This document shows positions 1 to 33,714 of a stretch of DNA of 33,714 bases, in pieces. The position numbers and the translations under genes are program-made. The stretch is from Flavobacteriaceae bacterium CG_4_10_14_3_um_filter_33_47. GTDB lineage: Bacteria > Bacteroidota > Bacteroidia > Flavobacteriales > Flavobacteriaceae. The stretch is taken from contig PFKE01000078.1 in the NCBI GenBank assembly GCA_002784145.1, forward strand, positions 1 to 33,714, written 5' to 3'. The number at the start of each line of letters is the position of its first letter. The stretch's first letter is position 1. Below the pieces are notes generated by a model. That model saw only the letters and a list, made by a program, of their open reading frames with translations. It did not search any database and was not told the origin of the DNA.

Positions 1-91
1 AAATTCGCTTTGACTAATAAAGATCTTGGGCTTTCAACTTGATAATTTTCAACCTATTACAAAAACGTTAGTCAGAAATTAATGGGATACG

Positions 92-589
92 TTACATAAA
101 CTTTCCAGTATCGTTAGCTTTTATAATTAAAACTTTTTCTTCATTCATAAGTTTTATTTTATATACTTTTTGAGTAATGCCTTTTTCACAATGAAAGTTT
201 ATATGATAGGTATCTTCAACTATGGTCCAGTTAGGAAATCGTTTGGCAATAGCTTGTAAAACTTCTAAAGGCAATCTCACATTTTTATAGGTTTCAGAAG
301 TACTTAAAATATTTCCTTCGGTATTATAATCAGCAATAATTTTTCCGTCAGGTGTGTAAAACGAAATGCTATAAGCTACGTCTCCGTAATCATCAATTTC
401 TGGATTGGTAGCTTTGTAATTGATTAGTTTTTCCTGTATTTTTTGGACAGGTAAAGCCTCAAATTTTGTGTTTGTTGCCTGTGAATAATCATAGTTGGCA
501 ACAATTTCTACTTCTTTTAATTCGATAGTTTGTGAATTCATTTGGGCGGTAAATCCAATAATAATGAGACCAAAAATTAATTTTTTCAT
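92..589 (-). CDS. Secreted PepSY-like protein of unknown function
   Basis: A 165-residue protein with a clear N-terminal signal peptide (hydrophobic residues about 4-19, followed by a polar segment), so it is probably exported to the periplasm. The rest has no catalytic motif that I recognise. The run around residues 106-150, with alternating VLQAIAKRFPNW and extended strands ending in KVLIIKAND, resembles the small PepSY-like/BLIP-type fold common in secreted Bacteroidota proteins. Relatives are sometimes labelled nicotinate-nucleotide adenylyltransferase in databases, but no nucleotidyltransferase motif is visible. It is transcribed divergently from the flavoprotein gene at 892, across a spacer with three palindromes. 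A weak promoter core (TAGAATTG on the minus strand, 613-620) lies next to palindrome copy 1. Gene call is solid; function is unknown. Confidence 0.75.
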   Translation of the reverse strand: MKKLIFGLIIIGFTAQMNSQTIELKEVEIVANYDYSQATNTKFEALPVQKIQEKLINYKATNPEIDDYGDVAYSISFYTPDGKIIADYNTEGNILSTSETYKNVRLPLEVLQAIAKRFPNWTIVEDTYHINFHCEKGITQKVYKIKLMNEEKVLIIKANDTGKFM

Positions 590-625
590 AACTAATGATA
601 TAGAGTTAAATACAATTCTAAATTA

Positions 626-641
626 ACTATGCACGCATAAT
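626..641. repeat. Palindromic box, copy 1 of 3 (TATGCACGCATAATAA)
   Basis: The sequence TATGCACGCATAATAA occupies 628-643 and is a one-base variant of copies at 724 and 843. The inner TATGCAYGCATA is a near-perfect palindrome. It sits 5 bp upstream of a possible minus-strand promoter core (613-620) of the gene at 92-589, the position of an operator or activator site. Role is inference. Confidence 0.6.
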
Positions 642-721
642 AAAAAAATGATAAAAGTCATGTTATCAATTATTTAGCATTTATAAAATAGTGATTTAGC
701 ATAACATATTGACTGTCAGAT

Positions 722-737
722 ACTATGCATGCATAAT
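722..737. repeat. Palindromic box, copy 2 of 3 (TATGCATGCATAATAA)
   Basis: TATGCATGCATAATAA at 724-739 is identical to copy 3. It lies mid-spacer, 96 bp from copy 1 and 119 bp from copy 3, with no promoter core beside it. Confidence 0.6.
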
Positions 738-840
738 AAATATGAAATATTTTAAAATCATTCATCATAAAATAAATATATCTGAATGATACTTGTACTA
801 TTTGGTAAATAAGTGGATAAAAAATTTAAAATGAGGAAAA

Positions 841-856
841 ATTATGCATGCATAAT
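841..856. promoter_or_regulatory. Palindromic box, copy 3 of 3, over the -33 region of the 892 gene
   Basis: ATTATGCATGCATAAT is a perfect 16-bp palindrome. A TATATTTG promoter core follows at 864-871, 7 bp downstream, and the start codon is at 892. There is no TTG at the usual -33 distance, and the palindrome fills that place instead. This suggests a dimeric regulator controlling the downstream gene. Confidence 0.6.
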
Positions 857-863
857 AATTTAT

Positions 864-871
864 TATATTTG
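864..871 (+). promoter_or_regulatory. Promoter -7 core TATATTTG for the flavoprotein gene
   Basis: TATATTTG matches the flavobacterial TAnnTTTG consensus and lies 20 bp before the start codon at 892. The expected TTG about 19 nt upstream is missing and is replaced by palindrome copy 3. Confidence 0.55.
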
Positions 872-891
872 ATAAATTCAATTTTAAAACC

Positions 892-1839
892 ATGTCAACT
901 TCCTTATTAAAAATTCTTCAAATAAAACATCCTATTATCCAAGCTCCAATGTTTTTGGTATCCAACACCAGCATGGTTAAAGAAGCCATGAAAAGCGGTA
1001 TCGCAGGATGTATTCCCGCGCTTAATTACAGAACCTTAGAAGAACTGAGAAAGGCATTAAAAGAATTAAAAGAAGCAAAAGTTGAAGGTGGTTCTTTCGG
1101 GTTTAACTTGATTGTCAATAAATCAAATATTAAATATAAAGCTCAGTTAGAGGTTATTTGTGAAGAAGGCTGTGATTTTATAATTACCTCTTTAGGAAGC
1201 CCTGAAGAAACGATTAAACAAGCCCATAAAGCTGGCATCAAAGTGTTTTGCGATGTAGTAGATTTAAAATTTGCCCAAAAAGTGGTAGCCTTGGGCGCCG
1301 ATGCTGTTATAGCGGTTAATAATGAAGCTGGTGGCCATCGTGGCCATTTATCGCCTGAGATTCTTATAAAAGAATTGGTCAGTCATTGTAATATTCCAAT
1401 AATCTCTGCTGGAGGTGTTGGTTGTAAAGCAGATATTGATAGAATGCTAGGTTATGGTGCTGCTGGAGTTTCTGTGGGCAGTCCATTTATTGCTTCATTG
1501 GAAGCTAATGTTACGGAAGAATACAAACAAGCCTGTGTTGATTATGGAGCCAAAGATATTGTAGTCACCGAGCGTATTTCTGGAACTCCATGCACAGTTA
1601 TCAATACGCCTTATGTTAAAAAAATTGGCACTAAGCAAACTTGGATGGAGTCTATATTAAATAGAAATAAAAAACTTAAAAAGTGGGTAAAAATGATACG
1701 GTTTTCAATTGGTATGAGAGCTACAGAAAATGCTGCCACTAAAGTAACTTATAAAACGGTGTGGGTTGCAGGTCCAAGTATAGAGCATACCAAGGAAATT
1801 TTGTCAACACAAGCCATTATAAAAAACCTTACCTGCTAG
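892..1839 (+). CDS. Nitronate monooxygenase / FabK-like FMN flavoprotein
   Basis: A 315-residue TIM-barrel flavoprotein of the 2-nitropropane dioxygenase/nitronate monooxygenase family, which oxidises alkyl nitronates using FMN; the related FabK enzymes reduce enoyl-ACP. Visible motifs are the substrate-proximal IIQAPMF near residues 15-21, NEAGGHRGH at 144-152 (including the His used in catalysis in the family), the phosphate-binding ISAGGVG at 171-177 and VSVGSPF at 193-199. Length is normal. The ATG at 892 is preceded by a TATATTTG core and a palindromic box. It cannot be decided from sequence alone whether the true substrate is a nitronate or an enoyl thioester. No fatty-acid or nitro-compound genes are adjacent. 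Confidence 0.85.
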   Translation: MSTSLLKILQIKHPIIQAPMFLVSNTSMVKEAMKSGIAGCIPALNYRTLEELRKALKELKEAKVEGGSFGFNLIVNKSNIKYKAQLEVICEEGCDFIITSLGSPEETIKQAHKAGIKVFCDVVDLKFAQKVVALGADAVIAVNNEAGGHRGHLSPEILIKELVSHCNIPIISAGGVGCKADIDRMLGYGAAGVSVGSPFIASLEANVTEEYKQACVDYGAKDIVVTERISGTPCTVINTPYVKKIGTKQTWMESILNRNKKLKKWVKMIRFSIGMRATENAATKVTYKTVWVAGPSIEHTKEILSTQAIIKNLTC

Positions 1840-1854
1840 TTCTCAATTTAAAAA

Positions 1855-2004
1855 ATGCTTTTTACTATTTTAGGCATGCTTCTATTTAGTATACTAAACT
1901 CGTTGTGCATTTTAAATAATGCTAATTTTAATATTGTTGATGTTTCTATCAAAAACAAACTTATTGATATATTGAATTGTTGTAAGGGCAGCTATTTTAG
2001 ATAG
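1855..2004 (+). pseudogene. Short hydrophobic ORF abutting the IS left end, possible gene remnant
   Basis: An open frame of 49 codons from ATG 1855 to TAG 2002-2004, starting 15 bp after the flavoprotein gene and ending 3 bp before the left edge of the IS. The first 20 residues are strongly hydrophobic (MLFTILGMLLFSILNSLCIL), followed by a polar stretch ending NCCKGSYFR. It may be what remains of a membrane or exported protein cut by the insertion; a link to VKOR-type proteins is only a guess. It could also be chance coding. Confidence 0.3.
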
Positions 2005-2007
2005 GAT

Positions 2008-3622
2008 CCTAGTCTTAACCCGAATTATTCATGGATAGTTTTTGAGCAGCTGATTTTCAGATCTTCTTTAAATTTCCGTTGGATCAGAGAAATTTTGGTT
2101 AGTTTTTCCACCTGCTAGGTGGATCGGCTGTATTTTTGCCTTCAAGTATGACTATTTACTGCTTATAAATTGCTAAAATTTCACGACAAGACATAGGTAT
2201 CTCAAGACGGATAAAAAGGGAATAATAGTTGCTGTAATACAGAGAGCAATTCCAGGATCAACTGCTGATGCACAAAGGCTTTGGAGAGCCTGTAATATAT
2301 TCTTCTCTTGGTGATTTTTATAGTAGCACCTACTTTGAGCAGGTAGGTTCTAATGCTGCTGATCTGCCATTTCTTAGCCTCTTCAACAGAAGTTTCTTTG
2401 ATTTTGTTTTACAAAATCAAAAACAACTCATAAGCAAGGCGGCTGATGAGCAATCGGAAGAAATTTGCCCAGAATCCATAATTGGATAGCCGGTCAGAGA
2501 AACACATGTTTTTTACTTCCTTGATTCGGTTCTCAATGGCTTCTCCTCTTTTTACATAAAAGTCAAAATATATTTCTCGGGCCTCTTGAGCTTCGAGATT
2601 GCTAACAATATGGTGCACATTCATACCAAGGCCAGTGCTTTCAATTTTTGAATAACAGCGTTGTGGTTTATGCCAGCTCCCCGACTTTATAGTCAAAGCT
2701 GATAAAGTGCTGGTGTTTTTCGCCCTCAGCCTGATAAAGATGTTTCACCGCCTGCTCCGCTCTTTTTACCCTTCTTTTGAGCACCTCATTGCTGGCAAGG
2801 CCAATGGCATAATACAAATTATAATGATCTGCCATCTTATAAAAGGGAGCAGAAGAGAACCCGCTATCAGCCCTGATGATGATCTTCATCTGGGGATACA
2901 CTTTTCGTATTTTGAGAATGATTCTTTTTAAAATACTGACATACCATTTATTGGAATGGCTGTTCCCAGGACGAAGTACCGGAACAATAATCTGTCCGGT
3001 ATCTCCATCGTGGAAAAAGAGCTCATTGTACATAATATCCATTGAACATGGATAGTTGCTATTTCACGTGAGTGGGATCATCAGTCCCATCAATGTCTAT
3101 GGTGATACTCTTGCGACCTTTTAAACTCGACACATATCGATCGATCCAGGCGTAGCACAGTGCTAAAATGGAACGCTCATCCAGGCTATTCTCAAAACGG
3201 GAGATGGTGGGTTGGGAAGCCAGATTCCGCTCTAGGATATCTTTATATAAAGGGTCGTGTTTGAGATGATGGACATCATTCGCATCTTCATGCCCCTGCA
3301 TCAGCATAAATACACGTTGATTTAAAAGCTTTTCTATCGTATAGGTCACTAAGATTGGATTGCGCCTATCTGGAATCCAGGTGCTGAAATATCGGATTAG
3401 TTTATGTTCCCGCTCTAATTTCTCCAAAAGAACCAGGGAACCATCAGAACTTATTTCTTCTGCAGAAAAATCTACTGAAATTGATTTTTTACCTCGATAG
3501 AAAACTGTATTTTTAGTGTTCAAAATGGGTGCTTTTAATGTTATTAAAGATGCCGCTAAGCTCTTTAAATATAACATTTTACACCCAATTTTCCTTTAAT
3601 TCCAATGAATATTTCGGGTTAA
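2008..3622 (-). mobile_element. Degenerate IS1380-family insertion sequence
   Basis: An element of about 1.6 kb defined by imperfect terminal inverted repeats: TTAACCCGAATTATTCAT at 2015-2032 and, on the opposite strand, TTAACCCGAAATATTCAT at 3605-3622 (17 of 18 positions match). The left outer edge is set at the CC at 2008. The outer tip of the right repeat is diverged, so no target duplication can be named. The interior holds one transposase gene on the minus strand, broken in four places. The element must be immobile. On its right it has truncated an ABC transporter gene. Confidence 0.85.
2202..3523 (-). pseudogene. IS1380-family DDE transposase, four inactivating lesions
   Basis: The full transposase of about 440 codons can be followed in pieces. 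The N-terminal part begins near LNTKNTVFYRGKK (TTG at 3523) and runs to IDGTDDPTH, which carries the first catalytic Asp. It meets an in-frame TAG at 3059-3061, followed by an apparent deletion of about 11 nt near 3036-3045 that shifts frame. The second piece (to about 2670) contains IIIRADSGF with the second Asp. A one-base shift at a G run near 2685 leads to the third piece with KRGEAIENRIKEVK (catalytic Glu). An in-frame TAA at 2409-2411 interrupts the C-terminal domain, which continues through KWQISSIRTYLLKVG to a TGA at 2202-2204. All three catalytic residues are present but never in one product. Confidence 0.85.
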
Positions 3623-4515
3623 ACATTATTCACGTTATTTTAGGAATAGCAGGCAATTTATTGACATCTGTAGCTGGTTTAGCCTTAATTGCAATACCCA
3701 TTAATGAAGCTAAAGTGGCTTTCAACAGAATGTATGAATTTGCTTCAATTGAAAAAGAGCCTTTAGGCAACGAAAGCATAAAGGGTTTTGAATCTTTAAA
3801 AATTATAAACCTTTCTTTTCGTTTTGCGGGCAGAAGTCAATTGCTAAAAAGTATCAATTTAGAAGTTAATAAAAATGAATGTGTTGCTATAGTTGGCGAA
3901 AGTGGCTGCGGTAAAAGCACATTAGGGCAGATTATCCAAAAATTTTATCCGTTTCAAAATGGCACCATCATACTCAATAACAAACAGTATTTAAAAGAAA
4001 TTAATACCGAAAGTTGGCCAAATATGATGGGTGTAATTCCTCAAGATATTACCATTTTTAATGGAAATATTATTGATAATATTTTGTTAGGAAAAGACGA
4101 AACGGCAGAAAATATAGCAGCATTCTGTAAAGATTATGGATTTGAAAAATTTATAACAGAATTACCACAAGGCTATGCCACAATTTTGGGAGAGGAAGGT
4201 ATTAATTTATCTGGTGGACAAAAACAGTTATTAGCCTTTATGCGTGTTTTATATAAAAAACCACAGTTGCTATTGTTGGATGAATTTACTTCTGCCATGG
4301 ACAGAAACACGGAGCGATTTGTTTTAGAATTATTAATAAAGCTAAAACAAGATATGGATATTATCTTTATTTCGCATAGGTTACATACTTTAAAGCAATT
4401 AGCAGATAGAATTTATATTACTGAAAATGGTCATTCAAATACTTTTGGAACACATCAAGAGCTAATAAAGAGTGGTAATTTTTATGGTCAATTTTGGAAA
4501 GATTTAATCCAATAA
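3623..4515 (+). pseudogene. Truncated peptidase-type (bacteriocin/RiPP-exporter) ABC transporter
   Basis: Only the C-terminal part of an ABC exporter remains. Transporter similarity starts just inside the IS right end, with VILGIAGNLL and the linker IAIPINEAKVAFNRM, and continues through a complete ATPase domain: Walker A GESGCGKST, LSGGQ signature, Walker B LLLLDE and the H-loop His in FISHRLHTL. The linker and NBD resemble the double-glycine-leader (C39 peptidase) exporters of Bacteroidota, normally around 700 residues or more. The peptidase domain and nearly all membrane helices are missing. The open frame extends back to a GTG at 3529, but that portion (3529-3622) is IS sequence. It cannot act as an exporter. 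Whether a soluble NBD is still made is unknown. It ends at a strong terminator. Confidence 0.8.
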
Positions 4516-4543
4516 AAAAGCCAGACGAATTTGTCTGGCTTTT
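4516..4543. terminator. Bidirectional terminator between the ABC remnant and pnp
   Basis: Perfect 11-bp stem AAAAGCCAGAC / GTCTGGCTTTT with loop GAATTT. The A-rich left flank and T-rich right flank let it work on both strands, for the converging ABC remnant and pnp. Confidence 0.85.
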
Positions 4544-4568
4544 AAAACATATGATTTAAAAAGTGGGC

Positions 4569-6842
4569 TTAATCCTCTTTTCTGTCTTCTCTGGGTCTTC
4601 TGTCATCGCGACGGTCATCTCTTCGATTATCACGTCCACGATTATCGCGATTTCCTCCTCTATTATCACGTCCACCACTTCTACTATCGTCTCTTGGTGG
4701 TCTTGCCACATAACCTTCTGGTTTTTCTAACAAAGCTTTACGAGATACTTTTTCTTTGCGAGTTTTTGGATCGACCCCAAAATACTTCACATTAAAAACA
4801 TCACCCATATTAACTACATCGCTCACATTTTCTGTACGTTCCCAAGCCAATTCGCTAACGTGCAATAACACTTCGTTTCCTGGTGCTTCAATATATTCTA
4901 CCACAGCACCAAAATCTAACATTTTAATTACTTTTACTTCATAAGTTCCACCAACTTCTGGTTTAAACATTAATGAATCAATTTTAGCTAAAACAGCATC
5001 AATACCAGCTTGATTGGTTCCTAAAATCTCCACAATACCTTCTTCAGTAATAGGATCTTCGTTAATAACAATGGTTGTTTTAGTCGCTTTTTGTAATTCT
5101 TGGATGACTTTTCCACCAGGACCAATTAAAGCGCCAATAAACGCATTAGGAATAACGCGAGTAATCATTTTTGGTGCGTGTGCTTTCACGTCGGCATTTG
5201 GTTGTGCAATGGTATCAATTAAGATGTTTAAGATATGCAAACGACCTGCCTGGGCTTGTTTTAAAGCATTAACCAAAATTTCATAAGAAAGTCCTTTTAC
5301 TTTAATATCCATTTGGCAAGCAGTAATACCATCGGCAGTACCGGTTACTTTAAAGTCCATATCACCTAAATGATCTTCATCACCTAAAATATCAGACAAC
5401 ACCGCATATTTTCCAGTTTCAGCATCAGAAATTAATCCCATAGCAATACCGGAAACAGGTTTTTTCATTTGAACTCCAGCATCCATTAACGCCATAGTAC
5501 CGGCGCAAACTGTTGCCATAGAAGATGAACCATTGGATTCTAATACTTCGGACACGACTCTGACCGTATAAGGACAATCAGCAGGAACCATATTTTTTAA
5601 TGCACGTTGAGCTAAATTTCCATGACCTACTTCACGACGAGACGTTCCACGTAATGGTTTGGCTTCACCTGTTGAAAAAGGCGGAAAATTATAATGTAAA
5701 TAAAAACGCTCTTCGCCTTCAAACGATGGCATATCTATTTGATTGGCTTCTCTTGAGGTTCCTAAAGTTACAGTTGCTAAGGCTTGAGTTTCTCCACGAG
5801 TAAATATGGAAGAGCCATGAACAGATGGTAAATAATCTACTTCACACCAAATAGGCCTGATATCGGTGGTTTTACGGCCATCTAAACGTAAACCTTCATT
5901 CAACGTTAAATCTCTAACCGCTTTCTTTTCAGCTTTGTAGAAATATTTAGAAACTAAATCGCCAAAATCGGCTAATTCTTCTTCAGTAAAGGTTGCTTTT
6001 ACTTCTTCTTTAATAGCATCAAAAGCCGCACTACGCTCGTGTTTTGCTGAAGCAGCTCTGGCTACAGCATATACTTTATCATACGTTAAAGTTTCTACTT
6101 TTTTTGCTAAAGCTTCATCTTCACGTTCTGCCTCGTATGTACGGGTTTCTTTTTTACCAAAAGCTTCGGCTAATTTTAATTGAGCAGCACATTGTACTTT
6201 AATCGCGTCGTGTGCAAACTTGATGGCTTCAACCATGTCTTCTTCAGAAATCTCATGCATTTCACCTTCAACCATCATGACTGAATCTGCTGAAGCACCA
6301 ATAACCATATCCAATTCAGAAACTTCTAACTGAGCTCTTGTAGGGTTGATAATTAATTGACCGTTGATACGACCCACTCTCACTTCTGAAATTGGACATT
6401 CAAAAGGAAAATCTGATAATTGAATCGCTGCAGAAGCTGCCAATCCAGCCATAGCGTCTGGCATCACTTCATCATCATGAGACATTAACTGAATCATGAC
6501 TTGTGTTTCTGCGTGGTAATCTTTTGGGAATAACGGACGTAAAACACGATCCACTAAACGCATGGTCAGTACTTCACCATCACTAGGTCTTGCCTCTCTT
6601 TTAAAGAAGCCACCTGGGTAACGACCCGAAGCTGCGAATTTTTCGCGATAATCTACCGTTAACGGTAAAAAATCTATGCCTGGACTGGCATTGTAATTGG
6701 AAACAACGGTACACAAAAGCATACATTTTCCTGATTGTACAACAACAGAACCATGGGCCTGTTTTGCTAATTTTCCGGTTTCGATGGATATTGTACGTCC
6801 ATCACCAAGGTCAATGACCTCTCTAAAAACTTTTGGAATCAT
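4569..6842 (-). CDS. pnp: Polyribonucleotide nucleotidyltransferase (PNPase)
   Basis: PNPase, a trimeric 3'-to-5' phosphorolytic exoribonuclease that degrades and tails RNA. I chose the ATG at 6842 ([16 protein letters not shown]), giving 757 residues. The open frame runs 30 codons further upstream into low-complexity leader that does not resemble the family. Domains in order: RNase PH 1 with [18 protein letters not shown], helical linker, RNase PH 2 with RRLDGR-type and [20 protein letters not shown] motifs, KH domain with the GPGG loop, then an S1 domain. The C-terminus (about residues 708-757) is an unstructured Arg/Asp/Gly-rich tail rich in RDNRG and RDDRR units, probably an extra RNA-binding region. 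Downstream of rpsO on the same strand, as in many bacteria, but separated by a terminator. Confidence 0.97.
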
Positions 6843-6943
6843 AAATTTTTTAATTCTAATTAAACAATGGTCGTTGTGTTGTTGTGTGTAGTTGTTGTGT
6901 GACCAATGAAAAACTATAATAAGCTTCTTCAATACGGGTTTAT

Positions 6944-6957
6944 ACTCTGCGCAGAGT
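6944..6957. promoter_or_regulatory. GC-rich 14-bp palindrome upstream of pnp
   Basis: ACTCTGCGCAGAGT is a perfect palindrome standing out in AT-rich sequence, about 100 bp before the pnp start and just after the rpsO terminator. It could be a regulator site or, if transcribed, a leader hairpin. On the minus strand a near-consensus promoter (TTG, 17 nt, TAGTTTTT) follows it. Confidence 0.45.
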
Positions 6958-6970
6958 TATATTTAAAACA

Positions 6971-6996
6971 AAAAAGAGGCTGAAAAGCCTCTTTTT
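6971..6996 (-). terminator. rpsO terminator
   Basis: An 11-bp stem AAAAAGAGGCT / AGCCTCTTTTT with a GAAA tetraloop, starting 1 bp after the rpsO stop codon. On the minus strand it ends in a T run, so it should end most rpsO transcripts before pnp. Confidence 0.85.
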
Positions 6997-6997
6997 A

Positions 6998-7267
6998 TTA
7001 TTTTCTTAATCCTAATTCTTTTACTATCTCACGATATCTTAAGATATCTTTCTTAGTTAAGTAATCTAGTAAGCTTCTTCTTTTACCTACTAATTTTACT
7101 AACGAACGCTCTGTATTATAATCTTTACGATTCTTTTTTAAGTGTTCTGTTAAGTGATTAATTCTGTGCGTAAATAACGCAATTTGACCTTCAGCAGAAC
7201 CGGTATCGCTTTTTCCTTTGCCGTGTTTTGTGAAGATTTCTTCTTTTACTTCTTTTGCTAAATACAT
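6998..7267 (-). CDS. rpsO: 30S ribosomal protein S15
   Basis: An 89-residue S15, the usual length, which binds 16S rRNA early in small-subunit assembly. The family signature is clear: KHGKGKSDTGSAEGQIALFT, then INHLTEHLKKNRKDYNTERSL and GKRRSLLDYL. I chose the ATG at 7267 (MYLAKEVKEEI). An in-frame TTG 19 codons upstream would add residues with no family counterpart, and it overlaps the promoter core TATATTTG (7322-7329, minus strand). The leader has a small hairpin (7300-7316). Neighbour of pnp, as in many bacteria. Confidence 0.97.
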   Translation of the reverse strand: MYLAKEVKEEIFTKHGKGKSDTGSAEGQIALFTHRINHLTEHLKKNRKDYNTERSLVKLVGKRRSLLDYLTKKDILRYREIVKELGLRK

Positions 7268-7299
7268 GCTAATATTATTGTAAATGATTTTTATGTATA

Positions 7300-7316
7300 C
7301 GAAAGATTTTCTTTCG
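7300..7316 (-). promoter_or_regulatory. Leader hairpin of rpsO
   Basis: CGAAAGA and TCTTTCG pair as a 7-bp stem around an AAA loop, close to the expected 5' end of the rpsO mRNA and about 33 nt before the start codon. S15 autoregulates through leader RNA structures in several bacteria, so this is a candidate, not proven. Confidence 0.4.
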
Positions 7317-7321
7317 AGCGG

Positions 7322-7329
7322 CAAATATA
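7322..7329 (-). promoter_or_regulatory. Promoter -7 core TATATTTG for rpsO
   Basis: Minus-strand TATATTTG, a full match to TAnnTTTG, about 55 bp before the rpsO ATG. No TTG is seen at the usual upstream distance. Confidence 0.5.
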
Positions 7330-7380
7330 GTAATAATTAATGATTTATGAATAATTCATTAAAAAATAAATGCGTATAAA

Positions 7381-8238
7381 TTATGATCTTAAAGGTTGAT
7401 TAGTGATTAAATCTAAGTAATGATTTATTTTGTTTTTCAGGTATTTTCGCTCTGAAATAAAATCTAAGAAACCGTGTTCCAATAAAAATTCAGATGTTTG
7501 AAAACCTTCTGGTAAATCTTGACCTGTAGTATCTTTAACAACGCGTGGCCCAGCAAACCCAATTAAAGCGCCAGGTTCTGCAATATTAATATCGCCTAAC
7601 ATTGCAAATGAAGCGGTTGTGCCTCCTGTTGTTGGGTCTGTACATAATGATATATAAGGAATTCCTGCGTCTGCCAATTGTGCTAATTTTACAGATGTTT
7701 TTGCTAATTGCATGAGTGATAATGCGGCTTCCATCATTCGGGCTCCTCCAGATTTTGAAATAATCATAAAAGGAATTCTATTTTTTAGTGCATAATCTGC
7801 TGCTCTAACAATTTTTTCACCAACAACACTTCCCATAGATCCACCAATAAAGGCAAAATCCATACAAGCAATGACTAAATCTTTTCCTTTTGATTTACCT
7901 ATGGCACATCTTACGGCATCTTTAAGCTTCGTTTTTTCTTGAGCAGCTTTTAAGCGATCTGGATATTTTTTTGTGTCCACAAAATCCAAAGGGTCTTTTG
8001 AGTCTAAGTTTGCATCCAGCTCTTTAAATTTATTGTCATCAAAGAGGATTTCAAAGTATTCTTTACTTCCTATTCTTACATGGTAGCCATCTTCTGGACT
8101 TACATAAAAATTTTTTTCTAGTTCATCTGCATCTACAATCTTTCCTGTGGGAGATTTATACCATAATCCTTTTGGGGTATCTTTTTTATCCTGTGTGGTG
8201 GTGGTAATTCCTTTTGTTTTTCTTTTAAACCAAGACAT
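7381..8238 (-). CDS. accD: Acetyl-CoA carboxylase carboxyltransferase, beta subunit
   Basis: The beta subunit of acetyl-CoA carboxylase carboxyltransferase, which works with AccA to move the carboxyl group from biotin to acetyl-CoA, the first step of fatty-acid synthesis. 285 residues, normal length. The crotonase-like core is intact: [52 protein letters not shown] and LIGFAGPRV. The N-terminal region aligned with the zinc ribbon of the E. coli enzyme (about residues 24-56, [20 protein letters not shown]) has no cysteine at all, so zinc cannot be bound there. I recall the same in other flavobacteria. The alpha subunit is not in the window. Confidence 0.95.
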
Positions 8239-8360
8239 AAATTCTAGATTTTATATGTTCGATTGTAGCTATTATCAATCGTTTGCTATTAATGACTGCA
8301 TAGTTTTACTTTGTAAGTGCTATTTTGAATTAAAAAACACTCATAAAGATAAAATATAAA

Positions 8361-8404
8361 GCCTAGCTACAAAATTAAAACTTTTTTTAATTTTGTAGCT
8401 AGGC
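8361..8404 (-). terminator. fbaA terminator, 20-bp perfect stem
   Basis: A perfect 20-bp inverted repeat (8361-8380 and 8385-8404) with a 4-nt loop, beginning 12 bp after the fbaA stop. The outer half is GC-containing (GCCTAGCTAC) and the inner half AT-rich. T-rich sequence follows on the minus strand. It separates fbaA from accD. Confidence 0.8.
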
Positions 8405-8416
8405 CAAAGAAAAATA

Positions 8417-9484
8417 TTAAAGTGTATTGACGTTATTTAAATCTTCAAATGCTTTTTTTAATCGCTCCACAAACGTAACTTCTCCAGCGCGTAACCATAC
8501 ACGTGGGTCGTAGTATTTTTTGTTTGGAGAGTCCTCACCATCAGGATTTCCAATTTGAGATTGTAAGTAGGCTTCGTTTTTCTTCATATAATCACGAATA
8601 CCACTCATAAAAGCATATTGCAAGTCAGTGTCAATATTCATTTTTACAACACCATAGCTTATGCCTTCACGGATTTCCTCAACGGTTGAACCTGAACCAC
8701 CATGGAATACAAAATCAATATGATTGTGGCCAACGCCATATTTTTTGGTAATGTAATCTTGAGAATTTTTTAAAATTTTAGGAGTTAGTTTAACATTGCC
8801 TGGTTTATAAACACCATGAACATTACCAAATGCGGCAGCAATAGTAAATTGGTCGCTTACTTTGCTCAATTCTTCATAAGCATAAGCAACTTCTTCAGGC
8901 TGCGTGTAAAGTTTAGAATCGTCAACATCGCTATTATCAACACCATCTTCTTCGCCTCCGGTAATACCTAACTCTATTTCTAAAGTCATACCCATTTTGC
9001 TCATGCGTTTAAGATATGTTTTACATAACTCAATGTTTTCTTTAATCGGCTCTTCTGAAAGATCAATCATATGAGAGCTGAAAAGAGGTTTACCCGTTTC
9101 AGCAAAATGTTTTTCACTGGCATCTAGTAAGCCATCAATCCAAGGCAATAATTTTTTTGCACAATGGTCTGTATGTAAAATAACGGGGACACCATAGGTT
9201 TCAGCTAAAATATGAACATGTTTTGCTCCAGCTATTGCACCAGCAACGGCGGCTCTTTGATGGTCATTATTTAAACTTTTTCCGGCGTTAAATTGAGCTC
9301 CGCCATTAGAGAATTGTATAATTACTGGAGCGTTTAGGCTTGCTGCAGTTTCTAAAACACCATTAATAGTGTCTGAACCTATAACGTTTACGGCTGGTAA
9401 AGCAAAACCTTTTTCTTTTGCTAGTTTGAAAATAGCTTGAACTTCTCTACCTGTTGCAACTCCGGGTTTTATAGTGTGTTCCAT
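8417..9484 (-). CDS. fbaA: Fructose-bisphosphate aldolase, class II
   Basis: Zinc-dependent class II aldolase, which interconverts fructose-1,6-bisphosphate with glyceraldehyde-3-phosphate and dihydroxyacetone phosphate in glycolysis and gluconeogenesis. 355 residues, the length of the FbaA (class IIA) type. Key residues lie at the offsets expected from the E. coli enzyme: D106 and H107 in HTDHCAKK, E171 in LEIELG, H223 in GNVHGVY and H261 in FHGGSGS. A TACTTTTG promoter core is on the minus strand at 9519-9526, about 35 bp before the ATG. Monocistronic by appearance, with its own strong terminator. Confidence 0.97.
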   Translation of the reverse strand: MEHTIKPGVATGREVQAIFKLAKEKGFALPAVNVIGSDTINGVLETAASLNAPVIIQFSNGGAQFNAGKSLNNDHQRAAVAGAIAGAKHVHILAETYGVPVILHTDHCAKKLLPWIDGLLDASEKHFAETGKPLFSSHMIDLSEEPIKENIELCKTYLKRMSKMGMTLEIELGITGGEEDGVDNSDVDDSKLYTQPEEVAYAYEELSKVSDQFTIAAAFGNVHGVYKPGNVKLTPKILKNSQDYITKKYGVGHNHIDFVFHGGSGSTVEEIREGISYGVVKMNIDTDLQYAFMSGIRDYMKKNEAYLQSQIGNPDGEDSPNKKYYDPRVWLRAGEVTFVERLKKAFEDLNNVNTL

Positions 9485-9518
9485 TTTTAATAAATTAGTT
9501 TATAAATATTTTTGAATT

Positions 9519-9526
9519 CAAAAGTA
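9519..9526 (-). promoter_or_regulatory. Promoter -7 core TACTTTTG for fbaA
   Basis: Minus-strand TACTTTTG matches TAnnTTTG and gives a leader of about 28 nt. The -33 TTG is not evident. Confidence 0.45.
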
Positions 9527-9613
9527 ATGAATTTTTAATTACCTCCCTGAGGTTTTGATGGTTGAAACATTTAAAAAAGCACTAAAACGTTATAGTTTTC
9601 AGTAAGAAACTTT

Positions 9614-12136
9614 TTAGAAAGGATAGTTAATACCAATGTTGTATACCGCATTTCCAAAGTTGTAATCATTAAACCAACGGTTTTGATCTTTAAATGACGG
9701 GTCGTAAGTTTTAAAACCTATATCAAAACGGAAAATAAAAAAACTAAAGTCATAGCGCAGTCCAAAGCCAGAGCCTATGGCTAGATCTTTTAAAGAATCA
9801 AATCCTGAAAATACAGCATCTTCATTATCAACTTCATCCAGTACATTCCAAATATTGCCTGCATCAATAAAAATGGCACCGTTCAAGTTTTCAAAAAGGT
9901 TAAAACGTTGTTCTGCGCTAAACACCAGTTTTAAATTGGCTTCATTAAATTCGTTGGCAGTTTCTGAGCTTCCCGGTCCTAAACTATAAGCGGTCCAAGC
10001 ACGATTATCATTGGCTCCACCAGCAAAGAAACTCTTGGAAAATGGAATGCTGGTTGAATTTCCATAAGGTATGGCAATACCTCCATAAGTTCTAATTGCT
10101 AACACATTGTTTTTACCTAAATCCCAATGTTTTATAAAGTCTATTTCGGTTTTTGCATATTGAGAAAAAGCGACATTTAAAAGTTCATAGCGGTTGTTGG
10201 TGTCTTTGGTGAGTCCTAATAATTTTCCCGTATTGGCCAGCAAATTTCCTGCTAATTCTAACTTTACCCTAAAAATTGAAAAGTTTTCATCGTATAAATT
10301 CTGTCTGGTATCTTGAACCAAACCAAAACTTGATGAAACAATTAAGTTGTTTTCTGTTAAGCGCTGTTTGCGTTCATCAATACTGGTAACGGTTTTATAA
10401 TCTAAATCGTTAGAATTTAATGGCGTATTATTGTTCAATACATCATTTATAAACAGGTCTGTTTGATCTGGAAAGGTTAAATCGTTACCATTGTTGTAAT
10501 TTAAGGTTAAAGCAATATCATTTAATGTGTTGTAAGAGTTTTGGTAGATGCCAAAATAATTCCTAATATTTAAATTTCTTACGTATTGAACGTTAAAAAC
10601 ATCTAACCTATTAGTAATGTATTTTGATGGACTCCATTTATAATTGAAGGATCCATTAAAAGTTTGTTTATCTAAACCAATATTGGTTTGACTGGTGGCA
10701 GATAAACTAATTATGGTACTTGGAGACATGTATTTTGGGACTATTCTATCGGTATTAAAAGGAGAGAACAACCTTGGAATGGTAAGCTTTAAATCGGCGC
10801 CAATTTCATTGATGTCAAAAAACTGATTGGTGTCTTTTGAAGCATCTTTTGAAGCGCCAATGGAACCTATTGCAGATATTTCAAGAGTTTCTGCACCTCT
10901 AAATATATTTCGAATGGATAAACTAGGATTAATAGCTAATCCTACCGATTGTATGTTACTTTGTGAAATTTCTGTGCTAAAGCCTAAATTAAATTTTTTA
11001 AGTGGTGTTAAAAAAACATCGGTTGTTAAGGTAGCATCATCGTTTTCGGTATATTTTATATCAGGATATTTAAAGGTTCTTAATTCGCTTAGATACCTGT
11101 ATGAACGGGTTCTGTCAATATCTCTGAAAAGTGTTTTTGGAGTAATAAAAATAGCATCTGTTAAAGCTTTGGGTCTAAACCTCATTTTACCAATACTGTA
11201 CAATTTGTAATTATTGTATGAGACAGAATCTGTTCTGGTCTCATTTCGGTTTTCATAAGTACCATCAGTAAAAATATTAACATCTTTAATGTAATATATT
11301 TTGAATGGCTCTCTGGTTATAACATCTTGATTTCTTATGGCTCTCTCTTGAATTTGAACTTCTACATTTACTTTTTTGTTTGTATTTACAGTATCAATTT
11401 CAAAAGTTATGTAGTCTTGGTTAAAATGAAAAACCCCTTTATTTCTTAATTCGGTAGTTATTCTCTCTCTTTCAAGTTGAAAGTTATTGGTTTTGTATTG
11501 TTCACCTTTTACAAGAAATGAATTTTTTTTGGTAAACCTGTACAATGAATCGACCATGGAGACATCTTTCTTTTTAAAGATAGAATCTATAATATATGGG
11601 TCTCCGGTTTTAATGTAGTAATCAATGTCTGCTCTCTGATTTTCTTTTCTTGTAATATTATAGGTAGATTCAACATTAAACCATCCGTTATTAATATAAT
11701 AATCATTCAGTCGGGTTATGGACTTTTTTGTTCTTTCCTCATTGACAACAACAGGTGCTTCTCCGGTTTTTTTTAACCAATTATTAAAATTTATCCTTGA
11801 TTCTACGTATTTGTCTAATTGTTTTTTAGATAGAAAGGATTCTAAATGATTTCTTTTGTTAGGTTTTTCATCAAGGTTGGCATTAACAATAGAGTCGATG
11901 TTTGGGCGCGCTAAGTTGTAAATGTGCAAGCGCAGCGGTGTTTTTAATAGTTTACTATTTGGTTTTTGGTATAAAAGATTGTTGATGGTTTCGGTCTTGT
12001 CTTTTTTGTCGTTAATGTGTACCGTGTTTTTTGATAATAAATATCGTTCTTCAGGAACTCTTTTTACAGCGTCGCAAGACAAAAAGATTCCTGTAAGCAA
12101 AAACAAATTGAGTATGTTATTAAATGTAAGTTTCAA
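9614..12136 (-). CDS. tamL: TamL-type outer-membrane lipoprotein barrel (BamA/TamA superfamily)
   Basis: An 840-residue Omp85-superfamily protein. The N-terminus is a lipoprotein signal with lipobox IFLSC (Cys21), unlike TamA or BamA of Proteobacteria but typical of the Bacteroidota TamL lipoprotein. POTRA-like segments follow (about 25-330), for example YYINNGWFNVESTYNI. The C-terminal half is a 16-strand-type barrel with SFFAGGANDNRAWTAYSLGPG (the conserved lid/RGF-like loop) and a terminal strand ending in NIGINYPF. In known systems TamL works with inner-membrane TamB in envelope biogenesis. No tamB is in this window; downstream is fbaA. A TATTTTTG core lies at 12207-12214 on the minus strand. 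The Omp85 call is firm; the specific TamL name rests on lipobox and gene order. Confidence 0.85.
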   Translation of the reverse strand: MKLTFNNILNLFLLTGIFLSCDAVKRVPEERYLLSKNTVHINDKKDKTETINNLLYQKPNSKLLKTPLRLHIYNLARPNIDSIVNANLDEKPNKRNHLESFLSKKQLDKYVESRINFNNWLKKTGEAPVVVNEERTKKSITRLNDYYINNGWFNVESTYNITRKENQRADIDYYIKTGDPYIIDSIFKKKDVSMVDSLYRFTKKNSFLVKGEQYKTNNFQLERERITTELRNKGVFHFNQDYITFEIDTVNTNKKVNVEVQIQERAIRNQDVITREPFKIYYIKDVNIFTDGTYENRNETRTDSVSYNNYKLYSIGKMRFRPKALTDAIFITPKTLFRDIDRTRSYRYLSELRTFKYPDIKYTENDDATLTTDVFLTPLKKFNLGFSTEISQSNIQSVGLAINPSLSIRNIFRGAETLEISAIGSIGASKDASKDTNQFFDINEIGADLKLTIPRLFSPFNTDRIVPKYMSPSTIISLSATSQTNIGLDKQTFNGSFNYKWSPSKYITNRLDVFNVQYVRNLNIRNYFGIYQNSYNTLNDIALTLNYNNGNDLTFPDQTDLFINDVLNNNTPLNSNDLDYKTVTSIDERKQRLTENNLIVSSSFGLVQDTRQNLYDENFSIFRVKLELAGNLLANTGKLLGLTKDTNNRYELLNVAFSQYAKTEIDFIKHWDLGKNNVLAIRTYGGIAIPYGNSTSIPFSKSFFAGGANDNRAWTAYSLGPGSSETANEFNEANLKLVFSAEQRFNLFENLNGAIFIDAGNIWNVLDEVDNEDAVFSGFDSLKDLAIGSGFGLRYDFSFFIFRFDIGFKTYDPSFKDQNRWFNDYNFGNAVYNIGINYPF

Positions 12137-12271
12137 GGGATGTTATAATGGTTCAGTGAGATGGATTTTTTTAAATTTATAATAATGGTCATGTTATATT
12201 CTTATTCAAAAATACGTTATTTCCTAAGAAAAATATTTAAATAAATAAGTAAGAATCAAACAAAATAATAA

Positions 12272-12304
12272 TTTTTCGTTTTCTTTATAACCTAAAACGA
12301 AAAA
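12272..12304 (+). promoter_or_regulatory. Inverted repeat 14 bp upstream of the methyltransferase gene
   Basis: TTTTTCGTTTT and AAAACGAAAAA form an 11-bp perfect stem around 11 nt. It ends 14 bp before the ATG at 12319, where an RNA hairpin would crowd ribosome binding, and it also lies in the tamL upstream region. Function unknown. Confidence 0.4.
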
Positions 12305-12318
12305 GCCACTGTTCGAGG

Positions 12319-13038
12319 ATGCTATCTAAAAGTCAAATAAAATTAATCACCAGTTTAAAGCAAAAAAAATACCGATTGCAATATGGTTTATTTGCTGTTG
12401 AAGGCCTTAAAATAATCAATGAACTTTTGCAGTCCAATTTTAAACTCGAAAAATTATATACAACGAAAACCTTCAATATTGATGCCAAACAGGAAGAAAT
12501 AATTTCTGAAGCTGATTTAAAACGGATAACTTTTTTAAAAACCCCTAATAAAGCATTGGCTGTTTTTAAAATCCCTACACCAAAAAAGATGGATGATTCT
12601 GAGCTTATTTTGGCATTGGATACTGTTAGAGATCCAGGAAATTTAGGAACTATTATTAGATTGTGCGATTGGTTTGGTGTAAAGGATTTAATTTGTAGCG
12701 AAGAAACCGTAGATTGTTTTAATCCTAAAGTGGTTCAAGCAACGATGGGTTCCATAACGCGGGTAAACATTTCGTATTTAAATGTATCAGAATTTTTAAA
12801 GCAAACACATTTGCCAATTTACGGAACGTTTATGCAAGGAGAATCTGTTTATACTAGTAAATTATCAAAACAAGGTATTTTGATATTAGGGAATGAAGCC
12901 AATGGTATATCAAAAGAGATTGAACAACATATTACAAAAAAGTTAAGCATTCCAAGGTTTGGGAGTTTGCAAGCTACAGAAAGCTTAAATGTAGCCACTG
13001 CAACGGCCATTTTTTTAAGTGAATTTAAAAGAAGGTAA
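12319..13038 (+). CDS. TrmH/SpoU-family RNA 2'-O-methyltransferase
   Basis: A 239-residue SPOUT-class methyltransferase that transfers a methyl group from S-adenosylmethionine to a ribose 2'-OH of tRNA or rRNA. It has an N-terminal RNA-binding subdomain (to about residue 85, FAVEGLKIINEL) and a knotted C-terminal domain with the three family motifs: DTVRDPGNLGTIIRL (101-115), ILGNEANGIS (189-198) and the knot motif IPRFGSLQATESLNVATATAI (catalytic region near 217-231). The target nucleotide cannot be read from sequence. The gene is divergent from tamL and converges on porT with 2 bp between stop codons. Confidence 0.9.
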   Translation: MLSKSQIKLITSLKQKKYRLQYGLFAVEGLKIINELLQSNFKLEKLYTTKTFNIDAKQEEIISEADLKRITFLKTPNKALAVFKIPTPKKMDDSELILALDTVRDPGNLGTIIRLCDWFGVKDLICSEETVDCFNPKVVQATMGSITRVNISYLNVSEFLKQTHLPIYGTFMQGESVYTSKLSKQGILILGNEANGISKEIEQHITKKLSIPRFGSLQATESLNVATATAIFLSEFKRR

Positions 13039-13040
13039 AT

Positions 13041-13769
13041 TTATTGAAACGTAAAATTAATAAATAAACCTCTTGTTTTCATGCTGTTTATATTACTGGT
13101 CCAGGGGCTATTTGGGTCTTCATCTCTAACCAGTTCATCATTAATTCCAAAAAGGCCACGAATAGTAGGTGTAAATTTAAAATTGTACAGGTAAAAATCA
13201 ATGCCAAAACCTAGTTCATAAAATAAAGAATTTTTGGTGGTTCTAAACTGGCCATTGCTATTATCGTCAGGATTTTCTTCGTTACTAGATAGGTTTAATG
13301 CTGTTGAAAATCCGCCTACAATAAATGGCTTGAAATTGTTAATTCTTTTGGTTGAAATTTTAACTAACAAAGGAATATGGATGTAGGTTGATTTTACCTC
13401 CCGAATTAAGTCATTATTACCAAAAGAAATCCCTTGAAAAAATTCTGGACTGTAAAATAATTCTCTGGTTGTAATTAATAAGCCTGGTTCTAAACGCAAA
13501 TCAATAAAATTGTTAACCCTTAAATTTCCTATTAAACCCACATTAAAACCCACGCTTCTTTTAACAAAAATATCTCGTAGATCTTGGTTGTAGTCAAAAT
13601 TAAAATCATAATTACTAAAACCTAAAAAATAACCCCAACGTAAAAGATTATTATCTGTAGAGCCTCTTCCTTGATTGGCATCATACGATATTTTTTCTTT
13701 TGTAAATAATTGAGCATGAATAATTTGAGTAAAAAATAAAAAAGATATTAGAAAAAAAACGTTTCTCAT
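13041..13769 (-). CDS. porT: PorT/SprT-like type IX secretion barrel protein
   Basis: A 242-residue secreted protein with signal peptide (cleavage likely after HA, residue 19) and alternating strands of a small outer-membrane beta-barrel ending in a phenylalanine-rich strand (GLFINFTFQ). Length, strand pattern and position next to ubiE match PorT of Porphyromonas and SprT of Flavobacterium, needed for type IX protein secretion and, in gliding species, surface adhesin export. The gene begins 5 bp after ubiE on the same strand, so the two are probably co-transcribed. No other T9SS core genes are in the window, normal because they are scattered. The alternative is a generic PorT-family barrel without T9SS role. 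Confidence 0.82.
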   Translation of the reverse strand: MRNVFFLISFLFFTQIIHAQLFTKEKISYDANQGRGSTDNNLLRWGYFLGFSNYDFNFDYNQDLRDIFVKRSVGFNVGLIGNLRVNNFIDLRLEPGLLITTRELFYSPEFFQGISFGNNDLIREVKSTYIHIPLLVKISTKRINNFKPFIVGGFSTALNLSSNEENPDDNSNGQFRTTKNSLFYELGFGIDFYLYNFKFTPTIRGLFGINDELVRDEDPNSPWTSNINSMKTRGLFINFTFQ

Positions 13770-13774
13770 TTTTA

Positions 13775-14500
13775 TTATTTTGTTGATGTGTAGATTGTTG
13801 CCACTCCAAAAGTTTGTGGAAAATCTTTAACATTAATAAACCCAATTTCCCTTAAAATATTGTTCAAGGTTTCACCATATGGGAAAACAGAGGCCGATTC
13901 ACTTAAATAAGTATAGGCACTTCGGTCTTTAGAAAAAAGTTTGCCAATAATGGGTAAAATATATTTGGTGTACAATTTATAGCCTTGTTTAAAGGGAGTT
14001 TTGGTTGGGACAGAGGTTTCTAAAATCACAAAAATACCGTTTGGTTTTAGAACTCTTAATATTTCTGCAAGTCCTTTTTCCAAAGTTTCAAAATTCCGAA
14101 CACCAAAAGCAACCGTTATGGCATCAAACGTATTGTCGTTAAAAGGCATACTTTCTGAATCTCCTAAAACCATGTCGATGGTGTTTTGTAAGTCTTTCTT
14201 TAAGATTTTTTGTTTGCCAATTTCTAACATACCACTACTAATATCTAAACCGATTATTTTGTTGGCATCTTTTTTAGCTAATGCAATGGCTAAATCGCCA
14301 GTTCCTGTGGCAATATCAAGGATAGATTTAGGGTTGGTTTGCTCAACAAGCTTAACCACTCTTTTGCGCCATTTTACATCAATACCAAAGGAAATAACTC
14401 TGTTTAAACCATCGTAATCACTAGAAATAGTATCAAACATTTTGGTGACTTGCTCCTTTTTTCCCAAATCACTATTTTTATAAGGCTTTATTTTTGACAA
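13775..14500 (-). CDS. ubiE: Demethylmenaquinone methyltransferase
   Basis: A 241-residue SAM-dependent methyltransferase of the UbiE/MenG family. In a menaquinone-using flavobacterium it methylates demethylmenaquinone in the last step of menaquinone synthesis. Motifs: VTKMFDTISSDYDGLNRVIS (19-38), the SAM loop DIATGTGDL (62-70), GLDISSGML (84-92), DAITVAFGVRN and the downstream ILRVLKPNG. The start codon is TTG at 14500 (MSKIKPYKNSDLGKKEQV matches the family N-terminus, and no ATG fits). A TAGGTTTG promoter core lies at 14514-14521 on the minus strand, which would give a nearly leaderless message. Confidence 0.95.
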   Translation of the reverse strand: MSKIKPYKNSDLGKKEQVTKMFDTISSDYDGLNRVISFGIDVKWRKRVVKLVEQTNPKSILDIATGTGDLAIALAKKDANKIIGLDISSGMLEIGKQKILKKDLQNTIDMVLGDSESMPFNDNTFDAITVAFGVRNFETLEKGLAEILRVLKPNGIFVILETSVPTKTPFKQGYKLYTKYILPIIGKLFSKDRSAYTYLSESASVFPYGETLNNILREIGFINVKDFPQTFGVATIYTSTK

Positions 14501-14513
14501 ATCTTTTTTTTGG

Positions 14514-14521
14514 CAAACCTA
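14514..14521 (-). promoter_or_regulatory. Promoter -7 core TAGGTTTG for ubiE-porT
   Basis: Full match to TAnnTTTG on the minus strand. The nearest TTG lies 25 nt upstream, slightly longer than usual. The resulting mRNA leader would be only a few nucleotides. Confidence 0.45.
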
Positions 14522-14662
14522 CATATTTATTTTGAATTGGAAATGTCAACTTAAGCTCAAAATGGTTAACCAATTAAAGAAACGAGGTGTTTTAAAAAAG
14601 GAACAAGCTTAAATACAAACAATTAAAAGGGGTGCTTTATAGAGGCAATATTTATTTTGTGG

Positions 14663-14670
14663 TATATTTG
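14663..14670 (+). promoter_or_regulatory. Promoter -7 core TATATTTG for trkA-trkH
   Basis: TATATTTG lies 27 bp before the trkA ATG. No TTG is at the expected -33 position. Confidence 0.5.
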
Positions 14671-14696
14671 CACTACTTTTTTATGACACCATACAA

Positions 14697-16046
14697 ATGA
14701 AAATAATTATTGCTGGAGCAGGTGAAGTAGGGTTTCACTTAGCAAAGCTTTTATCATACGAATCTCAGGAAATAACCTTAATTGATCCCAAGAAAGACAG
14801 TTTGGTATATGCAGATACTCATCTTGATATAAAGGTTTTAAAAGGAGATGCTACATCTATTAGGCTATTAACCGAAGCTAAGGTTGATAATACAGAATTA
14901 TTTATTGCTGTTACTTCGTCTCAATCAACCAATATAACAGCCTGTGTATTAGCTAAAGAACTTGGAGCCAAAAAAACAATTGCCAGAATTTCAAATACCG
15001 AATTTATTGATTATAAAAGCAAAGTTGGCTTTACAAAATTTGGGATTGACGAGTTAATATCGCCAGAATCTCTGGCAGCAAAAGAGATAGAATTACTTTT
15101 AAATCAATCGGTTTTTAATGATACTTATGAGTTTGAAAATGGTGCATTGACCATGCTTGGTTTAAACTTAAAAAAAACGGCTAAAATTGTTGGTAAATCT
15201 ATTAAAGAAGCTGCTCAAATTATTCCTGACATACATTTTGTTCCTATTGCCATTCAACGTTATGGTTCTCATTTAACCATTATACCTAGAGGAGATACGA
15301 TGTTGAATGAAGGCGATCATGTAGTTTTTATTACTTCCAAAGGTGGAGACTCAGAATTATGTAAGTTAGCGGGTTTATTTAAGGCTGAAATTAAGAATGT
15401 CATGATTTTAGGTGGAGGAAGAATTGGGCGAAAAACAGCTAAGAGTTTAACAGAAGGCAAGTTTAACATTAAAATTATTGAGCACGATAAAGAAAGGGCT
15501 CTTGAACTTGCCGATAGGTTACCAAATACCTTAGTGATTAATGGCGATGGAAGAAATGTAGAACTACTAGAAGAAGAAAATATAGGTGATATGGATGCTT
15601 TTATTGCCGTTACAGGAAATTCTGAAACCAATATTATATCGAGTTTAGTGGCTAAAAACAGAGGTGTTAAAAAAACCATAGCTTTGGTTGAAAATATGGA
15701 TTATTTTGAGTTATCACATTCCATTGGTATTGATACTTTGATTAACAAGAAACTTCTTGCGGCCAATAGTATTTTTAGATACATAAGAAGAGGTAATGTG
15801 GTTGCCATGACTAAACTTAACAGTATGAATGCTGAGCTTTTGGAGTTTGTTGTAAATTCCAATTCTAAAATTTGCAATAAACTTATTAAAGATCTTGATT
15901 TCCCTTTAACAGCAATTATTGGCGGTGTTATTAGGGAGAATGAGGGTATGGTTGCTCTTGGAAATTTCAAAGTGTTGGCCGGAGATAAGGTTGTAGTATG
16001 TTGTTTGCCGCAATCTATTAATAAAATTGAAGGTTTTTTCTTTTAG
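14697..16046 (+). CDS. trkA: Trk potassium transporter, NAD-binding regulatory subunit
   Basis: A 449-residue peripheral membrane protein that gates the TrkH potassium channel in response to nucleotides. It has the doubled architecture of TrkA: RCK_N with GAGEVG (7-12) and the acidic end of strand 2 (LIDPKKD), RCK_C to about 225, then a second RCK_N with GGGRIG (239-244) and IIEHDKERA, and a second RCK_C. Full length compared with the family. trkH follows 12 bp later, an operon. Confidence 0.95.
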   Translation: MKIIIAGAGEVGFHLAKLLSYESQEITLIDPKKDSLVYADTHLDIKVLKGDATSIRLLTEAKVDNTELFIAVTSSQSTNITACVLAKELGAKKTIARISNTEFIDYKSKVGFTKFGIDELISPESLAAKEIELLLNQSVFNDTYEFENGALTMLGLNLKKTAKIVGKSIKEAAQIIPDIHFVPIAIQRYGSHLTIIPRGDTMLNEGDHVVFITSKGGDSELCKLAGLFKAEIKNVMILGGGRIGRKTAKSLTEGKFNIKIIEHDKERALELADRLPNTLVINGDGRNVELLEEENIGDMDAFIAVTGNSETNIISSLVAKNRGVKKTIALVENMDYFELSHSIGIDTLINKKLLAANSIFRYIRRGNVVAMTKLNSMNAELLEFVVNSNSKICNKLIKDLDFPLTAIIGGVIRENEGMVALGNFKVLAGDKVVVCCLPQSINKIEGFFF

Positions 16047-16058
16047 AAATAGTGTTTT

Positions 16059-17552
16059 GTGAAACTGAATTATAAAATTGTTTTTCATCTTTTTGGGCTT
16101 CTGTTATTATTTAATGGTGGCTTTATGCTAATCTCATCTCTTGTAAGTTTAATTTATAAAGATGGTGTTACCTTTCAATTATTTCTGGCAAGTCTAGTAA
16201 CCTTAGTCTTGGGTATTATTGTCATGGTTTATACCCGACGTCATTCTAAAGAAATGAACAAAAGAGAAGGGTATATTGTGGTTTCCTTTGGATGGATTAT
16301 CATGACCTTGTCTGGTACTTTGCCATACGTATTTACGGAAAGTATTCCAAGTTTCACCAATGCTTTCTTTGAAACCATGTCTGGTTATACCACGACTGGA
16401 GCTACGATTTTAAATGACATCGAAGCCTTACCTAAAGGCGTGTTGTTTTGGAGAAGTTTAACCCATTGGATAGGTGGCATGGGTATTATAGTTTTAGCCA
16501 TAGCCATCCTACCTTTATTAGGCATTGGAGGTATGCAGCTCTTTGCGGCTGAAGCTCCGGGGCCTAGCACCGATAAATTGCATCCAAGAATTACAGATAC
16601 CGCCAAGCGTTTATGGCTTATTTATTTTGGTTATACTGCTGCAGAAACTTTGTTTCTTAAACTTGCTGGGATGTCTTTTTTTGATGCTATAAATCATTCT
16701 ATGTCCACGTTGTCAACTGGAGGATTTTCCACAAAAAACGCAAGTGTTGCCTATTGGAATCATGAGCCTATGATTCAGTATATCATTATTCTGTTTATGT
16801 TTTTGGCTGGAACAAACTTTGTATTAAGTTATTTTGCTTTTAAAGGAAAAGTTCAAAAAATAATTCATGATGAAGAATTTAAATTATATTCTAAATTCAT
16901 CTTGATTTTTACAATAATAGCGGCTCTTATCATTTACTTCAGAGCAGATGTAACCATGTCTTCTATTAATCATCCTATGGTTTTGGGCGAAGCCGAAAGT
17001 GCGTTTAGACATGGGTTGTTTCAAGTGTTATCTGTGATTACAACCACTGGTTTTATTACGGCTGATTATACCATGTGGACATCATTTTTAGTGGTCTTTT
17101 TCTTTGGACTTATGTTTTTAGGAGGTTCAGCGGGTAGTACCTCTGGAGGTGTAAAAGTGGTGCGTCATTTACTGATGATTAAAAATGGTTTTTTAGAATT
17201 TAAACGTACGCTTCATCCAAACGCCATAATACCTGTTAGGTACAATACCAAGGCAGTTTCTGGCGATATTGTATTTAATATTTTGGCCTTTTTTATCCTA
17301 TATATGTTATCTTTCATTGTTGGTGCATTGGTATTTTCAATGTTTCATATTGATTTTAAATCTGCTGTTGGGCTTTCAGCATCTAGTTTAGGAAATATTG
17401 GGCCAGCACTTGGTAATTTTGGTCCCGTAAATAATTATGCGTCCTTACCCCTTTTAGCTCAATGGTGGGCATCTTTTTTAATGCTTATTGGACGTTTAGA
17501 ATTGTTTACAGTCCTAATTTTATTCACGCCTTTTTTCTGGAGGAATAGATAA
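16059..17552 (+). CDS. trkH: Trk potassium transporter, channel subunit
   Basis: A 497-residue integral membrane potassium-uptake subunit of the TrkH/KtrB superfamily. Four P-loop filters are recognisable: SGYTTTGATI (108-117), STLSTGGFS, SVITTTGFI and SSLGNIGPALG, each with the conserved glycine. Many hydrophobic helices surround them. It starts with GTG at 16059; no better ATG lies before the first helix, and MKLNYKIVFHLFGLLLLFNG fits the family N-terminus. The GTG start 12 bp after trkA suggests translational tuning within the operon. Confidence 0.94.
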   Translation: MKLNYKIVFHLFGLLLLFNGGFMLISSLVSLIYKDGVTFQLFLASLVTLVLGIIVMVYTRRHSKEMNKREGYIVVSFGWIIMTLSGTLPYVFTESIPSFTNAFFETMSGYTTTGATILNDIEALPKGVLFWRSLTHWIGGMGIIVLAIAILPLLGIGGMQLFAAEAPGPSTDKLHPRITDTAKRLWLIYFGYTAAETLFLKLAGMSFFDAINHSMSTLSTGGFSTKNASVAYWNHEPMIQYIIILFMFLAGTNFVLSYFAFKGKVQKIIHDEEFKLYSKFILIFTIIAALIIYFRADVTMSSINHPMVLGEAESAFRHGLFQVLSVITTTGFITADYTMWTSFLVVFFFGLMFLGGSAGSTSGGVKVVRHLLMIKNGFLEFKRTLHPNAIIPVRYNTKAVSGDIVFNILAFFILYMLSFIVGALVFSMFHIDFKSAVGLSASSLGNIGPALGNFGPVNNYASLPLLAQWWASFLMLIGRLELFTVLILFTPFFWRNR

Positions 17553-17713
17553 AGAGCTTCTCTAAAATAATATTCTTAAATTTCTTAAAACCCTTTGTGG
17601 TTATTGTTTTTTTTAATTTTTTAATACTTGGTATTTAAAGAGTTATGTTAAAATGCATGTAACAATTTATTGACTTATCCGTCTATATTAAATAACCAAT
17701 TAAATTTATTATC

Positions 17714-17971
17714 ATGGAATTAGTCGTAACAAGACAACATATAACAAGAGAATTTGAACCTAAAGTTGTTGAAAAATATATTAAACCAGAAGGGTTATTA
17801 AATTCAAATTATCAGTGTATTGCAAAGTCAAATTTAGAAAATGTTGAAGCCACTTCTATTTTTGGTATTAAGCAACGTATTAAAAGCTATCAATACAGCA
17901 CAACTTCAAGTATTGAAACCTTATTAAAAGTTGGTGTTTTTATGATACTCTATTTGGTGTTGTTTTCTTAA
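17714..17971 (+). CDS. Small protein with C-terminal membrane anchor, unknown function
   Basis: An 85-residue protein not recognised from any family. Residues 1-67 are hydrophilic and begin MELVVTRQHITREFEPKVVEK. The last 17 residues (VGVFMILYLVLFS) form one hydrophobic helix, so it is probably a tail-anchored inner-membrane protein. It opens the accessory block, has its own terminator at 18017-18050 and ATG at 17714. The spacing from trkH (161 bp) suggests an independent promoter, though I see no clear TAnnTTTG. Confidence 0.6.
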   Translation: MELVVTRQHITREFEPKVVEKYIKPEGLLNSNYQCIAKSNLENVEATSIFGIKQRIKSYQYSTTSSIETLLKVGVFMILYLVLFS

Positions 17972-18016
17972 TGATTTGTTGATTCGTCTCTTTACACTCA
18001 AAGAGATTCTATATAT

Positions 18017-18050
18017 TGTAAGCCACTAAATTTTAGTGGCTTACATTTTT
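18017..18050 (+). terminator. Terminator after the 85-residue gene
   Basis: Stem TGTAAGCCACT (18017-18027) / AGTGGCTTACA (18035-18045), loop AAATTTT, followed by a T run to about 18050. Confidence 0.8.
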
Positions 18051-18107
18051 TATATCAAAAAACCATTTATCGGCCAAACCTCCGGTAAATATTAAAAATC
18101 CCATTAA

Positions 18108-18167
18108 ATTCTGTAATAATTATCAAAAATTGTGTAATAAAAAAGGACACAAGCCAAACTACTTTTG
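18108..18167 (+). promoter_or_regulatory. Shared activator-type promoter, copy A
   Basis: A 30-bp block at 18108-18137 begins ATTCTGTAATAAT and ends TGTGTAA. It matches the block upstream of the gene at 22766 at 24 of 30 positions. TGTAA occurs twice, 21 bp apart (18112 and 18133). The core TACTTTTG is at 18160-18167, 22 nt after the block, with no TTG at -33. This is the pattern of a promoter needing an activator bound as a direct-repeat dimer on one helix face. Confidence 0.6.
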
Positions 18168-18217
18168 TATAAAAATTTAGAGTAGAGTTTTTTATTATAC
18201 AATTTATTTGAAAGATT

Positions 18218-18424
18218 ATGAATAAAACTTTAAAATCCATTCTGTTGGTAGTAGGTCTAGTTTTGTTGATCTATGGTGTTTACACCGTATTTGCTCCAGA
18301 AGCTTCATTAAGTATTGGCTCGCTAGATATTACAGCTCAAGATAATACCAATTCATACATCATGATTGGATTAGGGCTAGCATCTATTCTTATCAGTTTT
18401 ATTGGAGGTAAATATTTAAACTGA
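18218..18424 (+). CDS. Small two-helix membrane protein, DUF3185-like
   Basis: A 68-residue protein with two predicted transmembrane helices (about 6-27 and 46-63) joined by a short polar loop (APEASLSIGSLDITAQDNTN). The helix-loop-helix layout with LVVGLVLLIYGVY resembles DUF3185-type proteins, whose function is unknown. Its promoter shares a 30-bp element with that of the tiny membrane protein at 22766, so the two are likely induced together. Confidence 0.65.
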   Translation: MNKTLKSILLVVGLVLLIYGVYTVFAPEASLSIGSLDITAQDNTNSYIMIGLGLASILISFIGGKYLN

Positions 18425-18442
18425 TTTGTAATGAAAATTTAT

Positions 18443-18524
18443 ACTGTCTAAAGTTAATACAGTTCTTATATAATATAGTTGGTTGGTGAATTATGTATGG
18501 TATCAATCTTTAGGCAGTTTTTTT
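18443..18524 (+). terminator. Possible terminator or attenuator before the AI-2E family gene
   Basis: ACTGTCTAAAG (18443-18453) can pair with CTTTAGGCAGT (18508-18518, one G-U), followed by seven T. The loop is long (54 nt). The same left arm can also pair locally with ACAGT at 18459-18463, an alternative fold. The T run ends 13 bp before the start codon at 18538. Confidence 0.35.
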
Positions 18525-18537
18525 AATATTAAAATAG

Positions 18538-19656
18538 ATGTATTCAAAAAACCACATTACTCATAGTGCCTTAAGCCTTTTTTCACTTATTGCAGTGGTT
18601 TTTATATTATATGTTTTACAACCTTTTTTAGTTCCATTATTTTACGCTGTCATATTTAGCGTTATGATATTTCCTATTCAAAAATTTCTTGAAAAAAAAT
18701 GGAGATTTAACAGATTGTTAGCAACCATCTGCTCTTTAACTATCTTGATTTTTTTAACGGTATTGCTTGTGTTTTTAATTAGTACAAGGCTAGAAAATTT
18801 TATTGATAATAGTGAAGAATATTCCAAAAAGCTATCCGAGTTATTTCGCAAATCAATCAATTATTTTGAGAAATCATTTGGTGTTGGAAATAATAGAATT
18901 TTATCAGGGACTGATCTTAAAACAGAAAACATCATTAAAAACAACTTTGACAAAATTGGAGTGGTTATTTCTGAATCGGGAAGTATTTTAGGGAATCTGG
19001 TTTTAGTTCCTGTTTATATATTTTTCTTTCTATACTACAGGGTTTTTTTTAGAACATTTATATACAAAGTGTTTAATTCACACCCTAAAATATTTCTTAA
19101 TAATATTATAAATAAGATTTATCTAATTCAGCAAAATTATTTATTGGGCTTGCTTAAGGTCATCATCATTGTTGGATGTTTAAATAGTATTGGATTACTT
19201 TTGTTAGGCATTGGAGATCCTTTCTTTTTTGGCTTTTTAGGGGCTTTTTTATTGTTAATACCTTACATAGGCATTATTGTAGGATCATTATTGCCTGCAA
19301 TTATTGCTTTAGCAACCAAAGATTCTGCTTGGTATGCTTTTGGAGTTATAGGTGTTTTTGGATTTATACAATTTTTAGAAGGAAATTTTATTACGCCCAA
19401 AATTACTGGATCAAAAGTAAGTATCAATCCTTTTATTGCCATTACATCTCTTTTGTTGTTTTCCATGCTTTGGGGAATATCAGGAATGGTTTTGGCATTA
19501 CCCGTTGTTGCCACGTTAAAAATATTATTTGATCATACTCCAGGCTATGAAGCATATGGGTTTTTAATTGGAGAATCTTTAGATAAGTATTTACAAAGCA
19601 GATCAAAACAACGTTTAAAAAAATGGGAAAAAATTAGAAAAATGAAACACGAATAA
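18538..19656 (+). CDS. AI-2E family transporter (PF01594-type permease)
   Basis: A 372-residue inner-membrane protein with about seven to eight hydrophobic helices and a polar segment (about 84-145) after the first pair. The family signature region is present: LIPYIGIIVGSLLPAIIALA, then FGFIQFLEGNFITPKITGSKVSINPF and the final ISGMVLALPVVATLKILFD. Members include TqsA, linked to autoinducer-2 export, and Na+/H+ antiporters, so substrate is not predictable. The basic C-terminal tail (KQRLKKWEKIRKMK) is cytoplasmic. It lies in the accessory block downstream of the DUF3185-like gene. Confidence 0.88.
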   Translation: MYSKNHITHSALSLFSLIAVVFILYVLQPFLVPLFYAVIFSVMIFPIQKFLEKKWRFNRLLATICSLTILIFLTVLLVFLISTRLENFIDNSEEYSKKLSELFRKSINYFEKSFGVGNNRILSGTDLKTENIIKNNFDKIGVVISESGSILGNLVLVPVYIFFFLYYRVFFRTFIYKVFNSHPKIFLNNIINKIYLIQQNYLLGLLKVIIIVGCLNSIGLLLLGIGDPFFFGFLGAFLLLIPYIGIIVGSLLPAIIALATKDSAWYAFGVIGVFGFIQFLEGNFITPKITGSKVSINPFIAITSLLLFSMLWGISGMVLALPVVATLKILFDHTPGYEAYGFLIGESLDKYLQSRSKQRLKKWEKIRKMKHE

Positions 19657-19778
19657 TTAGACATATCCTTTATTAGGTTTGTATTAATCTAGTTATATAA
19701 CAAATAAAAAGGCTTTTATACAAAATCCTTCACTACCTTTACTTGTTAGCCTTTTAATAAAAGTCAACATATTTTTAT

Positions 19779-20345
19779 ATGAAACTATTCTTGAAATTTG
19801 ATTTTAACACACTCAGTAAAAAAGTATTGGAGTCTAAGTTAGATGAGCAAAACTTGGAATACAAAATCCTAGGTTTTGGCGAGATAGAGCTTATAAAAAA
19901 ACTAACTCCTGAAGATTACGATGCTTTACAAAGTTCTTTACATGACTATGGTATTGAAATAGTTGAAAGTCAGAAAAGTATTTTAGTTCAAAAAATTAAA
20001 GATATGATCATCAATATGGTTTTTAATGAAAATATCGATTTAAAAGTAAAAAGTTCGGTGTATTTATCTAAAAATATAGGGCACAGTTATGGATATCTTT
20101 CTAATTTGTTTTCAGAAATGACCTATTCATCCATTGGAAATTTTATCATCATTCAAAAAATAGAATATGTAAAACATCTCATTTTAAATACAGAATTAAA
20201 TTTAACCGAAATAGCTTTCAAACTTAACTATTCCAGCGTTGCACACTTAAGTACTCAGTTTAAAAATGCTACAGGTATCACGCCTTCTGCTTTTCAGCGT
20301 ATTATTTTTAAAAGAAGGAAACTTGCAAAGCAAAAAACAAAATAA
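19779..20345 (+). CDS. AraC-family transcriptional regulator
   Basis: A 188-residue regulator. The N-terminal part (1-60) has the strand-helix-strand pattern of a small ferredoxin-like domain (MKLFLKFDFNTLSKKVLESK), as in a common Bacteroidota AraC family. The C-terminal part (about 85-180) is an AraC double helix-turn-helix, with the second unit LTEIAFKLNYSSVAHLSTQF and the family motif GITPSAFQ. The tail is very basic (FKRRKLAKQK). Only 15 bp separate it from the response regulator, so AraC, regulator and kinase form one operon. A TAGGTTTG core lies at 19674-19681, about 98 bp upstream. A reasonable candidate for the activator of the shared promoters (inference). Confidence 0.85.
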   Translation: MKLFLKFDFNTLSKKVLESKLDEQNLEYKILGFGEIELIKKLTPEDYDALQSSLHDYGIEIVESQKSILVQKIKDMIINMVFNENIDLKVKSSVYLSKNIGHSYGYLSNLFSEMTYSSIGNFIIIQKIEYVKHLILNTELNLTEIAFKLNYSSVAHLSTQFKNATGITPSAFQRIIFKRRKLAKQKTK

Positions 20346-20360
20346 ATTTATTAAAAAGGT

Positions 20361-20807
20361 ATGCAAAAAGATTATATCTATATAATTCTAGCTGATGATG
20401 ATGAAGATGACATTCTTTTTTTTACGGATGCTTTTGATGAATTAAAAATCAACACCAAAGTTAATTCGTTTAAAGATGGTGAAGAGCTTATGAATTATTT
20501 AAATAAAGATAATGCCCTTATGCCTAACGTTCTGTTTCTGGATTTAAATATGCCAAAAAAAACTGGAATAGAATGTTTGGCAGAGATTAAGGCTAGCCAG
20601 AAAATGTCTGATATTGCCATAGCCATTTATTCTACATCTGCTTCAGATGATGATATTGAAAAAACCTTTGTATTGGGCGCAAATATTTATATAAAAAAAC
20701 CGAGCGACTTTAAAAAACTTAAAAAAGTACTTTCAGAAGTTGTTGCCATTAATTGGCAATACCATACCAACGCCTTAAATAAAGACAACTTTTTATTGCG
20801 GCTATAA
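20361..20807 (+). CDS. Single-domain response regulator (CheY/Rcp1-like)
   Basis: A 148-residue receiver domain with no output domain. The acidic pocket is DDDED (12-16), the phospho-acceptor D61 is in LFLDLNMPKKTG, the switch Ser/Thr is around 91 in IYSTSAS and the conserved Lys113 is in IKKPSD. The FLDLNMPKKTG pattern is that of Rcp1-type receivers paired with hybrid-free kinases. Its stop codon overlaps the kinase start by one base (TAATG), so translation is coupled. It probably passes its signal by protein contact, for example to the AraC protein encoded just upstream. Confidence 0.93.
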   Translation: MQKDYIYIILADDDEDDILFFTDAFDELKINTKVNSFKDGEELMNYLNKDNALMPNVLFLDLNMPKKTGIECLAEIKASQKMSDIAIAIYSTSASDDDIEKTFVLGANIYIKKPSDFKKLKKVLSEVVAINWQYHTNALNKDNFLLRL

Positions 20808-22594
20808 TGATCATGAACAATTGGTTTAAATCGACATTATTTTTAAAAATCATTCTTTTATTAAGTTTGTTTGTCATTCTAGTTATAGGTGGCCTTACTT
20901 TCAGACATATTTCTAATTTAACAAGTTCTACAGAAGTTGTTGTTAAAACCTATAAAGTTAATTTAGAGTTAGAACAAATAATCTCATATTTAAGAGATGC
21001 TGAAAGTGGATATAGAAATTATATAGTCACCAAAGATACTTTTTATATAGAGTCTTATTTAAATGCACATAAAAAAGTCAACAATTCTTTCCTAAACCTA
21101 AGAAATCTCATTAAAGTAAATTCAGAGCAACAGGAAAACTTAAAGATTTTAAATAAATTAACCGATAGCCTTTTTTCAAGTTTCGCTGAATCTAAAGTGT
21201 TTGTTAAGAATGATGAAACAAATACCGAAACATTCAAAACTCTTTTTTTTAAAGAAAAAGTAATCATTGACAGTATCAGACGCCAGTCTATGGTTATGTT
21301 TCAATTAGAAAATAAACTGCTTAATGAGCGTCAAAAGGAATTTCAAAGCGATTTAAAATTTACGCCATTATTTTTTTATGTTGTGTTACTAATCATGCTT
21401 TTACTCATTATCATTGCATATACAAAGATTAGCAACAACCTAAAAAACATCAAAGCAAAAAATGACCAATTATTAATCTTTAAAGAATCTACAAACCAAT
21501 CCGAAATTATTGGTAAACATGGTAATTGGGTTTGGCATATAGATTCTGATAAGTATGTCTATTCAGACAATCTATATCGGCTTTTAGGTGAAGAACCCCA
21601 ATCGTTTGAAGCTACTTTTGATAATTTTTTAAAATTTGTTCATCCTGATGATGTGGGTAAATTAGCGGAAGATTTAGATAAAATGATTGATGTAGAAGAG
21701 TTGCCCTTTACAAACTATAGAATTATTCAAAAAAACGGTACAATAAAATATCTTAAAGCTTATGCAAAATCTTTTTATAGTGATAGTGGACAAAAACGAC
21801 TGCTAGGTAATACCAGTGATGTTACCGATGAGATTAAAAGTATTTTAACCCTTGAAGAACGTAATTTAGAATTAGAACAAAATAACAAAGAGCTTTCTGC
21901 TTTTAATTATGCAGCTAGTCATGATTTGCAAGAGCCTTTACGAAAAATACTGACCTTTATTTCTAGGCTAGAAGAAAAGGAAAGCAATAACTTTTCAGAT
22001 ACAGGACAGCAATATTTAGAACACATTAAAGCTGCAGCTTCAAGAATGCGTTTATTAATAGATGATTTACTTCAATTTTCAAGAACAAATAAACCCGACA
22101 AAGAGTTTGTTAATGCAGATTTAAATGAGCTTTTTGAAAATGCCAAACAAGATTTAACTGTAATTATTTCAGAGAAAAAGGCGCAAATCAAAATTGCTAC
22201 CTTGCCAAAAGCAACGGTTATAGATTTTCAGATACAGCAATTGTTTTTGAATTTATTGAGCAATTCTTTAAAATATAGTAAAGAAGAAACGGCGCCAATT
22301 ATTAAAATATATTATTCTAAAGTGGAAGCGGATAAGGAGCCTATTTTATATAAAGCTCCACAAAGCCATTACCATAAAATTACTTTTACCGATAATGGTA
22401 TTGGTTTTGACCAAAAATATGCCAAAAAAATATTTGACCTATTTAATAGACTGCACAACAAGCAGGACTATTCTGGTACAGGCATAGGGTTATCCATATG
22501 TAAAAAAATTATTCAAAACCATAAAGGGTTTATTTTTGCCAATGGCGAGATTAATGTTGGCTCTGTTTTTACCATATATCTTCCAGTTAATTAA
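20807..22594 (+). CDS. CHASE3/PAS sensor histidine kinase
   Basis: A 595-residue membrane kinase. Two helices (about 12-30 and 186-206) enclose a CHASE3-like periplasmic helical domain (38-180, with ESGYRNYIVT near 66-75). A PAS domain with PAC follows (about 232-345, GNWVWHIDSDKYVYSDNLYR), then a coiled coil, the HisKA H-box with H372 in ASHDLQEPLRK, and the HATPase domain: N-box LNLLSNSLKYS (481-491), G1 DNGIGF (529-534) and G2 GTGIGL (557-562). Architecture is like the Cph1/Rcp1-type CHASE3 kinases of Bacteroidota. The ligand is unknown. Coupled to the response regulator. Confidence 0.93.
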   Translation: MIMNNWFKSTLFLKIILLLSLFVILVIGGLTFRHISNLTSSTEVVVKTYKVNLELEQIISYLRDAESGYRNYIVTKDTFYIESYLNAHKKVNNSFLNLRNLIKVNSEQQENLKILNKLTDSLFSSFAESKVFVKNDETNTETFKTLFFKEKVIIDSIRRQSMVMFQLENKLLNERQKEFQSDLKFTPLFFYVVLLIMLLLIIIAYTKISNNLKNIKAKNDQLLIFKESTNQSEIIGKHGNWVWHIDSDKYVYSDNLYRLLGEEPQSFEATFDNFLKFVHPDDVGKLAEDLDKMIDVEELPFTNYRIIQKNGTIKYLKAYAKSFYSDSGQKRLLGNTSDVTDEIKSILTLEERNLELEQNNKELSAFNYAASHDLQEPLRKILTFISRLEEKESNNFSDTGQQYLEHIKAAASRMRLLIDDLLQFSRTNKPDKEFVNADLNELFENAKQDLTVIISEKKAQIKIATLPKATVIDFQIQQLFLNLLSNSLKYSKEETAPIIKIYYSKVEADKEPILYKAPQSHYHKITFTDNGIGFDQKYAKKIFDLFNRLHNKQDYSGTGIGLSICKKIIQNHKGFIFANGEINVGSVFTIYLPVN

Positions 22595-22670
22595 AATTAT
22601 ACTTCACATACCTTTTTTTAAGCATGTCAAAACTCCTTCGGACAATTTTTAAAACTAGTTTAATATAGAA

Positions 22671-22730
22671 ATTCTGTAACAATCACTAAAAATGATGTAA
22701 AAGTTAAGAGCCAATGGGGTTGTAACTTTG
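22671..22730 (+). promoter_or_regulatory. Shared activator-type promoter, copy B
   Basis: The block 22671-22700 (ATTCTGTAACAATCA to TGATGTAA) matches copy A at 18108. TGTAA repeats are at 22675 and 22696, 21 bp apart. The core TAACTTTG is at 22723-22730, with the same offset of 52 bp from the block start as in copy A. No TTG sits at -33. It drives the small gene at 22766 and probably the genes after it. Confidence 0.6.
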
Positions 22731-22765
22731 TATTATAAATTAATAACAATTAAAAACCAAACATC

Positions 22766-22918
22766 ATGAGAAGTTTATTATATCTAGTAGCTGTTATACT
22801 TATTATAGGATGGGCTTTAGGGTTCTTTGTTTACAGTGCAGGATCCATAATCCATATTTTATTAGTCATTGCGGTCATTGCAATATTGTTAAGACTTATT
22901 GGTGGAAAAGGGTTGTGA
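22766..22918 (+). CDS. 50-residue membrane peptide, DUF5670/lmo0937-like
   Basis: A very short gene (50 codons) with ATG at 22766 and TGA at 22916-22918. It encodes two hydrophobic helices separated by a short turn (VYSAGSIIH), ending in LLRLIGGKGL, the pattern of the lmo0937/DUF5670 family of stress-linked small membrane proteins. The function of that family is unknown. It has a dedicated promoter matching that of 18218, and the YtxH gene begins 77 bp downstream. Confidence 0.8.
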   Translation: MRSLLYLVAVILIIGWALGFFVYSAGSIIHILLVIAVIAILLRLIGGKGL

Positions 22919-22995
22919 TTTTTTACAACTCTAAATAAAAATGAATACTATCAAAACTTTAAGAACGAAAAATTAATATCACAAACATTAAAATT

Positions 22996-23256
22996 ATGAA
23001 ATCAAATGTATTAGGTATTGTTGCAGGATTAGCAGCAGGAGCCTTGTTAGGAGTGCTTTTTGCACCAGATAAAGGATCAAAAACAAGAAAAAAAATTAAA
23101 ACTAAAACAAGCAAATTAAAAAATGATTTAAAGGATGAGTTTGATAGTTTTTTAGATACTGCCTCAAAAAAATATAATTCCATAGTAGACAAAGGGGAAG
23201 ACATACTTGAAACGGAAAAAGGAAAAATAAAGGACACCATTAATTCTAAAAATTAA
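22996..23256 (+). CDS. YtxH-domain protein
   Basis: An 86-residue protein with the family signature at the N-terminus: a glycine-rich membrane helix followed by a short FAPDKGSKTRKKI motif (residues 5-35), then a charged amphipathic helix rich in Lys and Asp. YtxH proteins are associated with general stress responses and membrane association; the exact role is unknown. Followed after 11 bp by the holin-like gene. Confidence 0.85.
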   Translation: MKSNVLGIVAGLAAGALLGVLFAPDKGSKTRKKIKTKTSKLKNDLKDEFDSFLDTASKKYNSIVDKGEDILETEKGKIKDTINSKN

Positions 23257-23267
23257 AAACCAATTCT

Positions 23268-23669
23268 GTGGAAAATACAGCTACAAGCGTAGAAATGCTT
23301 TTTGAAAAAGCAAAAAAGTATTCAGAAACCAGTTTAGATTTGCTTGCGTTAAATGCTGTAGATAAAACTGGAGATGTGCTTTCTTCCTTAGCATCAAGGG
23401 TTTTTATTGCTATGGCTGTTGCCATGTTTACCTTGTTTTTTAATATAGGAATTAGCTTGGTTATTGGTAAGTTATTACACGAATATTATCTAGGTTTTTT
23501 AATAGTGTCTGCTTTTTATTTGATAACAGCAACTGTATTGTGGTTATTTAAAGCTAAACTTATTGAAACGCCAATAGACAACATGATTGTTGCCAAATTA
23601 TTAAAATCTAGGAGAACTGGGATTAACCTTTTAGACAAATTTAAAGAGAAAAATAATGGCACCATCTAA
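23268..23669 (+). CDS. Holin-like (phage holin/DUF-type) membrane protein
   Basis: A 133-residue protein with a GTG start (23268). The first 43 residues are hydrophilic and helical, then two membrane helices (about 44-68 and 73-96) and a basic C-terminus (KSRRTGINLLDKFKEKNNG). The layout is that of the Actinobacterial holin-X-like proteins found beside YtxH genes in Bacteroidota. A role in lysis is unlikely, since no endolysin is present. It overlaps the next gene by 14 bp. Confidence 0.7.
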   Translation: MENTATSVEMLFEKAKKYSETSLDLLALNAVDKTGDVLSSLASRVFIAMAVAMFTLFFNIGISLVIGKLLHEYYLGFLIVSAFYLITATVLWLFKAKLIETPIDNMIVAKLLKSRRTGINLLDKFKEKNNGTI

Positions 23670-24009
23670 AAATCAAATACAATCTTTAGATAAAGCGATA
23701 AGTTTATTGGAAAGTCAAAAAAGAATCGAATTTATTGATTTAAAGAATCAATTTTTTAAAACGAGAGAACATTTCAGACCACTTAATTTATTAAATGAAA
23801 CCATTAAAGATTTTGGCGAATCACCAGTAATTAAAGCCAATCTTTTTGAAACGATAATCAGTATTACTGGAGGTTATTTTTCAAAAAAACTAATCATAGG
23901 CAAATCAAATTCCTTTATAAAAAATTTGCTGGGATATGTTTTGCAGTTTGGTGTAACAAATTTCATTTCAAAAAAAGTCAGTTCAGATACTGATAACCAA
24001 AGTAAATAA
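23656..24009 (+). CDS. Conserved small protein of the YtxH cluster, unknown function
   Basis: A 117-residue protein whose start overlaps the holin-like gene by 14 bp, implying coupled translation. Sequence features are a Lys/Gln-rich N-terminal half (LLESQKRIEFIDLKNQFFKT) and a moderately hydrophobic stretch around 76-104 (GGYFSKKLIIGKSNSF, LLGYVLQFGVTNFISKK). No family could be assigned with confidence. It probably acts with its two upstream neighbours. Confidence 0.65.
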   Translation: MAPSKNQIQSLDKAISLLESQKRIEFIDLKNQFFKTREHFRPLNLLNETIKDFGESPVIKANLFETIISITGGYFSKKLIIGKSNSFIKNLLGYVLQFGVTNFISKKVSSDTDNQSK

Positions 24010-24041
24010 TAATCAAACCATAATAATTTAAAACAAAGAAC

Positions 24042-24704
24042 ATGAAAACATTAAAATTAACATTAGCAATAGTTGCTTTTGCGGCAATATTTACCTCTTG
24101 TAAAGATACCCAAAAAGATGTAGCCCAAGAAAGAGTTGACAAGTATACAATGTATATTGATTCTGTAAGCAATGTAACTTCTGCTGAAGCAACTAAAAAT
24201 TGGAAAACCATTGAAAGTAATTATCAAAAAAATAAAGAAGAAGCAAACAACGCGATTGTTGACGTGAAAGAAAATACTGAAATGCAAGCATCTATCGATG
24301 AATCAACAGATCAGTTTTTGGTTTTTAAAGCAAAAGTCAAAGCAGAAACAGAAGCTATGCAAGCAGAAAATTTAAAGGTGATGATGAGGCAAACATTGTT
24401 AGGAACCGGTTTTGATAATAATGATATGAAATTTACCTGGATTCATAAAGATAATATTTTAAGTGTTTATCAAAATTTTGTTGACACGGTTGAAAAAAAC
24501 AAAGATTCATATTCAAGAGAAGATTGGGATGAAATCAAGTTATTGTATGAAGCTATTGATACCAGAAAAAATACCGTAGAAAATGAAGGTCTAACAAGCG
24601 AAGACAACAGAAAAATTGCTGGTTTAAAATTAAAATTTGCACCTATGTACACGTTTAATAGAATGGGAGCAAAATCTAGTGAAAACGCTGAAGCAAAAGA
24701 ATAA
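24042..24704 (+). CDS. Lipoprotein of unknown function
   Basis: A 220-residue lipoprotein with signal and lipobox AIFTSC (Cys20). The mature part is highly charged, mostly helical, with several Glu- and Lys-rich runs (AEATKNWKTIESNYQKNKEE), and ends in a small hydrophobic patch KFAPMYTFNRMGAK. I do not recognise the family. The location at the end of the membrane-stress cluster suggests an envelope role. Confidence 0.75.
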   Translation: MKTLKLTLAIVAFAAIFTSCKDTQKDVAQERVDKYTMYIDSVSNVTSAEATKNWKTIESNYQKNKEEANNAIVDVKENTEMQASIDESTDQFLVFKAKVKAETEAMQAENLKVMMRQTLLGTGFDNNDMKFTWIHKDNILSVYQNFVDTVEKNKDSYSREDWDEIKLLYEAIDTRKNTVENEGLTSEDNRKIAGLKLKFAPMYTFNRMGAKSSENAEAKE

Positions 24705-24733
24705 TTAAAAAAATTAACAATAAAATTAAAACA

Positions 24734-25234
24734 ATGAAAAATTTTTTAATAACAGGTATAATAGTATTAATTGCTAGTGTATCAATAAACGCACAGGAAA
24801 TTTCAAAAAATGCCTTAGGTCTAAGACTAGGTGATAGTGATGGTTTTGGAGCTGAAATATCATATCAAGGAAGATTAAGTGCTAACAATAGATTAGAGCT
24901 GGATTTAGGATGGAGAGATGGTAAAAATTATGACGGTTTTAAGCTTGCCGGTTTATACCAATGGGTTTGGAATATTGAAGATGGTTTTAATTGGTATGTT
25001 GGTCTTGGTGGTGGTTTAGGGTCATATGATTATAATGACAATAACTTTAACAATGGAAATGATTTTACAGATACGTTTGTGTTTGCCGCAGGGGATATTG
25101 GTATTGAGTACAATTTTGATATTCCATTATTAATATCTTTAGACTTTAGACCAGAAATAGGTTTTGGTGACGAACTTTATGACAATAACGATTTAGGTTT
25201 AGATATTGCATTAGGTTTAAGGTATCAGTTTTAA
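24734..25234 (+). CDS. Small outer-membrane beta-barrel protein
   Basis: A 166-residue protein with signal peptide (MKNFLITGIIVLIASVSINA, cleaved before QE). The mature part has eight or so short amphipathic strands with many Tyr, Trp, Asp and Gly residues (WYVGLGGGLGSYDYND), ending in LGLRYQF, a typical C-terminal barrel strand. Most likely an OmpA/OmpW-size barrel. The gene follows the lipoprotein by 29 bp and is last in the plus-strand block, ahead of a bidirectional terminator. Confidence 0.8.
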   Translation: MKNFLITGIIVLIASVSINAQEISKNALGLRLGDSDGFGAEISYQGRLSANNRLELDLGWRDGKNYDGFKLAGLYQWVWNIEDGFNWYVGLGGGLGSYDYNDNNFNNGNDFTDTFVFAAGDIGIEYNFDIPLLISLDFRPEIGFGDELYDNNDLGLDIALGLRYQF

Positions 25235-25284
25235 ACTGCTTAAAAAAGCACTATCTGCACTATCTCAAAAACTGTGTAAGTAAT

Positions 25285-25322
25285 AAAAAGATAGCTTCGG
25301 TCTTGACCCAAGCTATCTTTTT
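25285..25322. terminator. Bidirectional terminator, end of block
   Basis: A 13-bp stem AAAAAGATAGCTT / AAGCTATCTTTTT encloses an inner GGTC/GACC stem, with A and T runs on either side. It serves the barrel gene (+) and the cyclophilin gene (-). Confidence 0.85.
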
Positions 25323-26029
25323 TATTTTAGTACCTCAGCTTTTCTAATATAAACATTTTTTAATGGCCAGTCGGCTTCATCGGTTTTAACAGCTGCTATT
25401 TTGTCAACAACATCCATGCCTTTAATCACTTTACCAAAAACAGTATAATCACCATCTAAAAAATGAGAGCCGCCTTGCTGCTGAATGATAAAAAATTCAA
25501 AAGGCGAGGCTAATTTATACGGATTATCAATTTCGCCACTTGGCATAGAAATTACACCTCGTTCATGGGTAAAACCTCTGTTGGTATCTGTGGGCAATAA
25601 ATACCGTCCAATTTCAGCTCTTTTTTTGGCCGTTTTTTTATCATCACTATTACCAGCTTGCACTATAAAGTTATTGATTACTCTGTAAAATTGAGTATTA
25701 TTAAAATAACCTCTTTTGGTTAAGTAAATAAAGTTGGCTCTGTGAAATTTAGTTTCTTCAAACAGTAAAATATCAATAGTTCCAAAATCTGTTGTTAAGC
25801 GTACTTTGTTTTCTTTATGATGCTTTTCATATTCTAAAAAGAATTCCATGGCATTCATCAAACCATTCAACACAGGAAATTTTGTTGTATCTTCTTCTTG
25901 TGAAACGGAGTTGCTCTCTTTTTTTTTAATATTGAATTCAGTTGTTTCCTGCTTTATCTTCTTCTTAGATTGTTTATCTTCACAATTTAAAAATAAAACG
26001 AAACCACATAACAGCCATACCATTCTCAT
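25322..26029 (-). CDS. Lipoprotein peptidyl-prolyl isomerase (cyclophilin)
   Basis: A 235-residue protein with lipobox FLNC (Cys16), so it is anchored to a membrane, probably facing the periplasm. After a Lys/Glu/Ser-rich linker (17-75), residues about 76-232 form a cyclophilin domain: FGTIDILLFEETKFHRANF, QFYRVINNFIVQAG (with the active-site Arg), FEFFIIQQQGGSHFLDGDYTVFGKV. It assists folding of secreted proteins by isomerising prolyl bonds. The ATG at 26029 is only 3 bp from the divergent Nudix start. Confidence 0.92.
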   Translation of the reverse strand: MRMVWLLCGFVLFLNCEDKQSKKKIKQETTEFNIKKKESNSVSQEEDTTKFPVLNGLMNAMEFFLEYEKHHKENKVRLTTDFGTIDILLFEETKFHRANFIYLTKRGYFNNTQFYRVINNFIVQAGNSDDKKTAKKRAEIGRYLLPTDTNRGFTHERGVISMPSGEIDNPYKLASPFEFFIIQQQGGSHFLDGDYTVFGKVIKGMDVVDKIAAVKTDEADWPLKNVYIRKAEVLK

Positions 26030-26032
26030 AAA

Positions 26033-26674
26033 ATGAATTTTGATGAATTTTTATTAAGAATTTCAAAAATAAAGAATATCCCGCTACCAGCCGAAACATC
26101 ACAGTTTAAAATGGTGCCTCCCTTTAGAAAAGAGCTTTTAAAAAGGCATAAAGAAGACCTGAAATATGCTAAAAAGGCTGGAGTTTTAGCACTTTTTTAT
26201 CCAAATAAAAACCATGAAACTAGCTTGGTGTTAATTTTAAGAAAAACCTATCAAGGCGTTCATTCGGCACAAGTAGGGTTTCCTGGCGGAAAATTGGAAG
26301 CACACGATGCATCGCTTAAAGATGCCGCTTTGAGAGAAACGTTTGAAGAAATAGGCGTGCCTATACATTGTATTGAAGTTTTAAGTGAGTTAACGGAGGT
26401 TTATATACCGCCAAGTAATTTTTATGTAAAACCATACTTAGGTGTTTCAAATAAAAAATTATCATTTATTAAAGATGAAAGTGAAGTTGAAGCTATTATA
26501 GAAATCTCTTTAAAACATTTTTTTGATGATGCTGTAATTATTTCAAAAAAGGTTACAACCTCTTACAGTGTTGAGGTTGAAGTGCCGGCGTTTTTATTAA
26601 ATGGTCATATAGTGTGGGGAGCAACAGCCATGATTTTAAGCGAGATTAAAGACTTATTAAAACAATTGATGTAA
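26033..26674 (+). CDS. CoA-type Nudix hydrolase
   Basis: A 213-residue Nudix protein. The Nudix box at 86-109 is GGKLEAHDASLKDAALRETFEEIG. The preceding segment with LRKTYQGVHSAQVGFPGG fits the CoA pyrophosphatase subgroup (NudL/YeaB type), which splits coenzyme A or acyl-CoA into phosphopantetheine and 3',5'-ADP. Start codon is 3 bp from the divergent cyclophilin start, so its promoter must lie inside that gene. The next gene has its own promoter at its 3' end. Confidence 0.9.
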   Translation: MNFDEFLLRISKIKNIPLPAETSQFKMVPPFRKELLKRHKEDLKYAKKAGVLALFYPNKNHETSLVLILRKTYQGVHSAQVGFPGGKLEAHDASLKDAALRETFEEIGVPIHCIEVLSELTEVYIPPSNFYVKPYLGVSNKKLSFIKDESEVEAIIEISLKHFFDDAVIISKKVTTSYSVEVEVPAFLLNGHIVWGATAMILSEIKDLLKQLM

Positions 26675-26695
26675 TTCATAGTTTTATTACATTTG
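26666..26695 (+). promoter_or_regulatory. Promoter TTG-N19-TACATTTG for the acyltransferase gene
   Basis: TTG at 26666-26668, 19 nt, then TACATTTG at 26688-26695. This is a full match to the flavobacterial housekeeping consensus. The -33 element is within the last codons of the Nudix gene. Confidence 0.65.
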
Positions 26696-26723
26696 TATTT
26701 ACTAACTTATTGAAGACGGATGT

Positions 26724-27521
26724 ATGGCGTTGTTTAAACGAAATCCTTTTGGGCATATTCTTTTTATAAAAAAGTGGTTGATTAGAATTCTTGGAGTGCT
26801 CACACACAGGCGCTTTAGAGGTTTTAATGAACTACATATTGAAGGTTCAGAAATTATTAAAAATTTACCCGATACAAACGTGCTGTTTATATCCAATCAT
26901 CAAACTTATTTTGCAGATGTTGTGGCCATGTTTCATGTGTTTAATGCTAGTTTAAGTGGCCGTGAAGATTCCATAAAAAATGTGGGATATCTTTGGAATC
27001 CAAAACTCAACATTTATTACGTGGCTGCCAAAGAAACCATGAGAGCCGGATTGTTGCCTAAAATACTGGCTTATGTTGGGTCTATCAGTATTGAAAGAAC
27101 TTGGAGAGCCGAAGGGAAAGATGTGAACAGGCAGGTAAAAATGAGTGATATTTCCAATATTGGTAAAGCCTTAGATGATGGTTGGGTTATTACCTTTCCG
27201 CAAGGCACCACCACGCCATTTAAGCCTATTAGAAAAGGTACAGCACACATTATTAAAAGATATAAACCGATTGTGATTCCTATTGTGATAGATGGTTTTA
27301 GACGGTCTTTTGATAAAAAAGGATTGCGCATTAAAAAGAAAAATATCCTTCAATCTATGGAAATTAAAGCACCTTTGGAGATTGATTATGATAATGAAAC
27401 GACTGAAGACATCGTAAGTAAAATTGAATTTGCTATAGAGCAGCATCCTTCCTTTTTAAAAGTTGTGTCAGAACAAGAATTAGCTGCTTTAGAAGCATTG
27501 AACAAATTAAGAGAGTGGTAA
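26724..27521 (+). CDS. 1-acyl-sn-glycerol-3-phosphate acyltransferase-like
   Basis: A 265-residue PlsC-family acyltransferase, which esterifies an acyl group to lysophosphatidic acid (or another lysolipid) in phospholipid synthesis. The NHX4D motif is NHQTYFAD (58-65). The third block is FPQGTTTPF (158-166), where the usual FPEGT carries a Gln instead of Glu. The fourth block, IVIPIVIDG, is present. A promoter lies just upstream. The substitution in block III makes substrate class uncertain; PlsC is the nearest guess. Confidence 0.85.
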   Translation: MALFKRNPFGHILFIKKWLIRILGVLTHRRFRGFNELHIEGSEIIKNLPDTNVLFISNHQTYFADVVAMFHVFNASLSGREDSIKNVGYLWNPKLNIYYVAAKETMRAGLLPKILAYVGSISIERTWRAEGKDVNRQVKMSDISNIGKALDDGWVITFPQGTTTPFKPIRKGTAHIIKRYKPIVIPIVIDGFRRSFDKKGLRIKKKNILQSMEIKAPLEIDYDNETTEDIVSKIEFAIEQHPSFLKVVSEQELAALEALNKLREW

Positions 27522-27541
27522 ACTATTAAACCTAATAATTT

Positions 27542-27901
27542 ATGCTTAAACAAATAAATCCAAAACTTCCTATGCGTGATAAGTTAATTACCAGAGAGTT
27601 TTATATAAATAAATTAGGTTTTTCAGAGTTTGGAAGTGCAGATTTTGAAGGCTATTTAATGCTTCAAAAAGATCACATTCAAATTCATTTTTTTGAGTTT
27701 AAAGCGTTAAATCCGTTCGAAAATTATGGTCAGGTTTATATTAGAACAGATGCTATTGATCCATTATATCAACAATTATTAGCTGCTAAAACAGCCATAC
27801 ACCCTAACGGATCTTTAGAAATTAAACCTTGGGGACAAAAGGAATTTTCCATTTTAGACCCAGACCATAATCTGCTCACTTTTGGAGAAAGTGTTATTTA
27901 A
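27542..27901 (+). CDS. VOC-superfamily (glyoxalase/bleomycin-resistance-like) protein
   Basis: A 119-residue single-domain protein with the paired beta-alpha-beta-beta-beta layout of the vicinal oxygen chelate family (NPKLPMRDKLITREFYINKLGF, later FSILDPDHNLLTFGES with Asp/His near the metal site). Members include bleomycin-binding immunity proteins and lactoylglutathione lyases. Substrate unknown. It starts 20 bp after the acyltransferase, so they are likely co-transcribed. Confidence 0.82.
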   Translation: MLKQINPKLPMRDKLITREFYINKLGFSEFGSADFEGYLMLQKDHIQIHFFEFKALNPFENYGQVYIRTDAIDPLYQQLLAAKTAIHPNGSLEIKPWGQKEFSILDPDHNLLTFGESVI

Positions 27902-27973
27902 TTTAATAAAGCGCTTATAACTCTCTAGGTTCGTACTTTTATCTCTCAATTTGCCTCTTTTATTTTCCGGTAT

Positions 27974-29833
27974 TTAGTCAAAACTTTGCATGTCGACAAG
28001 CTTTTTGTAAATACCATTTTTGGCAATAAGTTCATAATGTTTACCTTGTTCTACAATTTCACCTTTATTTAAAACCACAATGTCATCGGCGTTTTGAATG
28101 GTTGAAAGTCTATGAGCTATCACAATGGATGTTCTATTTTTCATCATGTTTTCTAAAGCTATTTGCACCAAGCGTTCACTTTCGGTATCTAGGGCCGAGG
28201 TGGCCTCGTCTAAAACCATGATTGGTGGACTTTTTAAAACGGCTCTAGCTATACTTAAACGCTGTTTTTGACCGCCAGAAAGCTTGTTTCCAGAGTCGCC
28301 TATGTTTGTTTCTATGCCATTGGGTAAGTCTTTTACAAATTCCCAGGCATTGGCAATTTTTAAAGCTTCAATAACATCGTCGTTGGTTGCGTTGTCATTT
28401 CCTAGCTTTAAATTGTTTTTAATGCTATCATTAAATAAAATAGCATCTTGAGTTACGATGCCTAATTGTTGTCTTAGAGATTTGGTTGAAAACTCTCTAA
28501 TATCTATGCCATCTATTAAAATGCTTCCATTGTTTACATCATAAAACCGAGTTATCAAATTGGCAATGGTAGATTTTCCACTTCCAGATTGACCAACCAA
28601 CGCCACGGTTTTTCCTTTGGGAATTGTTAAGGAGAAATCTTTTAAAACATACTCATTTTCATATTTAAATGAAATATTATTAAAAACTATTTCAGAGTCA
28701 AAACCAGTTTTTACAATGGCATTTTCTTTGTCTTTTAAAGGGTTTGGGGTATCTATTATTTCTTGAATACGCTCTGCAGCTGCATCTCCTTGCTTGATAT
28801 TATAAAGCCCTCTTGAAATAGCTTTAGCAGGAGTTAGTATGTAATATGCTAAACCCATATAGACTAAAAAAGAACTTCCATCAAGACCTCCCGTACTTCC
28901 TTCTTTTAAAACTAGTTGACCACCATACCATAATAACACAGCAATTACGAAAATGCCTAAAACTTCACTTGCTGGCGATGCCAAATTTTGACGGTTCATT
29001 AATTTGTTTGAAAAATTGTAAAACCTGTTGGAGGAATCTTTAAATTTATCTTCAAACTTTTTTTCTGCGTTAAACCCTTTTATAATACGTAATCCAGAAA
29101 GTGTTTCTTCTAATGTGGATAAAATAACGCCTTGTTCTACTTGAACACGGTCTGATTTTCGTTTTAAGCTTTTTCCTATTCTAGAGATGATCAACCCTGT
29201 AATTGGAATAAAAATGAATACAAACAATGTTAAGCTAGGGCTTAAATATACCATGGCTACAATGGTAAAAATAATGGTTAAGGGCTCTCTTATAATAAGT
29301 TCTAAAACAGGTAACATGGAGTATTGAAGGGTAGAGACATCATTAGTTACACGAGCCATAATATCCCCCTTTTTTTGCTCTGAAAAATATGAAAGCGGCA
29401 AATCGACCGTTTTTTTATAAACGGCATTTCGTAAATCCCTGACAACGCCATTTCTTAAAAACACCATAAAGTAGTTTGCCAAATAGCCAAATAAATTTTT
29501 AAGTAAAAAAGCAACGATGATTAATCCAACAACAAAAATGAGTGCTTTTGAATTGTCTCCTCCTGTAAATTCATGCATTTGGTAAGTAAGCAGGTTTTCT
29601 AAATAATCGCCTAATTTAGAAAGGCCTTGGTAATTTGGCTTTACGGGATCAATGTGTACGATTTTATTGCCTAGGTTATCAGCATTCTTCTTAAAAATTA
29701 CATCTAACATAGGCTTTAAAGCAATCATGGATAAGGTGCTAAATAAGGCAAATAATATGTTGGAAATAATGTGTCCTAAAGCATACTTTTTGTAAGGTTT
29801 GGCATACTTTAAGATATTTAAAAACTGATTCAT
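27974..29833 (-). CDS. MsbA-like ABC exporter (permease plus ATPase)
   Basis: A 619-residue half-transporter. The membrane domain (about 1-345) has six helices, and the NBD holds Walker A GQSGSGKST (414-422), LSGGQ (518-522), Walker B IMVLDE (538-543) and the switch His574 in VIAHRLST. Homodimers of such proteins move lipids or lipid A intermediates from the inner to the outer leaflet (MsbA), or drugs. The substrate cannot be told from sequence. It is preceded by a promoter core TATATTTG (29899-29906, minus) and a 30-bp palindrome. Confidence 0.92.
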   Translation of the reverse strand: MNQFLNILKYAKPYKKYALGHIISNILFALFSTLSMIALKPMLDVIFKKNADNLGNKIVHIDPVKPNYQGLSKLGDYLENLLTYQMHEFTGGDNSKALIFVVGLIIVAFLLKNLFGYLANYFMVFLRNGVVRDLRNAVYKKTVDLPLSYFSEQKKGDIMARVTNDVSTLQYSMLPVLELIIREPLTIIFTIVAMVYLSPSLTLFVFIFIPITGLIISRIGKSLKRKSDRVQVEQGVILSTLEETLSGLRIIKGFNAEKKFEDKFKDSSNRFYNFSNKLMNRQNLASPASEVLGIFVIAVLLWYGGQLVLKEGSTGGLDGSSFLVYMGLAYYILTPAKAISRGLYNIKQGDAAAERIQEIIDTPNPLKDKENAIVKTGFDSEIVFNNISFKYENEYVLKDFSLTIPKGKTVALVGQSGSGKSTIANLITRFYDVNNGSILIDGIDIREFSTKSLRQQLGIVTQDAILFNDSIKNNLKLGNDNATNDDVIEALKIANAWEFVKDLPNGIETNIGDSGNKLSGGQKQRLSIARAVLKSPPIMVLDEATSALDTESERLVQIALENMMKNRTSIVIAHRLSTIQNADDIVVLNKGEIVEQGKHYELIAKNGIYKKLVDMQSFD

Positions 29834-29858
29834 TAAATATGATTTGTCTGTTTATAAA

Positions 29859-29888
29859 ACATGCTTTTATGGTACCATAAAAGCATGT
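29859..29888 (-). promoter_or_regulatory. 30-bp perfect palindrome, terminator or operator
   Basis: A perfect inverted repeat with centre GGTACC; the arms are 13 bp plus a GTAC loop (ACATGCTTTTATG / CATAAAAGCATGT). It lies downstream of the mutase stop (29913), followed by a T-rich run on the minus strand, as a terminator would be. It also starts a few bases after the expected transcription start of the ABC gene from the TATATTTG core at 29899-29906. Both roles are possible. Confidence 0.6.
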
Positions 29889-29898
29889 AAATTTATAA

Positions 29899-29906
29899 CA
29901 AATATA
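29899..29906 (-). promoter_or_regulatory. Promoter -7 core TATATTTG for the ABC exporter
   Basis: Minus-strand TATATTTG, a full match to TAnnTTTG, lying only 7 bp after the mutase stop codon. No -33 TTG is visible at the usual distance. Confidence 0.4.
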
Positions 29907-29912
29907 AGGGTA

Positions 29913-31643
29913 TTATATTAATTTCATGTCTTTTAAAATGGCTTCTGCTTTAGCATCAAGTTCTGTCTCGGTTTTAGTAAAATCGGCAACCGAGTTTAAT
30001 GTTGTGTTAACGCTTACATAAAATTTTATTTTTGGTTCTGTACCGCTTGGCCTTAATGCCACTTGACTGCCATCTTCTAAATTGTAAATAATAACGTTTG
30101 ATTTTGGGATGTCAATCTTAGTTTCTTTACCTGTGCTTAGGTTTTTTGAAACAGACAATTCATAATCATCAATTTTAACCACTTTAGAGCCATTAACAAT
30201 TTTTAAAGGATTTTCTCTTGCATCCATCATCATTTGTTTAATCTCTTGAGCGCCTTCTATGCCTTTTTTAGTTAATGACACTAATTTTTCTTTGTAAAAA
30301 CCATGTTCCGCATATAGCTTTATAAGTTCTTCAAAAAATGAACTTCCATTGGCTTTTGCAAAGGCTGCAATCTCGCAAGCCAAAAGAGTTGAGGTAACGG
30401 CATCTTTATCTCTAACAAAATCGCCAACCATAAAACCAAAACTTTCTTCGCCACCACCAACAAAGTTTAGTTCGGGAAAATCATGGATAAGTTTTGCTAT
30501 CCATTTAAAACCAGTTAATACAATTTTGCTTTCAACGTTGTATGAGGTAGCCAGTTTGTTTAGCATAGGTGTTGAAACAATGGTTGAGGCAATAAATTCC
30601 TTTCCTTTTATTTTTCTTTCCGCTTTCCATTGTTTTAATAAAAAAGCGGTCATCATTAACATGGTCTGGTTGCCGTTAAGTAATTGTAATTTGTTTTCAG
30701 AATTACGAACGGCAACACCTAATCGGTCACCATCAGGATCGGTTCCAATTACAATATCTGCATTTACTTTTTCTGCTAACTCCAGAGCCATCTTTAATGC
30801 CGCTGGTTCTTCAGGGTTTGGAGAAGCCACCGTTGGAAAATCTCCATTTGGTACTTCTTGTTCTTTTACAATGTGTACATTTTTATAACCTGCTCGCTTT
30901 AAGGTTTCAGGAACTAATGTGATAGACGTACCATGAAGGGAAGTGAAAACGATGCTTAAATTATCTTTTGCTTTTTGTGATGCTGTATTGCTGCCTTTTT
31001 TAACAGATTCAGTAATAAACACATCGTCCACATCTTTTCCTATGTAATGAATTAAAGAATTGTTAGGTTCAAATTTTATATCGCTATATTCTAAAGCGTT
31101 TATGTATTCAATAACAGCATTATCATGAGGGGGTACCAATTGCCCACCATCTTGCCAATATACTTTATAGCCATTGTATTCTGGAGGATTATGGGAGGCT
31201 GTTAAAACAATACCGCAATGGCAATTTAAATGTCTTACTGCAAATGATAACTCTGGAGTTGGGCGCAAATCTTCAAATAAATAAACTTTGATACCATTGG
31301 CTGAAAACACATCGGCAACCACTTTTGCTAAGGTTTTGCTATTATGTCTGCAATCATAAGCAATAACAGCTTTTGGGTTTTCTTTTGGAAATTGTTTATG
31401 TATATAATTGCTTAATCCTTGTGTACTTCTGCCTAAAGTGTATTTGTTTACTCGGTTGGTGCCAATTCCCATAATACCACGCATGCCACCTGTTCCAAAT
31501 TCTAAATCTTTATAAAAACTTTCTTGTAGATCTTTTGGATTGTTAGCAATGCTATTTTTAATACTAGTTTGTGTGTTTTCATCAAAAGTTGGTGTTAACC
31601 AAGTATTGATTCTTTCTAAAATTTTTGGTTCAATGTGTATCAT
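29913..31643 (-). CDS. Phosphosugar mutase (phosphoglucomutase/phosphomannomutase type)
   Basis: A 576-residue alpha-D-phosphohexomutase that moves the phosphate between C1 and C6 of a sugar. The catalytic loop is [13 protein letters not shown] with phospho-Ser150. The Mg-binding loop DPDGDR is at 302-307, the sugar-specificity loop GGEESFGF is near 399-406, and the phosphate-binding loop [13 protein letters not shown] is near the C-terminus. The GGEESFG motif and length suit the large PGM/PMM bacterial group that acts on glucose or mannose. The N-terminal ATG at 31643 fits well. Confidence 0.95.
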
Positions 31644-31726
31644 AATATTTCAAAAAAATTATAAAAACAAGTTGTAATTGTTTTAGGTATTAATTGGTAT
31701 TTATAAACGGAAATGGCCTAAAGTTA

Positions 31727-32677
31727 TTAATTAAAATTTAATTCATCCTTAATTGAATAGCGTTTTTTGTCTTGCTTGGTGCGTAAAATAATTTCGCCTA
31801 AAAAACCAGCTACAAAGAATTGGGTACCAATAATCATGGTAGATAGCGCTATATAAAATTGTGGACGTTGGGTTATTAATCTTCCCGAAGGATTTAAATA
31901 TATTTTATCAAAACCAAGATAAAAGGCAAATGCAAAACCAATAATAAACATGATAACACCTAAGGTTCCAAATAAATGCATAGGTCTTTTTCCAAACCGA
32001 GATAAAAACCAAATGGTTATTAAATCTAAAAAACCATTGATAAACCGATCCATGCCAAATTTTGTATCACCATACTTTCGTGCTTGATGAATCACTATCT
32101 TTTCGCTAATGTTTGTAAAACCAGCATTTTTTGATAATACAGGAATGTAACGGTGCATTTCTCCATTAACATCAATGTTTTTAATAACCTCTTGTTTATA
32201 GGCTTTTATGCCACAGTTAAAATCATGAAGTTTGACTCCTGACGTTTTTCTTGCGGCCCAATTAAAAAGTTTGGAAGGTAAATTTTTAAAAAGAATGGAA
32301 TCATGTCTCTTTTTTTTCCATCCAGAAACTAAATCAAATCCTTGATTAACAACCATGTTATAAAGTTCTGGAATTTCATCTGGACTATCTTGTAAGTCGG
32401 CATCCATGGTTATAACAACATCCCCTTGAGCTTTTTCAAAACCAGCATGAAGTGCTTGAGATTTTCCGAAATTTTTTAAAAATCGAATACCTTTAACCGT
32501 TTTGTTTTTTGAAGAAATCTCTGAGATAATTTGCCACGAATTATCGGTGCTACCATCATCAATATATATAATTTCATATGAAAAATGATTGGATTGCATA
32601 ACCTTTGCAATCCAATCATGTAATTCTTTTAAAGAGTCTTGTTCGTTAAGTAGTGGTATGACTACAGATAGATTCAT
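31727..32677 (-). CDS. GT2 glycosyltransferase, GtrB/DPM1-like, with membrane helices
   Basis: A 316-residue glycosyltransferase that probably moves a sugar from a nucleotide to a polyprenyl phosphate carrier. GT-A features: VVIPLLNEQDSL at the N-terminus, YIDDGSTDNS (38-47), DADLQD (92-97, metal-binding), then the acceptor-site segment. The C-terminal third has two membrane helices (about 230-258 and 276-298), as in the polyisoprenyl-phosphate hexose transferases. It starts 3 bp after the DUF4199 stop, so the two are likely an operon. Donor sugar unknown. Confidence 0.9.
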   Translation of the reverse strand: MNLSVVIPLLNEQDSLKELHDWIAKVMQSNHFSYEIIYIDDGSTDNSWQIISEISSKNKTVKGIRFLKNFGKSQALHAGFEKAQGDVVITMDADLQDSPDEIPELYNMVVNQGFDLVSGWKKKRHDSILFKNLPSKLFNWAARKTSGVKLHDFNCGIKAYKQEVIKNIDVNGEMHRYIPVLSKNAGFTNISEKIVIHQARKYGDTKFGMDRFINGFLDLITIWFLSRFGKRPMHLFGTLGVIMFIIGFAFAFYLGFDKIYLNPSGRLITQRPQFYIALSTMIIGTQFFVAGFLGEIILRTKQDKKRYSIKDELNFN

Positions 32678-32680
32678 AGA

Positions 32681-33196
32681 TTATTCTTCACGTTTCATTA
32701 TCAGTCCACCTATAAGTGAATATATTAATCCAAACAAAGCACTTAGAGCAATCCATATAGCAGTTCCGATAACAGGATTCATGAATTTTTCCATCATTTT
32801 CATTTGTTTGTCAACAATCTCTTCGGTTAAATTAGGGTTTTCAAGCATTTTATCTTTTGTAACCTCCATCATTTGCGACATAAATTCAGGATCAATTACA
32901 TAATTAAAGATTAATCCGTAAACAGCATAAACAAGTGCACTGATTAATCCAATGGCCAAGCCTATTTTAATCGCTTCTCCCAGGCTTAGTAAGTTATCAT
33001 TAGTTTTCTTGTATTTTGAAATTGTATAAAAAATAGTAACAGGAAATGCTATGTAATAAATCCAATTTGGCCATTGTTTTAATTCTAAAGCCCATCCTGT
33101 GACGTATGAAATTACGCCTATAATAACCATTAGTAATCCTAATAATAGACCATAATTTAAAGCAAATTTCCCTGGTGAAAGTTTTTGTGATTCCAT
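32681..33196 (-). CDS. DUF4199-domain membrane protein
   Basis: A 171-residue protein with four helices (about 12-30, 41-57, 75-98 and 147-166). The layout and the KFALNYGLLLGLLMVIIGVISY start match DUF4199 proteins, common in Bacteroidota beside GT2 genes. Function unknown, possibly a flippase-like partner for the neighbouring glycosyltransferase. A TATCTTTG core lies at 33234-33241 on the minus strand. Confidence 0.85.
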   Translation of the reverse strand: MESQKLSPGKFALNYGLLLGLLMVIIGVISYVTGWALELKQWPNWIYYIAFPVTIFYTISKYKKTNDNLLSLGEAIKIGLAIGLISALVYAVYGLIFNYVIDPEFMSQMMEVTKDKMLENPNLTEEIVDKQMKMMEKFMNPVIGTAIWIALSALFGLIYSLIGGLIMKREE

Positions 33197-33233
33197 TTTT
33201 TTGGTTTTAAAAATTTAGTTGACAGTTAGTAAA

Positions 33234-33241
33234 CAAAGATA
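33234..33241 (-). promoter_or_regulatory. Promoter -7 core TATCTTTG for the DUF4199-GT2 operon
   Basis: Minus-strand TATCTTTG matches TAnnTTTG, about 38 bp before the ATG at 33196. No -33 TTG is obvious. Confidence 0.4.
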
Positions 33242-33286
33242 AGCAAACGTTACATAATGGCATAAAATAAAAAATAATAAAAAATA

Positions 33287-33316
33287 TTGTTCATTTCAAA
33301 AAATAACTTAAATTTG
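33287..33316 (+). promoter_or_regulatory. Promoter TTG-N19-TAAATTTG for rpmE2
   Basis: TTG at 33287-33289, 19 nt, TAAATTTG at 33309-33316. The spacing is identical to that of the promoter at 26666. A strong housekeeping promoter is expected for a ribosomal protein. Confidence 0.7.
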
Positions 33317-33353
33317 CACTTCCAAAATTGAAAAGAATATAAAGCGCAAAGCG

Positions 33354-33605
33354 ATGAAAAAAGGGATACATCCAGAAAATTATAGAATTGTAGCGTTTAA
33401 AGATATGTCTAATGAAGATGTGTTTTTAACAAAATCAACGGCTAATACTAGTGAAACAATCGAAGTAGATGGTGTTCAATATCCTGTTGTAAAAATGGAG
33501 ATTTCAAGAACCTCTCATCCGTACTACACTGGTAAATCTAAATTAGTGGATACCGCTGGACGTATAGATAAGTTTAAAAACAAATATTCTAAGTTTAAAA
33601 AATAA
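33354..33605 (+). CDS. rpmE2: 50S ribosomal protein L31, type B
   Basis: An 83-residue L31 of the long type B class. The sequence starts [20 protein letters not shown] and contains [28 protein letters not shown]. It has no cysteine, so it is the zinc-free version (C-minus). In many bacteria this form is the only L31 or the zinc-limitation alternative. The ATG at 33354 has an AGCGCAAAGCG stretch upstream. A weak 6-bp hairpin with following T run (33621-33638) may end the transcript. Confidence 0.95.
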
Positions 33606-33620
33606 TTTAGAGACACAATG

Positions 33621-33638
33621 AAGTCATCTTGACTTTTT
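33621..33638 (+). terminator. Possible weak terminator after rpmE2
   Basis: AAGTCA / TGACTT stem of 6 bp with a TCT loop, followed by TTT. Short and AT-rich, so uncertain. Confidence 0.3.
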
Positions 33639-33714
33639 AATTTTATAAAATTTCTTCAGTCCAATTACAATAAAAGCTAGAAAGTTAAACCCTTTTACAA
33701 CTTGTTATTGTTGT

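Follow-up and report, generated by a model that had tools for sequence, protein, structure and literature searches.

Two matching promoter blocks in a 33,714-nucleotide stretch of Flavobacteriaceae DNA (the window, by which we mean the whole stretch that was analysed) are instances of a sequence element found repeatedly across the Bacteroidota, where it lies close to the genes of a family of AraC-type regulators and precedes stress-protection or metal-efflux genes, an association that points to an undescribed stress-control system. Both blocks probably serve as operators for the AraC-type regulator whose gene lies between them, and this regulator would activate envelope or general-stress genes by way of a kinase and a receiver. 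Conservation, spacing, gene linkage, genome co-occurrence and domain make-up form the observed basis of this reading, and the features concerned are collected in Table 1.

Table 1. Elements, core promoters and genes of the window, with positions counted from its first letter
Feature	Position	Strand	Remarks
Intrinsic terminator-like hairpin, 13 pairs	18017..18045	+	5' of element 1
Element 1	18107..18137	+	half-sites AATTCTGTAA (18107-18116) and AATTGTGTAA (18128-18137), direct repeat, 21 bp apart
Core promoter TACTTTTG, TAnnTTTG type	18160..18167	+	22 nt 3' of element 1
Small membrane protein, 68 aa, target 1	18218..18424	+	matches to Tetraspanin and AmaP do not reach the cut-off
AI-2E family transporter	18538..19656	+	between target 1 and regulator
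AraC-type regulator, 188 aa	19779..20345	+	ferredoxin-like N-terminus (HMA-related, no cysteine pair) and HTH_18
Stand-alone receiver, 148 aa	20361..20807	+	Response_reg 8-124 only, no output domain found
Sensor histidine kinase, 595 aa	20807..22594	+	CHASE3, PAS_3, HisKA, HATPase_c
Element 2	22670..22700	+	half-sites AATTCTGTAA (22670-22679) and AATGATGTAA (22691-22700), 21 bp apart
Core promoter TAACTTTG	22723..22730	+	22 nt 3' of element 2
DUF5670/lmo0937-family membrane protein, 50 aa, target 2	22766..22918	+	first gene of likely operon
YtxH-like protein	22996..23256	+	likely in DUF5670 operon
Holin-X-like small membrane protein	23268..23669	+	likely in DUF5670 operon; Pfam match below cut-off
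117-aa protein	23656..24009	+	likely in DUF5670 operon; no Pfam match
DUF6565 protein	24042..24704	+	operon membership uncertain

Recounted in the sequence, the blocks at 18108-18137 and 22671-22700 are identical at 24 of 30 positions, and each holds TGTAA twice with a spacing of 21 bp and ends 22 nt before its core, as the original prediction had it. The spacers of 22 nt agree at 7 of 22 positions and the 30 nt 5' of the blocks at 9 of 30, and the likeness is therefore not a plain duplication; a pairwise comparison of the two target proteins, which had been called unrelated, gave no local alignment. Inspection of the sequence also confirmed that the -33 position of both window cores lacks TTG. 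A TTG terminates the second spacer, where it directly abuts the core. A sigma-70 type promoter scan gave no usable signal (47 found; shuffles mean 35.0, sd 5.6). The hairpin upstream would separate element 1 from the genes 5' of it, while the spacing downstream of element 2 makes it likely that the genes for the DUF5670, YtxH-like, holin-like and 117-aa proteins form an operon. YtxH-type genes are also found directly 3' of elements in three other loci (L180, L184 and L249), a protein that by eye resembles the DUF6565 one follows an element in L200, and an AI-2E-type gene is the first gene after the element in a Dokdonia locus (L240).

In its general form the element reads AATNNTRTAA-N11-AATNNTGTAA-N22-TAnnTTTG. 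The motif as originally worded, CTGTAA-N16-TGTAA-N20-24-TAnnTTTG, is sparse: a search of 249 genomes of the family found it in 8, one of which is the window's own. That wording proved too narrow, the general element starting with AATNNTRTAA. Three of the other genomes matched in this way (G071, G103 and G127) were examined further. The later search pattern, AATNNTRTAA-N11-AATNNTGTAA-N23-ANNTTTG, was built from orthologous loci, and since it was made after these had been inspected they are not independent of it; a class-wide test on 60 genomes is mostly independent of the loci used for building. Four of the relatives retrieved possess both genes (L046-L049), and in all four the element is kept at both promoters, so that the conservation on which the original prediction had staked itself was found; target 1 orthologs with the element occur in these four loci and, by eye, in L239, and Flavobacterium solisilvae (L237) also has the cassette. 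All ten 18-kb loci of the window type (L046-L055) have a site at up to 2 mismatches, the one in L053 lying on the other strand 8.2 kb from the AraC gene, and the 18-kb loci of the other two regulator forms have one in 1 of 4 (L057).

The geometry of the element is narrow. Across 59 loci collected by their AraC gene, exact half-site pairs occurred 22 times at 21 bp and a single time at all remaining distances between 10 and 40 bp, and the gap to the core was 22 nt in 28 cases, 21 nt in five and 11 nt in one, with none in the mirrored control. In 130 exact sites the first core base was T in 47% and C in 35%, the remaining AnnTTTG being set by the search pattern.

That the AraC protein at 19779 might be the regulator had been proposed, and both its gene neighbourhood and its co-occurrence with the element across genomes support this. 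Searches starting from the AraC gene found a site at up to 2 mismatches in 23 of 60 loci, or 22 of 59 distinct loci as one G257 locus had entered twice, and in none of the 60 reversed or 300 shuffled controls; starting from the motif, the AraC family was present in 30 of 118 loci. Among the 60 genomes of the window's class there were 48 sites and a single control match, and a site at up to 1 mismatch was found in 20 of 31 genomes with the 188-aa AraC family and in 0 of 29 without it (p = 2e-8), leaving 11 genomes of this class-wide scan with the family and no such site. Two genomes, G291 and G304, hold 12 and 8 sites although each encodes a single member of the family. In G103 the narrow pattern is matched, but no family member appears at E 1e-20. 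It is conceivable, if unlikely, that the element is bound by some other regulator, such as a larger AraC type of 331-344 aa or a response regulator encoded elsewhere, and that the small AraC gene is a target or a neighbour: genes for AraC-like proteins of 331-344 aa stand behind elements in seven loci (L054, L055, L105, L121, L156, L204 and L224), all seven proteins matching the window AraC with an E of about 1e-6 or lower, and a further candidate, in L106, giving no match. Against this reading, the genome-wide count, which covered the small family, found that family in 20 of 20 genomes with a site and no site in the 29 genomes that lack it. Moreover, members of the small family with a CxxC pair have the same element and adjoin their own targets, often metal-efflux genes bearing it.

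The 188-aa AraC family, of which the original prediction saw neither the wider membership nor the metal-type branch, exists in three forms, with CxxC, with MVSxRC, or, as in the window, without the cysteine pair. The window protein passes the curated cut-off for HTH_18 (PF12833) with 52.6 bits against 33.6, and its helix-turn-helix fold lies nearest to AraC-type C-termini (AraT 6swi, Z 14.4, rmsd 2.8, 118 aligned). Its N-terminal domain is predicted as beta-alpha-beta-beta-alpha-beta (model mean pLDDT 90.8), the order of the HMA fold, which ACT domains fit as well, and a fold search did not separate HMA from ACT-type domains. The family profile matches the metal domains of CopA and CopZ, with E values between 2e-4 and 9e-3, no single CopA stretch passing alone, and one of ten family members scanned, a CxxC one, exceeds the Pfam HMA cut-off; the window protein itself has no Pfam HMA match up to E 5. 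The CxxC metal ligand pair is present in the CxxC branch and absent from the window branch. Because of the profile match and the one member above the cut-off, the N-terminal domain is attributed to an HMA origin, and the window activator is best read as the descendant of a heavy-metal-domain regulator.

The receiver at 20361, whose partner had been named as the other possible regulator, is tied to the window form of the AraC by gene order: a stand-alone receiver gene lies directly 3' of the AraC gene in 19 of 20 window-type members and, within the flanks examined, in 0 of 45 others. The window AraC is probably driven now by the adjacent kinase and receiver, through a proposed contact between receiver and AraC. 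Two MVSxRC loci (L215 and L245) encode a large kinase-type protein near the AraC gene, and the kinase link may therefore extend beyond the window form.

The genes behind the elements are mixed, and the anticipated functional link held in part: sites often precede small stress-type or metal-efflux genes, while at 89 of 130 sites the first gene was labelled 'other', these labels, like the metal and stress ones, coming from our own patterns and short phmmer queries and not from Pfam per protein. The stress-type first genes comprise CsbD, DUF5670/lmo0937, YtxH, ferritin/Dps-like, Mn-catalase and lipocalin, and a ferritin/Dps-like gene followed by CsbD also stands behind an element. A Pfam tally covered 113 of the 130 sites, the rest having unknown letters or lacking, inside the next 400 nt, a complete ORF that reached 40 aa, and among its best 25 of 63 families counted 9 CsbD, 4 DUF5670, 3 YtxH and 3 DUF2383, with one each of Mn_catalase, DUF892, BON and DUF2202. 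The largest single class in these best 25 was HMA with 14 and P-type ATPase with 9, as would suit a copper or metal-response operator that placed the window genes in an envelope metal-stress response and not in general stress. We regard this as improbable, for metal genes by our own pattern followed 10 of 17 motif-first sites with a CxxC regulator but 0 of 17 with either other form, in a count by locus that may pair a site with a regulator several kb away. The window regulator, furthermore, lacks the cysteine pair, and CsbD, DUF5670, YtxH, ferritin and lipocalin are among the targets where the genome carries the window or the MVSxRC form.

Since CxxC regulators use the same element, the element by itself is no proof of a stress role, and the stress role of the regulon is suggested by its target families as they appear in sequence. 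Seen from the genes, 26 of 35 CsbD/DUF5670 loci had no site at up to 3 mismatches within 700 bp, four of the original 39 (L254, L255, L259 and L285) having been left out before the count because contig ends cut them; the nine positive loci, of which the window itself is one, amount to eight distinct sites, a single site being common to L265 and L274. Two of the omitted loci, L255 (G282) and L259 (G291), have a site before a CsbD gene outside this count. Of 18 genomes with CsbD or DUF5670, 13 have a non-CxxC AraC, and 6 of these (7 counting G291) showed a site at such a gene against 0 of the 5 others, and as this difference is not significant (p = 0.11 or 0.10) no such link is claimed.

Within the window, TGTAA-N16-TGTAA at up to 1 mismatch occurs 6 times against 6.74 expected and is not unusual, whereas the exact pair occurs twice, in the two blocks. 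In the whole genome of 2.94 Mb the TGTAA pair with its core gave three matches including both window sites (mirrored control 0), and the 29-nt block at up to 3 mismatches gave the window pair only (control 1 match). At exactly 3 mismatches, 10 further matches compare with 8 control matches in all. The strong sites of this genome are the window pair and one at C84. An initial view of the C84 match as chance was dropped: it has one perfect half-site, a second with one mismatch, and a gap of 21 nt, and lies 38 nt 5' of a lipoprotein-like gene that shares 57% identity with a target in G304 (L380) and has a relative among the targets, in L134; on these grounds it is counted as a likely site. That the likeness merely reflects AT-rich promoter sequence and a common TAnnTTTG core is scarcely credible, for although one-mismatch TGTAA pairs are as frequent in the window as chance would have them, it is contradicted by the conservation at orthologous promoters, the fixed spacing, the low control counts and the co-occurrence across genomes.

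If the blocks are AraC operators, an AraC dimer, or two monomers on one face of the DNA, would bind both AATNNTRTAA half-sites just 5' of the would-be -33 contact and bring the housekeeping RNA polymerase to a TAnnTTTG core without a TTG at -33, in the manner of class II activation. Signals would pass from the kinase to the receiver, on to the AraC N-terminal domain and so to transcription, with the 68-aa membrane protein and the DUF5670-YtxH-holin-like operon, as small envelope or general-stress genes, for output. DNA binding, activation, receiver–AraC contact and the stress signal are the parts of this scheme that we infer. In the window branch the cysteine pair is absent and a stand-alone receiver gene lies immediately behind that of the regulator, with the gene of the CHASE3/PAS histidine kinase next in the window. 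A wider reading, for which we judge the case evenly balanced, sees a phylum-wide control system of the Bacteroidota that replaces a stress sigma factor, in which an ancestral HMA-AraC and its operator split three ways, into a metal branch (CxxC, often beside metal-efflux genes), an MVSxRC branch that has one cysteine and regulons in trans, as in G291 and G304, and a branch without the cysteine pair whose sensor domain was rewired to a histidine kinase and a stand-alone receiver, all keeping the same operator geometry before a housekeeping core.

To our knowledge, how general stress is coordinated in Bacteroidota without RpoS or sigma-B is an open question. A literature search over titles and abstract openings, covering the larger result sets in part, returned no description of the operator or the regulon. 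A transcriptome of F. psychrophilum gives six sigma motifs, and neither AraC nor TGTAA occurs in its main text (PMC9723704). The present analysis names a specific operator, the family of regulators that goes with it, a candidate route for the signal and the promoters that would be its targets, with a search pattern usable for regulon members in other Bacteroidota genomes. It also shows, in a form that can be read from the sequences, a metal-type domain that has apparently turned receiver-controlled while the operator geometry stayed fixed.

The proposed system resembles several known ones. CsbD, Dps, DUF892, BON and lipocalin genes are RpoS targets in E. coli, and the target families of the element overlap with the RpoS regulon and the sigma-B regulon of Firmicutes. 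For lmo0937, passages of two reports describe sigma-B dependence in Listeria (PMC7690807, PMC2813243). The cassette differs in having no alternative sigma factor (none was found among ten window proteins scanned), its cores are of the housekeeping TAnnTTTG type, and control by an activator is proposed. To HMA proteins of the CopZ/CopA type the regulator is related by the profile and fold of its N-terminal domain, but the window branch has no CxxC. Hybrid two-component systems, known from Bacteroides, likewise join a histidine kinase, a receiver and an AraC-type helix-turn-helix in one pathway, and the sequence matches included a chain, 12aw, that bears the name of such a protein; these systems unite all parts in a single polypeptide, however, and in the window the three are separate ORFs and the AraC protein has an extra domain of its own. 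The window receiver is also unlike a classical response regulator in lacking a DNA-binding output domain. Regulators of the AraC/XylS type (AraC at I1-I2, MarA/SoxS in class II) share HTH_18 and direct-repeat half-sites by a weak promoter, the half-sites of AraC itself being spaced by 21 bp, and the window regulator departs from them in its HMA/ACT-like N-terminus, its Bacteroidota-type core and the proposed input from a stand-alone receiver.

The two blocks of the window, which the original prediction placed in front of two unrelated small-membrane-protein genes, are alike at 24 of 30 positions, and sequence comparison bore out the rest of its description: each block holds TGTAA twice at 21 bp, a TAnnTTTG core follows 22 nt past each, the spacer is unconserved (7/22 identical; upstream flank 9/30) and the two downstream proteins gave no local alignment with each other. 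A TGTAA pair with one mismatch is unremarkable in this AT-rich window. The pair joined to the core is rare, with 3 matches in the 2.94-Mb own genome and none in the mirrored control. Among 59 loci (410 kb) collected by their AraC gene, exact half-site pairs stood at 21 bp in 22 cases and at any other distance of 10–40 bp in one, and the gap from repeat to core was 22 nt in 28 cases, 21 nt in five and 11 nt in one; mirrored controls for this geometry gave none in the same loci. At the positions left free by the search pattern, 130 exact sites from named genomes favoured C (55%) followed by A or G (92%) behind the second half-site, T or C at the first core position and C just before TTTG (63%), with a near-random mid-spacer, and the first start codon lay within 60 nt of the core at 85 of 115. 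Judged from sequence, the layout is that of a promoter lacking a −33 element with a putative activator site attached.

The orthologous promoters were examined in 18-kb stretches around 14 of the best relatives of the AraC protein (loci L046–L059). Four stretches (L046–L049) retain both target genes and the cassette, and in all four the element is present at each of the two promoters, 0 to 2 mismatches away from AATNNTRTAA-N11-AATNNTGTAA-N23-ANNTTTG; half-sites and core are conserved while spacer and flanks vary, and an extra small gene separates element 2 from the DUF5670 gene in L046 and L048. A site at up to 2 mismatches was present in 10/10 loci of window-type AraC genes (L046–L055), that of L053 being 8.2 kb from the AraC gene on the opposite strand, and in one of four loci of other forms (L057 among L056–L059). 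Because sites precede AraC genes in L051 and L052 and in L151 (there by 374 nt), self-control of AraC is suggested in these genomes. In the window the potassium uptake genes trkA-trkH lie just upstream of the regulon, as they do in L046 and L049; in genome G071 (L060) the stretch after trkAH holds instead an element, a ferritin-family gene and CsbD. This neighbourhood may be linked to osmotic stress. An 85-aa window ORF has a likely ortholog in the equivalent place of L046 (69% identity).

Elements in the window, further copies in its own genome (G000) and neighbouring features
Feature	Location	Remark
Element 1	window 18107-18137	
Element 2	window 22670-22700	
Further element copy, good (L001)	G000:C84:23007-23061	38 nt before lipoprotein-like gene
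Weak element copy, 3 mismatches (L320/L322 pair)	G000:C16:5220-5280	before lipocalin-like lipoprotein
Weak element copy, 3 mismatches (L320/L322 pair)	G000:C38:637-697	before 185-aa exported-looking protein
trkA-trkH	window 14697-17552	
85-aa ORF	window 17714-17971	

The two window sites are perfect. In the copy on contig C84 one half-site is perfect, the other differs at one position and the gap is 21 nt; the gene behind it shares 57% identity with a target in genome G304 and is related to a target at L134. At 3 mismatches the own genome yields 12 sites in total versus 8 control hits, so the case for the C16 and C38 copies comes from conservation only: genes orthologous by eye also stand behind the element at 0–2 mismatches, the lipocalin-like type in G251, G024 and G071 and the 185-aa exported type in G251, G133 and G071 (in the last with its start 330 nt downstream).

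In the GTDB species genomes the exact pattern occurs in at least 118 stretches; among the matches listed, 113/118 are Bacteroidota by record name, one of the other five lacking a phylum, and 30/118 hold a small AraC family member within the stretch (up to 8 kb). One contig, labelled Azovibrio restrictus (L192) and possibly mis-binned, has the element together with the beginning of a P-type ATPase-like gene such as Bacteroidota loci have. Starting from the AraC genes with short flanks, sites at up to 2 mismatches were found in 23/60 loci (22/59 distinct), as against 0/60 reversed and 0/300 shuffled sequences. Whole genomes gave 66 sites versus 7 control hits in 29 genomes including the window's own (2 mismatches), and 48 versus 1 in 60 genomes of its class (1 mismatch). 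In the latter set the AraC family was present at E 1e-40 or better in 20/20 site-bearing genomes, sites occurred in 0/29 genomes without the family, and 11 genomes had the family and no site. This co-occurrence (p = 2e-8) persists at 17/28 versus 0/29 (p = 2e-7) without G000, G257 and G298, which had helped define the pattern or profile (the G298 site is the L208 site), both p values being optimistic because related rows are not independent. One genome counts against the link: G103 matched the narrow pattern (CTGTAA-N16-TGTAA-N20-24-TAnnTTTG) but had no AraC family member at E 1e-20, and the general pattern gave no hit there. In G291 (12 sites) and G304 (8 sites) the sites are spread over several contigs and each genome has one family member at E 1e-40 (MVSxRC form), so the regulator would act in trans there.

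The 65-member family tree resolves three forms, CxxC (34 rows, and one further row with an over-extended start counted as such), MVSxRC (10) and the window form (20), which has no cysteine pair; form labels change 3 times on the tree versus a mean of 26.4 when shuffled. In the predicted structure of the window AraC protein (mean pLDDT 90.8), an N-terminal domain of beta-alpha-beta-beta-alpha-beta order is followed by an AraC-type HTH. The family profile matches the metal domains of CopA and CopZ at E 2e-4 to 9e-3, the Pfam HMA cut-off is passed by one of ten members scanned, a CxxC one, and the N-terminal fold search returns ACT as well as HMA domains. Six HTH residues (S152, S153, S158, Q160, F161, K162) are invariant in the 31-row alignment used for the model, which would fit a half-site common to the family. 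In the motif-first search, a metal gene stood behind 10/17 sites at CxxC-regulator loci versus 0/17 at loci of the other two forms, among the matches listed. At L123 and L124 the CxxC regulator adjoins a permease gene behind the element, presumably of the SO_0444/ArsP-like type.

Pfam labels were tallied for 113 first genes behind the 130 sites. Among the 25 of 63 families listed were HMA (14), P-type ATPase and CsbD (9 each), HTH_18 (5), DUF5670 (4), YtxH and DUF2383 (3 each), and singletons such as Mn catalase, DUF892, BON, DUF2202 and AI-2E transporter. First genes were often of stress type (CsbD, DUF5670, YtxH), as the original prediction had expected, or metal-efflux genes (HMA, P-type ATPase), and many others had no such label. 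Single genomes added further targets. In G071 an element stands before a ferritin-family gene (Dps-like by eye) with a CsbD-like gene behind it. G127, with 18 sites versus 0 control hits (two of the sites within long open frames), has lipocalin, L,D-transpeptidase (YkuD), DUF4142 and glycine-zipper proteins as targets. Those of G291 include CsbD, ferritin, DUF326, a PLP decarboxylase and a Crp-type regulator; G304 has a DUF5670-bearing protein and, below cut-off, a CsbD-like one, and G282 has CsbD and NDH2. Several of the remaining targets there are secreted or unlabelled. On one G291 contig (L373), which also carries the PLP decarboxylase and Crp-type regulator, ice-binding-like secreted proteins lie behind two elements. 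Searched gene-first, 9/35 CsbD/DUF5670 loci had a site at up to 3 mismatches versus 0/70 control scans, and 26/35 had none at that threshold. The DUF5670-type family takes its NCBI name from lmo0937, described as sigma-B-dependent in Listeria in two papers (PMC7690807, PMC2813243). At seven loci (L054, L055, L105, L121, L156, L204, L224) the gene behind the element is a longer AraC-like regulator of 331–344 aa, a type that suggests a second regulator tier or a rival binder.

Directly behind 19/20 window-type AraC genes, on the same strand and at −1 to 52 bp, comes the gene of a stand-alone receiver; 0/45 genes of the other forms have one beside them within the flanks examined, 1.5 kb for many, and related rows in this comparison are not independent. 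A large kinase-type protein is nearby at two MVSxRC loci (L215, L245). The window's own kinase carries CHASE3 and PAS domains. Pfam found no output domain in the receiver, which should therefore act via another protein; the adjoining AraC protein is the obvious partner, and we infer contact between the two. On the simplest reading, CxxC members would be metal sensors that activate efflux genes, and the window branch would have lost the metal ligands and now take its input from the adjoining kinase and receiver. Possible read-through from element 1 into the AI-2E-AraC-receiver-kinase genes would meet a hairpin and T run 3' of the 68-aa gene, which 11/200 shuffles equal or better in folding. In the literature searched, which covered few subscription papers, we found no description of a Bacteroidota-wide operator combined with stress targets and an AraC family related to HMA domains; the individual parts of this combination are all of known kind.
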